The notes: generated from the letters alone by a model not told the origin. Shown: positions 1 to 64,000, counted from the stretch's first letter. The stretch: DNA of 64,000 bases from Desulfovibrio sp. (GCA_031272405.1 JAISTW010000050.1:40623-104622); one strand, 5' to 3'. Translations and numbers: made by a program.

Positions 1-822
1 CTCAAGGACACCGGCCTCACCCTGCATGAGCTGATTCTGGAAAACGAAACAGCCATTACCGGGATGGCCCGGCCGGCCATTTTCAACCGATTGGAAATCG
101 TGACGGAAACCATGTTCGACAGCGTCCGGCGAGGACTTCAGGGCGAAGGAACATTGCCCGGCAGCCTGGGTGTGGCCCGCAAGGCCAGGGGGCTTTTGGC
201 TTCTGCCGAACGTATCCCCTACACAGTGGATCGTTTTTTGGCCCGCGTCAACGCCTATGCCTTCGCCACGGCGGAAGAAAACGCCGGCGGCGGCGTCATC
301 GTCACAGCGCCCACCTGCGGCGCGGCCGGGGTTATGCCGGCCCTGCTCTACGCCATGCGCCACAATCTCAACATCGGAGACAGGGCGCTCAGAGAGGGGG
401 TGCTGGCCTCAGCGGCGGTGGGCTTCCTGGCTAAATACAATGCCGCCATCGCCGGCGCGGAAATGGGCTGCCAAGGAGAAGTGGGCGTGGCCTCAGCCAT
501 GGCCGCGGCCATGTTGGCCCACGCCAGGGGCAACGCTGTGGCTGTGGTGGAAAACGCGGCCGAGATAGCCCTGGAACACCACTTGGGGCTGACCTGCGAC
601 CCGGTAAAGGGTTATGTGCAGATTCCCTGCATTGAACGCAACGCCGTAGGCGCCGTCAAGGCGTACAACGCCTGCCTTTTGGCGACCTGCGAAAACCAGA
701 AACAACACATGGTCAGTCTGGATGCCGTCATTCAGGCTATGGCCGAAACAGGCCTGGAAATGAACTCCAAGTTCAAGGAAACCAGCAAAGGCGGACTGGC
801 TGTCAGTGTTGTGGAATGCTGA
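1..822 (+). CDS. sdaA: L-serine dehydratase (iron-sulfur type), C-terminal part, truncated by window start
   Basis: Frame open from base 1; motifs TAPTCGAAGVMPALLYAM and GCQGEVGVASAMAAAMLA typical of SdaA. Confidence 0.93.
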   Translation, partial: LKDTGLTLHELILENETAITGMARPAIFNRLEIVTETMFDSVRRGLQGEGTLPGSLGVARKARGLLASAERIPYTVDRFLARVNAYAFATAEENAGGGVIVTAPTCGAAGVMPALLYAMRHNLNIGDRALREGVLASAAVGFLAKYNAAIAGAEMGCQGEVGVASAMAAAMLAHARGNAVAVVENAAEIALEHHLGLTCDPVKGYVQIPCIERNAVGAVKAYNACLLATCENQKQHMVSLDAVIQAMAETGLEMNSKFKETSKGGLAVSVVEC

Positions 823-843
823 CAGCGCCGTCAGGAAAACGGC

Positions 844-1068
844 TCACCAGTATCCGTTTACAATGGAGCCCAAGCCGTGCATATTGTCGGCCACGGTCCG
901 CCACTGGTTCTGCATGAACGAGCGTGTGCTGGCGGAATCTGTCAGCTGGCCCACTGCGGCCAGGCCGTCCACAACCATGGAAGGCGGATAGGAAATAACC
1001 ACCACCTGATCCCGGCCGGAATGTTGGATGACGGCATTTCCCTGGGAAATGGGATCGTAGATTATCAT
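844..1068 (-). CDS. small hypothetical protein (74 aa)
   Basis: Intact ORF in the gap between sdaA and the M23 peptidase; plausible composition but no family recognised. Confidence 0.45.
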   Translation of the reverse strand: MIIYDPISQGNAVIQHSGRDQVVVISYPPSMVVDGLAAVGQLTDSASTRSFMQNQWRTVADNMHGLGSIVNGYW

Positions 1069-1098
1069 GCCATTTCTCCCCGTATTCGGCTTACGCGT

Positions 1099-2748
1099 CT
1101 AATTTGACCCTCCGCGCCGTTTCTTCGCGCCGGAGGCCTTCCGGCGCGGAGGTTTTTTCCCTTTCTCCACCCTGTCCGGAAGTAGCGGGGTCAATACTAT
1201 ATGTTCCGGCACCAGACTGTCAACCGTGTATCCGTCAAGCGTTTTTTCGCCATTGAGCAAGGCCGTCTCCGCAGCCGCCGTCCGCTCAAAGGCCTTCTTG
1301 TTCCTGGAAGAGATCGGCTCTCCGCGCGGATTGATGGCCTTGACGGGGTTGATGAAACGCCCGCCCTGACGCAGGCGAAAATCCAGATGCGGGCCGGTGG
1401 CAAGGCCGGTGCTGCCCACAAAGCCTATGACCTGCCCCTGGCGCACCCTGCTCCCCTTGCCGATGCCGCGCGCGTAGCCGGAAAGATGCGAATACAGCGA
1501 TTCCAGTCCGGCGCTGTGCCTGACCACAATCTGATTGCCGTATCCCCCTGCCCAGCCTCTGGTCGTGACGACGCCTTCGCCTACGGCCTTGACAGGCGTG
1601 CCGGTAGGGGCGGCGTAGTCCACGCCCGGATGGGGGCGGCCCACGCCCAGGATGGGATGCAGCCTGTTCAAGCTGAAACGCGAGGTGATGCGGGTAAAAG
1701 CGAGGGGGGACTGCAGAAGAGTTTTGCGCAGATTCTCTCCCTTGCGGTTGTAAAACTGCGCCCGCTCCCCGTCGCGGAACAAAAAGGCTTCGAAGGTTTT
1801 GCCCTTGTTGGTGAAACGCGCTGCCAAAATGCGCCCGTATCCGGAAGGCCTGTCTTCCCGCCAACGCTTTTCGACAAGGGCGGCAAAAGAATCGCCTTCT
1901 TGCAGGTCGCGGATAAAATTGATTTCCGCCCCGAAAATATCCGCCAGACGCAGGGCCAGTTGCGGACTTTCCCCTATGTCGGCCACGGCTTGAAACAAAT
2001 TGTCGCCGATCACCGCCTCCAACGCGGTCAGCGTGGTCATGTATTCGATGGCCTCCAGTCTGGCCACAGGGATCTCCGCCCCCTCAACCACCAGACGCCG
2101 GCGTGCGTCAATCTCGTATTCAAAACGTTTGACCTGACCGCTGGCGCTGTCCGTGACAATCACATAGGGCTGTCCGGCGCGGAAAGAGCGCAGGGAGAAT
2201 ATCCGCCGCGCCGCCTGCACGAAGGGTTGCGCGCCGCGCTCGGAATTTTCCTCCAGAAGCTTGCCGACCGTGTCTCCTTTTTCCATTGTGCCGCGCACCA
2301 CAATCTCAGCTGGCCGACCCTCGTCCTGTGCGGCAGGCTGCTCGGCGAATTGCGCGGTTGGCTGTTCCCCTGCCCCCTCAACGGCTTGGGTTTCTTTCTG
2401 TTCCGGCTCAGCTTGCGGTGGCGGTGATTGTCGCAGTTCTACTTCCTTGTCCAGGCCTTTGCCTTCTCCGCTTGCGTTCTGCGGCGCTCCGGGTTCTGGC
2501 TGTCGCGCTTCCTCTTTGAGCGGTTGTGGTTCACTTTTCGGAGCGACAGCGCCCCCATCCTGTTGCGGCGCCTCGTCCTGCGCGGAATCCGACCTTTGCG
2601 GATTGTCCCCGATTTGTTGCGGTTTGTTTTTCTGCTGTTGTGGTTCAACTTCCGGCGGCGCGGGGCTGTCCTGGCTGACGGACAGGCCGCGCGCAGCGGC
2701 AAGGCCCAATAGGGACAGCAGGCAAAAAACAAAGAAACGCTTTTTCAT
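1099..2748 (-). CDS. M23 family metallopeptidase with long low-complexity N-terminal region
   Basis: HPILGVGRPHPGVDYAAPTGTPVKAVGEGVV and SLYSHLSGYARGIGKGSRVRQGQVIGFVGSTGLATGPHLDFRL motifs. Confidence 0.93.
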   Translation of the reverse strand: MKKRFFVFCLLSLLGLAAARGLSVSQDSPAPPEVEPQQQKNKPQQIGDNPQRSDSAQDEAPQQDGGAVAPKSEPQPLKEEARQPEPGAPQNASGEGKGLDKEVELRQSPPPQAEPEQKETQAVEGAGEQPTAQFAEQPAAQDEGRPAEIVVRGTMEKGDTVGKLLEENSERGAQPFVQAARRIFSLRSFRAGQPYVIVTDSASGQVKRFEYEIDARRRLVVEGAEIPVARLEAIEYMTTLTALEAVIGDNLFQAVADIGESPQLALRLADIFGAEINFIRDLQEGDSFAALVEKRWREDRPSGYGRILAARFTNKGKTFEAFLFRDGERAQFYNRKGENLRKTLLQSPLAFTRITSRFSLNRLHPILGVGRPHPGVDYAAPTGTPVKAVGEGVVTTRGWAGGYGNQIVVRHSAGLESLYSHLSGYARGIGKGSRVRQGQVIGFVGSTGLATGPHLDFRLRQGGRFINPVKAINPRGEPISSRNKKAFERTAAAETALLNGEKTLDGYTVDSLVPEHIVLTPLLPDRVEKGKKPPRRKASGAKKRRGGSN

Positions 2749-2930
2749 GGCCGTTGATATTACACCAAAAAACGACGCAATTCAAGACGATGTCCAAAAG
2801 GCGACAACGCAGCGGCGTCCGAACGGGACTCGATTGACGGTCGGGCAAAGGTTGCCGAGCAAGACAAATCCGGGACAAGGGCTTGATGTTTGTTGCCGCT
2901 TTTGCCCGCTTGCGCGGGCTGCCGTAAAAG

Positions 2931-2963
2931 AAAAAGCCTCTCCGGCGAAGCCGGGAGGCTTTG
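2931..2963 (-). terminator. rho-independent terminator downstream of ompH
   Basis: GC-rich hairpin aaaagcctctccggcgaagccgggaggcttt; T tract on the minus strand. Confidence 0.7.
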
Positions 2964-2985
2964 GAACATCGGGGTCGTAAGACCA

Positions 2986-3591
2986 TCACTCGTCTTTGGA
3001 CTTTTTGTCTCCCTTGGTTTCCTTAGCTTCGTCTTTCTTGTTGCCCTTTGCCTTGTAAAGTTTGTTGACTTCCGTCAGAACCGCGTCGGTGAGATCCATG
3101 GATTGATCCGCATAGAGCACGCCGCCGGCTGTGATGTCGACCACAAAGTTGAAGCCCCTGGCGCGGGCGACTTCATAAGCGGCCTGGAAAACAAGAGTCA
3201 CCATATCCTGACGCAACTTTACTTCTTCTTGTTCAACCTTGCGGACAAAATTGCGCGTTTTTTGATCCAGGTCTTGCTTGGCGCGAATGAATTCCAGTTT
3301 CTTTTCTTCGCTGATTTTGGGATTTTTCAGAGTTTCGGCTTTTTTCTTCAAGGCCTCGCCCTGTTTTTCCAATGCAGTCCGCTCCTTGCCGAATTTGGAG
3401 TCCATCTGTTTTTTCGCGGCCTCGGCCGGGGCGGATTTTGTCGCGACAGCCTGCATATCCACAACGCCTATTTTGGCGATCTGAGCAACTTTTTCCTCAG
3501 CGCCCGTCTTGTCATCCGCAGCAAACGCCTTGACGACAGGGCCGACCGCAAACAAGCACACCGCTACAGCGGACAGCAAAATGGTGCGCAT
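2986..3591 (-). CDS. OmpH/Skp family periplasmic chaperone
   Basis: Signal peptide MRTILLSAVAVCLFAVGPVVKAFA followed by coiled-coil Skp-like sequence; start taken at the internal Met with signal peptide. Confidence 0.85.
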   Translation of the reverse strand: MRTILLSAVAVCLFAVGPVVKAFAADDKTGAEEKVAQIAKIGVVDMQAVATKSAPAEAAKKQMDSKFGKERTALEKQGEALKKKAETLKNPKISEEKKLEFIRAKQDLDQKTRNFVRKVEQEEVKLRQDMVTLVFQAAYEVARARGFNFVVDITAGGVLYADQSMDLTDAVLTEVNKLYKAKGNKKDEAKETKGDKKSKDE

Positions 3592-3732
3592 GAACTGTAA
3601 TCTCCTTGTTCTGAATTCAAGCCAAAATTTGAAATATGCTCCCCACGAACCGCATGTTCCATACGCGGCAGGGAGTGACATAACACCACAAACTGTTGGC
3701 GTCAAGAAATTCTGTGGAAAATCTATAGATTT

Positions 3733-5241
3733 TTAGCGCGTCAACTCAGCCTGCATTGCGCTGCCTTTGCTCAGGCTGTTTTTGTAATTCAATATGCCTA
3801 CCGCCAATCCTTCGGCCAAGGCCAGACGGTAGGCGGGGCTGGCGAGTCTGGCCGCTTCGGCGCTGTTGGTGCAATATCCCAACTCAACCAGCACGGCGGG
3901 CATATGCGCTCCGATGAGCACGTGGAAGGGGGCCGCTTTGACGCCGTTATTTTTTACCGTGAAATCGTAGCTGGCCAATCTGGAAACAGTGAGCTGCTGC
4001 AATGCGCGCGCCAGTCTGACAGATTCTTCCACGCGGGCGTTGACCATGACTTCCGCCATAAGGCGTTGCATGTCGCCCAGGCGTTGATCTCCAACCGCGT
4101 TTTCCAGGGCGGCCACCCGCGCCGCCTCAGCATTGGCGGCAAAATCCAGATAGTAGGTTTCAAAGCCGTGGACGGACGTATCAGCGTTGGCGTTGACATG
4201 CACAGAGACAAAAATGTCCGCTCGCGTCTCATTTGCCCTGCGTGTGCGCTCAGTCAGAGACAGCGTTTCGTCACGGGTGCGGCTGTATACGACGTCAAGC
4301 CCACAGGCCTGAAGCAATCGCCCCAGCGTGTAGGCGACATCCAGAGACACATCGCTTTCCTGCACGTTGTGGGAGCAAGCTCCAGGGTCGCGCCCGCCGT
4401 GTCCGGCGTCAATATAGATCCTGTTTACCGTCAGGCTCAATTGATCCGCGATGCTCACAAAGCGGCTGTCTTCCGCGTCGGCCACCACCGGTCTGGCCGT
4501 CCCGGCAAGGCCGGCCCCTGCGTCTTCAGCGCGACGCAACATTGTCGTCTTGGCGGCACGGGCGCGGACAACAATAAGGCCGGGGGCCTGGCTGGTGACA
4601 ATATCAGTTTTTTGCCCAAAATCCAGATCCAGCACGGTGGCGTTTTCCTGGCGGATGGCGTGAATATTTCGCAGAAGGCTGTCGCGTACTGAAACGCCGT
4701 CCCCCAATTCTTCCACAGCCGTCACTCTGTCCAGGGTCAGACGCAGGCGTGAGCCGTCCCGTGATTTGAGTATACGGCTGGTGCAGGATGCCGGACCACT
4801 CAGCGTCAAGGTGATCTCCACGCTCTCCTTGCCCTGAGAGTCCCAAGAGAGCATGGTCAGCAATACCGGAGCGTTTTGCGGAGCGCTGTTATTTTCTGCA
4901 GCAACGCTTGTCATCGCGGCGATATTGAGCGCGCTTCTGGCTAAAGCTTCAATGTCTGCCGTGACTGATGATAATCTGGCAAGCGTCGGGGGCGGATCAG
5001 GTGGACGATTTTCCACAGACCAGCGCTGCCAGGTTGACTCGGTGTGGGGCGCAGCCATTGCGTCGCCGGAATGGCTGTTCCCGTATTCCTGACCGTCTGC
5101 GCTCTGGAAAAAGGTTGGCTGGGTGTAAAAAACCGTGGCGCACAGGGCCAGGACAAGGCCGCCGACAAAAGATGGGATACGCCGCCGTAGGCGGCTGGCA
5201 ACACTATTTTGTCCGGAATTTTTACGCTTCTTGCATGACAC
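3733..5241 (-). CDS. N-acetylmuramoyl-L-alanine amidase (AmiC type, AMIN plus Amidase_3)
   Basis: IYIDAGHGGRDPGACS, VHVNANAD, FHVLIGAHMPAVLVELGYCTN motifs. Confidence 0.93.
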   Translation of the reverse strand: MSCKKRKNSGQNSVASRLRRRIPSFVGGLVLALCATVFYTQPTFFQSADGQEYGNSHSGDAMAAPHTESTWQRWSVENRPPDPPPTLARLSSVTADIEALARSALNIAAMTSVAAENNSAPQNAPVLLTMLSWDSQGKESVEITLTLSGPASCTSRILKSRDGSRLRLTLDRVTAVEELGDGVSVRDSLLRNIHAIRQENATVLDLDFGQKTDIVTSQAPGLIVVRARAAKTTMLRRAEDAGAGLAGTARPVVADAEDSRFVSIADQLSLTVNRIYIDAGHGGRDPGACSHNVQESDVSLDVAYTLGRLLQACGLDVVYSRTRDETLSLTERTRRANETRADIFVSVHVNANADTSVHGFETYYLDFAANAEAARVAALENAVGDQRLGDMQRLMAEVMVNARVEESVRLARALQQLTVSRLASYDFTVKNNGVKAAPFHVLIGAHMPAVLVELGYCTNSAEAARLASPAYRLALAEGLAVGILNYKNSLSKGSAMQAELTR

Positions 5242-5338
5242 GAAATTTTCTCCGCGCCGAAATTACGACACTCAGGCGCTGTAAACGTGTTTTGCCGAGG
5301 TTTAAAGCATATTTCGTGCCAAAAACAGCAGGACAGAG

Positions 5339-7141
5339 TCAGTCTTCCACCTTCAAGGCGGCTAAAAAAGCCTCCTGCGGCAGCTCCACGTTGCCCATAC
5401 GCTTCATGCGTTTTTTCCCTTCTTTCTGTTTTTCCAAAAGCTTGCGTTTGCGGGTAATGTCCCCACCGTAGCATTTTGCCGTGACATTTTTGCGGAAGGC
5501 GGAAACCGTTTCCCGTGCGATGACTTTTTGCCCAACGGCCGCCTGAATGGCCACTTCAAAGAGTTGACGTGGAATGGTGCGCTTGAGTTTGAGGGCCAGG
5601 GCGCGGCCGTAGGAATATGCTTTGGCCCTGTGCACGATGACGGCCAGCGCGTCCACCGGATCGCCGTTGAGCAGAATATCCAGACGCACGAGGTTGGAAA
5701 CGCGGTAGTCAACAGGCTCGTAATCCATGGAGGCATAGCCGCGGGTGAGGGATTTGAGTCTGTCAAAAAAATCATAAACGATTTCGGCGAAGGGCAGCTC
5801 ATAGGTGGCGACGGCCCTGTTTGCGGCGAGGTAACGCAGGTTTTTCCGCAGCCCGCGTTTTTCCTCGCACAGCTTCATCACGCTGCCTACGTATTCGCTG
5901 GGGACGTGTATGTCCAGGCGCACAAACGGTTCGTACAGAGCTTTGATTTTCGCGGCATCAGGCAGGCGGGAGGGATTGTCAATATCCAGGCTTTTGCCGT
6001 CTGTCGTTTCCACCCGATAGACAACGGATGGCGCCGTGGCGATGAGGGCCATCTCAAATTCGCGCTCCAGTCGTTCCTGGATGATTTCCATGTGCAAAAG
6101 TCCAAGAAAGCCGCAGCGGAAGCCGAATCCCAGAGCCTGAGATGTCTCGGGATCAAAGGTGAAGGCCGCGTCGTTGAGTTGCAGTTTTTCAAGGGCAGCC
6201 TTGAGATTTTCATAATCTTCCGAATCCGAAGGATACAACCCGCAAAAGACCACGGGTTTGACTTCCTTGAAACCGGCCACGGGTTCGGCGGCAGGTCTGT
6301 CTGCCAGAGTAAGTGTGTCACCCACGCGCGCATCGTTCAGGGCCTTGATGGAGCCGCACAAAAAGCCGACCTCGCCTGCGGCGAGGCGAGGCACATCAAC
6401 AGCCTCCGGCGCGAAGACGCCCAGACGCAGCACATCGTATTCCTTGCCCGTACTCATCAGACGTGCGCGGTCGCCCAAATGCAAAGCGCCGTCCATCACC
6501 CGGAACAGGATGACCACGCCCTGATAGCTGTCATACCAGGAATCAAAGACAAGCGCTTTTAGAGGCGCTTTGGGATCGCCGTCCGGAGCCGGAAGACGGG
6601 AGACAATGGCCTCCAGCACATCACTGACCCCGAAGCCTGTTTTGGCGGAAACGGGCAGGGCATCAGAGCAATCCAGACCGATGGTTTCCTCAATTTCCAT
6701 CCTTGTGCGCTCCACGTCGGCGCTCGGTAAATCTATCTTGTTCAAGACAGGAATAATCTCGTGATTGTGCTCCAAGGCCAGATAAACATTGGCCAGCGTT
6801 TGCGCCTCCACGCCCTGTGTGGCGTCCACGACAAGCAGAGCGCCCTCGCAGGCCGCGAGGGAGCGGGAAACCTCGTAGTTGAAGTCCACATGGCCGGGCG
6901 TGTCTATGAGATTGAGCTGGTAGTCCTTTCCGTTCTTCGCCTTGTATACGATGCGCACCGTTTGCGCCTTGATGGTGATGCCGCGCTCACGCTCCAGATC
7001 CATTTTGTCCAGATACTGTTCGCGCGCATCCCGCGCGCCGACAAGACCGGTCTGTTCAAGAATGCGGTCGGCCAGGGTGGATTTGCCGTGATCAATGTGG
7101 GCTATGATGCAGAAGTTGCGTATGTGTTCCTGTTTGCTCAT
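5339..7141 (-). CDS. lepA: elongation factor 4 (LepA)
   Basis: [21 protein letters not shown], GTPase motifs, LepA C-terminal domain. Confidence 0.98.
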
Positions 7142-7214
7142 GACATCGGTGGTTCTATTTGTATTCGATGCAACTCGTTATGAGCGCATGGAAATTTTTC
7201 GGCGCGTACTTTTC

Positions 7215-7243
7215 AAAAAAGCCCGGCGCTGGGCCGGGCTTTT
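7215..7243 (-). terminator. rho-independent terminator downstream of gap
   Basis: aaaaaagcccggcgctgggccgggcttttt perfect GC hairpin with flanking A/T tracts. Confidence 0.8.
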
Positions 7244-7265
7244 TGACGGTTTTCGAAAATGGAAC

Positions 7266-8282
7266 TCACAGCCCCTTGTCCTGCATCAGGCGGATGAGGT
7301 CGCAGACGCGGTTGGAGTAGCCCCATTCATTGTCGTACCAGGAAACGACCTTGACCATGTGGCCTTCTTGCACAGTGGTGTATGGAGCTTCCAGAATGGA
7401 AGAAGCGGAGTTGCCCTTGAAGTCCATGGAAACCAGCGGTTTGTCGTTGTACTCCAGGATGCCTTTGAGATAGCTTTCGGATGCCTCTTTGAGTTTGCCC
7501 AACAGGCCTTCAGTGTCGGTCTGCTTTTCCAGAATGCCGGAGAAGTCCACCACCGAAACCGTGGGAGTGGGCACACGCAGGGAATAACCGCTGAACTTGC
7601 CCTTGAGTTCGGGAATGACCTTGGCTACGGCCTGAGCCGCGCCCGTGGATGTGGGAATGATGTTGCAGGCGGCGGCGCGCGCGCGGCGCGGGTCTTTGTG
7701 AGCCATGTCCAGGATGCGTTGATCGTTGGTGTAGGAATGGATGGTGACCATATTGCCAATCTGGATACCGAATTCCTTCTGCAGCACCAGTGCCACAGGG
7801 GCCAGGCAATTGGTGGTGCAGGACGCGTTGGAAACAATGTGGTGTTGGGCCGGGTCGTACTTTGCGTGGTTGACGCCCATAACGATGGTGATGTCTTCTT
7901 CCTTGGCCGGGGCCGTGATGATGACTTTTTTGGCCCCGTTTTCCAGATGCACGGCAGCCTGTTTGGCGCTGCGGAAAATGCCCGTGCTCTCCACGACGAT
8001 ATCCACGCCGTGGTCGCGCCAGGCAAGCTTGGCCGGGTCACGTTCAGCGAAGCAATGGATGTTCCAATCGCCCACGCTCACTTCTGTTCCGTTGACCTTG
8101 GCGTCCAGATAGCCTCGTCCGTATACGGAGTCGTATTCCGCCAAGTGAAAATTGGTTTCGGCGTCAAAGAGGTCGTTGATGGCCGTTACCTGCACATGGT
8201 CGCCGTAGCCCTTGCGCAGAGCGCGGAAAACCTGACGGCCGATGCGGCCGAAGCCGTTGATGCCAACATTGATTTTTTTCAT
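7266..8282 (-). CDS. gap: type I glyceraldehyde-3-phosphate dehydrogenase
   Basis: [32 protein letters not shown] motifs. Confidence 0.98.
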
Positions 8283-8295
8283 ATCAAACTCCTTA

Positions 8296-8850
8296 CTAGT
8301 CCTCGTATACGGAATAGGCGTGCTTTGCCATCAGATCATAGTTGTTGCGCAACGCTTCGTGCAGGCGCGCGTTCTCAATGGCCACAGCTGAGATGGCGGC
8401 CACCGCTTCCATGAAAGTCTGCTCGTCGGCGGAAAACTCCCGCTCCACGTTCGAGTACACGCGGATCAAACCTATTGCTTTCCCGTCAGCCATGAGCGGT
8501 GCGGAAAGAACGGAGACCAGGCCCTCGCTTTTGGCAGATTCCGGGTACTGGAAGCGCCCGTCAGCTGCGGCGTCCTTGAGATGGATGATTTTGCCGGCCA
8601 AAACTTCGCCGTCCATGCCGCTGCGTTTGATTTCCACGGGGCCCTTGCGCATATACTTTTCGGAAAGGCCATATGCTGCGCTCGGCAACAGGAAACGGCC
8701 CGTGCTGTCGAGCAGGCGTATGGTGCTGGCTTTGCAGCCCATAGTTGTGGCGGTCTGCTCCGTTATTTTGTGCAGAACATGCCCGGGTTCAAGGCTGGAG
8801 TTGATGACCAGCGCGACATCTCTGAGAGCGCGAAAAAAATCTTGTGCCAT
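8296..8850 (-). CDS. GAF domain protein
   Basis: GAF-like fold sequence ([38 protein letters not shown]). Confidence 0.85.
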
Positions 8851-8946
8851 AGTCGTCTCCTTTGGTTAGGCCAATGATCCGTTTGATTTCAATAAAAATC
8901 AAAAACGGTGTCGGCAGTGTGCCTCATTTCACTGCGGAATGCAATG

Positions 8947-9312
8947 TCAAGCCTTTCCTTCACGTTGTATTTTGGCGGCATTCTTGTCGGAATTTTTCAT
9001 ACGCACCTGCCCTTCTATGATCCCGCCTTCCTCGGTGAGCAGGGAAGGGGTTTGCACGACGCCTTCCAGAATACCCGAGGAATACACCACAACCCTGCGT
9101 TTGGCCGCGACTTCGCCGTTGAAGCGGCCGGACAAAAGCAGTTCCCCCACGTTCAGCGTGCCGTCAACCGCGGCATCCTTGCCCACGTTCAGTGTGCCGT
9201 CGCTGGTGATTTCTCCGGTATACTTGCCTTCAATACGCACTGTGCCTTTGAAGGAGAGCTTGCCTTCATAGATGGTGTCGGAACCGAGGAAAGCGATTTC
9301 TTCTTTGCCCAT
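8947..9312 (-). CDS. bactofilin / polymer-forming cytoskeletal protein
   Basis: Repeating beta-helix pattern GKLSFKGTVRIEGKYTGEITSDGTLNVGKDAAVDGTLNVGELLLSGRFNG. Confidence 0.88.
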   Translation of the reverse strand: MGKEEIAFLGSDTIYEGKLSFKGTVRIEGKYTGEITSDGTLNVGKDAAVDGTLNVGELLLSGRFNGEVAAKRRVVVYSSGILEGVVQTPSLLTEEGGIIEGQVRMKNSDKNAAKIQREGKA

Positions 9313-9358
9313 AATAACCCCCAGTAAAATGAAAACCGGACTTCTGTCCTGTCCGTTT

Positions 9359-10465
9359 TCAGCCTTTGAACATGAAACGCCGCATGGAAACATTGAGCAC
9401 AATGCCGATCAGTGTAAAATTAACTATGGTGGCGCTGCCGCCGTAACTGATAAACGGCAGGGGAATTCCGACCACCGGCATCAGCCCGATAACCATGGAG
9501 ATATTGATGAATATCTGCCAGAAAAAGTAAAAGAACACACCCACGACAAGCAGGCTGCCAAAGCGGTCCTTGGCCAGAGAGGCGGTGGAAAAAATAGCCA
9601 GCAAAAAAAGACAAAACAGCGATATGAGGACGAGGCAGCCCACAAAGCCCCACTCTTCGCCAAAGACGGCCACAGCGAAATCCGAATGTCGTTCGGGCAG
9701 AAAACGGAGCTGGCTTTGGGAACCTTCCATAAAACCCTTGCCCCAGAGCTGTCCGGAACCGACGGCAATGTGTGATTGTATGATGTGGTAGCCGGCCCCG
9801 CGCCGGTCATTGACGGGATTTAAAAAGGTAAGTATGCGCTGACGCTGGTAATCATGCATGCCTACAAACCACATGAAGGCCGCTGCGCAGGGTGCGAGCA
9901 ACAGGCAGGTTTTAAACACATAGCCGCGCAGACCGTGAAAAAGTATCATTCCCGCCAGAATCAACAGTATCATTAAAGTTGTGCCCAGATCAGGCTGCAG
10001 GATGATGAGGGAGCACGGCAGTATGGCTACGACGATCACGTTGAAAAAGTCTTTCCAGCCCAAAGGGTTCTTTCCACGCGCCAGAATGCGGGCCGTAATC
10101 AGCACCACCGCCAGTTTGGCCACTTCCGAAGGCTGTATGTTCATAAAACCCAAGGAGAGCCAGCGTTTTGCGCCGTATACTGTTTTTCCGGTCATTGGCA
10201 CCAGAGCGAGCAGAACAATGGCTACGATGAAAAGCGGCCAGGCCAGATTGCGCAATCTACGGTAATCAAAACTCATGGCCGCGGCCATGCCGCAAAGACC
10301 GAATATCCCCCAGACCAGTTGGCGCTGGTAGAAACCGGAAAAAGTCATGCCGCTGTCAAGGCGTGTGCTGCTCGCCGAATAGAGGTTGACGACTCCCATC
10401 AGGTAGAGCAGGATCATGAGGGCCAGCAGGCTCCAGTTGATATATCCGAAAAGTCGTGTGTCCAT
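9359..10465 (-). CDS. rodA: rod shape-determining SEDS glycosyltransferase RodA
   Basis: SEDS family sequence; YHIIQSHIAVGSGQLWGKGF; adjacent to mrdA and mre genes. Confidence 0.95.
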   Translation of the reverse strand: MDTRLFGYINWSLLALMILLYLMGVVNLYSASSTRLDSGMTFSGFYQRQLVWGIFGLCGMAAAMSFDYRRLRNLAWPLFIVAIVLLALVPMTGKTVYGAKRWLSLGFMNIQPSEVAKLAVVLITARILARGKNPLGWKDFFNVIVVAILPCSLIILQPDLGTTLMILLILAGMILFHGLRGYVFKTCLLLAPCAAAFMWFVGMHDYQRQRILTFLNPVNDRRGAGYHIIQSHIAVGSGQLWGKGFMEGSQSQLRFLPERHSDFAVAVFGEEWGFVGCLVLISLFCLFLLAIFSTASLAKDRFGSLLVVGVFFYFFWQIFINISMVIGLMPVVGIPLPFISYGGSATIVNFTLIGIVLNVSMRRFMFKG

Positions 10466-10472
10466 GCATGCC

Positions 10473-12365
10473 TTATTGAGCCGTTGCGGCGACGGTTGCT
10501 GTTTCCGGGCCGAAAATATGGTCATAGATTTTTTTGGCTACCGGCCCGGCCACGCTGGAGCCGCCACCGCCGTGTTCCACCATCACAACGACCACACAGC
10601 GCTTGCCCTGTTTCATTCCCCAAGTGGCGACCCAGGCATGGTCACGCTGGGCGTATTCCATTTCGGAACTGCTCAGACGTCTGTCGCCGGCAGCCATTTT
10701 CAGCTTGACAACCTGGGCGGTTCCCGTTTTGCCGCCCATATCGGCATCCTTGCGCGCCACGACGCGGGCCGTGCCGCCGGCGGCGGTCTTGCGCATGGCG
10801 GCGACAATGAATTCTCTGCTTTTCACGCTCAAGGGCAAGCGCCCTGTCACAGTGCGCGTTTCATCTTCCGTAAGCAGGGGTTTGAGCAAATCTCCGCCGT
10901 TGAGCAAAGCCGACACATACACAGCGATCTGTACCGGCGTGACCAAGGTGTATCCCTGGCCGATGGCGATATTGTAGGTTTCCCCACGCACCCAGGGTTG
11001 GCCGAAACGGCTGCGCTTCCATGTTTTGGAGGGCACAAGGCCCGTTCTTTCATGGGGCAGGTTGATGCCGGTTTCTCGTCCGAAACCGCAGGCTTTGGCA
11101 AAGGCTTCTATTTTGTCAATGCCCATCTTTTCGGCCATAAGATAATAATATACATCGCAGGACTCCACAAGAGACCTTTCAAGGTTCACGCTCCCATGTC
11201 CGCCGCGTTTCCAGCAGCGAAAAATCTGATTTCCCAGTTTGACTTCGCCGGAACAGAAAACGCTTTCTTTTGGAGAGATTCCCTGTTCCAGAAACAGCCC
11301 GGCCATAATCAGCTTCCATACGGACCCCGGGGGGTAAGTGCTTTGGATAACGCGATTTTGCAAGGGAAAACGATTGCTTGTACGCAAGGCCTCCCAGTCG
11401 CGTTTGGAAATGCCTGTCGCGAAGAGGTTGTTGTCGTAGGCCGGGGACGTGACCAGCGCACGGAGTTTGCCGGAGTCTGGCTCCATGACGACCACGCAGC
11501 CGGCTTCTCCGCCAAGCGCTTCCCAGGCGGCCCGCTGGAGCGACAGATCCAGAGAAAGCTGAACTTCATGGCCGCTGCGCGGTTCCTTTTTCAGGTTTTT
11601 GCCCAATGAGCGTCCATGCACATCCACTTCCACATTGTACAGGCCCTTTTGCCCGCGCAATTTTTTTTCCAACTCCAACTCCAGGCCGGCCTTGCCCACA
11701 AGGTCGCCTGCAGCCAGCGTCTGATCGTCTTCCATTTCCTTTTCGTTGACTTCAGCCACATAACCCAGCACGTGCGCCAATATATCCTTTTCGGGATAAT
11801 TTCGTTTGGTGCGCACTTCGATTTCCAGGCCGGGCCAGGCATAAATTTCCGATTCAATGCGGGCCAGGAGTTCCCTGTTTATATCTTTGAGCAGACGAAT
11901 GCGTTCAAAGGATTTGACTTTGAAACGTTCCTGTTGGTAAATTTCCCATAACTGCGAAAGGGGGATGCCGGACCAGACGCTTATCTGCGTGAGTGTGGCC
12001 GAGATGTCACGACAGTCTTCCCGCACTAGGGAAAGCCCGAAGGCGGTGCCGTTGTCTGCTATGATTTCCCCGGCATTGTCCATAATGCGGCCGCGCGGTG
12101 CGAATATGCGCTCCTGGCGCAAGCTGTTTTCCAAGGAAAGACGCGCGAAATCTTCTCCGCGTTGTATCTGCAGGTACCACAGACGCGTGACCAGCACAAA
12201 GAACATGACGCCTATAAAAATTTGCAGTAAAATCAATCCGTTGCGTGGCGGATGATAGCGCTCGTCCTCCATCTGTATCTTCAGCCAGGCGCGGAAAAGC
12301 CGGTTGCGGTGTGATGGGGTAGCCCCCAGCTCAGGTGTGTCGGTTTTTTTATTCAGCAACTTCAT
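10473..12365 (-). CDS. mrdA: penicillin-binding protein 2
   Basis: STYPPGSVWK (SxxK), KTGTAQV, PBP dimerisation domain. Confidence 0.96.
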   Translation of the reverse strand: MKLLNKKTDTPELGATPSHRNRLFRAWLKIQMEDERYHPPRNGLILLQIFIGVMFFVLVTRLWYLQIQRGEDFARLSLENSLRQERIFAPRGRIMDNAGEIIADNGTAFGLSLVREDCRDISATLTQISVWSGIPLSQLWEIYQQERFKVKSFERIRLLKDINRELLARIESEIYAWPGLEIEVRTKRNYPEKDILAHVLGYVAEVNEKEMEDDQTLAAGDLVGKAGLELELEKKLRGQKGLYNVEVDVHGRSLGKNLKKEPRSGHEVQLSLDLSLQRAAWEALGGEAGCVVVMEPDSGKLRALVTSPAYDNNLFATGISKRDWEALRTSNRFPLQNRVIQSTYPPGSVWKLIMAGLFLEQGISPKESVFCSGEVKLGNQIFRCWKRGGHGSVNLERSLVESCDVYYYLMAEKMGIDKIEAFAKACGFGRETGINLPHERTGLVPSKTWKRSRFGQPWVRGETYNIAIGQGYTLVTPVQIAVYVSALLNGGDLLKPLLTEDETRTVTGRLPLSVKSREFIVAAMRKTAAGGTARVVARKDADMGGKTGTAQVVKLKMAAGDRRLSSSEMEYAQRDHAWVATWGMKQGKRCVVVVMVEHGGGGSSVAGPVAKKIYDHIFGPETATVAATAQ

Positions 12366-12822
12366 TGTGTCGCGTCCACCGCCTTGTCAGCGTCAGAATA
12401 CGCCAGGCAAAAGGCAGAAAAAGGGCCTGAAGAAGACATTTCTCCAAAGTTTTGTCCGTGTCGAATGAGATATTCTGCAACGGGGCCATAAGCCAGTCAA
12501 GGGCATAATAGGGGGCGACAAGACAGGCGGAAAGCAGCACTATGAAAAAAAAACTCTCCACCTCAAAAAGCCATTGTCCCATGCGCAAAAATAGTGTTGT
12601 CACCGTGTACAGCAGCATGGAGCTGCCGAAAAAACGGGTACCCACGCCTTCCTGCAAAAAAATGAAGAGCGGGGCCAGCCAGAGCAGATTTTTATAGTCG
12701 CGTTCCTGCAACAGGATAAGCAGGCCGACCACAAGAACATCCAGGCCCGGTAGCAGCGCTTGGACCGCAATGGCTGTCACGATGAAGAGGCTCCACCAGA
12801 TAAGGTTACGTATTCCATTCAT
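12349..12822 (-). CDS. mreD: rod shape-determining protein MreD
   Basis: Small hydrophobic protein between mreC and mrdA. Confidence 0.8.
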   Translation of the reverse strand: MNGIRNLIWWSLFIVTAIAVQALLPGLDVLVVGLLILLQERDYKNLLWLAPLFIFLQEGVGTRFFGSSMLLYTVTTLFLRMGQWLFEVESFFFIVLLSACLVAPYYALDWLMAPLQNISFDTDKTLEKCLLQALFLPFAWRILTLTRRWTRHNEVAE

Positions 12823-13714
12823 GGGTTTGCCGTTTTTTGCGGCGCAGGCGGGCCGACAAATTCTGCCGGGGCGTCGTCAAGTTCTTCGGGCAGGCGTACG
12901 ATGCCTGTCGGTTCCAAAAGGACGACTTCTTCCAGGTTGTACAAATCCACGAGAGGAACCGCCTGAACGGTAAGGAATTGCGTATAATCGGAAGGGGCCA
13001 CGCTTTTGACGCGCGCTGCCGGAATGCCTTTGGGGAATTTTTGATCCAGCCCGGCGGTGACAAGAATGTCTCCCTGGTGGAGTTTGGCGTCACGCCGCAC
13101 AAAGTTGACCTCCAGTGCCTTGTCCGGTCCTTGACCGGTCAGGATGCCGAAAACCCGGCCGGATTGGCTGATGACGGCGATGCGGCTACCGGGATCCGTC
13201 AGCAGCAGGACATTGGCTGTGTGTGGGCTGGCTCGCAAAATTCGGCCCACAAGACCCTTGTTGGTGATGATGGGGGTGTTGGGGCGTCCGCCAGTTACGT
13301 AACCGCGGTTGACGACGATGCTGGCCAGCACGGCGTTGGGCCCCAAACGCCCCGCCAAAACACGGGCCCCCAGGGCCTTCCAGGCTGGATCCTGGGGCAG
13401 GTCGACAAGTTTTCTCAGGCGTTCAAGTTCAGCCAGTGATTCCTTGTCGGCCATGACCAGGTTTTCGAGTTCTTCAACGCGGGCCTTGAGGTGTTCATTT
13501 TCTTCCCGCACGTTGACAAGATCAAAATACTTCTCCCAGAATTCCTGGAGGGAGTCCTGCATGGCGCGTAGCGGAGAGAGTACGGCGCCTGCGAGTTCAA
13601 GGCCGATATTCGTCGATACCTCGTCCAAGGTGCGAGTACGCTGATTCCAAGTGTACATGCCCAGAAAAAGTATGAGCAGTATGCCTGCAAGAATCAGAAT
13701 ACGTCTGAATGCCA

Positions 13715-13715
<1 letters not shown>
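12819..13715 (-). CDS. mreC: rod shape-determining protein MreC
   Basis: Coiled coil plus MreC beta domain; synteny with mreB. Confidence 0.93.
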
Positions 13716-14896
<1,181 letters not shown>

Positions 14897-14927
14897 TCAA
14901 GGAAAGAAACGACGAGTTCAAAATATT

Positions 14928-16841
14928 TTACAATTCCTTTTGCCGATTTTCCAACCAGATTTGCAGCACCAGCAGCGTCCACAACGGTTTGCGCAAATCC
15001 GCTCGACCCGAAATATGGGCGTTCATCAGATTCCGCACGGCCTGGGGATTGAACATGCCCTGGGCACGCAATTTGTCCGTCGCCAGCATGTCTTCCATGA
15101 GCGGTCGCAGTCTGCTCTTGAGCCAGGTCGCCACAGGTATTTGAAAGCCGCGTTTGTTGCGGTGGAGAATTTTCTTCGGCAAAAGGTCGGCAAATGCCTT
15201 TTTGAGGAGATATTTGCGCCTGAAGCCGCACAATTTATAGCGCATGGGGAGGCGGGCGGCAAATTCCGCCACATCCGTATCCAGAAAGGGCGCCCGTACC
15301 TCCAGCCCGTGGAGCATGGAACAACGGTCCACTTTGACCAGAATGTCGTCCAGCATGAATTGGCGCGCATAGACATGGAAGGCGCGGGCTAAAGCGGATG
15401 CGGCCTTGGGGGGGGGCCAGTGCTCATAGTGTAGGCGGGTGGGGGCAAAAAGGACCTGCGAGTCAAAGAGGACAGTCTCAGCATAGTCAGAGTTGAGGAT
15501 ATCACGTTGCATTTGCGGGTTGAAGGCGGTGAGCAGGCTCTGCACACGCAGAGATGCCTGAGCGTCCGCGCCTCTGAGAAAGGTTTCCACCGCCAGACGT
15601 GGATTGATATAACCTGCGGAGGCAGGCAACAAACGCGGCAATCCGGCGAGAACGCTCCGCACTGGGGAGGGCAGGGCATTGAACCATTCTGCCGTGCGGA
15701 AGGCGATATAGTGTTCATAGCCGGCCCAGAGTTCGTCGGCGCCGTCCCCGCCCAGGGCCACTGTAACTTTTTCCCTTGTGGCGGCGGAAAGCAGCCAGGA
15801 GGGGGCGACAGAGGCGTCAGCCATGGGAGTGTCCATGCGGCGCACAACGGCGGGGAGGATGTCGGCGCAGTCTCCGGCGGCCAAAATGCGTTCCTGATGT
15901 TCCGTGCCGTAGGCCGCGGCGGCCGCGCGGGCATAACGGCTTTCGTCGTAGCTGGCTTCGCGGAAACCGATGGAGAATGTCTTGATGGGCGTCGTTGAGT
16001 GGCGCGCCATAAGTCCGGCTATGATGGTTGAATCAATGCCGCCGGAAAGAAAAACGCCCAAAGGGACATCACTGATCATGCGTCGCCGTACCGCTCTGGA
16101 GAGCAGATCGCGCAACTGCCGACATAAATCGTCTTCATTGCGTTTGTCCGCCTCATCCGGAACAGGCATGTCCCAGTATCGCGCGATGCGCGGACATCCA
16201 TTTTCCAGAACCAGATAATGGGCCGGCGGGAGGCTCATGGTTCCGCGATAAATGGTTTGGGGCGTGGGCACATATTCGTAGGCCAGATAGCGCATGACGG
16301 CGCTTGGTTCAATGGGGAAGGAAAAATTTTTCAGACGTGTCAGGGCCGTCAATTCTGAGGCGAAGGCAAAAATGCCGTTTTGAGCGGTGTAAAAGAAAGG
16401 TTTTTTGCCGAAGCGATCACGCCCGCAAAAGAGCCTCCGCCTGCGGCTGTCCCATAGGGCAAAGGCGAACATGCCGTTGAAGCGCTCCAAACAGGCGTCA
16501 CCCCAATGACGGTATCCCTCCAGGATGACTTCGGTGTCGGAATTGGTGGCGAAGCGCGCGCCCGCAGCCATAAGCTCTTTTTTGAGTTCCTGAAAATTGA
16601 AAATTTCCCCGTTAAAGGTAACGCACAGTTCTCTCCGCGTGTCAAACATGGGCTGGCCCCCGCCGGAGATGTCAATGATGGAAAGGCGTCTGTGTCCGAG
16701 ACAGACAGAACCATCCAGCCATACACCCTGTCCGTCGGGGCCGCGATGGGCCAGCGCGTCACACATGGCTTTTGTCCGGGCGGCTGCCTCCGGTCCGAAC
16801 GACGATCCGTCCAGGCGGCAGATCCCGGCTATGCCGCACAC
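14928..16841 (-). CDS. asnB: asparagine synthase (glutamine-hydrolysing) family, GTG start placing catalytic Cys at position 2
   Basis: (V/M)CGIAGI N-terminus, HRRLSIID, SGGIDSTIIAG PPi-loop. Confidence 0.92.
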   Translation of the reverse strand: MCGIAGICRLDGSSFGPEAAARTKAMCDALAHRGPDGQGVWLDGSVCLGHRRLSIIDISGGGQPMFDTRRELCVTFNGEIFNFQELKKELMAAGARFATNSDTEVILEGYRHWGDACLERFNGMFAFALWDSRRRRLFCGRDRFGKKPFFYTAQNGIFAFASELTALTRLKNFSFPIEPSAVMRYLAYEYVPTPQTIYRGTMSLPPAHYLVLENGCPRIARYWDMPVPDEADKRNEDDLCRQLRDLLSRAVRRRMISDVPLGVFLSGGIDSTIIAGLMARHSTTPIKTFSIGFREASYDESRYARAAAAAYGTEHQERILAAGDCADILPAVVRRMDTPMADASVAPSWLLSAATREKVTVALGGDGADELWAGYEHYIAFRTAEWFNALPSPVRSVLAGLPRLLPASAGYINPRLAVETFLRGADAQASLRVQSLLTAFNPQMQRDILNSDYAETVLFDSQVLFAPTRLHYEHWPPPKAASALARAFHVYARQFMLDDILVKVDRCSMLHGLEVRAPFLDTDVAEFAARLPMRYKLCGFRRKYLLKKAFADLLPKKILHRNKRGFQIPVATWLKSRLRPLMEDMLATDKLRAQGMFNPQAVRNLMNAHISGRADLRKPLWTLLVLQIWLENRQKEL

Positions 16842-18229
16842 GATGCCTTCCAACGGGCGTTTTGGCGAACAAGCAGGTCAGAAAGACGTCGGCAGTTGCG
16901 ATCGGTATCGAACATTTCCTCGGCCAGGGCCATACCGTTTTGTCCCATGCAACGAGCGTCTTCCGGGTGAGCCACCAAGCGGCGGATGGCGTCGGCGAGC
17001 GCGTCTGCGTTGCCGGGTGGCACGAGAAGGCCTGTTGTGTTGTCAAGTATAACTTCCGGCAGGGCGTTGACGCTTGTGCCTATAACCGGCAGACCGTAGG
17101 CCATGGCTTCAATGATCGTGTTGGGAATGCCATCCCGCCGTCCCGACTCATGCACGACGCACGGGGCGAGAAATATATCGTGGCTCAGCAGGATATCGGG
17201 CAGACTGTCATGGGACACAAAACCCGGCATGGAAACAAGTTCTTTCAAGCCAAGTTCCTTACGCAAATTCGCAAGCGTGCGTCCCATGCGGCCAAGTCCC
17301 ATAACTTTGCCGCCGCCGCCGGCAAGAGTCAGATGAAAATCCAGGCCGGATTCTTTGAGCAGATGGCAGGCATGCAAGAGTACATCGAAACCTTTGGTGA
17401 CGTCAAAACGGCCCAAGGCCAGCAGACGGGCTGTTTTTTTCGACAAAACGGTCTCTTGGCGCCGAGTGGCCAGAGGCAGGGTGAGGCTGTTATAGATAAG
17501 TTCCACTTTCCCTTTGGCCTGCCCCTGATTGAAGTTTTCTATACGTTTCATGTCGTGGGCGTTATTGGCGCGTATGAAGAGAGCGGCGGAGAACTTCGCG
17601 CCCAGGTCGGGATCAGCCGGGTCAAGATTGTCTCCGCGCGCCGATGTGCCGAAGGGAATGCCGGCGATCTCTGCGGCCACCCACGCAGCAGTGGCCGTGC
17701 CTCTGGGCCAGGGCGCGTAAATCATGTCAATGCCGTCTTCACGCAGTTGGCGGCCGAGGTACACTCCGGCTAAAAATGCCCACAGATTTTCGGCGAAACT
17801 TTCCAAACTGCGCCAGGGTCTGCACAGGCTACGGATAAACAGACGGCGGAACATCGCGGGTTTTGTAAACAGACAACGCGCCGTTTCAAGCAGAAAGGCG
17901 GGTAGAAGTTTCAGACCGGCCGTGCGCGTCGAAGGGAGCGCCGCCAACATCTCCTTGGAACAGCAACGGGGGTTGGATGCATAGAGTGAATAGACTTCAA
18001 GGGGCAGACGTCGCCTCAGTATCTCCACTTCGCGGAAAATAAAGGGTTGGGTGAAGAGTGGATACCATAATAAAATGTAGGCGATGTGCGGCAGACCGGC
18101 AGGCAGAGGCCTGCCGTCGCCGTCGTGTTTTGTCTCCGTATTGCGCCGGCCGGGGCTGTTTTTCGCGATTTCGTCATTCACTGATGTCGTCTCCAGTTCA
18201 GGGGCCATTTTCGGCGCAACACCAATCAC
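16829..18229 (-). CDS. glycosyltransferase family 4
   Basis: C-terminal GT4 pattern PSxxHESGRRDGIPNTIIEAMAYGLPVIGTSVNALPEVI. Confidence 0.88.
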   Translation of the reverse strand: MIGVAPKMAPELETTSVNDEIAKNSPGRRNTETKHDGDGRPLPAGLPHIAYILLWYPLFTQPFIFREVEILRRRLPLEVYSLYASNPRCCSKEMLAALPSTRTAGLKLLPAFLLETARCLFTKPAMFRRLFIRSLCRPWRSLESFAENLWAFLAGVYLGRQLREDGIDMIYAPWPRGTATAAWVAAEIAGIPFGTSARGDNLDPADPDLGAKFSAALFIRANNAHDMKRIENFNQGQAKGKVELIYNSLTLPLATRRQETVLSKKTARLLALGRFDVTKGFDVLLHACHLLKESGLDFHLTLAGGGGKVMGLGRMGRTLANLRKELGLKELVSMPGFVSHDSLPDILLSHDIFLAPCVVHESGRRDGIPNTIIEAMAYGLPVIGTSVNALPEVILDNTTGLLVPPGNADALADAIRRLVAHPEDARCMGQNGMALAEEMFDTDRNCRRLSDLLVRQNARWKASCAA

Positions 18230-19214
18230 ATTTGTTATCCTCTCTCAAGGACGCTTCGTTTTCACATGCCGCGTCTTGCCCAAGCTCACGCATGGTCAGC
18301 GAACACACGGAAAAATTATCATACAACCATTGCGTGTAACGATAGATTTTATCCAACAAGGCGTCAACAGACGCCGCATCCGGAATATGGGGGGCGCCGC
18401 CGGGCATCATTTCTGAGGAATGCCAGGTCAGGGAGAGCACTGTTCCGCCGCGTTCCACAAACAGGCGTGTGGTGAGCCGCATCAACCACAGGGGATGGTG
18501 GACGGGCAACAGCGCCAGCGCTCCCCAGTTTTTCAGGCCGGCGCGTGTGCGCCGGCTCAAGTCGCAAACATCGGGCAGACGTTCCAGCAGTCGGGGCAGG
18601 GAAGGAAACAGCGGGGTGACGGTAAGGGGTATTTCTACGATGGTTTTGTCGGCTGCCCGAATGCGGTAAGGATTGGCGGGTGCCGCGAAATGATTCGGCC
18701 CTTTGAGGGGGCTGTGCAAGGGGCGCACGGAGGCGTCGCAGGTGATCCCGGCCAGGGCCAGCAAAGGCCAATGCTCCGCGCGTATGTCCCATCGGCCCAT
18801 GCGAAAGGAGGTCGGTCGCTCCCCGCAAAAATCTTCGGCCAGTTCAAGCAGATGATTCAGTTTTTCCCCCATAATGTCCGGGGGAACATCCGCCGAACAG
18901 ACCGAACATGCCGATCCGTTCTTTGTTTCGGACAGCGGGGGCGTATTCCAGTGATGCAAATGTGTTCCAATTTCCACCCTGCCCGGAAATTCGGCGCAAA
19001 AAGCGGCGATGTCCGCACGGGCCCCAGGGTTGTCCAACACGCTGTGAGCGCAGAGAAGCGTGGGGCGTATCGGCATGCTCATCAAGGGCCTGAGCCGGAG
19101 GAGGTTGGCGGTGTTTGTCACTTGTGGCGAGAACCTGGCGTATTGGCCGCCGAAAAGGCCTTCTTCCTCCACATCCAGACTGACGGCAAGGATGATCTCC
19201 AGTTTCTGCTTCAT
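18198..19214 (-). CDS. polysaccharide deacetylase-like (NodB-fold) protein
   Basis: AVSLDVEEEG, EIGTHLHHWNTP, SFRMGRW; WHSSEMMPGGAPH. Confidence 0.7.
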   Translation of the reverse strand: MKQKLEIILAVSLDVEEEGLFGGQYARFSPQVTNTANLLRLRPLMSMPIRPTLLCAHSVLDNPGARADIAAFCAEFPGRVEIGTHLHHWNTPPLSETKNGSACSVCSADVPPDIMGEKLNHLLELAEDFCGERPTSFRMGRWDIRAEHWPLLALAGITCDASVRPLHSPLKGPNHFAAPANPYRIRAADKTIVEIPLTVTPLFPSLPRLLERLPDVCDLSRRTRAGLKNWGALALLPVHHPLWLMRLTTRLFVERGGTVLSLTWHSSEMMPGGAPHIPDAASVDALLDKIYRYTQWLYDNFSVCSLTMRELGQDAACENEASLREDNKCDWCCAENGP

Positions 19215-20530
19215 GCGTCCCCGCCAGCGACGCAGTGGCTAATATACAGATTCCGCAACATAGTGATATTTTTTTTACTGTCAAACATTTGCTTGACCAG
19301 CGCCTTTCCCGCTTCGGCCATGCTTCGGGCGCGCTCCCTGTTTTCCAGCATGCGTCGCAGAGCGTCGGCCATGGCCGTCGGATTACGCTGTGGAACCAGC
19401 AGGCCCGTTTCGTTGTTGCGGATGACTTCGGGGATGCCGTTCACGTCTGTGGCCACCACGGGCAACCCGCAGACAAGGGCCTCCATAATGACATTGGGTA
19501 TGCCGTCCCTGTCGCCGTTGCTGTGCACTACACTGGGAACCACCAGCAGGTCGTGGCTGCGCATGAAGGCAAGAATTTCGTCGTGGGGTATGAAACCCGG
19601 CATATCCACAATGTCCCGCAGCCGCATGCGTCGCAGCTGACGCAAAAGCCTGCCGCGCCAGCGTCCGTCTCCCACCAGAGTAAGCCGTACTGGAAGGCGT
19701 TCGCGTCTTAAGCGCGCCAATGCGCTGAAAAGTTCCGGAAAACCCTTGGTACGGGCAAAGCGGCCTACGGCCAATATGCGGAAGACATCGTCAGAACGCT
19801 CTTCGCGCGGGGAAATTTGTGCATCCCCAACAAAAGTGAGGCTGTTGTAGACAAGGTGTATTTTGTCCGCCTGGTCGTGAGGGCAAAACTGTCGAAGCCA
19901 GCGCACGTTAGCCAGATTGTTGGTGCGCACGAAGATGGCGTCGCGGGATTTCTCCCGCAAGAGGCCATCTTCCGGATAAACGTCTCCAGCTCTTCCGGTG
20001 AAGGCAAAGGGTATCCCCGTCAGATGCGAGGCTACCCAGGCGGCAGTCGCCGGTCCGTTTGCCCAGCAGGCATGTATAAGGGTAATGTTCTGATCGCGGC
20101 AGTGCTCAGCCAGCAAAAAACCGGCCATAAAACACCACAGGTTTTCTCCAAGGGCCTCCACGTCGCGCATTTTGTGAAAAAATCCTTCGCGTAGGAGGGC
20201 AATCACATTGTGGGGCCGGCGCATCAAGGCGCGAAAAAAAGCGGCCAGCACCGACAGGGTGACCATGATGCCGTAGTGCCGCACAGGGCCGGGAAAAGCC
20301 CGCATTTCGGCGCTGCACCCCGCAAGCGATTCTCCGTACATGGTGTACACCTGGATGGGTAACCCAAGGGCCAGAAGACTCTTAACCTCCCGAAAAATGA
20401 ATGTTTCCGAGGAGAGCGGAAACCAGAGCAAAATATAGGCGATTTTAGGGGCAAATCCGGGACGCTGGCAGGTTGACGTCGTCCCGGCGTTATCGCTGTC
20501 CATGCCTGTGTTCATGATTGTATTGTTCAA
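19211..20530 (-). CDS. glycosyltransferase family 4
   Basis: VVPSVVHSNGDRDGIPNVIMEALVCGLPVVATDVNGIPEVI; paralogous to the 16829-18229 product. Confidence 0.88.
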   Translation of the reverse strand: MNNTIMNTGMDSDNAGTTSTCQRPGFAPKIAYILLWFPLSSETFIFREVKSLLALGLPIQVYTMYGESLAGCSAEMRAFPGPVRHYGIMVTLSVLAAFFRALMRRPHNVIALLREGFFHKMRDVEALGENLWCFMAGFLLAEHCRDQNITLIHACWANGPATAAWVASHLTGIPFAFTGRAGDVYPEDGLLREKSRDAIFVRTNNLANVRWLRQFCPHDQADKIHLVYNSLTFVGDAQISPREERSDDVFRILAVGRFARTKGFPELFSALARLRRERLPVRLTLVGDGRWRGRLLRQLRRMRLRDIVDMPGFIPHDEILAFMRSHDLLVVPSVVHSNGDRDGIPNVIMEALVCGLPVVATDVNGIPEVIRNNETGLLVPQRNPTAMADALRRMLENRERARSMAEAGKALVKQMFDSKKNITMLRNLYISHCVAGGDA

Positions 20531-21794
20531 CTATGGCTCGGGCTTTGGGCAATTCTTCCACGACCGCGTCCAGCGCTCTGCTGACGTGCTCTTTTTCATG
20601 GACTGCGGAGAGGAAAAAACGCAGGCGGGCTGTGCCTTCCTGAACAGCCGGAAAGGTGACGGGCATAACGTAGATGCCTCTGCTGAAAAGGGCAGTGGAC
20701 AAAAAACCGGCGACCATGGAGTCTCCGACAATGACAGGCAAAACGGCATAGCCTTGGGCCGCTCCAGTATCCAATCCTTTGCGCTGCGCGTATTCCAGAA
20801 AATACTTTGAAATGCCCTGCAAGCGTTCCACGCGTTCCGGCTCGCGCAGCATGATTTCAAGGGCTTTGTGACAGGCGGCCGCAACAACCGGCGGCATGCC
20901 CACGCTGAAGACAAAACCGGGGGAACCGTATTTGAGATATTCCACCAGTTCCCGGTTACCGGCAATAAAACCACCACAACCACACATGGTTTTGGAAAGA
21001 GTGCTCATCCACATGTCCACATCGTCGGCATTCAGGTTGTAGTATTCCCGCACACCACGGCCGGTCTTGCCGAGCACGCCAAGCGAATGGGCCTCATCCA
21101 CGAGGAGCATGCAGTCATACGCTTTTTTCAGGGTGATGAGTCTGGGCAAGTCCGGGATATTGCCGTCCATGCTGAACAACCCTTCAGTGACGATGATGGC
21201 GTGTTTGTGAGAACGTCTGTACTTTTTGAGTTTTTTCTCCAGGTCATCGCAATTGTTATGGATGTAGGAATAGCGGGAGGCTCCGGAAAGCCGTGCGCCC
21301 TGCACTAAGGAATTATGGGCCAGCCCGTCGTGAAATATGGCGTCGCGCGAGTTGAACAAAAAACCCAGGGTGGAGACATTGGCTGCGTGACCACTGACGT
21401 AAACAATGCAGTCGTCCACGCCGTAAAGGCGGGCGAACGCCTTTTCCAGTTCACGGTGTTGTGGACGTTCTCCGCCCACCAGACGGCTGGCGCCGCTGGA
21501 TGTGCCGAAAACACGCGCTGTTTCTGCGACGATTTGCGTTATTTCCGGATGGGCGTTGATGCCGAGATAGTCGTAGGTGGAAAAATTCAGGTATTCCTTA
21601 CCGTTGATCATCGCTGTGGCTTTGGCGGCGCGATCATGACAGACGAAAAGAGGGTTTTCCATGCCCATTTTGTGTCCCATTTCCACTAGATGGGCGAAGG
21701 AAAGTTTGGAGCGCGCCCGAAACATTGAGCCGTGCCCTTCGTCTTTCGGCTGGGATGTCGTTGTTCCGCCCGAAGAGTGATGTTTTTTCATCAT
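20490..21794 (-). CDS. alpha-oxoamine synthase family PLP enzyme (AONS/KBL/SPT-like)
   Basis: NFSTYDYLGINAHPEI, GTSSGASRLVGGERPQHRELE, LLVDEAHSLGVLGKTGRG, TLSKTMCGCGGFIAG. Confidence 0.87.
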   Translation of the reverse strand: MMKKHHSSGGTTTSQPKDEGHGSMFRARSKLSFAHLVEMGHKMGMENPLFVCHDRAAKATAMINGKEYLNFSTYDYLGINAHPEITQIVAETARVFGTSSGASRLVGGERPQHRELEKAFARLYGVDDCIVYVSGHAANVSTLGFLFNSRDAIFHDGLAHNSLVQGARLSGASRYSYIHNNCDDLEKKLKKYRRSHKHAIIVTEGLFSMDGNIPDLPRLITLKKAYDCMLLVDEAHSLGVLGKTGRGVREYYNLNADDVDMWMSTLSKTMCGCGGFIAGNRELVEYLKYGSPGFVFSVGMPPVVAAACHKALEIMLREPERVERLQGISKYFLEYAQRKGLDTGAAQGYAVLPVIVGDSMVAGFLSTALFSRGIYVMPVTFPAVQEGTARLRFFLSAVHEKEHVSRALDAVVEELPKARAIVEQYNHEHRHGQR

Positions 21795-22014
21795 GCCATG
21801 CCCCTGGATGCTGAGTTACGCACGGAGAGGACGTATTTCTGTTGAAATTTCAAGAGATGATACATTCCCAAATGAATATAACAAAATAAAATACCCGATG
21901 TATCGGCGAAAGGCAAGAGCGCGCGCCATAAAAATCTTTAAGCGGCTTGACCATAACCGGGGGCGGGCGTATAAAAAATGAAAGCTCTGGTTGTCTAAAC
22001 TTGGGAGGCTCGCT

Positions 22015-22212
22015 ATGTTCGGGATTGGCATGCAGGAATTACTCGTCATTTTAGTGGTTGTGCTCCTGGTTTTCGGGTCGAAGAAACTACCGGAAATAGG
22101 AGGTGGTTTGGGAAGGGCTATACGCAATTTTCGTCGGGCAAGCACTGAGCCGGACGAAATTGACATAACTCCCAAGGAGAACAAGACGGCCGAAGGGGAT
22201 CACAAAGCCTGA
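22015..22212 (+). CDS. Sec-independent translocase TatA/TatB-like protein
   Basis: [41 protein letters not shown]. Confidence 0.9.
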
Positions 22213-22242
22213 GATGTATACAAACGCAAACGGGGTCAAGCG

Positions 22243-22671
22243 ATGAAAGCAGAGCAGATATCCGTTTTTTTGGAAAATCGGACCGGACGTCTTGCGGAAG
22301 TGACTCATGTGTTGGCTGAGGCCGGCATCAACGTCCGTGCGCTCTCCCTGGCAGACACGTCGGATTTCGGCATTTTGCGCATGATTGTGTGCGAAAACGC
22401 CAAGGCTCAGGCCATACTGAAGGAAAAGGGGTTCACCCTGGGGCGGACCAGTGTGGTGGCTGTGGAAGTTCCCGATAGACCCGGCGGTCTCGACGAAGTT
22501 GTGCAGCTTGTCTCCGGCCACGGCATCAATGTGGAATACATGTATGCCTTTATCCAGCGCGAGCGGGACGCGATTTTGATTTTTCGTTTCGACAAGGCGG
22601 ACTTGGCCGTCGAAGTGCTTGAAAAAAATAATTTTACCGTGGTTTCGGCCGATGAGCTTTGCCGTATCTAG
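22243..22671 (+). CDS. tandem ACT domain protein
   Basis: ISVFLENRTGRLAEVTHVLAEAGINVRALSLAD and second ACT VPDRPGGLDEVVQLVSGHGINVEYMYA. Confidence 0.92.
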   Translation: MKAEQISVFLENRTGRLAEVTHVLAEAGINVRALSLADTSDFGILRMIVCENAKAQAILKEKGFTLGRTSVVAVEVPDRPGGLDEVVQLVSGHGINVEYMYAFIQRERDAILIFRFDKADLAVEVLEKNNFTVVSADELCRI

Positions 22672-22683
22672 CACGGGGCGATG

Positions 22684-22716
22684 AAAAAGCGTGAGGACCG
22701 GGCCTCGCGCTTTTTT
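22684..22716 (+). terminator. terminator between the convergent ACT and EAL/HDOD genes
   Basis: aaaaagcgtgaggaccgggcctcgcgctttttt. Confidence 0.75.
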
Positions 22717-24082
22717 ACATCGGCGCGTCCTGACTTTCCGGTGGGAAGAATTCGGCGCTCCAGTTCAGAGCGTAGGCCCAGGCCGCGGAGAGGTCGCTTT
22801 CTTCCAGGCCATGTTCGGCGCCCAGCGCAAGGGCGGCTTCCCATTCGCCGTGCAGGTAGCGCGTGAGCAGGTCAAACCAGGGAGAATAGCGGCTTTTCGT
22901 GCCCGTGAGCGCGTCTATGATCCCTGGGTCAAGGGGCACGCCCTGCAGGATGGTAGCCAGAGGCAGTTTTACAATGGCCTCCAGCAGAGAAAAAAGACCC
23001 AGCAGGAAAAGTTCCTGGATTGTTACGTCGGTGGGCAGGGATCCGCGATTTTGCAAGGCGATGCCTATCTGTTCCAGAAATTTCCCTCGTTGGGAGGCCA
23101 AAAACGAAAGTTCGAAGGATGTCGGATTGCGGTCAAGCGAAGAGAGAACGGCCACGCACAACCATTGGGTAAAGACGTCCGAGCCCATAAGCTGAAGAGC
23201 GCCCGGGACATTTGTTATCTCTTCCTCAAAAGCGAAATGCGGAGAATTGACGAAGGCGAGCAACTTGGCGGTCAACACGGGGATATGCAGAATTGTGTCG
23301 CTCAGAAGCTTTATGTTTATCGGGTTCTCGTTCAATACGGTAAAGATTCTCATGCGTTCCACAAGAGATGATTTGTATCTCGTATCGGGCAGAAGTTCCG
23401 GCTTGCTGAAAAAAAAGCCCTGAAAGAGCGTAAAGCCAAGCAAACGACAAAATTTTCTGGTGGTTTCGTCCTCCACCTTTTCAGCCAGACAGACATGCCC
23501 AAGCGACGCCACACGCTCCACAAGCTCGACGATCGCCTCCCGGTCGCAACGCAACACATCGAATTTGACAATATCCGCCAGGGACAAAAAGGGAGCGAGT
23601 GTTTCCTGGCCTGTATAACCGTCCAGAGCCAAAGCGTATCCGGCCGCTTTTATGTGTTTGAGGGCCGTCAGCACGTCCGGAGTGGGGGAGGTGTTTTCCA
23701 TGATTTCCAGTATGCAACGCTTTTTGGGCAGCAAGGTGATGGCCCGCGTCTCAATCATGGCGGCGGGAAAGTGGATAAGCAGTTTTTGTTCCTGTCTCAG
23801 GCTGCGTCTGACCGCCGCCAAACCCGAGGCAATGACGCGGGCTGTGGCCACGGCGTCGCTGGTTTGGTCGGAATCGTCCGCGCCGGATGTTTTGTGGTAC
23901 AGCAGTTCGTAGCCCCAGATATTGCCTTTGATGTCAAAAACAGGCTGACGGGCAACGGCCACGTCAATTTTGAGGGGCTTGCCGCATTTTGCCGAGATCG
24001 CGAACTCGTCCAGGGTCCTGCGTATTTCCCGATGGACAATGTCCTGAATCTGTTCCAACATGACATCTTGTTTTTGTTGCAT
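22715..24082 (-). CDS. EAL-HDOD (YuxH-type) signalling protein
   Basis: VAVARQPVFDIKGNIWGYELLYH, C-terminal HDOD region. Confidence 0.85.
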   Translation of the reverse strand: MQQKQDVMLEQIQDIVHREIRRTLDEFAISAKCGKPLKIDVAVARQPVFDIKGNIWGYELLYHKTSGADDSDQTSDAVATARVIASGLAAVRRSLRQEQKLLIHFPAAMIETRAITLLPKKRCILEIMENTSPTPDVLTALKHIKAAGYALALDGYTGQETLAPFLSLADIVKFDVLRCDREAIVELVERVASLGHVCLAEKVEDETTRKFCRLLGFTLFQGFFFSKPELLPDTRYKSSLVERMRIFTVLNENPINIKLLSDTILHIPVLTAKLLAFVNSPHFAFEEEITNVPGALQLMGSDVFTQWLCVAVLSSLDRNPTSFELSFLASQRGKFLEQIGIALQNRGSLPTDVTIQELFLLGLFSLLEAIVKLPLATILQGVPLDPGIIDALTGTKSRYSPWFDLLTRYLHGEWEAALALGAEHGLEESDLSAAWAYALNWSAEFFPPESQDAPM

Positions 24083-25665
24083 CAGAATTCCGGCCGCAAC
24101 AACGGGAAGAGGATGACTTCACGGATGGAAGGGCAGTCCGTAAGCAACATGACAAGCCGGTCTATCCCCACGCCCTCGCCTGCCGCCGGCGGCATGCCGT
24201 ATTCCAGGGCGCGCAGGTAATCCTCATCCATGCTGTGGGCTTCCTCGTCGCCAGCCTCCTTTTCCCGCGCCTGTTCTTCGAAGCGCATGCGCTGATCCAC
24301 AGGATCGTTCAACTCTGAAAAGGCGTTGGCCATTTCACGGCCGGAGATGAAGAGCTCAAATCGGTCCGTCAGTTCCGGCTGATCATTGTTCCTGCGGGAC
24401 AACGGCGATATTTCTGTAGGGTAGTGGTGGATGAAGTGCGGCTGCACCAGTTTGTCCTCCACATCCAGGTCAAAAAGCTTGGCCTGAAGTTTTTGCAGGC
24501 TTTCTTTGTCGGTTGTTTTTTCGCCGCGTCCTCGTATATATTCCCGTAATTTATTGTAGTTGTTGTAAAAATTCTCAGCATGGCCGCCGATTCTGCTCAG
24601 GGAGTCATAAAAGGATATCCGTGTCCAGCGCCCCGGGGTAAGGTCTATTTCCTTGCCTTGATAGGTTATAACTGTTGAGCCGCATACTTTGAGGGCCAAA
24701 TGGGCAAAGAGCTTCTCCGTAAGGTCCATCAGGTTTTCAAAGGTCGCGTAGGCCCAGTAAAATTCGCACATGGTGAATTCGGGGTTATGACGCGTGTCAA
24801 TGCCTTCATTGCGAAAGTTGCGATTGAGCTCAAAGACTTTTTCGAAGCCGCCCACCAGGAGTCGCTTGAGATAGAGTTCCGGCGCTATGCGCATATACAG
24901 GCGCAAATCCAGCGCATTGTTGTGGGTGACAAAGGGGCGCGCTGTCGCGCCGCCGGGCAGCGGCTGCATCATGGGCGTTTCCACTTCCATAAAACCGTCG
25001 TCTTCCATGAAACGGCGGAATTCGCGCACTATCTGGCTGCGTTTGCGGAAAATATCCCGTGTGCGCGGAGTGACGATCAGATCCACATAACGCTGGCGAT
25101 ACCGTGTTTCCTGATCCTTGAGGCCGTGGTATTTTTCGGGCAGGGGCCGCATGGAGCGGGTGAGCAGAACGACGCTGGCGCAGTCCAGAGTGAGTTCGCC
25201 TGTTTTGGTACGGAAAAGATGCCCGATCACGCCGACGATATCGCCGACCTCCAATTTTTTGATGACCAGGCATCCCGTTTCGTCCAGATGCTCCCGCGCG
25301 GCATAACACTGCATGCGGCCGCTCTCATCCATGATGTGAAAAAAAAGCACCTTGCCGAAGGAGCGCAGGGAAACAATGCGCCCGGCAAGAGACAGCGACT
25401 CCGTGTGTTGGGACAGATGTTCGGCGCTTGTGTTTCCGAACTGTTCCAACACGTTGTCCACATGGTTCAATTTGTGAAAGTTGTTGGGGAAAAGCGGAAT
25501 GCCGGCATCCAGCAAATCACAGGCCTTGCTCACGCGGTTTTTGAGTACTTCATTGAGACCTTCGCGCGCGGAAATGCTCTCCAGCATGGGCGCAAAATAG
25601 GCTGCGTGCGGGGATTTGGTGTTCAGCCGTATGGCCGGTTTGCGATTTTTTCTGGGCTCGTCCAC
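24082..25665 (-). CDS. lysS: lysyl-tRNA synthetase class II
   Basis: VETPMMQPLPGGATARPFVTHNNALD, FELNRNFRNEGIDTRHNPEFTMCEFY. Confidence 0.97.
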   Translation of the reverse strand: MDEPRKNRKPAIRLNTKSPHAAYFAPMLESISAREGLNEVLKNRVSKACDLLDAGIPLFPNNFHKLNHVDNVLEQFGNTSAEHLSQHTESLSLAGRIVSLRSFGKVLFFHIMDESGRMQCYAAREHLDETGCLVIKKLEVGDIVGVIGHLFRTKTGELTLDCASVVLLTRSMRPLPEKYHGLKDQETRYRQRYVDLIVTPRTRDIFRKRSQIVREFRRFMEDDGFMEVETPMMQPLPGGATARPFVTHNNALDLRLYMRIAPELYLKRLLVGGFEKVFELNRNFRNEGIDTRHNPEFTMCEFYWAYATFENLMDLTEKLFAHLALKVCGSTVITYQGKEIDLTPGRWTRISFYDSLSRIGGHAENFYNNYNKLREYIRGRGEKTTDKESLQKLQAKLFDLDVEDKLVQPHFIHHYPTEISPLSRRNNDQPELTDRFELFISGREMANAFSELNDPVDQRMRFEEQAREKEAGDEEAHSMDEDYLRALEYGMPPAAGEGVGIDRLVMLLTDCPSIREVILFPLLRPEF

Positions 25666-25754
25666 TGTCTTCTCCCCTTGATGACGGGAGCGTCAAAACT
25701 ATGTTATCCTGTCTCCGCCGTCAAGGTGTGCGTCGCGTTGGCGGGTGACGACTT

Positions 25755-26738
25755 TTACCGGCACGGCGTCGCGACGGTGACGCCGTTGACGACATTGACG
25801 GGCGTGCCTTGCTTCCAGCGGTGAATGTTCTCCGCCGTCAGCGTGATGATGTTCTGGCGCGCCTTGTTCGTGGCCCAGGCGATGTGCGGCGTGATGACGG
25901 TATTGGGCGCCTTGAGCAAGGGGTTTGAGGCGGGCGGCGGCTCGACGGAGAGCACATCGGTTCCCAGCGCTCCAAGTTTGCCGGATTTTAGTGCCTTGGC
26001 GGCGGCGGCTTCGTTGACAAGTCCTCCGCGGGCGGTATTGAGCAAAATGACGCCATCACGCATTTTCGCGATGCTGGTGCTGTTTATGATTTCCTGGGTT
26101 TGCGGCGTGAGCGGGCAATGCAGGGATATGACGTCTGAAGCGGTCAGAAGTTGTTCCAGGGAAGCAAAGGAAAAGGGACTGTAATTGGGGGGATTTTTGG
26201 GATGTGGGCAGTGCGCCAGCACGCTCATGCCGAAGGCGTGGGCCAATTCGCCCACGCGTCTGCCTATGGAGCCGAAGCCTATCACACCCATGGTCAAGCC
26301 CTTCAGACACACCGGAGTTTTTTTCCAGTAACACCACAAGTGTGACTTTTTCCACTCCCCGGCCTTCACGCTTTCTGTGTGCTCGGTCACATGCCGGCAT
26401 ATTTCAAGCAGCATGGCCAGCGTGTGCTGGGCCACGTCGTCAACGCCGTAGGCCACGACATTGCACACCGGGATGTTTTTGGCAGCGCAGGCCTCAATGT
26501 CCACCACATTGTAACCTGTCGCCAAAACGCAGACCAGTTTGACCCGTTCGAATCCGGCTATATCTTTGGCCTTCAAGGGAGTTTTGTTGGTCAAAAGCAC
26601 ATCGGCCCGCGCGGCGCGTTCCGCGACCTTGCCGGGAGGCGTTTCGTCGTGAACGCGCAGTTCGCCGATTTCCGAAATGGGGCCCCAGTCGACATCGCCG
26701 GGGTTGAGGATAGCGCCGTCCAGAACGACTATTTCCAT
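25755..26738 (-). CDS. D-isomer 2-hydroxyacid dehydrogenase (glycerate/hydroxypyruvate reductase-like)
   Basis: GVIGFGSIGRRVGELAHAFGM, LLNTARGGLVNE, TPHIAWATNKARQN. Confidence 0.92.
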   Translation of the reverse strand: MEIVVLDGAILNPGDVDWGPISEIGELRVHDETPPGKVAERAARADVLLTNKTPLKAKDIAGFERVKLVCVLATGYNVVDIEACAAKNIPVCNVVAYGVDDVAQHTLAMLLEICRHVTEHTESVKAGEWKKSHLWCYWKKTPVCLKGLTMGVIGFGSIGRRVGELAHAFGMSVLAHCPHPKNPPNYSPFSFASLEQLLTASDVISLHCPLTPQTQEIINSTSIAKMRDGVILLNTARGGLVNEAAAAKALKSGKLGALGTDVLSVEPPPASNPLLKAPNTVITPHIAWATNKARQNIITLTAENIHRWKQGTPVNVVNGVTVATPCR

Positions 26739-26798
26739 GTTGATTCCTCCTTTTTCCTCGCCGACGGGGTGTTTTTGCCCACGCGGGCCAAAGCAAAA

Positions 26799-26817
26799 GC
26801 CGCCCTTGCGGGCGGCC
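26799..26817 (-). terminator. possible terminator downstream of pal
   Basis: gccgcccttgcgggcggc hairpin with TTTTG tract on minus strand. Confidence 0.5.
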
Positions 26818-26860
26818 GTAAGTCAAGCATATTCCGCTGCCCGGAGGGGCAACAGAGAAT

Positions 26861-27328
26861 CTAGTGAGCAACCACGCGGAAGTCGTCGCGACGATTTTTG
26901 GACCATGCGGACTCGCCTTTGCCCTGGACTGCCGGATTTTCTTTGCCGTAGCTGATCATTTCAAGCTGGCCGGGATTCACACCGAGGGTGACCAGATATT
27001 CATAGGCGGCGCGGGCGCGGCGTTCGCCAAGGGCCAGGTTGTATTCCTGGGTGCCGCGTTCGTCGCAGTTGCCCTCAATGCGCACGCGAATGGTGGAATA
27101 GCGCTTCATCAGATCAGCTTTGTTTTTCAGCATGTCTTTGTATTCGGATTTGATGTCGAATTTGTCAAAGGCAAAGTACACGCGAGCGTCTGTGATTTGC
27201 TGAATGGCGGCGCGCATTTCAGGGGTCAGGCCGTCGTCATAAGCGCCATCGGCAGATTTTTTTGCGCAGCCGAAACCGGCGGCGAGGGCCATAACCAAGG
27301 TGAGAATCAAAGCGTAACGTTTCATCAT
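26861..27328 (-). CDS. pal: peptidoglycan-associated lipoprotein Pal
   Basis: Lipobox AAGFGCAKK; OmpA-like EGNCDERGTQEYNLALGERRARAAYEYL. Confidence 0.95.
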   Translation of the reverse strand: MMKRYALILTLVMALAAGFGCAKKSADGAYDDGLTPEMRAAIQQITDARVYFAFDKFDIKSEYKDMLKNKADLMKRYSTIRVRIEGNCDERGTQEYNLALGERRARAAYEYLVTLGVNPGQLEMISYGKENPAVQGKGESAWSKNRRDDFRVVAH

Positions 27329-27473
27329 GTCCTCCTGAACAGCTCATACTCCAAAAGATTACCTTCCCTTTCTAGGTGGTCTCCCACGACCACGGAGGAA
27401 TGGTATCCGTCCAGCGATTTTTGTCAAGGCATCAATCGCCTTTTTCGTGAAAAATTTTTTCACCGGGAAAACG

Positions 27474-28793
27474 CTATTTCACCGCCGCGCTCCAACGAGG
27501 AAATGCGGCCTGGCCGCCGCCGCCCGTGGGCACCTGTTTGGGTTCGCCCCCGTGACGTGTGGTCAGATAGATGCCTCTTCCGCCGCCGCGCGAGGAGGCG
27601 AAGGCGATGAAATAGCTGTCCCCGCAGAAGGACGGTTGTTCATCGCTGCCGGGACCGTAAGTGATCTGGCGTTCCATGCCCGTGACCATGTCCTGCACGA
27701 AGATGCGGTGCCCGTAATCCGTCATGCGGCTGAAAACAACCAGCGTGCCGTCCGGGGAGAGGTTGGCTTCCGTGTTGTATGTGCCGTTTTTGCTCACGCG
27801 GGTGACGGCGCCGCTGCGCAGATCCTTGAGGAATATCTGTGGGCCGCCCATGCGGGAGGAGGTGAAGGCCATCTTGGTTCCCGTGCTGTCAAAGGTGGGG
27901 GAAACATTGATTGAATCCCCGCCCTCAAGAATGCGTTCTTTCTGGAAAACGTGGTTCAGCAGAAAAATGACCGGATATTTCCCGTTGGAGAGAGCCACAG
28001 CCACCTTGTTGTCGGGCATGAAAGCCGGGCCTATGACCACATTGCCGGGAAAGCGTATACGCTGCACTTTTTTGCTGCCGCTGTCCCATACGCCCAGGGC
28101 GTGGGACTTGGGATCAATATGGGAAAAGACAACAAAGCGTCCGTCAGGCGACCAGGACGGAGACAGCGCCTCCCCGGGCATGTTGGTGATCTGTCTCAAA
28201 TCCCGCCCGGTGGGTTTGACAAGCCAGACGTTGGCGCTCATTGTTCCTGTCTTCTTGACAAAAGCCAGGGTGGAGCGAAAAAAGGCTCCGCTGCCGGTGA
28301 GGGCCTCCAGCAGATCGGCGCAAAATCTGTCCGCCACTTCCGGAAGCTCGCTGGAGGAAACCCGGGTATATTCCTTGCCGAAGAGACGGCCGCCGGTGTT
28401 TGTTTCGAAGGCCCGCAACTGTACGGACCTTGTGCCGCTGTCGCCCTCCGGCCAGTAGCATGTCACCACAATGTCGGAACCGGCGAGCTGAAAGCGCTTG
28501 AAATCAATGCTCGGCGGTTCATAACCGGCCAGCACGGTACCGCCCAGCACGCTCTTGGGATCCGTCAGACGCACAAAGGGCAGGAAGCCCAGATTTTGTT
28601 CCACAAGGCGCTGCAGGTCCCGCCCCATGCCGGTTGCTTCGCCGCGGGAGCTGTTGAGCGGCGCCGCCAGAGCCAGGTTGACGATGTTCTGCCCCGGACC
28701 GTAAATATCCACACGCAGGGCGGCCTGGGCCGCATTGTCGCCGATGGGCGACAACGCGCAGAACAACAATGCAAGGAGACAGATTTTTTTCAT
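27474..28793 (-). CDS. tolB: Tol-Pal system protein TolB
   Basis: WD40-like PD repeats (SPSWSPDGRFVVFSH, EANLSPDGTLVVFSR); adjacent to pal. Confidence 0.94.
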   Translation of the reverse strand: MKKICLLALLFCALSPIGDNAAQAALRVDIYGPGQNIVNLALAAPLNSSRGEATGMGRDLQRLVEQNLGFLPFVRLTDPKSVLGGTVLAGYEPPSIDFKRFQLAGSDIVVTCYWPEGDSGTRSVQLRAFETNTGGRLFGKEYTRVSSSELPEVADRFCADLLEALTGSGAFFRSTLAFVKKTGTMSANVWLVKPTGRDLRQITNMPGEALSPSWSPDGRFVVFSHIDPKSHALGVWDSGSKKVQRIRFPGNVVIGPAFMPDNKVAVALSNGKYPVIFLLNHVFQKERILEGGDSINVSPTFDSTGTKMAFTSSRMGGPQIFLKDLRSGAVTRVSKNGTYNTEANLSPDGTLVVFSRMTDYGHRIFVQDMVTGMERQITYGPGSDEQPSFCGDSYFIAFASSRGGGRGIYLTTRHGGEPKQVPTGGGGQAAFPRWSAAVK

Positions 28794-28892
28794 GGCATGT
28801 TTTCCTCACTGCCGGGGCCCGTCGGGCGGGCCTCAGATTAAACGTATTTCCTTCGCTGCTTGTGTTCAACAACAACGCGTGTTGTTCGCCGT

Positions 28893-30086
28893 TCAGCGAC
28901 GCCTCAGCTTGAGGGTGATTTCAACCGGATTCCCGAGGGCGCGCGGCGGCGGCGCGAGGTTGCCGGCACGTTTGACGCCGCGCAGCACATACTTGTCAAG
29001 CAACGCATCCCCGGTTGTCTTCACAATCTCATAATTCTCCACGACTCCATCGTTTTTGATGTGCAGGCGCAACACGACCACATACTCGCCGGGGGCTGTT
29101 TCCTGGGGTATAAGGATGGACGTGAGTATTTTCCACCTGATCTTGCGCAAATATTTTTCCGGCGGCTGGTCGGCGCCGTCCGGCGCGCCGCCTCCCGCAT
29201 CCCCGGATAAAATTCCCTCCGCTGTCTTCATCTCTCCGGGGGACTTCTTCGTTTCATGTTCGGGAACTACGACAGGCTTGGGCGGTTCCGCGAGTTTCGG
29301 CGACAGGTCGGGTTTTGACGGGGCTGCGGGTTTTTCATCTCCGGGAGCGTCAGCGGAGCCGGCGGAATCCGCACGTTGGGGCGTTGCCGCGGGCTTCAGC
29401 GGTGTGGCGGATTTGGGCGTATCCACAACCAAAATCACCGGTCTGTCCGCCTTTTTCAGCAACTCCGGGTCAGTCTTGGTCTGTTTGGGTCTGGGCCCCT
29501 TGGGCGGCCCAAGCGGCCGAGGGTCGGCGGGGTCAACGGGATGCTCCCTGGCTTCGGGCACGCTCTTCCCCGTGCGTTTGGCCGCCTGTTCGGCCATCTG
29601 CCTGGCTTTGTCCTCGACCGCGTCGGCGTCTTTTTTGTCTTTTTCCCGCGCCGTCCTGTCCCTCTCCATGATTTCCGTCTTCAGAGCCTTGACGGGATCG
29701 GGCCTTTCCTTGGTGTTGCCCCTGGGCACGCCTGTCCAGAAGGAGATGTGCACCTCGCTGGGTTCGGCATAGGGCGGCGGGGGGAATTTGCCTATTTGTC
29801 GCGCGGCTCCGCAAGCTGACGTGTCCAGAGGCTCCACGCCGGAACTTTTGACGACGGAGCATTCGGTGAGTTTGCCCGTTCCGTCCAGGGCGAGTTTTAT
29901 TCTGACCTGAAACTCTCCACGCAAATCGGGGGGCGCCCAGACCGTATAGAGTTTTTCGAGTATCTTGCCGCTGTAGCCTCCGTCGGTGTCGGCGGCGGCA
30001 AGACTCGCGCAGGGGCCGGGCCGGGGGAAGCTCATGGCTGTCGCTGCGGACAGAACAAGGCAAAGCGTGAGGGCATGTTTTTTCAT
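28893..30086 (-). CDS. protein with two TonB_C-like domains separated by a Pro/Lys-rich linker
   Basis: N-terminal VRIKLALDGTGKLTECSVVKSSGVEPLDTSACGAARQIGKFPPPP and C-terminal VVLRLHIKNDGVVENYEIVKTTGDALLDKYVLRGVKRAGNLAPPP. Confidence 0.75.
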   Translation of the reverse strand: MKKHALTLCLVLSAATAMSFPRPGPCASLAAADTDGGYSGKILEKLYTVWAPPDLRGEFQVRIKLALDGTGKLTECSVVKSSGVEPLDTSACGAARQIGKFPPPPYAEPSEVHISFWTGVPRGNTKERPDPVKALKTEIMERDRTAREKDKKDADAVEDKARQMAEQAAKRTGKSVPEAREHPVDPADPRPLGPPKGPRPKQTKTDPELLKKADRPVILVVDTPKSATPLKPAATPQRADSAGSADAPGDEKPAAPSKPDLSPKLAEPPKPVVVPEHETKKSPGEMKTAEGILSGDAGGGAPDGADQPPEKYLRKIRWKILTSILIPQETAPGEYVVVLRLHIKNDGVVENYEIVKTTGDALLDKYVLRGVKRAGNLAPPPRALGNPVEITLKLRRR

Positions 30087-30093
30087 GGCGCGA

Positions 30094-30990
30094 CTATCTC
30101 CCCATAAGTTCGTCAAGCGTGAACACCAGATCAAGATCGGCATATTCCCGCGAAGGCGGGGGAGGAAACTGACCGGCCTGGCTTGTGCGCAGAATCGCGT
30201 TGACCGCCGAGGCGTCAAACTGCGCGTTGCCGGACGATTGGACCAGACGGGCTTGCAGCACTTTCCCCTGCATGTCCACATTGACGTTGACGACGCAGCT
30301 CAGATTGAGACGGGCGCCGGAGGCGAAGCCCCAGTTGGGGCGTACAGCCAGCATGACCTGCCCCATGTAGACGTCTCCCAGGCCGCCGCCGCCGGGACCT
30401 TCCCCTTCGCCTCCTCCGCCCCCCCGATTGCCGGAGGCGTTGCGCCTGGCCTGGGTCAGGGCCTGTTCAACAGCATTGCCTCTGTCCCCGGAATCAGCGC
30501 GCGAACTGGCCTTGCGCTTGGCCTGCTCCAGCGCGGCCTGGATGGGATCGACCGGTTTTTTTGGGGCTTCCTTGGGCTTGTCCGGTTTGGGCGTTTCTTT
30601 TTTGGGCTCCGGCTCCGGTTTGGGTTCCGGCTTGGGCTCAGGTTTCGGCTCCGGTTTCGGCTCGGGCCTGGGGGTCGGCTTTTTAATCGGCGTCACGTCT
30701 TCCCTGACCTGGGGAGGAACAGGAATCGGTTCCTTGACCGGCGACTTTTCAGGGGCGGCGATTTCCTCCTTGGGCGCGGGTGCCGTGGGGGCCGTGGGGC
30801 CCTGGCCCTGCTCTCCACTGGGCCCGAGTATGGGGGATGGCGTTCTGTTGCCTCCGGGCGCGCCTTCCACCAGGCTTATCATGACCGGCGGCGCGTCAAG
30901 GCGCAGAGGCGGTTTGGACGGCCAGAAGCAGACGAGCAGAAGCAATGCCGCGTGCAGACAGAGGGAAAGAACGTAGGAAGCCAGGCGCAT
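30094..30990 (-). CDS. TolA/TonB-like energy transducer
   Basis: N-terminal TM, PEPKPEPKPEPKPEP linker, C-terminal TonB_C domain; next to tolR/tolQ. Confidence 0.85.
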   Translation of the reverse strand: MRLASYVLSLCLHAALLLLVCFWPSKPPLRLDAPPVMISLVEGAPGGNRTPSPILGPSGEQGQGPTAPTAPAPKEEIAAPEKSPVKEPIPVPPQVREDVTPIKKPTPRPEPKPEPKPEPKPEPKPEPEPKKETPKPDKPKEAPKKPVDPIQAALEQAKRKASSRADSGDRGNAVEQALTQARRNASGNRGGGGGEGEGPGGGGLGDVYMGQVMLAVRPNWGFASGARLNLSCVVNVNVDMQGKVLQARLVQSSGNAQFDASAVNAILRTSQAGQFPPPPSREYADLDLVFTLDELMGR

Positions 30991-31000
30991 GCGGATGATG

Positions 31001-31468
31001 CTACTTTGGTTTTGAAGGCGTTCCGGGCCCGGACTTCGCTTTTGTTCCCGCCCCTTGCACTTCCGGCTTGTCGGCGACGACGCCGAGTTTTTCTATCCCG
31101 GCGCCCTTGATATGTCCCATGACCTCAACCACAAGACCGTAGGGCACGCTTTTGTCCGCCTGGAGAAAGAGCGTCTTGTTTTTGTCTTTGACCAGGTTTT
31201 TGAGATAACCTTCAAGATCATCCAGATTGTCTATGGCGTACTCATCCAGAAAAATCTTGCCGTCGCGCCGCACGGTCAGCATCATGTGGTCGTTTTCGGA
31301 GGGAAGGGCGGCCACCTGCTGGGTTTGGGGCAGATCTACGTCCAGCCCCTGGCTCATCATGGGGGTGGCTACCATAAAAATGATCAACAGCACCAGCATC
31401 ACGTCCACGAAAGGGGTGACGTTGATCTCCGAAACGAATTTGTTCTGGTTTCCCGTGGATGCGCCCAT
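31001..31468 (-). CDS. tolR: TolR/ExbD
   Basis: INVTPFVDVMLVLLIIFMVATPMM. Confidence 0.93.
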   Translation of the reverse strand: MGASTGNQNKFVSEINVTPFVDVMLVLLIIFMVATPMMSQGLDVDLPQTQQVAALPSENDHMMLTVRRDGKIFLDEYAIDNLDDLEGYLKNLVKDKNKTLFLQADKSVPYGLVVEVMGHIKGAGIEKLGVVADKPEVQGAGTKAKSGPGTPSKPK

Positions 31469-31471
31469 GGT

Positions 31472-32167
31472 TCAGGCCTCCGTGCCGCCGGCGCGGCTGA
31501 CAGGGCGATGGGCGTTGAGCTCGCGCTGGACGCGGTTGAGAAAGGTGCTGGCGAAGTTGACCAGCAGCGTGTCCACCTGGGAGAGGCGGCCCATGAAGAG
31601 GTTGAAGCCGATAGTGGCGGGCACGGCCACGGCCAGGCCCACGGAAGTGGCTATGAGCGCTTCGGAAATGCCCGGGGCCACTGTGGCCAGGGATGCGGAT
31701 TTGAGCATGCCGATGGAGTGGAACGACTGCATGATGCCCCAGACAGTGCCGAACAGGCCGATGAAGGGCGCCGTGTTGGCTGTTGTGGCCAGCAGGGAAA
31801 GAGACGCCTGCAGACGGGCCAGCTCGCTGCCCACGCCCTGGCGCAGGGCGCGGCGCACGTTGTCCACCACCACATCGCTGGAATTGCCCAGTTCCTTGGA
31901 GCGGTTGAATTCCTGCACTCCCTGATGGGCTATGTAATACAGCGGCGAGGAAGGGTCGGCGCCCAGCGAATGCACCGCGTCGCGGAGATTGGCGGCTTTG
32001 CTGAAGCGTTCCGTTCCGTCCCTGGCCTTGGTCCCGGCCGAACTGAGCATGATGAACTTCTGGATCATCAATCCCCAGCTGACGACGGACATCAGCACCA
32101 GAATCGCCAGCACTGTTTTGGCTATGAGACTGGATTGAGCCACTATCGCGAAAAAACTGAACTCCAT
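31472..32167 (-). CDS. tolQ: TolQ/ExbB proton channel family
   Basis: TANTAPFIGLFGTVWGIMQSF, GISEALIATSVGLAVAVPA. Confidence 0.95.
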   Translation of the reverse strand: MEFSFFAIVAQSSLIAKTVLAILVLMSVVSWGLMIQKFIMLSSAGTKARDGTERFSKAANLRDAVHSLGADPSSPLYYIAHQGVQEFNRSKELGNSSDVVVDNVRRALRQGVGSELARLQASLSLLATTANTAPFIGLFGTVWGIMQSFHSIGMLKSASLATVAPGISEALIATSVGLAVAVPATIGFNLFMGRLSQVDTLLVNFASTFLNRVQRELNAHRPVSRAGGTEA

Positions 32168-32207
32168 CTTTTTCTCCGTGCGCGTCGGTTTGCCGGAATC
32201 GGCAGGT

Positions 32208-33089
32208 TTATTGTTGTTTCAGAAGCGGCGTTTCGTTGGAAAGGACAATTTTGCTGTTTTCCCTGAAAGATTTGCGCAGCGTCTCCAGCCAGCGCTGCCA
32301 GGCGTAAAATTCCGGCGACCTGTTGTATGCGTCGGCATAGACGGATGCGGCTTTGGCGTCGCCCCGGCCGCGTTCCACCTGGGCGTCGCGGGCGGCCTCC
32401 GCCAGGATGACGGCGCGCTGGCGGTCCGCGTCGGAACGGATGCGTGTGGATTCCTCCTCGCCCTCGGAACGGTACTGCTTGGCCTGGCGCTCGCGTTCCG
32501 CGCGCATGCGCCCGAAAATAGCCCGCTGGTTTTCCGCGGGCAGATCCGTGCGTTTTATGCGCACGTCCAACACTTCCACGCCGAAGTTTTTCATGAGGTC
32601 CGAAACCTTGTCGGTCACTTCCCTCATGATGTCGGCGCGGTGCGCCGAGACCACTTCGGTAAGGGTATAGGCGCCCACCAGTGCCCGCAACTGGGAGTAC
32701 ACCACGTCGTCCAGGCGGGCCTGCGCGCCGGGTATGGTGCGCATGGTGCGGTAGAACTGCAGGGGGTTGATGATACGCCAGCGGGCGTAGTTATCCAGCA
32801 CGATGGCCTTTTTGTCCACCGTGAAAGCTTCCCGCGAGCGGGCCTCGTAGTCCAGCACGCGGGCGTCGAAAAAAATCACGTTCTGAATGAACGGCAGCTT
32901 GAAATGCAGGCCGGGGTCGTAGACACGCGGCAATGGTTCGCCCAGTTGCAGCACAATGGCTCTTTGGGTCTGGTGCACGGTGAAAAAGCTTTGAAAGGCC
33001 AGAAAGGCCAGCACCAAAAGCGCGACTGCCGGGATGAAGGGGCTTTTTGCGACGCTTTGGCCGGAATTGCCTGTCGGTGAATTTGTCAT
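32208..33089 (-). CDS. hflC: protease modulator HflC
   Basis: SPFH/band-7 family; adjacent to hflK. Confidence 0.92.
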   Translation of the reverse strand: MTNSPTGNSGQSVAKSPFIPAVALLVLAFLAFQSFFTVHQTQRAIVLQLGEPLPRVYDPGLHFKLPFIQNVIFFDARVLDYEARSREAFTVDKKAIVLDNYARWRIINPLQFYRTMRTIPGAQARLDDVVYSQLRALVGAYTLTEVVSAHRADIMREVTDKVSDLMKNFGVEVLDVRIKRTDLPAENQRAIFGRMRAERERQAKQYRSEGEEESTRIRSDADRQRAVILAEAARDAQVERGRGDAKAASVYADAYNRSPEFYAWQRWLETLRKSFRENSKIVLSNETPLLKQQ

Positions 33090-33117
33090 ATGGGTATCGC
33101 GTTGTTGGAGGTTGCGG

Positions 33118-34284
33118 TTATTTTGCCGCCGCCGGAGCATTCAGACCGGGCAGAGGCAGGAGCGGCAGGGCATGGTTGCCGGCCGTTCCGTCCAGAAGCA
33201 CTTTTTCCCGCGTTTGGGCAAGCACTTCTTCCACCGTTTCATAATAGAGCCGTTTTTTGGTCACTTCCGGGGCTTTTTCGTATTCCACGCGCAGGGCGTC
33301 AAAACGCCTGGCCTCGCCTTCCGCGTTCTGGGTGCGGGTGGTGCTGTATGCCTGGGCGTTGTTGCGGGCCGCGGCGGCCTGACCGCGCGCCTTGGGCAAA
33401 AGTTCGTTGCGGTAGGCTTCGGCCTCGTTGATGATGCGGCTTTTGTCCTCCCGGGCGCTGGCCACGTCCTTGAAGGCGTCAATGACTTCCTGGGGCGGAT
33501 GTACGTCCTGCAACTGGACGGCCAGCACCTGTATGCCGGATTCATAACGGTTGAGCACAGTCTGCAGAAGCTGGGTGGCCTCGCTCTGTATTTTCAGCTT
33601 GCCGTCGGTGATGGCGGCGTCGATCTGGCTGTTGCCGATAACCTCGCGCATGGCGGCCTCGGCCGCGTTGCGCACCAGAGCCGTCGGAGCGCTCACGTTG
33701 AAGAGATAGGCTACCGGGTCGCTGATTTTGTACTGCACGCTAAACTGCACGTTGACGATGTTTTCATCACCCGTGAGCATGGAGGCCTCTTCGGGAACGG
33801 TGCGCAACTGTCCCTGTTGGAACGTGGCCGACTGCCCCACGGAGCGGAAGCCGACCTCGCTGCGCAGAACCTGGGTGACTTGCGGCTTGTACACGCTTTC
33901 CACGGGCATGGGCCAGGCGTAATGGGGGCCGGGGCCCTCTGTTCTGTCGTATCTGCCGAAACGCAGAACCACGCCCTGCTCGTCCGGATTGATGATGTAT
34001 ATGCCCGACAAAAGCCAGATCAGCAGGATGGCCGGGATGACGAGAAATGCGGAGCGGCCGGGAAGACGAAAGCGCGGCGGCAGATTGGGGGGGATGAAGA
34101 TCGGCCTTCCCGGGCCCCGTTTCTCGTCCTGTTTTTGCCGCTCGGCGCCTCCATTGCGGGTTTCGCGCTTGTCTCCCCCTTCGGGGCCGGCGCTTTTGCC
34201 GTCGTCGTCCGACGCTTTCGGTTGAGGCCGCATGGCCTGCTGCCGCTGTCGTTTTTCCTGTAATTTGTCCCAGTCCCAGTTCAT
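33118..34284 (-). CDS. hflK: protease modulator HflK
   Basis: GIYIINPDEQGVVLRFGRYDRTEGPGPHYAWPMPVESV. Confidence 0.94.
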   Translation of the reverse strand: MNWDWDKLQEKRQRQQAMRPQPKASDDDGKSAGPEGGDKRETRNGGAERQKQDEKRGPGRPIFIPPNLPPRFRLPGRSAFLVIPAILLIWLLSGIYIINPDEQGVVLRFGRYDRTEGPGPHYAWPMPVESVYKPQVTQVLRSEVGFRSVGQSATFQQGQLRTVPEEASMLTGDENIVNVQFSVQYKISDPVAYLFNVSAPTALVRNAAEAAMREVIGNSQIDAAITDGKLKIQSEATQLLQTVLNRYESGIQVLAVQLQDVHPPQEVIDAFKDVASAREDKSRIINEAEAYRNELLPKARGQAAAARNNAQAYSTTRTQNAEGEARRFDALRVEYEKAPEVTKKRLYYETVEEVLAQTREKVLLDGTAGNHALPLLPLPGLNAPAAAK

Positions 34285-34329
34285 GGTCCCGCCGTTCTGT
34301 TTGGTGTTTGGTGAAATATACTACATAAA

Positions 34330-37300
34330 TCAGGCCGGCGTGTCGGTCAAGCCGGATTTTGTCGGATTTTGCTCATCCGCGGCCCGCGCGTTCACATGGC
34401 CCAAGTCCACCAGGATTTGCAGGAGTTCCCGGATTCTGGCGCGGGGCGCGCGGGCGAATCTCGCGGCGACCGTTTCCGCCGTCACCGGCGTGTCGGCGGC
34501 CAGCAGAGTCTGGACGGCATTGCGGACGGCGTCTACCTGTTCCACCAGTTCCGAAGGCCAGCCTGTTTTGGGTTCGGCTGGGCCGCTTTTGCCTCTGGCC
34601 GGAACGCCCGCCCGAACCGGCGGCATGTCCAGCGTGCCCTGAATCATTTTCCGCTCTTCTTTGGATTTGGTCTGGTACTCCGGGCGCAGCCAGCGGATTG
34701 TGCCCTGTTTTTCTTCTTCCGCCCGTTCGGCGTTCAGGGCGACAAGACGGGAGAGGATTTCCTCGTCCGGCAGGCCGGCGGGCCAGCCGTAGGCGGCGGC
34801 CACGGCGCTGTCCAGTTCATCGTGAATCTCGCCCAGGACGGTCACAAGGCCCTGTTCGTGGATTGTCTTTTCTTTGGCCGTCAGTTCCCGGCCCTGGCGC
34901 AAGGCTTCCAGGACATTGTACATGCCGGTCATGGTCAGATCGGGGGAAGAGCGCCTGCCGGGCCTTGCGGTGGCCGTCCAGCCGTTCCCCCAGAGCGCGG
35001 ATGCGGGCCTGCAGTTCCGGCGTGGCGGCGGGGAAAGGAAAAGGCGCGAAACAGACGGAATTGTTGTAGCGCGGTCTGTCTTCCAAGGTTCCCCCGGCGG
35101 CCAGGGACCAGCAAACATGGATGCGGCTGGAGAGCACGCCAAGGTGAAAGGCGTCGGAAGAGGCGATAACAATAAGGCTATGATCGGCAAGAAGTGAGTC
35201 CGGTTGAAAAGTAAAAAAACAATGTTTTGCAACATAGGGAGTGACAATATAGCGTTCAAGCCCATTGAGTGCTGGCCGCAGTGTCTTGCGTGGTTCTCCG
35301 AAAATCCACCACAAATTTCTATGAGAAGCGCGCCTGTCTTGGTCGCGTACTGGCTTCACTCGTGTTAATAGCCATTGATAAACTTCAGGAAATTTGTTGC
35401 TAACTTCTTCTATAGATAGACCAAGCAAATCTATAATCATAATATTACGCGGCTTATCCGTAATATCTTTACCATTTTTTGAAAATCGAATGTGTTTTTC
35501 AAGAGTAGGTATGCGTCCAAATCCAAGACATTTTGCTTGATCTGGTGTAACAATAAAACCATCACCATATAGTGCTACACCATGATTGCTTAAAGATTCA
35601 TTTGCCCTGAGCGGTATGGATTTAGCTATATTGGCTCCTAGCCGCAAATCAGCATGGATTTTTCCCAATCTTTCCTCGAATGAAACAAAGCGTTCCCTAC
35701 TGTCTGTTTCGCTCTCTTGGGAAACAGAAGCGAGAATCCCTGTCCCCGCGCCTTTTTCTCCCACGGTCATGGAAATCCGTACCGCCGCCCCGTCTGAGGC
35801 GTCCACCCAGGGATGGTCGGGCACGACGAAAGCCAGATGCAACGGTTTTTTATCTTCCAGATGACGGGAGACAATACGGCGGTTAAAAACTTGGGTAAGG
35901 CTGTTGGTGGTGATAAAGCCAAAACGTTCCACTTTGCCCAGCCGCGTCAATTCCGCCGCCTTGTGCCACCAGTACATGACGAAATCGCAAGATTCTGGCA
36001 AGTTGGCATATGCCGCCCGTAAAGCTTCGGTATATCCGTGACCGAGCGCCAGCCGCATACGTTTATTGCCTACAAACGGCGGATTGCCGACAATAAAGTC
36101 CGCCCTGGGCCATTCAGTCGCCGTCACTCCCTCATACACTTCATCCATGACAACGGCGTCTTCATTGGGAACTTCCCGGCCGGTCACGGGGTCCGGCTTA
36201 TACGTCACGCCGTCCCAGCGCGTCACAGGCTTGCCCTGCTTGTCCTTTGCCCATTTCCGGCTTTTCCAGGCAATCAGCGCGTCTTTCTTCTGGATGTTGT
36301 TGAACTTCTTAACAACCGGCTCCGGCGGGTTCACATTGCCGTGAGTGCGAAAATGCCATTGCAGATACCCTATCCAGAGCACCATTTCCGCGATGTGCGC
36401 GGCCCGGGGATTGATTTCCAGGCCCAGAAACTGGTGCGGGTCAATCTGCAACAGCGTTTGCCGCTGTTCGCCGTAGGTGTCCAGGCTGTGCAGCACTTCG
36501 CCTTCCAGACGCTTCATGTGTTCCAGAGTCACATACAAAAAATTCCCCGAGCCGCAGGCCGGGTCAAGGACACGGATTTTCAGCAGGCGTTTGTGAAATG
36601 CGCTCACCGTATTCCGGGCTTCATTTTCCTTGCCCTGGCTGAACAGCAGACTTGCCGCCGCCTGCACGTCGTCCCATTCTTTCCGCAACGGTTGCATGAC
36701 AGTGGGAATGACCAGCCGTTCCACATAGGCGCGGGGCGTGTAATGCGCGCCCAGCTTGTGCCGTTCCCTGGGGTCAAGGGCGCGTTCCAGCAGGGTGCCG
36801 AAAATGGCCGGTTCCACCTCTTTCCAGTCAGCCCTGGCCGCTTCCAGCAGAATGCCGATCTGCGCCTGGGACAGGGGCAGGACTTCTGGATTGGCAAAGA
36901 TGTTGCCGTTGAAACGCAGGAGTTTTTTACCCAGGGCCACGGAAACAGAACCATTGTTCATGGCCGTCCACAAATCCCTGACAAAATGCGCGTACAGTCT
37001 GGGTTCCAGAACGGCTTTCTGCAGAATGTCCGTAAAGCTGCCCGCCGGAATGAGGCTCACGTCCTCGGCGAACATGGAAAAGACGCAGCGCATGAGAAAG
37101 CGCGACACCTTTTCCGGGCCATGCCCATCCGCTTCCAGCAGACGGGCCAGTTCCGCCAGATGGGCCGCGACTTCTTCCGTGACTTTGGCCGCCCGGCGGG
37201 AGGGGTCAAGAGAAAGGGGATCGTTCCAGATTGCCCGGAACAGTTCCCGGACTTCGGGCTTTTTCAGGTCGTCCAGTCGAATGCGGTACTGGCGGGCGTC

Positions 37301-37804
37301 GGGGAAATGCAGGTACACGCCGCCGCTGCGGGTGAATTCCGTATACAGGTCAAAGCAGAAGCCCACATCGGCCACGATGAGGAAAGGCGGACGCCCTTCA
37401 TTGGCGGGCAGGCAACGGATGTAGTTTTCCGCCTGCCGTCTGGCCCGTTGCATGGCGTCTTCCCATTGACGACTGCCGCGCTTTACGGCGCTTGAGGAGG
37501 TGAAGCCGGGCAAAGACAGTGGCGTGGCCCTGTCCTGCCCCTGTTTGGCCTCCAGCACGAAGCAGCCCTTGCGGTACAGGTCAAGGCGCTTTTGTTCCTT
37601 CGTGCCGTCCCCGCGCGGGATAAAAACTTTGCGCTCAAAGGAATAAACATTTTTCTCGTTGATTTCACGGGCCGGGTCAGGACGCGGCACTTCCAGAACG
37701 TCGCACAATTCCGCCAGAAAAAGCTGGGAATTGGCCTGCTCTGAACCGCCGGACGCTTTCCAGCGCGTGATGAAGTCGGCAATCTGGCCGTTATTCAAGA
37801 GCAA
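34330..37804 (-). pseudogene. MmeI/YeeA-like single-chain restriction-modification DNA methyltransferase, frameshifted near 34942-34946 (ORFs 34817-37804 and 34330-35265)
   Basis: LDLYRKGCFVLEAKQG (D...ExK nuclease-like), RVLDPACGSGNFLYVTLE (motif I), FIVGNPPFVGNKRM (NPPF). C-terminus continues in another frame: ...RQALFP | DLTMTGMYNVLEALRQGRELTAKEK... Confidence 0.82.
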
Positions 37805-37810
37805 GGCCGT

Positions 37811-38629
37811 TCATCCCCGACTCGCGGGCGGGCGGTTGAGCAGGTCTTCCAGGCGGGCGGCGACTTCGTCTCCGGGCAGTCCCTGCCGTTCGGCCAGAAG
37901 GGGCAAATTTTCCACAGCGTCGCAGGGCCGCAGATACAGAGGCTCAATATCCCGGTCGAAATAATCTCCGTGCCGTGCCAGCAGGCGCAGGGCCGAGACA
38001 GACGGAGCGCGGCATTCCGGCATGAGAACAAGACCTGCCCCCTCAAAAACGGCCGCGTTGCGCGCAAGACCGCTGCCGCAGACATACGTCGCGTCTGAAC
38101 GGCCGGTTTTCAGCTCTGTTTCCGACTCCGTTTTCAGACGGCTCAGAACTTCCTGAGGGCCGGCAAGCCGCGCCGCGTCAACGGGCATGGGCGGAATAAC
38201 CGGCCCCAAAGAGACAAAGGAACGACAGTGAACGAGATTGCGGCGAGCATGGGTGAGAACGACGATGCGCGTCCCGTAGAGCAGATTCCGGTGCATGGCG
38301 GCGGTGGCGGCCAGGGCCTGCAAATAGTCCAAACCGGCCAGACGGGCGCGGCCGGCGCGGCGCAAGGCCGCGGATGCAGTCAGAACAAGACGTATGCCCG
38401 TAAAGGAACCCGGTCCGCGTACACAGGCCACGCGGCAGAAATCCCGCATTGTTATGCGCAGCGCGGCGCATATCTCGGCCAGAGCCGGCGTGAGCAACTC
38501 CGCGCCCCGTTGCGGGCTGTTCCACTCCTGAGCGCAGCGCGGCGTCTCGTCGTCGGTGACGACAATCTGCAAAAGGCCTTCCGAAGCGTTAAGCACGAGC
38601 TCCAGACCGGTGGAATACGCTTTCGCCAT
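37811..38629 (-). CDS. tsaB: tRNA threonylcarbamoyladenosine biosynthesis protein TsaB-like
   Basis: VACVRGPGSFTGIRLVLTASAALRRA. Confidence 0.85.
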   Translation of the reverse strand: MAKAYSTGLELVLNASEGLLQIVVTDDETPRCAQEWNSPQRGAELLTPALAEICAALRITMRDFCRVACVRGPGSFTGIRLVLTASAALRRAGRARLAGLDYLQALAATAAMHRNLLYGTRIVVLTHARRNLVHCRSFVSLGPVIPPMPVDAARLAGPQEVLSRLKTESETELKTGRSDATYVCGSGLARNAAVFEGAGLVLMPECRAPSVSALRLLARHGDYFDRDIEPLYLRPCDAVENLPLLAERQGLPGDEVAARLEDLLNRPPASRG

Positions 38630-38658
38630 GACAATTGGGCCTCGGCATTCCGGGGGCT

Positions 38659-39759
38659 TCAACCGGCGCTTTTGACAATGCGCCAGATATCGTTGAACGT
38701 GGCCAGCAGCATGAGGCAGACCAGCAGGGCGACGCCCAGGCGCATGGCATAGGCCTGCACCTGTCTGGCTATGGGACGTCTGAAGATGGTCTCCCACAGG
38801 CAAAAGACTATCTGCCCTCCGTCCAGCACAGGAATGGGCAGCAGATTCAAGATGCCCAGGTTCACGCTGATGAGCGCCGTAAGAGCCAGCAGACCGGCCA
38901 GCCCCTCATTGGCCTGTTGCCCCACAAGCTGCATGATCATAATGGGGCCGCCCACCTGATCCAGAGGCACAACCCGTTGAACCAGCTTGACCAGTCCCTG
39001 CCAGGTCAGAGAAATCATCCTACCGGCGTGATTCGCGCCCTCGCCGGCGGCGCTCCAGAAATCCAGCGGCCGCACAACCACCTTGCCCGAAGCCCGCACG
39101 CCGATGAGCCAGGCGTTTTCCTCATCGCCGAAAACGGTTTTGCGCGCAGACCTGAACGGATGGACAACGCAGCGCAAGGTAGTGAAATCGCCGTTGGAGG
39201 CCAGAGACGAAGCCGGGCGGGCGATCTCCAGGGACAGGGGTTGCCCCTCGCTCGCGTTGATGGCTTCGGACAGGTCCTCCCAGGAAGCCACGGCGATGCC
39301 GTTGATGCTGAGGATGCGGTCTCCGGCTTGCAGCCCGGCCGCGGCGGCCGGGCCGTCTTCGTTGACCGCGCCGATTTCGGGCAGCAGGGTTGTCGCGCCC
39401 CAACTGAAAGCCAGAAGCCAGCAGAGCAGCCAGGCCAGCAACATGTTGGCCAGAGGGCCGGCAGCCACCACAAGCAGGCGTTGCCAGGCCGGGCGCAGGG
39501 CAAAGGATTCCTCCGGGGTGAAGCCTTCGGGAATGTCTTCCTCGTCGCTTTCTCCCACCAGGGCGACATAACCGCCAAGAGGAACAAGGGACAATGCGTA
39601 TTCTGTTTTGCCGCGCCGCATTTTCAAAATTTTCGGACCAAAGCCCAGGGAAAAAACGGAGACGCCCATGCCCAACCCGCGGGCCACGGCAAAATGTCCA
39701 AGTTCATGGAAAAAAATAAGGCCGCCCAAAACGACGACGACGGCGAAAACTGTTGTCAT
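38659..39759 (-). CDS. rseP: RIP metalloprotease RseP
   Basis: FFHELGHFAVARGLGMGVSVFSLGFGP (HExxH), PDZ domain, LNLLPIPVLDGG. Confidence 0.95.
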   Translation of the reverse strand: MTTVFAVVVVLGGLIFFHELGHFAVARGLGMGVSVFSLGFGPKILKMRRGKTEYALSLVPLGGYVALVGESDEEDIPEGFTPEESFALRPAWQRLLVVAAGPLANMLLAWLLCWLLAFSWGATTLLPEIGAVNEDGPAAAAGLQAGDRILSINGIAVASWEDLSEAINASEGQPLSLEIARPASSLASNGDFTTLRCVVHPFRSARKTVFGDEENAWLIGVRASGKVVVRPLDFWSAAGEGANHAGRMISLTWQGLVKLVQRVVPLDQVGGPIMIMQLVGQQANEGLAGLLALTALISVNLGILNLLPIPVLDGGQIVFCLWETIFRRPIARQVQAYAMRLGVALLVCLMLLATFNDIWRIVKSAG

Positions 39760-41081
39760 GCGGTGCTGTCCTTCTTCGCCAGTTTGAAAACCATTGCCCG
39801 GCTTTGGCGATCAAGCCGTTCAATGCGCTTCTCAAGGGCCTGCGCCTCTTTTTGGATATCGGGCAAACATGCGCCTGTCAAAGGCGGACAAAAGGGTTTG
39901 CCCATGTCATCGGGGTGGGCCGCGGCGTGGGCGCGCATGGCCGCTCCGATAAGACGCGGAATGTCTGGAAAGGCGATGTGGCCCTTGAGGAAAAGTTCCA
40001 CAGCCGCCTCATTGGCGGCATTCATGACCACGAGGAGGCCCCCGCGCATTGACAGGGCCTGACGCGCCAGATCAAGAGCCGGAAAGGCCTCCGCCTCAAA
40101 GAAAGCGAGGTGTCCTGTCCGGGCGAGATCCAGGCCCGGTACGCCCGAGGGCAGACTGAGCGGCCAAAGCATACAGGCGGCCAAAGGCATGCGCATGTCG
40201 GCCGTGCCCAGTTGGGCGAGCTGGGAGCCGTCGCCGAATTCCACCAGAGAATGCACCACGGACTGCGGATGTATGAGCACCCGAATTCTGGACGGAGGCA
40301 CTCCAAACAGGTGGAAAGCCTCGGCGATTTCCAGTCCCTTGTTCATCATGGTGGCGGAGTCAATGCTTATCTTTTTGCCCATAGGCCAGACAGGATGCCG
40401 CACGGCCTGCTCCGCCGTGACGCGGGTCAACTCCCCTTCGCTTTTGCCGAAAAACGGGCCGCCGGAGGCCGTGAGCAGGAGTTGCGCCGCTTCTTGACCG
40501 CGTCCCGCCAAACACTGAAAAATGGCGTTGTGCTCGGAATCCACCGGCAGAATTGCGGCCCCTGTGCGCCGGCAGATGCCTCTGACCAGATCGCCGGCGA
40601 GGACAAGCGATTCCTTGTTGGCCAAACAGATGACCTTGCCGGCCAGCGCGGCGGCAACGGTTCCGGCCAGCCCGGCCCCGCCCACCTGGGCCGACAGTAC
40701 GGTGCTCGCCGATGGTTCGAATGCGAGTTCCGCATAGCCCGTCGGGCCTTCAAGAACGCGCGGCGTGTAGCCTGGCGGCAGCAGAGATTTGAGTTTTCGC
40801 GCCGACTCGCCGTTCAGAACCGCCAGAAGAGGCGGACGAAAACGCGCCGCCTGTTCGGCCAGCCGCTCCACATTGACGGCGCAGGAAAGTCCCCGCACTT
40901 CGAACCTGTCAGCGTGTTCGGCGATAACGGCCAGGGCGTTGCGGCCTATGGAGCCCGTGGAACCCAGAATGGCGATGCTTCTGGGCCAGGCGCGCCGCCA
41001 TGCTTCAGAAGGAGGCGGGGAAATATAGGAAATGTTCGGGCCATCCAGCCCCGGCCACAAGTCCGCCATGTTCTTTTCCAA
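39756..41081 (-). CDS. dxr: 1-deoxy-D-xylulose 5-phosphate reductoisomerase
   Basis: IAILGSTGSIGRNALAVI, LANKESLVLAG, DSEHNAIFQCL, IDSATMMNKGLE. Confidence 0.97.
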   Translation of the reverse strand: MEKNMADLWPGLDGPNISYISPPPSEAWRRAWPRSIAILGSTGSIGRNALAVIAEHADRFEVRGLSCAVNVERLAEQAARFRPPLLAVLNGESARKLKSLLPPGYTPRVLEGPTGYAELAFEPSASTVLSAQVGGAGLAGTVAAALAGKVICLANKESLVLAGDLVRGICRRTGAAILPVDSEHNAIFQCLAGRGQEAAQLLLTASGGPFFGKSEGELTRVTAEQAVRHPVWPMGKKISIDSATMMNKGLEIAEAFHLFGVPPSRIRVLIHPQSVVHSLVEFGDGSQLAQLGTADMRMPLAACMLWPLSLPSGVPGLDLARTGHLAFFEAEAFPALDLARQALSMRGGLLVVMNAANEAAVELFLKGHIAFPDIPRLIGAAMRAHAAAHPDDMGKPFCPPLTGACLPDIQKEAQALEKRIERLDRQSRAMVFKLAKKDSTA

Positions 41082-41903
41082 TCAAAAAAAGAAAAACCAT
41101 TCATCCACCACGGCCACCATGGGCATGGCGAAGAGGATGCTGTCCGCTCTGTCCAGCATGCCGCCGTGTCCGGGCAGAATATTGCCGGAATCCTTGACGT
41201 GGACGGAGCGTTTCAGGGCCGATTCGAACAGATCCCCCAACTGGGCGAACGCGTTGACCACTATGCCCAGAAGGGCGAAAGAGAACCAGCCCAGCTTGCC
41301 GAAAATGGCCCCATAGACGGAGCAGAAAATCACACAGCCCACCAGACTGCCGATGGCGCCTTCCGAACTTTTGTGCGGGCTGACCCGCGGCCAGAGCTTG
41401 TGATGCCCCCAGCGCGTGCCCACAAACCAGGCGGCCGTATCGGATACGCCGACCGCGGCCAGCACGAAAATCAGCTTGACGTTGGAAAGGTAGGTCGCCG
41501 GCAAAAGCAGCAGCGGCACATAGGCCAGACCAACCAGAAATATTCCGCTGGAAGCGAAGGCGCTGTCTTCTTCCACCACATCCCAGCGAAAGAGAAAACT
41601 CATGGAGGCCAGCACAAAGCCGGCGCCCAGGCAGACCAGGGCGTCCTGCGGGCGCCGGTTCCAGGTCAGCACTATCATGGCGCAGCCCAGAGCAAGACCG
41701 AAAATACGGCTGGTCAGGCGCTTTTTCGGGCCCCAGAACAGACTGTAAAATTCCCACAGACACAGGGACGAAACCAGCAGCACGGCAAAAAGAAGCGTCC
41801 ATCCTCTGAGCAAAAGCACACCGGCAAGAGCGGCAATCAGGGCCAGCCCCGTGGCTATGCGGGGCGCTTCCTGGATGCGGCTGACACGGGAAACGGAATT
41901 CAT
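41082..41903 (-). CDS. cdsA: phosphatidate cytidylyltransferase
   Basis: SPHKSSEGAIGSLVGC, LFESALKRSVHVKDSGNILPGHGGMLDRADS. Confidence 0.95.
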   Translation of the reverse strand: MNSVSRVSRIQEAPRIATGLALIAALAGVLLLRGWTLLFAVLLVSSLCLWEFYSLFWGPKKRLTSRIFGLALGCAMIVLTWNRRPQDALVCLGAGFVLASMSFLFRWDVVEEDSAFASSGIFLVGLAYVPLLLLPATYLSNVKLIFVLAAVGVSDTAAWFVGTRWGHHKLWPRVSPHKSSEGAIGSLVGCVIFCSVYGAIFGKLGWFSFALLGIVVNAFAQLGDLFESALKRSVHVKDSGNILPGHGGMLDRADSILFAMPMVAVVDEWFFFF

Positions 41904-41933
41904 GCGAAAATCCTTGTCTCATGCTTTCTTGTT

Positions 41934-42626
41934 TCAAACAGTTCCGAAACGCCGGGAGCGGGAGGCGTAATCCTCAAGCGCCGCGCGCAGATGCACTTCA
42001 CCGAAATCGGGCCAGTAAGCCGGCGTGAAGTGCAGTTCCGCATAGGCGCATTGGTAGAGGAGAAAATTGCTCAGGCGCAACTCCCCGCCGGTGCGGATCA
42101 ACAGGTCCGGATCTGGCTGGCCTCCTGTATACAGACGTTCCGCCAGGCTCAGCTCCGTCACATCTTCCGGCCTTGCGCCTTCACGGACAAAGCTTTGCGC
42201 CGCGCGCACAAGCTCAGCCCGCGCGCCGTAATTGAGCGCGAGGTTGAGCGTCATGGCCTTGCCGCCAGCCGTCCTTTTGATGCCGCGGACGAGGGCGGCG
42301 CGCGCCGTCGCCGGCAGGGCTTCCATGCCGCCAAGCACATTCAGGGCAATGCCTTTTTCTGCCATTAGAGGAACTTCCGTTCCCAAAAATTCCCGCAACA
42401 GACTGAAGAGATGTAAAATTTCAGCCTTTGGTCTTCCCCAGTTCTCACTGGAAAAGGTATACAGAGTCACATGCCTTATGCCCAGTTCCCGACACAGGGT
42501 TATGACGCGTCGCGCGGCTTCGGCGCCGGCCCTGTGCCCGTCCGCGCGCGGCAACCCGCGCGCTTCAGCCCAGCGGCCGTTGCCGTCCATGATAAAGGCG
42601 ATATGCGCCGGCAGGTGCTGGGGCAT
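41934..42626 (-). CDS. uppS: isoprenyl (undecaprenyl) diphosphate synthase
   Basis: HIAFIMDGNGRWAEARGL, LLIRTGGELRLSNFLLYQCAYAEL; ATG overlaps frr stop. Confidence 0.96.
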   Translation of the reverse strand: MPQHLPAHIAFIMDGNGRWAEARGLPRADGHRAGAEAARRVITLCRELGIRHVTLYTFSSENWGRPKAEILHLFSLLREFLGTEVPLMAEKGIALNVLGGMEALPATARAALVRGIKRTAGGKAMTLNLALNYGARAELVRAAQSFVREGARPEDVTELSLAERLYTGGQPDPDLLIRTGGELRLSNFLLYQCAYAELHFTPAYWPDFGEVHLRAALEDYASRSRRFGTV

Positions 42627-43186
42627 CAAATATCCATGATCTCTTTTTCTTTGGCCGCGCACTTCTTTTCCACGTCAGCCACGAATCTGTCCGTCAGTTT
42701 CTGCACCTCGTCCGTGGATTTTTTCAGCTCGTCCTCGGTAATTTGTTTGTCCTTCTCAAGCTTTTTCAGCGTCTCATTGGCGTCGCGGCGCACATTGCGC
42801 ACAGCCACTCTGGCCTCCTCGCTGTACTTGCGGGCCACCTTGACAAGCTCCTTGCGCCGCTCCTCGGTCAGGGGGGGCATGACGATGCGCACGATTTTGC
42901 CGTCATTGACCGGGGTGAGCCCCAGATCAGACTTGAGCAGGGCCTTTTCCACGGCGGCGAGTCCGCTTTTGTCCCAAGGCTGTATGGTGATGGTGCGGCT
43001 GTCCGGCACGGCTATGGAGGCCATTTGCCCCAGAGGCGTGGGCGTTCCGTAATAGTCCGCCTTGATGTCCTCCACAAGGGTTGCGGATGCCCGGCCCGTG
43101 CGCAGCTTGGAAAAATCACGCGTCAGGGAGGTCATGGCTTTTTCCATTTTCTCCTCGGCGGTCAAAATCGTGGTTTCCATATCCAT
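42626..43186 (-). CDS. frr: ribosome recycling factor
   Basis: Full-length RRF sequence ([31 protein letters not shown]). Confidence 0.97.
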
Positions 43187-43239
43187 AGCGTATACCTCAT
43201 GACATGATGACTGTTTTTTCGCTGTAACAGGCGGGCGGC

Positions 43240-43956
43240 TCAGCGTCCGCTCACAAGAGTTCCCACGCTTTCGCCGGACACGGCCCGGCGTATGTCCCCG
43301 CCGAACATGCGGCAGACGATGATAGGCAGGTTGTTGTCCCGCACCAGGGCAATGGCCGTGGCGTCCATCACGCCCAGATGTCGGGCGAGAGTTTCATCAT
43401 AGCTCAGATTGTCAAACTTGACGGCATCGGCGTGCAGGGTGGGATCCTTGTCGTAAATGCCGTCAACCTTGGTGGCCTTGATGATGGCGTCGCATTTGAG
43501 TTCCATGCCCCGCAGGGCCGCGGTGGTGTCCGTGGTGAAATAGGGATTGCCCGTGCCCGCCGCGCAGATCACCACGCGCCCCTTTTCCAGATGACGCAAA
43601 GCCCTGCGGCGGACAAAAGGCTCGCACACCTCGCGCATGGAGATGGCCGAGAGCACGCGCGTGGGGTAACCCTGCTTTTCCAGCATGTCCTGCACGGCCA
43701 GAGCGTTGAGCACAGTGGCCAACATGCCCATATAGTCCGCCGAAGAGCGTTCCATGCCCTTGGCCGAGCCCGACAGACCGCGAAAAATATTGCCTCCGCC
43801 GATCACCAGGGCCATCTCCGTGCCCATGTCCAGCACAGTTCCGATTTCCCGGCAAATGGCGGAAACCGTGTCCGGGTCAATGCCGTTTTTTTCTTCTCCG
43901 GCCAAAACTTCGCCGCTCAGTTTCAGCAGCACCCGCTTGTATTTTGGTGTCGGCAT
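43240..43956 (-). CDS. pyrH: UMP kinase
   Basis: [34 protein letters not shown]. Confidence 0.97.
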
Positions 43957-44133
43957 GAAGGCCTCTCGCTGTATTGACAGGATAGTTTTTACAAACGGCG
44001 TAAGCATAGCAGAAAAACGCCGCGCCTTAAAGCAAATATTTGATGGAGATTAAAATCAATGATTCAAGTATATTATACTGAAGCGCAAGTGGTGTTCATC
44101 TGTCCAGGTCTATCTTTATGATATCTCCGTCTA

Positions 44134-45030
44134 TTACCCCCGGTATTGCACTCCCAGCGCTTGCTCAAACACCTTGATCATGGCGCCTTTATCCTCTTTG
44201 CCCAGCCCCATGAGCAGCGCCTTCTGGTAGGTGGCGGTAGCCGCCGCCAGCACGGGGAGGGGGATGCCCTCCGTCGCGGAAATCAGCGCCCCACTGACAA
44301 GGTCTTTATAGGCATGGCCCAGAGGGAAGCCTTCGCTGAATCCGCCTTTCAGGATGCGCGGGATGAAGAACTCCGAAGCGTGGCTGCGTCCGGTGCCGCT
44401 GTTGACGATTTCTCCCGTCTTCACCGGGTCAAGGCCCAGCTTTACGGACATGGGCAGTATCTCGGCCAGAGCGGCCGCGTTGATGTCAAAAAGCAACTGG
44501 TTGATGAGCTTGGTTAACTGGCCGCACCCAGTGCCGCCCACATGCAGAATTTTGTTGCCGATGCGCCGGAAAAACGGCATTATCAGTTCAATGTCCTCTT
44601 CTTTTCCTCCCACCATGACGGAGAGCGTGCCGTCTTTGGCCCGTGCCTCCATGCCGGACACGGGGGCGTCCAGAAAGGCGACGTCCCTTTCCCGGCAGGC
44701 CGCCGCCACATCTTTTGTCAGGGAATAGCTTATGGTGCTGCAATCCACGACGCTCTGCCCCCTGCCCATGCAAAGCGCAAGCCCTCCTTCACCCAGCATG
44801 ACGCTTTTCACAGCCGCGTCGCCGGGCAGACAGAGAAACACTATGTCATTTCCGGCCAGATCAGAGATCCGCGTCGTGCCGCGTACCCCTTTCTTGCGAA
44901 AGGGGGCCAGACTTTCCTCATGCCGGGCGCAGACAGTCATATCCACATCTGGGCCAAGAAGATTCCAGGCCATATGCCTGCCCATCTGTCCCAGGCCCAC
45001 GAAGCCTATCGCCGTTTTTCCGCAGCTCAT
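44134..45030 (-). CDS. beta-hydroxyacid dehydrogenase family NAD(P)-dependent reductase (3-HIBADH/GlxR/YihU-like), last gene of islA-side operon
   Basis: IGFVGLGQMGRHMAWNL Rossmann motif, FLDAPVSGMEARAKDGTLSVMVGG, catalytic KLINQ. Confidence 0.9.
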   Translation of the reverse strand: MSCGKTAIGFVGLGQMGRHMAWNLLGPDVDMTVCARHEESLAPFRKKGVRGTTRISDLAGNDIVFLCLPGDAAVKSVMLGEGGLALCMGRGQSVVDCSTISYSLTKDVAAACRERDVAFLDAPVSGMEARAKDGTLSVMVGGKEEDIELIMPFFRRIGNKILHVGGTGCGQLTKLINQLLFDINAAALAEILPMSVKLGLDPVKTGEIVNSGTGRSHASEFFIPRILKGGFSEGFPLGHAYKDLVSGALISATEGIPLPVLAAATATYQKALLMGLGKEDKGAMIKVFEQALGVQYRG

Positions 45031-45092
45031 GGCGCAACGCTCCCACAACTTTTTGGCGCTACAACCGGCGCCCCCTGCCCAAAAGAGAAAGA

Positions 45093-46550
45093 TTACCGGT
45101 GTGTCCCGCCGTTTTCTTCTCCGGCAGCTTCTTCCTTTCTGCGTCCGTCCTGGGGAATATCGGAACACTCCTGGATTTTACGGAAAATGGTGCTGCGGTT
45201 GATCTGAAAAAGGTCGGCCACTTTTCGAATTGAACCGTATTCTTCTATAGCTCTGAGCAAAAAATCGCGTTCGAGTTCGGCCATAATCTGTTTCAGGGGA
45301 CGGCGCGCTGTTGGAAGGGGCAAGGAAATGGCGCCTTTTTCCTGAGAACCGCCCGAGATGTAAGAGGGCAAATCGCGGGGGGCGATAAGCGGCCCTTTGT
45401 GTGTGATGACAAGACTGTGGACAAGGTTTTGTAACTCCCGAACGTTGCCCGGCCAGGAGTAACGGGTGAGCATTTCCAGAACGACGTCCATGAAGGTCGC
45501 GACTTTTCTGTATTTCGCAGTGTACATCTGTAAAAATTGCCGCGCAAGGGGCCGGATGTCTTCCGGCCGTTCCCGCAAGGGGGGGATACGCAGTATGGCG
45601 ACATTGAGGCGATAATACAGATCCCGGCGGAATGTGCCTTTGTCCACGCATTGCGACAAATCTCTGTTGGTGGCCGCAATGATGCGCACGTCAATGTTGC
45701 GGGGAGAGGAAGAGCCGACCCGTACAATTTCACCATCCTGCAATACCCGCAACAGTCGGGACTGCATGGCGAGGGGGAGTTCCCCGATTTCATCAAGAAA
45801 CACTGTTCCGCCATCGGCAATTTCAAAATATCCCGCCTTGCCCTTGCTGGAAGCGCCGGTGAACGCCCCGGGCATGTAACCGAACATCTCCGACTCCGTC
45901 AATGTTTCGGAAATACCTCCGCAGTCCACCTTGAGCAGCATTTTGTCGTGCCTGTGACTGTAACTGTGCACAAGCCGGCCAAAGACATCCTTGCCCACTC
46001 CTGTCTCTCCAAGGATCAGGACAGTGGCGTCTGTTTCCGCGACACGGCGCAGCGTGGCCATGAGAGAGGTCATGAGGGGGCTTTCAAAGACGGGTTCCGG
46101 GGTTTTGGCCTGCTCCTGAGCGATGAAGGCCAGCTGTCCGTTCATTTGTTCGATCAAACGGCGCTGTTCGGTCATCTGTTCGCTCATCTGCATAAGCAGG
46201 GTGGTATCCCGGGCAAAGGTCACCACGAGAACAAGTTTGCCGGATTCGTTGAAAACGGGGAAACCGGACAGCACCAACTGCTTTCCGTTGCGCAATGTCT
46301 GCACATGGGTGGCCGGTTTGCCCGTAGCCACGATTTCCGGATTGAGGACGTAGTCAAAAACTCCCTCCTCAACCAGCGCGCGCACATTTTTCCCTTTGAG
46401 GCTTTCCTGGGTCAGGCCCGTGAGGTGCTCGTACATCCTGTTCACCCGCACAGTAGTCCCCTGCGGGTCGGAAATGAACAGACCATCGGGCAGAGAGTCG
46501 AGGATGCACTCAAAATGTTTGGACAGGTATTCCGTCGGCAGACTTCTCAT
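45093..46550 (-). CDS. PAS domain sigma-54-dependent transcriptional activator with Fis/TyrR-type HTH
   Basis: PAS N-terminus, GETGVGKDVFGR Walker A, GAFTGA, FLDEIGELP, C-terminal GSIRKVADLFQINRSTIFRKI. Confidence 0.95.
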   Translation of the reverse strand: MRSLPTEYLSKHFECILDSLPDGLFISDPQGTTVRVNRMYEHLTGLTQESLKGKNVRALVEEGVFDYVLNPEIVATGKPATHVQTLRNGKQLVLSGFPVFNESGKLVLVVTFARDTTLLMQMSEQMTEQRRLIEQMNGQLAFIAQEQAKTPEPVFESPLMTSLMATLRRVAETDATVLILGETGVGKDVFGRLVHSYSHRHDKMLLKVDCGGISETLTESEMFGYMPGAFTGASSKGKAGYFEIADGGTVFLDEIGELPLAMQSRLLRVLQDGEIVRVGSSSPRNIDVRIIAATNRDLSQCVDKGTFRRDLYYRLNVAILRIPPLRERPEDIRPLARQFLQMYTAKYRKVATFMDVVLEMLTRYSWPGNVRELQNLVHSLVITHKGPLIAPRDLPSYISGGSQEKGAISLPLPTARRPLKQIMAELERDFLLRAIEEYGSIRKVADLFQINRSTIFRKIQECSDIPQDGRRKEEAAGEENGGTHR

Positions 46551-46576
46551 GAGCCGCCTCTTTGGGCTGGGGTAAA

Positions 46577-47518
46577 TCAGGGACTGCGAAAGCGCTCCTT
46601 GAGAATGTCGCGCGCAGTTGATTCTACACGAGACATTATGGTCTTGTCCAGCGTCACGTCCCCCATGGAGCAGGAACGATCCAAAAACACATACTTTTGG
46701 GTTCCGAGCCTGTGGTAGGGGAGCAATTCGTAGCGTACCTGTTCATAAGGTTTCAGGAAGGCGGCAATGGCGGCAATGGCTTCTTCGTTGTCGTTAAAGC
46801 CCGGAATAACAGGGGTGCGGGCCAGCAACCTCAGATCGGGGAATTCTTCCGCCAGAATACGGAAATTTTCAAGAATGCGGGCATTGGGCGCTCCGGTGTT
46901 GGCTTCGTGCACAGCGCTGTCCATATGCTTTAAATCAAACAGGATGTCGTCAAGCAATACCCTTGCCTGACGCAGCGTTTCCGGCTGCGCCATGCCCGAT
47001 GTTTCCATGGCGGTCTTGAGACGGCGTCGTTTCGCTTCCTGGAGCAAGGCAAGGGTAAAATCTCCCTGATAGAGAGGTTCGCCGCCGGACAGCGTCATAC
47101 CGCCGCCGGAGCGGTTATAGAAAGCCGCATCCTGCTCCACCGTCCGTAACACATCGTCCACGGACATATTTTTTCCGTAAGCGACAAGCGCCTGGGCAGG
47201 ACAGGCGTCCACACAGGGTCTGTGGCAGCCCTGGCAACGCGTTCGCTCAATGTCCAGAGTCGCGTCCTGCCGACGGGTAAGCGCGTTGCGCACGCAGACT
47301 GCGGGGCAACGGACACATTTGTCCAGTCCCAGACACCTGCCCTTGTTATAGGCCAGTTCTGTCTGGTTGCTCTGAGATTCCGGATTGCTGCACCAACGGC
47401 AGGAAAGAGGGCAACCCTTGAGAAAAACGATAGTTCTGATGCCCGGTCCGTCATGGACCGAATACTTTTGGATGTTGAACACCAACCCTGTATGCCTACG
47501 ATCGGCGGCGGAAGACAT
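46577..47518 (-). CDS. islB: glycyl radical enzyme activating protein (radical SAM), IslB-like
   Basis: KGCPLSCRWCSNPESQ (CxxxCxxC), ferredoxin-like CVRCPAVC / CQGCHRPCVDACPAQAL, directly downstream of islA. Confidence 0.92.
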   Translation of the reverse strand: MSSAADRRHTGLVFNIQKYSVHDGPGIRTIVFLKGCPLSCRWCSNPESQSNQTELAYNKGRCLGLDKCVRCPAVCVRNALTRRQDATLDIERTRCQGCHRPCVDACPAQALVAYGKNMSVDDVLRTVEQDAAFYNRSGGGMTLSGGEPLYQGDFTLALLQEAKRRRLKTAMETSGMAQPETLRQARVLLDDILFDLKHMDSAVHEANTGAPNARILENFRILAEEFPDLRLLARTPVIPGFNDNEEAIAAIAAFLKPYEQVRYELLPYHRLGTQKYVFLDRSCSMGDVTLDKTIMSRVESTARDILKERFRSP

Positions 47519-47581
47519 ACGTGTCCCTTTGCGCCGGCGGCGTCCTGCAAAAGGACGCCGTCGGCCTTGTTTTAGGCCAGC

Positions 47582-50077
47582 CTAGAGCGCTCCGTGTTCC
47601 GTTCTGGCTATGAGATCGTTTTGCAGATCGGGGGACAGGTCCACAAAGTAAGCGCTGTAACCGGCAATCCGTACAATAAGATTGCGGTATTTCTGCGGAT
47701 CTTTCTGCGCAGCCAGCAGGGTGTCCTTACGGATGACGTTGAATTGCACATGCCACAATTTCAGGTCGCAGAACGTTCTGATAAAGGCGACAAGTTTTTC
47801 GGTTCCCTGCTCGCCTTCAAGACATTTGGGAGTAAACTTGATGTTGAGCATCCGGGCCGCCCTGTCGCGCATCCCCATGTTCTTTGTGCTGTAGTTGGAG
47901 AGCATGACCGCCGTCGGTCCATTGACATCCGCCCCGTGCGAAGCGGACGAGCCGTCGGACAGGGGAAACCATTCCGTACGGCCGTTGGGGGTGGCCGAGA
48001 CGACTTTGCCGAAGGGAACATGAGAGGTGAAGGGCACATAGCGCACATCGTTGTGTATGCCCAAATCCTTCATGCTGTAATTCTTTCCGTATTCGACGGA
48101 TATTTTGTCTATGGCCCTGCCGATTTCATCGGCATAGGGATCGTTGTTTCCGTAGCAGGGCGCTGTGCGCAGCAGGGCCTTGATGTCCTCGTAGCCTTCA
48201 AAATTGGCGTCAATGGCTCGGAGAAGCTCATCCATGGTCAATTTCTTTTCTTCAAAGACAAGTTTTTTCACCGCCGCCAGAGAATCCACCACTGTGCCCA
48301 ACCCCATGTATTCAAAGTAGCCGAAGTTGATCCCTTCGGGAATTTGCGGCTGGTGCAGATCAATGCAGTGCTTCATGCACAGATCGTGCATGGCCGAACC
48401 CATAGGCTGCGCGAAATGTCTCGCCCGCAGATTGATGATAATATGCTGCTGGATAAAGGCGGCTTTCATAAAGAGCATGTGCTGTTGCACATAGGCGTCC
48501 CAAAATTCCTTCCAGGTCTTAAAAAAACGGGGGTTGCCGGTTTCAACGCCCAAAAGCTGATCCCCGTACTTTTTCATCCTGCCGTTGCGCAACACCATTT
48601 CCACCGCCGCCGCGAAATTGATGTAGGCGCCGCCGGAGGTATAGGTGTCCCGATTGGGCATCCTGGCCTCGGTGCATCCCGAAACGGCGTAGTCGAGCGC
48701 CTCCTCAAAGGTCGCGCCCTTGGATACATACAGGGGAACCACTTCCTCGTCGTTGATAAGCTTTGGAAATCCGGAGCCGAACTTGATGGTTTCCGCCACG
48801 TCCCACAAATAACGCTCAGGCGCGCGGGAATGGATGCGGGCGGCCAAATCGGGATAATGCAGAGGGAATTCCCTTTTCGACTTGAGAATAAGATAGGTCA
48901 GATCATTGGTCGCGTCCCTCCCGTCCGGGGTCTGCCCGCCGACGGTAACGGCCTCCCAATGGGCATAACCCTCGTTGAAAGCGCCTCCTGTGGGAGAGAT
49001 GTACATGTCGATAAATTCCGCCATGCCCACCCACATGCATTCCAGAAGTTCAATGGCCGTCTCCTCGGTAAGGGAACCGTCTTCGATCCCCTTTTGGTAG
49101 TAGGGATAAAAGTACTGGTCCATTCTTCCATTGGAGATGGTCGTGCCGGTCTTTTGCTCCAGCCGGGAAAACATCTGGGTGAACCATTGGCTCTGGCAGG
49201 CATCGTAGAAATCTCTGGCCGGCTCTCCGGGCACGCGATCCGCAATTTCGGCCATGCGCGACAATTCCGCCTTGCGCTGCGGATTGAATTCAATGGCGGC
49301 CATTTCCCGCGCCAGGGAGGCGTGACGCTTCGCCCACAAAACGATGGCGTCGCACACAATGACGACAGCTTCCAGGAAGGGCCTTTTCTCGCAGTAATCT
49401 TTGGCGCTCAAGGGATCAAGCGCGTCAAGCTTTTCCTGTGCTTCTTTCTTGATGTCGTTGAATCCTCTTTTAAGAATTTTTTCGTAATCATGCACCCACT
49501 GTATGGATGATCTGAAAGAAGACGTTTCGTTGACGATAAACCGGGAAATCAATCCCAGCGGATCATCATAGGTCAACTTGTGAATTTCCGGCGGCAACGC
49601 GGCATTGAGGGCTTCGTGGTAGGTTTTTCCCTTCCAGTAGGGAGCTATTTCCTCAATAACCCTTTTGGCGTCTTCCGGAGTGATGGTGGCGGGAGATGTG
49701 GCCCTTGTGGGCAAATCACGGACGGCGATGTCCAGAAAATCCCCATCAAGCTCAGGATACAGTATGCCGTAGCGGCCGTCGCAGCCTGCGCGCCCCAGCA
49801 GCAACTGGTCCTCCTGCACATACACGGTGATGTTTCGCGCTATGTGCATGAGGGCCTTGGCCCAGCGCAAAACAAGGGGCTGTCCCTCCGTCTCGCGCAT
49901 GGATTGCGTAAAATAAAGGGCGCGTTCAATGTCTATGCGCGGCTTTTGTCCTTCAAAGCGCTCCAGCAGGCTGAAGACGCGGGAATGCGTTTTCCTGTAC
50001 CTGTCTTCTTTTCCCTCGATCTGATCGTGAACGCGTTGTTCCTGGGGGGACAGGCAATCACATATGACTGTGGACAT
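47582..50077 (-). CDS. islA: glycyl radical enzyme, isethionate sulfite-lyase
   Basis: Thiyl motif [10 protein letters not shown], glycyl loop RIAGYSAYF. Counted from start MSTVICDC: Arg189, Gln193, Trp374, Cys468, Glu470, matching the IslA active-site positions as I recall them. RBS AAGGAG upstream of the ATG at 50077. Confidence 0.9.
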
Positions 50078-50118
50078 GGCGCAAACTCCTTTTCTTAATT
50101 CCAAACAGCTAACGGGAC

Positions 50119-50194
50119 AAAACCCGAGATTGGCGAAATGCCGAATGGCAACCTGAAGAGCATACTTCGTGCCATCTTCGCCAATCCCGGTTTT
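50119..50194. repeat. imperfect inverted repeat flanking the islA sigma-54 promoter
   Basis: Arms 50119-50137 AAAACCCGAGATTGGCGAA and 50177-50194 TTCGCCAATCCCGGTTTT. Confidence 0.8.
50159..50174 (-). promoter_or_regulatory. sigma-54 (-24/-12) promoter for the islA operon
   Basis: Minus strand TGGCACGAAGTATGCT; GG and GC dinucleotides 12 bp apart. Confidence 0.82.
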
Positions 50195-50248
50195 TTACGC
50201 TGAAATGCGCTTGTCTCGTCACTTCTGCCAAAACAGGACGCCGTCTAG

Positions 50249-50264
50249 GTCGCAAATATGCAAC
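50249..50264. promoter_or_regulatory. candidate activator-binding dyad (site 1)
   Basis: GTCGCAAATATGCAAC, near-palindrome, about 80 bp upstream of the islA -24 element. Confidence 0.55.
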
Positions 50265-50291
50265 TATCAGGAACCATTCTTAAGATGTCCT

Positions 50292-50307
50292 GTTGTCATT
50301 TTGCATC
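50292..50307. promoter_or_regulatory. candidate weaker activator-binding site (site 2)
   Basis: GTTGTCATTTTGCATC, resembles sites 1 and 3. Confidence 0.35.
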
Positions 50308-50423
50308 ATCCCATCGAAATGGCGAAACCCGAAACGACGTACGCAACGCAAAAAGCGTCTCCGTCAGGTTGTTTCAAATTTCACAATCACCGACATTCCG
50401 GAAAGTGCCGTCAAGGGGAGAAA

Positions 50424-50439
50424 GTCGCAATTTTGCAAC
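50424..50439. promoter_or_regulatory. candidate activator-binding dyad (site 3)
   Basis: GTCGCAATTTTGCAAC, near-perfect dyad, about 100 bp upstream of the plus-strand -24 element. Confidence 0.58.
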
Positions 50440-50471
50440 ATATCATGAGGGAAAAACTGCCCGCCGAGAAA

Positions 50472-50489
50472 AATAAATACAATAAATAC
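50472..50489. repeat. 9-bp AT-rich tandem duplication AATAAATAC
   Basis: Two perfect adjacent copies between dyad site 3 and the plus-strand sigma-54 promoter. Confidence 0.85.
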
Positions 50490-50533
50490 AATAGAATAAG
50501 TATTTCTTCCCCAGTAAATCCCACACTGAAATA

Positions 50534-50549
50534 TGGCACATCGTTTGCT
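50534..50549 (+). promoter_or_regulatory. sigma-54 (-24/-12) promoter for the transporter/BMC operon
   Basis: TGGCACatcgtTTGCT; GG-GC spacing 12 bp, near-consensus. Confidence 0.88.
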
Positions 50550-50770
50550 AAGCACTCCCCGACTGCCGGCAATTGAACGGACTGCGTCGCGCGCAGATGT
50601 GACTCCACAGCAACCCGCTTTATACGTTTCGCAGATAAGCTTTGTTGAAATAAACAGTTCCAGGGAGAAACGGAAGAGCAATATCCTAATAAGGCGCTTA
50701 TGAATGTCGTCCACGAAACCTGTTCGGGGACGCGAAGCAGTATACACCATTATTCCTGTCGGAGGAGCGT

Positions 50771-51883
50771 ATGAAAAATTGCTTTCGTCTGTTGTGCGCG
50801 ATGCTCGCAACGCTGTTGAGCGTTGCCGGCGCGCAAGCCGCCCAGAAATTCACCATCGGCTTTCAACCTTATGACACCATCTCGTATCAGGTCATCGTCA
50901 ACGCGGAACTCGGACTGTGGAAAAAGTACATGCCCAAAGACGTTGAACTGGAATTTTCACCGGCCCTGCAAGGGACGATCGTGGCCAATAACATGCTGGC
51001 AGGCAAGGCCGTGGCCGGCTACATGAGCGTCATGCCCGCGACTATCCTCTGCTCCAAGGAAAAACAGGCGCGCATAAAAATGGTCGCCTCCCTCGGCATG
51101 TCGGAAGGGACGCGTTGTGCGCTGGTGCTGGTGCGCAAGGACGCTCCGAATTTCAAGAGCAACGAGGAAGTCGCCCGCTGGCTTGACGGCAAAGTCATCG
51201 CCGCCCCCAAGGGAAGCGCGTCGGATCAGTATCTGCGCCGTTTCTTCGAGCGCTACAAGGTGAAACCCGGCGAATACCTGAACCAGTCCATTGAAGTCAT
51301 CGCGACCAACTTCCGCACAGGAAAACTGGACGCCGCATCCGCGTGGGAACCCACCGCATCCCGAGTCGCCAGCGACGTGGGCGAAGGCATAGCCCGCATT
51401 GTCGCTGATGGAAGCGCGTGCGACAACCCGGATCTTGGTATCCTCGTCATGCGTGAAGACTTCATCAAGGACCATCCTGAAGCCGCCAAGGGATATCTGC
51501 GCTCCGAACTTGAAGCGCAGCGCTATCTCGTTGATCCTGCCAATCAGGAAAAGGTTGTGCAAATGGTGGCTAAATACGCCACCGGCATACCCAACAAAAT
51601 ACTCTGGTACTCCATTTACGGAAAAGTGCCCGCCACTCGTGCCAACCCGATTCGTGAGTGGAAGTCCTTCTATTTCAACAAGAAGGAACTGGACAACATC
51701 AAGGAAGTCGCTCCATTTCTGTATCAGGAGAAGGTCATTTCCATTCCCAAGCTTAGCGAATGGGCAGTGGACGACTCGCTTGCGCGGGCCGTGTTCAAGG
51801 AAGCCGGTTATAAGCCTGTTGATGACGAAGCCACGCTGGGCTACATCAAAGGGCTTCCGGCATCTGATTGTCCCTTCAAGTAG
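50771..51883 (+). CDS. ABC transporter substrate-binding protein, SsuA/TauA/NMT1-like
   Basis: Signal peptide MKNCFRLLCAMLATLLSVAGAQA; FTIGFQPYDTISYQVIVNAELGLWKKYMPKDVELEF; RBS ggagga. Confidence 0.88.
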   Translation: MKNCFRLLCAMLATLLSVAGAQAAQKFTIGFQPYDTISYQVIVNAELGLWKKYMPKDVELEFSPALQGTIVANNMLAGKAVAGYMSVMPATILCSKEKQARIKMVASLGMSEGTRCALVLVRKDAPNFKSNEEVARWLDGKVIAAPKGSASDQYLRRFFERYKVKPGEYLNQSIEVIATNFRTGKLDAASAWEPTASRVASDVGEGIARIVADGSACDNPDLGILVMREDFIKDHPEAAKGYLRSELEAQRYLVDPANQEKVVQMVAKYATGIPNKILWYSIYGKVPATRANPIREWKSFYFNKKELDNIKEVAPFLYQEKVISIPKLSEWAVDDSLARAVFKEAGYKPVDDEATLGYIKGLPASDCPFK

Positions 51884-51991
51884 CGGCTGACCCTGCTTTT
51901 TCGATTCCAGGCCGGCCACGCGGATCGCGCGGGGCCGGCCCGGAGCGAAACTGTCGCCGGGAGAACCTTTATCCAGCAAGGAGAGTTTCCC

Positions 51992-52903
51992 TTGACCACA
52001 GATACAGTCGCCAACGGCGCCAAGGGCGTCAGTGTAGGTTTGCCGGGTGCCCCGCAAGCGCCGCAAAAGCAAACCTCGGATTTCAGGCTGACCTTGATCC
52101 GCCTTAAATTCTGGCTGAAAAGTCCCTCTCCCTACCTGAATATCCTGGGACTCGCCGGTTTTCTTCTGTTCTGGTACCTCACAACGGAAGTCCTGAAACT
52201 TCCCCTGTTCGAAAAACTCCCGGGGCCCACCGCCACGCTGGACGAATGGCTGTCCCATGACCCAATGTTCGGGATTTCCTTCTTTACGCTGGAATATTAT
52301 CAGCACATCGGCATCAGCATCTGGCGCGTTTTCCAGGCCTTCGCCCTGGCAACCATGCTGGGCGTGCCCATCGGGCTGTTTATGGGGTGGAAGAAGACTT
52401 TCAAGGATTATACATTCCCCCTCCTGGAAGTGTTGCGTCCCATTCCCATGCTGGCCTGGGTTCCCCTGTCCATTCTCATGTGGCCGGGCCGCGAGGCCTC
52501 CATCGTTTTTCTCACTTTCCTGGGTTCCTTTTTCGCCACAGTCCTCAACACGCTGCTCGGCGTCGAATCCATCGACGAATGCTATTTCAGGGCGGCGGCT
52601 TCGCTCGGAGCATCGGAGAAGCAGATATTCTCCAAGGTCATAGTTCCCGGCGCCCTTCCCTTTATTTTCACCGGCCTTCAGATCAGCATGGGATACGCGT
52701 GGTTTTCGCTGGTGGCCGGTGAAATGCTGGCCGGCGAATTCGGCCTGGGCTATCTTATATGGAATTCCTACACATTGGTTCAGTATCCGGTCATCATCAT
52801 CGCCATGATCACTCTGGGCGTTATCGGTTCCCTGAGCAGTCTCATTATACGCCTTGTAGGCGACAAACTCATGCAATGGAAGGTCAGGGAGGCGGCGCAA
52901 TGA
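51992..52903 (+). CDS. ABC transporter permease (SsuC/TauC-like), TTG start
   Basis: EAA loop YFRAAASLGASEKQIFSKVIVPGALP; AAGGAG RBS before TTG. Confidence 0.88.
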   Translation: MTTDTVANGAKGVSVGLPGAPQAPQKQTSDFRLTLIRLKFWLKSPSPYLNILGLAGFLLFWYLTTEVLKLPLFEKLPGPTATLDEWLSHDPMFGISFFTLEYYQHIGISIWRVFQAFALATMLGVPIGLFMGWKKTFKDYTFPLLEVLRPIPMLAWVPLSILMWPGREASIVFLTFLGSFFATVLNTLLGVESIDECYFRAAASLGASEKQIFSKVIVPGALPFIFTGLQISMGYAWFSLVAGEMLAGEFGLGYLIWNSYTLVQYPVIIIAMITLGVIGSLSSLIIRLVGDKLMQWKVREAAQ

Positions 52904-53751
52904 ATACGGCGGGATTTGAAACAGCGGACGAAAAAAGCCGCGGAGCCATCAACATCCGCAACGTTACAAAGGTATACGATCCTGACGGGGCTTGCGTCCT
53001 GGCTGTGGACAATTGCTCCATGGACATCTCCGCTGGCGAATTTTGCGTTGTCGTCGGACCTTCGGGTTGCGGCAAGACGACGCTGCTCAACGCCATCGCG
53101 GGATTTCACGGAATCAGCGGCGGCGAGATATACCTTGACGGGGAGCTGCTCTGCACCTCTGAACGCATGCCGAAACCCGGTTCGGACAGAATCGTTGTCT
53201 TCCAGAACGGGGCGCTCTTCCCCTGGTTTACTGTTCTTGAAAACGTGACCTTCGGCCCGGTCATGCAGGGCGTCATGGCAAAAAAAGACGCCGAAGACAA
53301 AGCCCTGCATATGATGGGGCAAATGGGACTTCAGGGTATATCCATGAACTATCCCAGCGAAATATCTTCCGGCATGCGGCGCCGCGTGGAAATCGCCCGC
53401 GCTCTGATGAACAACCCCAGAGTCCTCCTGCTGGATGAACCCTTCCGCGCAATGGACGCGTTGACCAAGACAGTGGTGCATCAATTCCTGCTCAACGTCT
53501 ATGACGAGTACAAGACCACGATTTTTTTCATCACCCATGATCTGGACGAAGCCATATTTCTCGGCAGCAAGGTCTACATCATGACAACCCGTCCGGCCAC
53601 AATCAAAAAAATACTCGAAGTCACCATACCGAGACCACGGGATTTTCGCATTCTGGCCTCTCCGGAATACCAGCGTCTGCGGGACGAGTGCATTTCCGCC
53701 GTGCATGAGGAAGCCGTCAAGGCCTTCAAGGCCGGCGAGCGAGAAATGTAA
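52900..53751 (+). CDS. ABC transporter ATP-binding protein (SsuB/TauB-like), degenerate signature motif
   Basis: Walker A GPSGCGKTT, Walker B VLLLDEPF, H-loop FFITHDLDEA, signature EISSGMRRR. Confidence 0.92.
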   Translation: MNTAGFETADEKSRGAINIRNVTKVYDPDGACVLAVDNCSMDISAGEFCVVVGPSGCGKTTLLNAIAGFHGISGGEIYLDGELLCTSERMPKPGSDRIVVFQNGALFPWFTVLENVTFGPVMQGVMAKKDAEDKALHMMGQMGLQGISMNYPSEISSGMRRRVEIARALMNNPRVLLLDEPFRAMDALTKTVVHQFLLNVYDEYKTTIFFITHDLDEAIFLGSKVYIMTTRPATIKKILEVTIPRPRDFRILASPEYQRLRDECISAVHEEAVKAFKAGEREM

Positions 53752-53774
53752 CATCAACGTGGGAGGTCTGAAAC

Positions 53775-54614
53775 ATGCATGACAACGCGACGTCACCCTC
53801 ACATGGCGAAGGGCTTGCCCCCGTCGAGAACGATTTCATCAGGATTCTGAAAAAAAGGGCATCATCCGTCGCTTTCTGGCGCGGAATAGCATCCATAGTG
53901 GCGTTCACGCTTTTCTGGGAATTTTGCGCGCGCTTCCACGTCCCCGTCATAGGCAACGTGCCGGCGCCGTCCGAGGTGCTTGCCTCGCTCGCCGTGCAGA
54001 TCAAGCTTGCCTACTATTGGCTCTCCTGGGCCGACAGTATGATCCGCATCTTCACCGGCTTCATCATCGCGCAAATCATCGGCGTCCCGCTGGGATTATT
54101 TCTCGGCGCCAACAACAAGGCGCGGGAAACATTGTTTCCCATTTTTGAGATCATGCGCCCCGTGCCGCCCCTCGCTTGGGTGCCCGTCTCCGTCATTTTC
54201 TGGCCTTCCGCTGAAATGAGCATGATATTCGTCACCTTTCTCGGAGCGTTTTTCACCGTGGTGCTGAATATTGTGGAAGGCATCACAAGTATCGACATAC
54301 GCTATATCCGGGCGGCGTATTCCCTGGGCTCCACAAAACGCGACATCTTTTGGCGCGTGTTGCTGCCCGCGAGCTTGCCCAGCGTGGTCGTCGGCATGAC
54401 TGTCGGCATGGGCATCACATGGGCCGTGGTGGTAGCCGCGGAAATGATCGCCACCAATACGGGCCTCGGTTTCCTGACTTGGCGTGGCTATGTGGCTGGA
54501 GAATATCCGATTATCGTCGTCGGCATGATGAGCATCGGTTTGGCCGGGTACCTGTCGTCAGCGTTGATTCGCTACGTGGGAGCGAAGTTCACCCCCTGGC
54601 TGAAAACCAGATAA
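53775..54614 (+). CDS. ABC transporter permease (SsuC/TauC-like), second
   Basis: EAA loop YIRAAYSLGSTKRDIFWRVLLPASLP. Confidence 0.9.
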   Translation: MHDNATSPSHGEGLAPVENDFIRILKKRASSVAFWRGIASIVAFTLFWEFCARFHVPVIGNVPAPSEVLASLAVQIKLAYYWLSWADSMIRIFTGFIIAQIIGVPLGLFLGANNKARETLFPIFEIMRPVPPLAWVPVSVIFWPSAEMSMIFVTFLGAFFTVVLNIVEGITSIDIRYIRAAYSLGSTKRDIFWRVLLPASLPSVVVGMTVGMGITWAVVVAAEMIATNTGLGFLTWRGYVAGEYPIIVVGMMSIGLAGYLSSALIRYVGAKFTPWLKTR

Positions 54615-54662
54615 TCCGTTTCGGCACCCCAACCCGCCGTCAGGACACAAGGGAAGCAGCAT

Positions 54663-55553
54663 ATGATCAACAACATGTCAAATACCGGCATGCAGGCCGG
54701 CGAAATGGTCGTAGACAACCTCGTCAAGACATATGGAACGGACATTCTGACCAAGGTAGTGTTGGATGATTGCTCGTTTGTCCTGGAGCGGAGTAAATTG
54801 ACGGTGCTTGTCGGCCCGTCCGGCTGCGGCAAGAGCACCATCATCAATGTGCTCGCGGGCTATGAAAAACCGACTTCAGGAAGGGTGCTTCTTGACGGGG
54901 AGCAGATCAGCGGTCCCGGCCCCGACCGGCTGGTGGTTTTTCAGGAAACAGCCCTTTTTCCCTGGATGACCACATTTGAAAATGTCGCATACGGCCCCGA
55001 GGTCCGGAAAGAAATGAAGGGCAAAGAACTCAGGGATGCGGTCATGCATCTGCTGGAATTGGTTGGCCTGGAAGATTTCCGGGACAAGTATCCCACGCAG
55101 CTTTCCGGGGGCATGCAACGGCGGACCGAATTGGTTCGCGCCATGATCAATCACCCGAAGGTCATGTTCATGGATGAACCCTTCCGTGGACTGGACGCCA
55201 TGACCCGTTCCCTGATGCAGGAATACTATGTTAGACTTTTTGAGGAACACCGCGGAACAAATCTTTTCATCACGTCCGAGCTGGAGGAAGGCATTTTCCT
55301 TGCCGACAGGTTGGTCATCCTCACAAACCAACCCTGCCGGGTCAAAAAAATTATGAATGTCGATTTGCCGCGACCGCGCGATTTCAGCGTTATGGGCTCC
55401 TCGGAGTATCTGAATATAAAGCGGGAAGCGCTGGAACTTCTCCATGAGGAAGCAATGAAATCCTTCGCTTCAGGGGCTGTGAACGCCGCCGACTTTCTTG
55501 AGGCGTATTCCCACATGGGCGAAGACCAGGCAAAACCGCGTTCCCACGTTTAG
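54663..55553 (+). CDS. ABC transporter ATP-binding protein (SsuB/TauB-like), second, H-loop His replaced by Ser
   Basis: Walker A GPSGCGKST, signature QLSGGMQRR, Walker B VMFMDEPF, H-loop region LFITSELEEG. Confidence 0.92.
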   Translation: MINNMSNTGMQAGEMVVDNLVKTYGTDILTKVVLDDCSFVLERSKLTVLVGPSGCGKSTIINVLAGYEKPTSGRVLLDGEQISGPGPDRLVVFQETALFPWMTTFENVAYGPEVRKEMKGKELRDAVMHLLELVGLEDFRDKYPTQLSGGMQRRTELVRAMINHPKVMFMDEPFRGLDAMTRSLMQEYYVRLFEEHRGTNLFITSELEEGIFLADRLVILTNQPCRVKKIMNVDLPRPRDFSVMGSSEYLNIKREALELLHEEAMKSFASGAVNAADFLEAYSHMGEDQAKPRSHV

Positions 55554-55576
55554 CCGGGAATTTTGGAGACGCATCC

Positions 55577-56512
55577 ATGAAAATCATAGACTTTCGTTTT
55601 CGCCCCAATACGCGTGAAGTCATTGACGGCATCAAGAACAGCTCCATGTTCAAGGCAACGTGCGAAGCCATCAACTTCGACAGGCGGGTGCCACAGCTTT
55701 TGCCGGAAATAGTGGCCGATATGGAAAAACGCGGCGTGGAGCTTGCCGTGATCACGGGCAGGGATTGTGAAGTCACATACGGCTTTCCAGCCAATAACGG
55801 AAGTGTTCTGGAATTTGTCAGAGCCTATCCAAAAAAATTCATTGGCTTCTGGGGGATAGACCCGCACAAGGGGATGAAGGCTGTTTACGAAATTGTACAC
55901 GCCGTGGAAAGTGACGGTATGCGCGGCATCGCCGTGGACCCTTATCTGGCCCATATTCCGCCGCACGAGGCCCGTTATTATCCCCTGTATTCCAAATGTT
56001 GCGAATTGAAAATTCCCGTCTTCATCACGACAGCGCCTCCTCCCCAGGTGCCCCGGGCTGTTATGGACTATGTTGATCCGCGCCATGTGGACATCGTTGC
56101 CCGCGACTTCCCGGAGTTGACCATCATCATGAGCCACGGGGGCTATCCTTTCGTGAATGAAGCTATTTTCGCCTGTATGCGCAACGCCAATGTGTATATG
56201 GACCTTTCGGAATATGAACTGGCGCCCATGGCCGATGTTTACGTGCAGGCGCTCAACAGCGCCATCGGGGACAAGGTCGTTTTCGCCAGCGCCCATCCTT
56301 TTGTGGAGCAGGAAGAGGCCATACGTATTTACAACAACCTCAAGCTGAAAGACGATGTTCGCCGCAAGGTCATGTACGACAACGCTCGGCGCATCCTCGG
56401 CCTCGCCGGCGAAACGCGCTCCGAGGGACGGGAGGGTGGAAGGCCGATTCTCTCCCCTGAACTCCCACTGCCCTATCTGCCCTTTATACCAACGTCGGGA
56501 CGCATGAACTGA
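55577..56512 (+). CDS. amidohydrolase-2 (ACMSD-like) family protein with degenerate metal ligands
   Basis: TIM-barrel family features IIMSHGGYPFVNEA and NARRILGL; N-terminal HxH position reads DFRFRP; C-terminal FASAHPF where GSDxP is usual. Confidence 0.78.
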   Translation: MKIIDFRFRPNTREVIDGIKNSSMFKATCEAINFDRRVPQLLPEIVADMEKRGVELAVITGRDCEVTYGFPANNGSVLEFVRAYPKKFIGFWGIDPHKGMKAVYEIVHAVESDGMRGIAVDPYLAHIPPHEARYYPLYSKCCELKIPVFITTAPPPQVPRAVMDYVDPRHVDIVARDFPELTIIMSHGGYPFVNEAIFACMRNANVYMDLSEYELAPMADVYVQALNSAIGDKVVFASAHPFVEQEEAIRIYNNLKLKDDVRRKVMYDNARRILGLAGETRSEGREGGRPILSPELPLPYLPFIPTSGRMN

Positions 56513-56518
56513 CACCGT

Positions 56519-57868
56519 ATGAACAGGGACGAATTCATAGAAATGATACGGGCCGCAGGCGTTGTAGGCGAAGGGGGCGCCGGTTTCCCGGCGCACGTCA
56601 AGTATGCCGGGACGGCGGATACGGTCATCGCCAACGGATGTGAATGTGAACCTCTCCTGCACACGGACAGAAGCCACATGGAGCGGAATGCGCGAGATAT
56701 AGCCCAAGCCCTTGCGGAACTGCGGCGCGCGGTTGGGGCCGGCAAGGGCATTTTTGCCCTGAAGAAAAAACAGATCGGCGTCATCGACAAGGTACGCGAG
56801 GCTTGCAGGGAATTTGATCTGGAAATGGCCCTGCTTGACGATTTTTACCCCGCCGGGGATGAGCAAATACTCGTGCGCGAATTGACCGGACGTTCTGTGC
56901 CTGCCCTGGGCATCCCCCTTCAGGTGGGCTGCATAGTGGCCAACGTCGGAACGCTTGTCTCAGTAAACGCGGCATTGGGGGGCAAGCCCGTGACTCACAA
57001 GACGCTCACGGTTACCGGGGATGTGCGCAAGCCGGGGATGGTGCGCGCCCCCGTTGGGACTTCGATGGATGAATGCCTTGCCGCAGCCGGGGGAACGCTG
57101 ACGAAAGACCCTGTTTTCATTTTGGGAGGCCCCATGATGGGACGTCTTGTGGAAGACGAAGCCGCCCTGAAAAAAGAATATGTCGCTAAGGTTGACGGCG
57201 GTCTCATCGCGTTGCCGCGTGGACATTATCTGCACCACAACGCGACGCAGAAGGTGGAAAAAATGCGCCGCAGAGCCGCTGCCGCCTGTATTCAGTGCCG
57301 TTTTTGTTCGGATTTGTGTCCGCGTATGCTGATAGGACAGCCTTTTGAAACGCACAGGGTAATGCGGGTGTTCGGAGCAGACGCGGAAATGGAAAGCGAA
57401 AGCGGTACATTGGCGCACTTGTGCAGCGGGTGCGGCGTGTGCGAACACTATGCCTGCCCCATGCGTCTTTCGCCCCGTCGCGTCAATCAGGCCGTAAAAA
57501 AGGCGCTGGCCGACAAAAAAATATCCTATGAAGGCTCGCGTGAGATCAACGAACGCAGGACACAACCGCGGGAATATCGCAAAATTCCCTTGGCCCGTCT
57601 GGCGGCCCGACTTGATATCACGCGGTATATGCGCCTGGAAACGCCGGACCTCGGCACACTGACCCCCTCGGTGACGCGCGTGCCCTTGGGACGGCATATC
57701 GGCGCTCCAGCCAAACCGGTGGTGAATGTTGGACAAAAAGTGCGTTGCGGCGAGTGCATAGGGGAAATTCCAAAAAAATCCCTTGGCGCGCGGGTGCATG
57801 CGGGCATGGATGGCGTGGTTGTCTCTGTGGACGACGCGGTGACCATACGGGGTGAGAAATATGCCTGA
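56519..57868 (+). CDS. PduS/RnfC-like flavin-iron-sulfur electron transfer protein
   Basis: VGEGGAGFPAHVKYAGTADTVIANGCECEPLLHTDRSHM; CIQCRFCSDLCP and CSGCGVCEHYACP clusters. Confidence 0.92.
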   Translation: MNRDEFIEMIRAAGVVGEGGAGFPAHVKYAGTADTVIANGCECEPLLHTDRSHMERNARDIAQALAELRRAVGAGKGIFALKKKQIGVIDKVREACREFDLEMALLDDFYPAGDEQILVRELTGRSVPALGIPLQVGCIVANVGTLVSVNAALGGKPVTHKTLTVTGDVRKPGMVRAPVGTSMDECLAAAGGTLTKDPVFILGGPMMGRLVEDEAALKKEYVAKVDGGLIALPRGHYLHHNATQKVEKMRRRAAAACIQCRFCSDLCPRMLIGQPFETHRVMRVFGADAEMESESGTLAHLCSGCGVCEHYACPMRLSPRRVNQAVKKALADKKISYEGSREINERRTQPREYRKIPLARLAARLDITRYMRLETPDLGTLTPSVTRVPLGRHIGAPAKPVVNVGQKVRCGECIGEIPKKSLGARVHAGMDGVVVSVDDAVTIRGEKYA

Positions 57869-58418
57869 ACATTTCGCGGCTGTGGGGATGCTGGAGTTTT
57901 CCAGCATTGCCGAAGGAATGGAAGCGGCTGACCGAATGGTCAAGGCCGCCGAGGTCTTTCCCGTCTTTTTCAAAACAGTCTGTCCCGGTAAATATCTGGC
58001 CTGCGTCACTGGCGATGTCGCCGCCGTTTCCGCCTCGCTCGAAGCGGGCCGGGCATCGGTTTCCCCCCTTGTGGCAGACTGGTTTCTTCTGCCCAATATC
58101 CATCCCGATGTTATTTCCGCGCTTTCCGGCATGGCGCGGACAGCGGAACGCGCGGCTTTGGGAATACTTGAAACTTACTCCGCAGCTTCAATCGTCGCCG
58201 CTTCGGACGCCGCCGTCAAGGCTGCGGAGGTATGCGTGCTTGACGTGCGCATCGCCTTGGGGATCGGCGGCAAGGGCTATGCCCTGTTCGGCGGCGACGT
58301 GGCGGCCGTGCAGGCTGCTGTTGAAGCTGGTTCGCGGCAGCCTCGGGAAGCGGGGCTGCTGGTGGCCAAAGTCGTCATTCCCCGACCGGCGCAAGCCTTT
58401 TATGAACAGGTGCTTTGA
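57861..58418 (+). CDS. PduT-like tandem BMC-domain shell protein
   Basis: Two BMC domains; FFKTVCPGKYLACVTGD preserves the PduT cluster-binding Cys context; VIPRPAQAFYEQV. Confidence 0.92.
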   Translation: MPEHFAAVGMLEFSSIAEGMEAADRMVKAAEVFPVFFKTVCPGKYLACVTGDVAAVSASLEAGRASVSPLVADWFLLPNIHPDVISALSGMARTAERAALGILETYSAASIVAASDAAVKAAEVCVLDVRIALGIGGKGYALFGGDVAAVQAAVEAGSRQPREAGLLVAKVVIPRPAQAFYEQVL

Positions 58419-59536
58419 TGGCGGCTCAATCTGCAATCACCGCGGATGACGTGCGCGCGGCCCGCAAGGAAGGACGAAAGGAAATTTTTGTGCCCTCAGG
58501 AACGCTTCTGACGCCTCTGGCCAGAGACGAAGCCGGAGAATACGGAATACGTTTTGTCTTTGCCGAGGGCGCTCCGGGGGGAGAGCCCGGTGGGCGAAGA
58601 CCGGCCCGCGTTCCGGCATTACGGAATGACGGAGCCGTTTTTACAGAGGCGGCGTCAGCGATTGTGCCGGGCCAGATTATTCTGCGCGCGGGGCAACCGT
58701 TGGCGCAAGCCTTCACGCCGGCATCGTCCGCAGTCCTGTCCGACAAGACAGGCGACGCGCGAGCAGGAGAAAATACCGCAGGCCATGCAAGCTGCGAACT
58801 GGGAGTATGTATGATCTTTTTGACGGAAGACGACATTCGGCAACGCGCCATACCCGAGGGAGGAGAGCTTGTTCTTTCCGCTGCGGAGAAATTGACGCCT
58901 TCAGCCATGGAACATATCCGGGAGCGGCGTCTCCGGGTGGTCGCAAGCGGTGATGCCCGGCAGTGTTGCAAGGAATCCCCCCCAAGCGTCATCGGCGACG
59001 GGCGCGCGGAATCCGGTCTGACCCATCTTGACGCCGCGACTATGGTGGCGAAAACGCATCCGCGCATTGAGGCGCGAGGCAAGCTGGACAATCTCATGGC
59101 AGAGATTGTGTTGACTCAGACCCTTTTCGACCCCAAGAGCAAACTTCCCCCTCTTCTCAAAGACTGTCTGTCTGAACTCAAAAACTGGGTGTTTCAAACT
59201 CTGGCGGCGGAGATATCCGGCAGCATATTGCCCGAGCAGAGCATGGCCGGCATGAACCCGGATGCCTTGCGGGCCGTCTCTCGCAATCCGCGTCGCTATT
59301 TAGCTCTGGATCATTTGACGCCCGACGCGACGCTGGGCATGAACATGGCGTTTTTAAACCGTTTGCGGACACAGGTGCGCGAGACGGAACTGACTGTGGC
59401 CAAAGCAGCCCTCTGTCGCAGCGATATCGGGGAATCCCTGAACAGGCTCTCCAGCGCCGTGTACGTGCTTATGCTGTTCACGCGGCTGGCCGAAAGCGGC
59501 GGGAAATTGCCGGAAACAGGCATTAAAATCGGTTGA
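58415..59536 (+). CDS. EutT-like cobalamin adenosyltransferase-family protein with duplicated N-terminal module
   Basis: LTHLDAATMVAKTHPRIEARGKLDNL, NPRRYLALDHLTPDATLGMNMAFLNRLRTQVRETELTVAK, LNRLSSAVYVLML. Confidence 0.83.
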   Translation: MMAAQSAITADDVRAARKEGRKEIFVPSGTLLTPLARDEAGEYGIRFVFAEGAPGGEPGGRRPARVPALRNDGAVFTEAASAIVPGQIILRAGQPLAQAFTPASSAVLSDKTGDARAGENTAGHASCELGVCMIFLTEDDIRQRAIPEGGELVLSAAEKLTPSAMEHIRERRLRVVASGDARQCCKESPPSVIGDGRAESGLTHLDAATMVAKTHPRIEARGKLDNLMAEIVLTQTLFDPKSKLPPLLKDCLSELKNWVFQTLAAEISGSILPEQSMAGMNPDALRAVSRNPRRYLALDHLTPDATLGMNMAFLNRLRTQVRETELTVAKAALCRSDIGESLNRLSSAVYVLMLFTRLAESGGKLPETGIKIG

Positions 59537-59551
59537 GATCAGGGCGCGACA

Positions 59552-60598
59552 ATGTTGATCACGGAACGCAGCGCGGCGTTATGCAGGGAGAAAAAGCCGG
59601 TCGTCGTCTTTCCCGACGGGGAGGATGAGCGCGTAGTGCGCGCCGCCCTCAGATTGCGGCGCGAGGGGCTTGCCCGCCCGCTTGTTCTTGGCCGCCCGCG
59701 CGTTCTGCTGGAAATTCTGAACAGGGAAGCCGGACAGGGGGAGTGTCTGGATGTGGCGGACACGTCGTCGCCTCAACTTCTGACGCTCAACGCCAAGGAT
59801 TACATGGCCGTCATGGCGGCGCGCGGCAAAAATGTCGACCCGGCCAAGGCGGAAGATGCAGCGCGTTGCCCCTTGGTCGCGGCTTGTCTGACTGTGAAAC
59901 GGGGAGACGCCGTAGTCGGCATAGCCGGAAATACTTCCTCCACGCCGGATGTAATGCGGGCCGGGCTGCGTATTCTGGGAACGAGCCCGGGCGTGCGCAC
60001 AGTTTCGGGATTCTTTTTTATGCTTTCGCCGGACGGGAAGAACTGTTTTATTTTCGCCGACGTCGGGGTGATCCCGGAACCTACGGTGGAACAGCTTGCC
60101 GACATCAGCATCGCCTCGGCTGAACAATACAGACGAATGACGCGGGAAGAACCGCGTGTCGCGCTGCTGTCTTTCTCCACCAAGGGGAGCGCCAGACACC
60201 ACAGGGCCGAGCACGTGCGCGAAGCATTCAATCTTGTCCGCAAACGGGAGCCGCATCTGCTTGTGGACGGCGAAATACAGTTTGACGCCGCCATTGACCC
60301 GACGGTGGCCCGTAGGAAATCGCCTGACAGCCCGTTGGCCGGGCAAGCCAATGTTTTTGTTTTTCCTTCGTTGGAAGCGGGGAATATCGCCTACAAGGTT
60401 GCTCAGCGCCTGGGGGGATATACGGCTCTTGGCCCGTTTCTTCAGGGAATGAACGGCGGATGGCATGATCTATCCAGAGGCTGCAATGCGGATGATGTCT
60501 ATAAGGTGGCCCTTATAGGGTTGGCTATGGAACTTGAAAAGCGGAGTGGACTTGCGGCCGCATGTCCCGGGGACGGATCGTCGTCCGATAAACGGTAA
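59552..60598 (+). CDS. pta: phosphate acetyltransferase (Pta/EutD type)
   Basis: PTA_PTB-family features: VVFPDGEDERVVRAA, SFSTKGSARH, VDGEIQFDAAIDP, FPSLEAGNIAYKVAQRLGG. Confidence 0.92.
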   Translation: MLITERSAALCREKKPVVVFPDGEDERVVRAALRLRREGLARPLVLGRPRVLLEILNREAGQGECLDVADTSSPQLLTLNAKDYMAVMAARGKNVDPAKAEDAARCPLVAACLTVKRGDAVVGIAGNTSSTPDVMRAGLRILGTSPGVRTVSGFFFMLSPDGKNCFIFADVGVIPEPTVEQLADISIASAEQYRRMTREEPRVALLSFSTKGSARHHRAEHVREAFNLVRKREPHLLVDGEIQFDAAIDPTVARRKSPDSPLAGQANVFVFPSLEAGNIAYKVAQRLGGYTALGPFLQGMNGGWHDLSRGCNADDVYKVALIGLAMELEKRSGLAAACPGDGSSSDKR

Positions 60599-60618
60599 CC
60601 GAATAAGGAGATGAAACT

Positions 60619-60906
60619 ATGGATGCGCTCGGCATGATTGAAACCAAAGGTCTTGTGGCTTTGATCGAGGCGGCGGATGCGATGGTGAAAGCGGCGAGAG
60701 TCAGCCTTATCGCCTATGAACAGATAGGCGGCGGCTTTGTGACGGCTATCGTCAGGGGAGACGTCGCTGCATGCAAAGCCGCGACGGACGCCGGCGTGAG
60801 CGCCGTGCAACGCATGGGCGGAGAGCTCGTTTCTGTGCATGTCATCCCGCGCCCGCATAATGACCTGGAGGGAGTCTTCCCGCTTCAGCGCAAGGAATCC
60901 AATTGA
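60619..60906 (+). CDS. BMC-H (hexameric) microcompartment shell protein
   Basis: [57 protein letters not shown]. Confidence 0.96.
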
Positions 60907-60938
60907 TGTCAAACAAGACAACAGCATGGTGAAAATGT

Positions 60939-61226
60939 ATGGAACTTGCCAAGGTTGCAGGGCAGGTGGTGGCCACCGCGCGGGCGCCAGGCCTGCCCAA
61001 TAATTCGCTTCTGCTCGTCCAGTTCATCAACGAAGCGGGCAAAGTTGTCGGCGACAGCCAGGTCGCGGCAGACCCGGTCGGGGCAGGCGAAGGCGAATGG
61101 GTGCTCGTCGTGCGGGGAAGTTCCGCCCGGTGCGCCATTGACAAGGACGTGCCGGTGGATCTGGCCATAGTGGCTATAGTGGACAGCGTCTCCTCCGGTG
61201 CTGCCAATCTGTACCGCAAACATTGA
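60939..61226 (+). CDS. BMC-P (EutN/CcmL) pentameric vertex protein
   Basis: MELAKVAGQVVATARAPGLPNNSLLLVQ...GAGEGEWVLVVRGSSARCAI...DLAIVAIVDSV. Confidence 0.94.
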   Translation: MELAKVAGQVVATARAPGLPNNSLLLVQFINEAGKVVGDSQVAADPVGAGEGEWVLVVRGSSARCAIDKDVPVDLAIVAIVDSVSSGAANLYRKH

Positions 61227-61281
61227 AGGCAATCTTTATGACGTCCGGTTTTTTTACCGTACTCTCGTCGGAGCATCGCAT

Positions 61282-62697
61282 ATGAATTTGCGCGAACATG
61301 ATGTGGAACAGATTGTGGTTGAGGTGCTGAAGCGCCTCGGAGTCGCCAACGCCGCCGCGCGTGACGTCGGCGGAGATTTCGGCCTGTTCGAAACCCTTGA
61401 CGACGCCGTCTCCGCCGCCTCCGAGGCTTATCGAAAAATTCCCACCATTGCCCTTCGCAACAGGGTGATCGCCGCTATACGTAAGGCCGGAGCGGAGCAC
61501 GCCCATACCCTGGCGGAACTGGCGGTTCAGGAAACAGGCATGGGGCGCGTTTCCGACAAGACGGCCAAAAACATCCTGCAGGCGGAACATACTCCCGGCA
61601 CTGAAATTCTCACGCCGCGCGCCGTTTCCGGCGATGCCGGACTGGCCCTCGAAGAGAACGCGCCCTGGGGAATCATCGCTTCGGTAACTCCTTCCACAAA
61701 TCCGGCGGCAACAGTCATCAACAACAGCATCAGCATGATAGCCGCCGGCAATGCCGTGGTCTTCGCGCCGCACCCCGGCGCCAAAAAAACCTCGCAAACG
61801 GCGATTCGACTGCTGAACAAAGCGATCCACGAAGCGACGGGAATCGCCAATCTCCTCTGCGCTGTGCGTGAGCCATCCATTGAAATTGCCCAGCGGCTTT
61901 TTGCCCACAAGGACGTCAAACTTCTGGTGGTGACTGGAGGCGAGGCGGTGGTTGAAGCGGCCCGCAACCATGCGACCATGCGGCTTATCGCAGCGGGGGC
62001 CGGCAACCCTCCCGTTGTGGTGGACGAAAGCGCGGACATACGGCGCGCGGCGCGCAGCATCTATGCGGGCGCATCCTTCGACAACAATATCATTTGCGCT
62101 GATGAAAAGGAAATCATTGCCGTTGACGGCGTTGCCGACCAGTTGAAAAACGAAATGAAAAGCCTCGGGACGGTGGAGATATCTCCGGAGCAGGCCGACA
62201 CGATCGCCCGCTTCGCTTTGCGCGGATATCCAGGCCCCAAACCGTCCGCCAATCCGAAATGGGTTGGACGAGACGCCGCCTCCATAGCGCGGGAGGCGGG
62301 AATAACGGTGCCGGAAGACTGCCGTCTGCTTCTGGTGGACGTCGGCCGCGATGTTGCTCATGTCTTCGCGCGGGTGGAACAGATGATGCCTGTCATTCCG
62401 TTGTTGCGGGCGAAAGATGTCAACGAGGCCATTGAGTGGGCGCTGATTCTGGAACGCGGACTTTGCCATACGGCCGGCATGCATTCGCGCGATATTGACA
62501 ACCTGCATAATATGGCCTTGCGGATGAATACCAGCCTTTTCGTTAAAAACGGACCCCATATAGCCGCCTTGGGCGTTGGCGGAGAAGGATGGACTTCCAT
62601 GACCATTTCGACGCCCACGGGCGAGGGAGTGACTTCGGCGCGCAGCTTTGTTCGCATCAGAAGATGCGTTCTGGTGGACAATTTCCGTATTGTCTGA
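61282..62697 (+). CDS. CoA-acylating aldehyde dehydrogenase (EutE/PduP type) with N-terminal encapsulation-type helix
   Basis: N-terminal MNLREHDVEQIVVEVLKRLG; SVTPSTNPAATVINNSI; catalytic FDNNIICADEKEIIAV. Confidence 0.94.
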   Translation: MNLREHDVEQIVVEVLKRLGVANAAARDVGGDFGLFETLDDAVSAASEAYRKIPTIALRNRVIAAIRKAGAEHAHTLAELAVQETGMGRVSDKTAKNILQAEHTPGTEILTPRAVSGDAGLALEENAPWGIIASVTPSTNPAATVINNSISMIAAGNAVVFAPHPGAKKTSQTAIRLLNKAIHEATGIANLLCAVREPSIEIAQRLFAHKDVKLLVVTGGEAVVEAARNHATMRLIAAGAGNPPVVVDESADIRRAARSIYAGASFDNNIICADEKEIIAVDGVADQLKNEMKSLGTVEISPEQADTIARFALRGYPGPKPSANPKWVGRDAASIAREAGITVPEDCRLLLVDVGRDVAHVFARVEQMMPVIPLLRAKDVNEAIEWALILERGLCHTAGMHSRDIDNLHNMALRMNTSLFVKNGPHIAALGVGGEGWTSMTISTPTGEGVTSARSFVRIRRCVLVDNFRIV

Positions 62698-62772
62698 GTT
62701 CCGGACACGGCCGGGAGAACTTTATTTTGGCATGGCGTTACTGCTCGCGGGTACGGCCGGCATGACAGACTC

Positions 62773-63513
62773 ATGTTTGTGTTGATGGGGCTGGCTTCCC
62801 TGTTTGTAAGCTTTCTTATCGGGGCTTGCGGCGTCGGCGGCGTATTGCTTATACCTTTTCTGGCGCTTTTCGGCCAACTTTCCACGCACCAGGCCATGGC
62901 TACCGCGCTGTTCAGTTTTTTTTTCGTCGGAGTCACGGTCACCTGTGTTTACCAGCGGCATGGCAGCATCCACTGGAAGACGACATTCCCCGTTCTGGCA
63001 GGCAGCCTGCTGAGCGGTTATCCCGGGGCCTGGCTTGGCGCGTTCCTTTCCGCCCGTATGCTTGATCTCATCCTTGCCGGCGTGATTATATTCTCCTGTC
63101 TGCCTTCTCTGAGAGCCCCCAAAAAAATTTGTTTCGCGCAACGGCTTGACGCGCGGGGGAATTTTTATCTTCTGTTCGGCATAGGTTTGTTCACCGGCTT
63201 TCTCTGCGGCATGACAGGGGCCGGCGGGGGCATAGTCTCCACCCCGGTCATGCTGCTTTTCGGCTACGCCGTCATGCCCAGCATCGGCACGGCTCAAGTG
63301 CTGCAATGCGTTGTCTCCATTTCCGGATCCGCCAGCAACTACAGCAACGGATATATTGTCTTTCCGCTGGTCTGGTGGGTAACGGCCTGGGAAGTGGCGG
63401 GCGTTGTTTTGGGGGCGCGTCTGGCCCACAGTCTGCCCACGGAAAAACTGAAATATTACGCGACAATCCTCTGTCTGGTCATCGGCGTTCTTATCGTCCT
63501 GCGCAGTCTTTGA
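62773..63513 (+). CDS. TauE/SafE family permease
   Basis: Eight-TM TauE/SafE pattern: SFLIGACGVGGVLLIPFL, GFLCGMTGAGGGIVSTPVML. Confidence 0.9.
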   Translation: MFVLMGLASLFVSFLIGACGVGGVLLIPFLALFGQLSTHQAMATALFSFFFVGVTVTCVYQRHGSIHWKTTFPVLAGSLLSGYPGAWLGAFLSARMLDLILAGVIIFSCLPSLRAPKKICFAQRLDARGNFYLLFGIGLFTGFLCGMTGAGGGIVSTPVMLLFGYAVMPSIGTAQVLQCVVSISGSASNYSNGYIVFPLVWWVTAWEVAGVVLGARLAHSLPTEKLKYYATILCLVIGVLIVLRSL

Positions 63514-63710
63514 GCCGGGCATGACGCTGCTTCGGCCTTGTCTGTCTTTCATATCTGCACTTTGAAGCACTCCGACAACGCCACGGCGAAACGGCTGTCC
63601 ATGACGTGAACAAGGAGAGGGTATAACTTATAGAGCAATTAACTCTAGAAATAATCTAGGTCGTGTTAACACAAATTGACAAGATTATATAAAGAGTATA
63701 ACTTGTTCTG

Positions 63711-64000
63711 ATGGAAATCACACATGAACAATATGAGAGAATTGCTGACTGTTTTCCACGCCAGAGGGGCAATGCCCACTTTGACAACCTCCAAGTGTTA
63801 AATGCGATTCTTTATGTCGCGGAACATGATGCAAATGGCGCGGACTTCCAAAACATTTCGGATGTTGGCACACCATTTACACTCGTATGAACCGTTGGAG
63901 CAAGAACGGCGTTCTTGATCGCATATTTGAACGTCTTCAACGCGAGCAAATTCTCCGCCTGAGAATAGAAGCGGTCTCTCTCGACAGTACGATTGTCAAA
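63711..64000 (+). pseudogene. IS5-type transposase N-terminal part, frameshifted near 63828 and truncated by the window end
   Basis: MEITHEQYERIADCFP..NAILYVAEH then, in the +1 frame, CKWRGLPKHFGCWHTIYTRMNRWSKNGVLDRIFERLQRE..SLDSTIVK. Confidence 0.78.

Follow-up and report, generated by a model that had tools for sequence, protein, structure and literature searches.

The window analyzed here is a 64,000-nt stretch of a Desulfovibrio sp. draft genome (GCA_031272405.1, JAISTW010000050.1:40623-104622), from a sulfate-reducer-type bacterium whose assembly comprises 80 contigs and is ~81% complete. Its plus strand carries an ABC importer with the gene order SBP-P1-A1-P2-A2, comprising a single binding protein (SBP), two permeases and two ATPases. 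The SBP (50771-51883, +) is SsuA/TauA-like and has an NMT1_2 fold (Pfam NMT1_2, 1.9e-14; TauA in the PDB, 1.7e-9); it scored 67.6 bits against NCBIfam SsuA_fam, under the family cut-off. It is followed by permease P1 (51992-52903, +; BPD_transp_1, 3e-27), whose best solved relatives are CmpB and NrtB, the 283-aa ATPase 1 (A1; 52900-53751, +; ABC_tran, 1e-31), permease P2 (53775-54614, +; BPD_transp_1, 1.4e-24) and the 296-aa ATPase 2 (A2; 54663-55553, +; ABC_tran, 1.2e-31). The P1 stop codon and the A1 start codon overlap in an ATGA at 52900-52903, and the nearest solved proteins to both ATPases are CmpD and NrtD. An amidohydrolase gene (Amidohydro_2; 55577-56512, +; Pfam, 1.9e-35) continues the same gene run after A2; an amidohydrolase also adjoins the importer in the related loci L001, L002, L067 and L155. 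No Rfam family was found between positions 46000 and 61000. The original prediction had described this layout with one SBP and two permeases, and translation, Pfam and NCBIfam confirmed it. All five importer genes score under the NCBIfam cut-offs for TauABC and SsuABC proper. Because the scores lie under these equivalog cut-offs, we assign the importer to the nitrate/sulfonate/taurine (NitT/TauT) type I ABC superfamily and not to TauABC or SsuABC itself.

ATP-site motifs of the two ATPases

Translation of A1 showed a Walker A motif GPSGCGKT (53056-53079, +; G53 to K59 invariant), a Q-loop with Q102, a Walker B motif LLLDEPF with the catalytic Glu180 (53425-53445, +) and an H-loop ITHDLDEA with His213 (53536-53538, +). 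Its signature reads ISSGM in place of the consensus LSGGM (53362-53376, +), the third residue being Ser157, encoded by TCC at 53368-53370. A2 has the Walker A motif GPSGCGKS (54813-54836, +), the consensus signature LSGGM (55101-55115, +) and the Walker B motif MFMDEPF with an intact catalytic Glu172 (55164-55184, +), and its H-loop, ITSELEEG, carries Ser205 (codon TCC; 55275-55277, +) in place of the His. Thus the genes and motif states reported for both ATPases in the original prediction were reproduced. The remaining ATP motifs are intact in A1 and A2. In most degenerate exporter sites the catalytic Walker B Glu is lost, whereas both subunits here retain it. AlphaFold predicted both NBDs to be confidently folded, with pLDDT values of 88.7 for A1 and 85.6 for A2.

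Conservation among relatives and canonical controls

GTDB genomes were scanned with A1 by means of peptide patterns that excluded the signature and the H-loop. Of the 429 relatives that the scan returned, we kept the 80 best loci by similarity to A1; the counts below refer to these loci together with the window, and more distant relatives may deviate. The 80 loci span Desulfovibrio-type and other Thermodesulfobacteriota, Nitrospirota, Myxococcota-assigned MAGs and alpha-, beta- and gammaproteobacteria, and the alignment, window included, contained 82 A1 and 79 A2 sequences.

Among these best 80 of 429 loci and the window, the third signature residue of A1 was Ser in 81/82 sequences (xSSG) and Ala in one (SAG), and never Gly, while the A1 H-loop His was present in 82/82. 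Conversely, the A2 signature was SGG in 79/79 sequences, and the A2 H-loop position was occupied by Ser in 67, Thr in 6, Ala in 4 and His in 2, so that His was absent in 77. The two A2 copies with His come from L040 and L043, both Nitrospirota; an AU test of an ancestral against a regained His gave p = 0.33. The original prediction had asked for close homologs with a restored LSGG or His, and we looked for them: all close homologs keep both lesions, His being confined to the two Nitrospirota copies among the 79. The Walker A Lys, the Q-loop Gln and the Walker B Asp-Glu were invariant in both A1 (82) and A2 (79), and additional genomes sampled by phylum showed the same motif pattern. The A1 signature Ser was encoded by TCG 34, TCC 24, TCA 15, TCT 7 and AGC 1 times, and the single Ala by GCG. 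Because the synonymous position is saturated, with all four TCN codons in use, and the residue is nevertheless fixed, the codons indicate that this Ser is under purifying selection.

As canonical controls we used 32 sequences: 28 single-ATPase relatives from the superfamily together with NrtC, NrtD, CmpC and CmpD. L138 was left out, being half of a fused protein of a second (nitrate) lineage. All 32 controls had Gly at the signature position and His at the H-loop. Few of the 64 columns conserved in the controls were changed in A1 or A2, and the two ATP-contact columns were among them. The signature Gly is missing from A1 alone and the H-loop His from A2 alone, and the two losses are consistently in trans. 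Two Arg residues are fixed in both subunits, one in the D-loop (A1 R183, A2 R175) and one following the signature; the A2 D-loop has in addition a clade-specific fixed G176.

A1-type systems were found in 13/395 sampled genomes of the window's phylum, where the further matches L094 and L095 were canonical, and in 3/399 Pseudomonadota and 3/246 Nitrospirota genomes, the latter two counts each including the centre genome. A search of plasmids for A1 relatives at E 1e-70 returned none.

Co-occurrence and parallel divergence of the subunits

A2 was present in all 77 of the best 80 of 429 loci in which the contig reaches far enough; in the other three the contig ends within ~700 bases of A1. In the tree, A1 and A2 each formed a single clade (supports 100/99 and 100/100), and the two clades were sister groups (97/85). 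Since each is one clade and both join in one group, the tree indicates that the A1/A2 pair arose by gene duplication. The pairwise distance matrices of A1 and A2 were correlated (r = 0.84; reached in 0/2000 permutations). The permeases have diverged in parallel, P1 and P2 being two separate clades (98/95 and 99/96), and the gene order across related loci is near-constant. Co-occurrence, the parallel divergence of A1/A2 and P1/P2 and the near-constant synteny support an obligate heteromer, as the original prediction had proposed, with assembly of the complex the presumed consequence.

Genomic context and candidate substrate

Divergent from the importer lies a gene for the glycyl radical enzyme HpsG, which acts on 3-sulfopropanediol/DHPS (47582-50104, -; NF048011, 1539.5 bits, cut-off 1000), together with genes for HpsH, the activase of HpsG (46577-47518, -; NF048010, 441.9 bits, cut-off 430), and for a PAS/sigma-54 activator that is a candidate regulator (45093-46550, -; Sigma54_activat, 6e-65). 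An exact match to the sigma-54 (-24/-12) promoter consensus is located upstream of the SBP (50534-50549, +), and the divergent intergenic region also contains a sigma-54-like site with one mismatch that faces hpsG (50159-50174, -). This promoter pair was not conserved in the related loci in which it was looked for.

HpsG and HpsH adjoin the importer in 6/6 Desulfovibrio-type loci examined (L001-L005 and L067). In L001 they belong to one co-directional run, SBP-P1-A1-P2-A2-amidohydrolase-TauE-HpsG-HpsH. Among the loci examined, HpsG was not adjacent to the importer outside the Desulfovibrio-type group, and many other loci, for example in Thiobacillus and Aminobacter, have TauE/SafE sulfite-exporter homologs close to the importer. 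In Desulfovibrio sp. DF1, a DHPS-induced SsuA/TauA-type SBP was reported from proteomics, its gene being accompanied by two genes for ATPases and two for permeases (PMC6278857). Because of the adjacency of HpsG/HpsH and the DHPS-induced DF1 system of the same architecture, the C3-sulfonate DHPS (dihydroxypropanesulfonate) is our best guess and the likely substrate in the window genome and its Desulfovibrio-type relatives. The locus points to a dedicated system for taking up DHPS, which is a major sulfonate of plant origin and feeds H2S production.

A second lineage in fused nitrate importers

In four fused two-NBD proteins among the controls, the first half had LSGG with an H-loop Asn and the second half LSNG with His. 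In a wider search, a fused two-NBD protein was found in 14/249 Pseudomonadota genomes, and all 14 had this motif pattern. Plasmid-borne fused proteins adjoin NirB or NirB/NirD, nitrate reductase and an NrtA-type SBP. In the tree, the halves of the fused proteins fall with the Nrt/Cmp branch. A single origin was rejected both when A1 was grouped with the fused C halves (AU p = 8e-5) and when A2 was grouped with the fused N halves (AU p = 2e-5). Because the halves group with Nrt/Cmp and the forced groupings are rejected, the phylogeny indicates that the trans-complementary lesion evolved twice, independently, in this superfamily.

It is reasonably probable that type I importers with one engine form a conserved class with at least two convergent origins, one in sulfonate-type systems with separate genes (LSSG / H-loop Ser) and one in proteobacterial nitrate systems with fused NBDs (LSNG / H-loop Asn). 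Selection would then have repeatedly dropped hydrolysis at one of the two sites, always in trans, and at two positions that are also changed in CFTR.

Proposed mechanism and alternative explanations

In the ABC sandwich, the Walker A, Walker B and H-loop of one NBD lie opposite the signature of the partner NBD (PMC7756269). Because the motifs face each other in trans, pairing of A1 with A2 would give one complete and one degenerate site, which agrees with the original prediction at the level of sequence, where the motif losses always lie in trans. The importer would be a five-subunit type I complex in which a single SBP works with heterodimers of the permeases (P1:P2) and, obligately, of the ATPases (A1:A2). 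Site 1, where A1 supplies Walker A, Walker B and the H-loop His and A2 the LSGGM, would be the consensus hydrolytic site. Site 2, made of the A2 Walker A and B, lacking the H-loop His, and the A1 LSSG, would be expected to bind ATP and hydrolyze it poorly. Site 2 could then hold its ATP for long periods as a clamp, with site 1 firing a single time per cycle, and in Desulfovibrio-type loci the DHPS taken up would be delivered to HpsG. We give a probability of about 0.8 to this reading as a whole, in which an obligately heteromeric type I importer combines a consensus with a degenerate ATP site and has DHPS as its likely substrate in Desulfovibrio-type loci; we infer complex assembly, unequal hydrolysis and substrate from sequence comparison. 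Site 2 may retain some hydrolysis, because A2 keeps its catalytic Walker B Glu. That intact Glu and the His in A2 of L040 and L043 count against this reading, as does the lack of a neighboring HpsG outside the Desulfovibrio-type group, where the substrate may be a different one.

The intact Walker B Glu in both ATPases also leaves room for approximately equal hydrolysis at the two sites, with LSSG and the H-loop Ser altering kinetics only and the asymmetry being regulatory or serving assembly. The other fixed, clade-specific D-loop changes (A1 R183, A2 R175 and G176) fit such a scheme, in which the D-loop Arg, for example, might compensate. However, the gamma-phosphate is classically contacted by the H-loop His and the second signature Gly, both 100% conserved in the canonical relatives, and the identical two positions are altered in trans in the second lineage, so we regard equal hydrolysis as unlikely.

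Less probable still is a pair of separate homodimeric importers, or a set of exchangeable ATPases, served by a single SBP, with the motif changes persisting as tolerated drift. A gene set of two permeases and two ATPases would in principle suffice for two transporters, and neither ATPase is altered in Walker A, Walker B or the Q-loop, but an A1:A1 dimer would have LSSG at both of its sites and an A2:A2 dimer would lack the His at both, so that either homodimer would be defective twice over. Moreover, both lesions have become fixed in several phyla, with synonymous codons saturated, and A1 never occurs without A2 where the contig permits; drift in homodimers was rejected on this fixation, codon saturation and strict co-occurrence. 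An artifact of sequencing or assembly, or operon decay in a single draft genome, might be suspected from the fragmented and incomplete assembly but has a negligible probability and was rejected, since all reading frames are open and homologs in independent genomes, including the isolates Fundidesulfovibrio agrisoli, Desulfovibrio sp. A2 and Thiobacillus thioparus, keep both lesions.

Comparison with known systems

SsuABC and TauABC each have a single permease gene and a single ATPase gene. The importer described here shares with them the superfamily, the SBP type and the substrate class, and they are its top NCBIfam neighbors, although under the equivalog cut-offs. Unlike them, it has two of each gene, and both of its ATPases are deviant, which places it outside these families; all 28 single-ATPase relatives sampled were canonical. 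The original prediction held that SsuABC/TauABC-type importers are usually homodimeric. This stands as a general statement, with the exception of the NrtC/NrtD and CmpC/CmpD heterodimers, in which both sites are canonical.

The transporter of Desulfovibrio sp. DF1 (locus 130632 region, PMC6278857) is alike by its described gene content only, with an SsuA/TauA-type SBP, two ATPase and two permease genes and a link to DHPS. It differs in that DF1 degrades DHPS via DhpA/SlaB/SuyAB and not via HpsG (PMC6278857).

TAP1/2, TM287/288, MRP1 and CFTR also have one consensus and one degenerate site through trans-complementary lesions. In CFTR, the H-loop Ser in NBD1 and the LSHG in NBD2 affect the same two positions as in A2 and A1. 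A deviating H-loop has been reported for ABCC7 (PMC7756269). These proteins are, by contrast, exporters or a channel, and have usually lost the Walker B Glu as well. The importer is SBP-dependent and has both Glu intact, which makes the resemblance a parallel and not family membership. It shares with degenerate-site ABC proteins the two distinct NBDs with motif loss in trans, and not the usual, though not universal, replacement of the Walker B Glu, which is kept in 82/82 A1 and 79/79 A2 sequences. Among importers, the fused NBDs of RbsA and NupO (B. subtilis type II importers) likewise have one degenerate ATP site, but they belong to another importer type, form a fused chain and have lost the second Walker A Lys, NupO also having lost Walker B residues (PMC11466899). 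In the openly accessible literature searched, we found no description of the present motif pattern in importers. The superfamily and the degenerate-site principle are known; new, as judged from the genes, is their combination in a type I importer that depends on an SBP and whose NBDs are encoded by separate genes, together with its independent repeat. The degenerate-site question is thereby extended beyond exporters and CFTR.

The closest solved relatives of A1, A2 and the permease are the cyanobacterial nitrate and bicarbonate importers NrtBCD and CmpBCD (PDB 8w9m, 9ua1), which belong to the same superfamily and also combine two different ATPases within one type I importer. Their ATPases, however, carry LSGG or ISGG with His and form two canonical sites, they have one permease gene where the present locus has two, and a C-terminal SBP-like extension, absent from A1 and A2, lengthens NrtC and CmpC to 665-690 aa. 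A1 and A2 lie far from Nrt/Cmp in the tree, and the importer is not a member of either family. Whether type I importers require two hydrolyzing sites per cycle has been debated from engineered MalK and HisP mutants. Here a one-site design appears to have been fixed by evolution in importers of several phyla, and the canonical two-site NrtCD and CmpCD have already been solved in the ATP state; together they offer a natural comparison for whether such importers need two working engines.

Fused two-NBD ATPases and exceptions to the motif pattern

Complementary degeneracy was also seen in the fused two-NBD nitrate-type ATPases of Pseudomonadota (loci L147-L150 and L158-L171, L172 at 6031-7695 and L173 at 6022-7782). 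All 14 sampled genomes carried LSGG with an H-loop Asn in the N half and LSNG with His in the C half. These fused proteins are independent of the window's importer family. Within the two-ATPase systems, ATPase 2 (A2) of two Nitrospirota loci, L040 and L043, has the H-loop His (codon CAT), and ATPase 1 (A1) in both still reads LSSGV. The His was either retained or regained, making these loci a half-degenerate intermediate or a reversal. In the second system of L070, LSAG (Ala codon GCG) replaces LSSG in the A1-type ATPase. Gly codons would reach Ser codons by single steps, from GGN through GCN to TCN, and the L070 motif would represent the GCN stage.

Gene context of the importer

A strong G+C-rich hairpin (window 51884-51991; MFE -52.1 kcal/mol, z -3.3) lies between the substrate-binding protein and permease genes, and possibly holds expression of the former above that of the membrane part. 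An Amidohydro_2 gene (window 55577-56512; L155 6989-7855) accompanies the importer not only in loci of the Desulfovibrio type but also in Thiobacillus thioparus (30% identity). SUP05/SAR116-type loci have other genes after the importer, including an extra ABC ATPase (for example, L013 and L047) and an ABC_transp_aux/GldG-like membrane protein (for example, L013 and L021).

Following the window importer on the same strand, 56519-60598 encodes a PduS/RnfC-type electron-transfer protein, a double-BMC-domain shell protein, a cobalamin adenosyltransferase and a phosphotransacetylase. In L003 and L005, too, the importer is followed by PduS-like, BMC and Pta genes, which suggests that the pathway of HpsG, the neighbouring glycyl radical enzyme, is linked to a microcompartment. 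Adjoining HpsGH and a sigma-54 activator is a 3-hydroxyisobutyrate-dehydrogenase-family gene (window 44134-45168, minus strand), the same family as DhpA, the DHPS dehydrogenase of Desulfovibrio sp. DF1.
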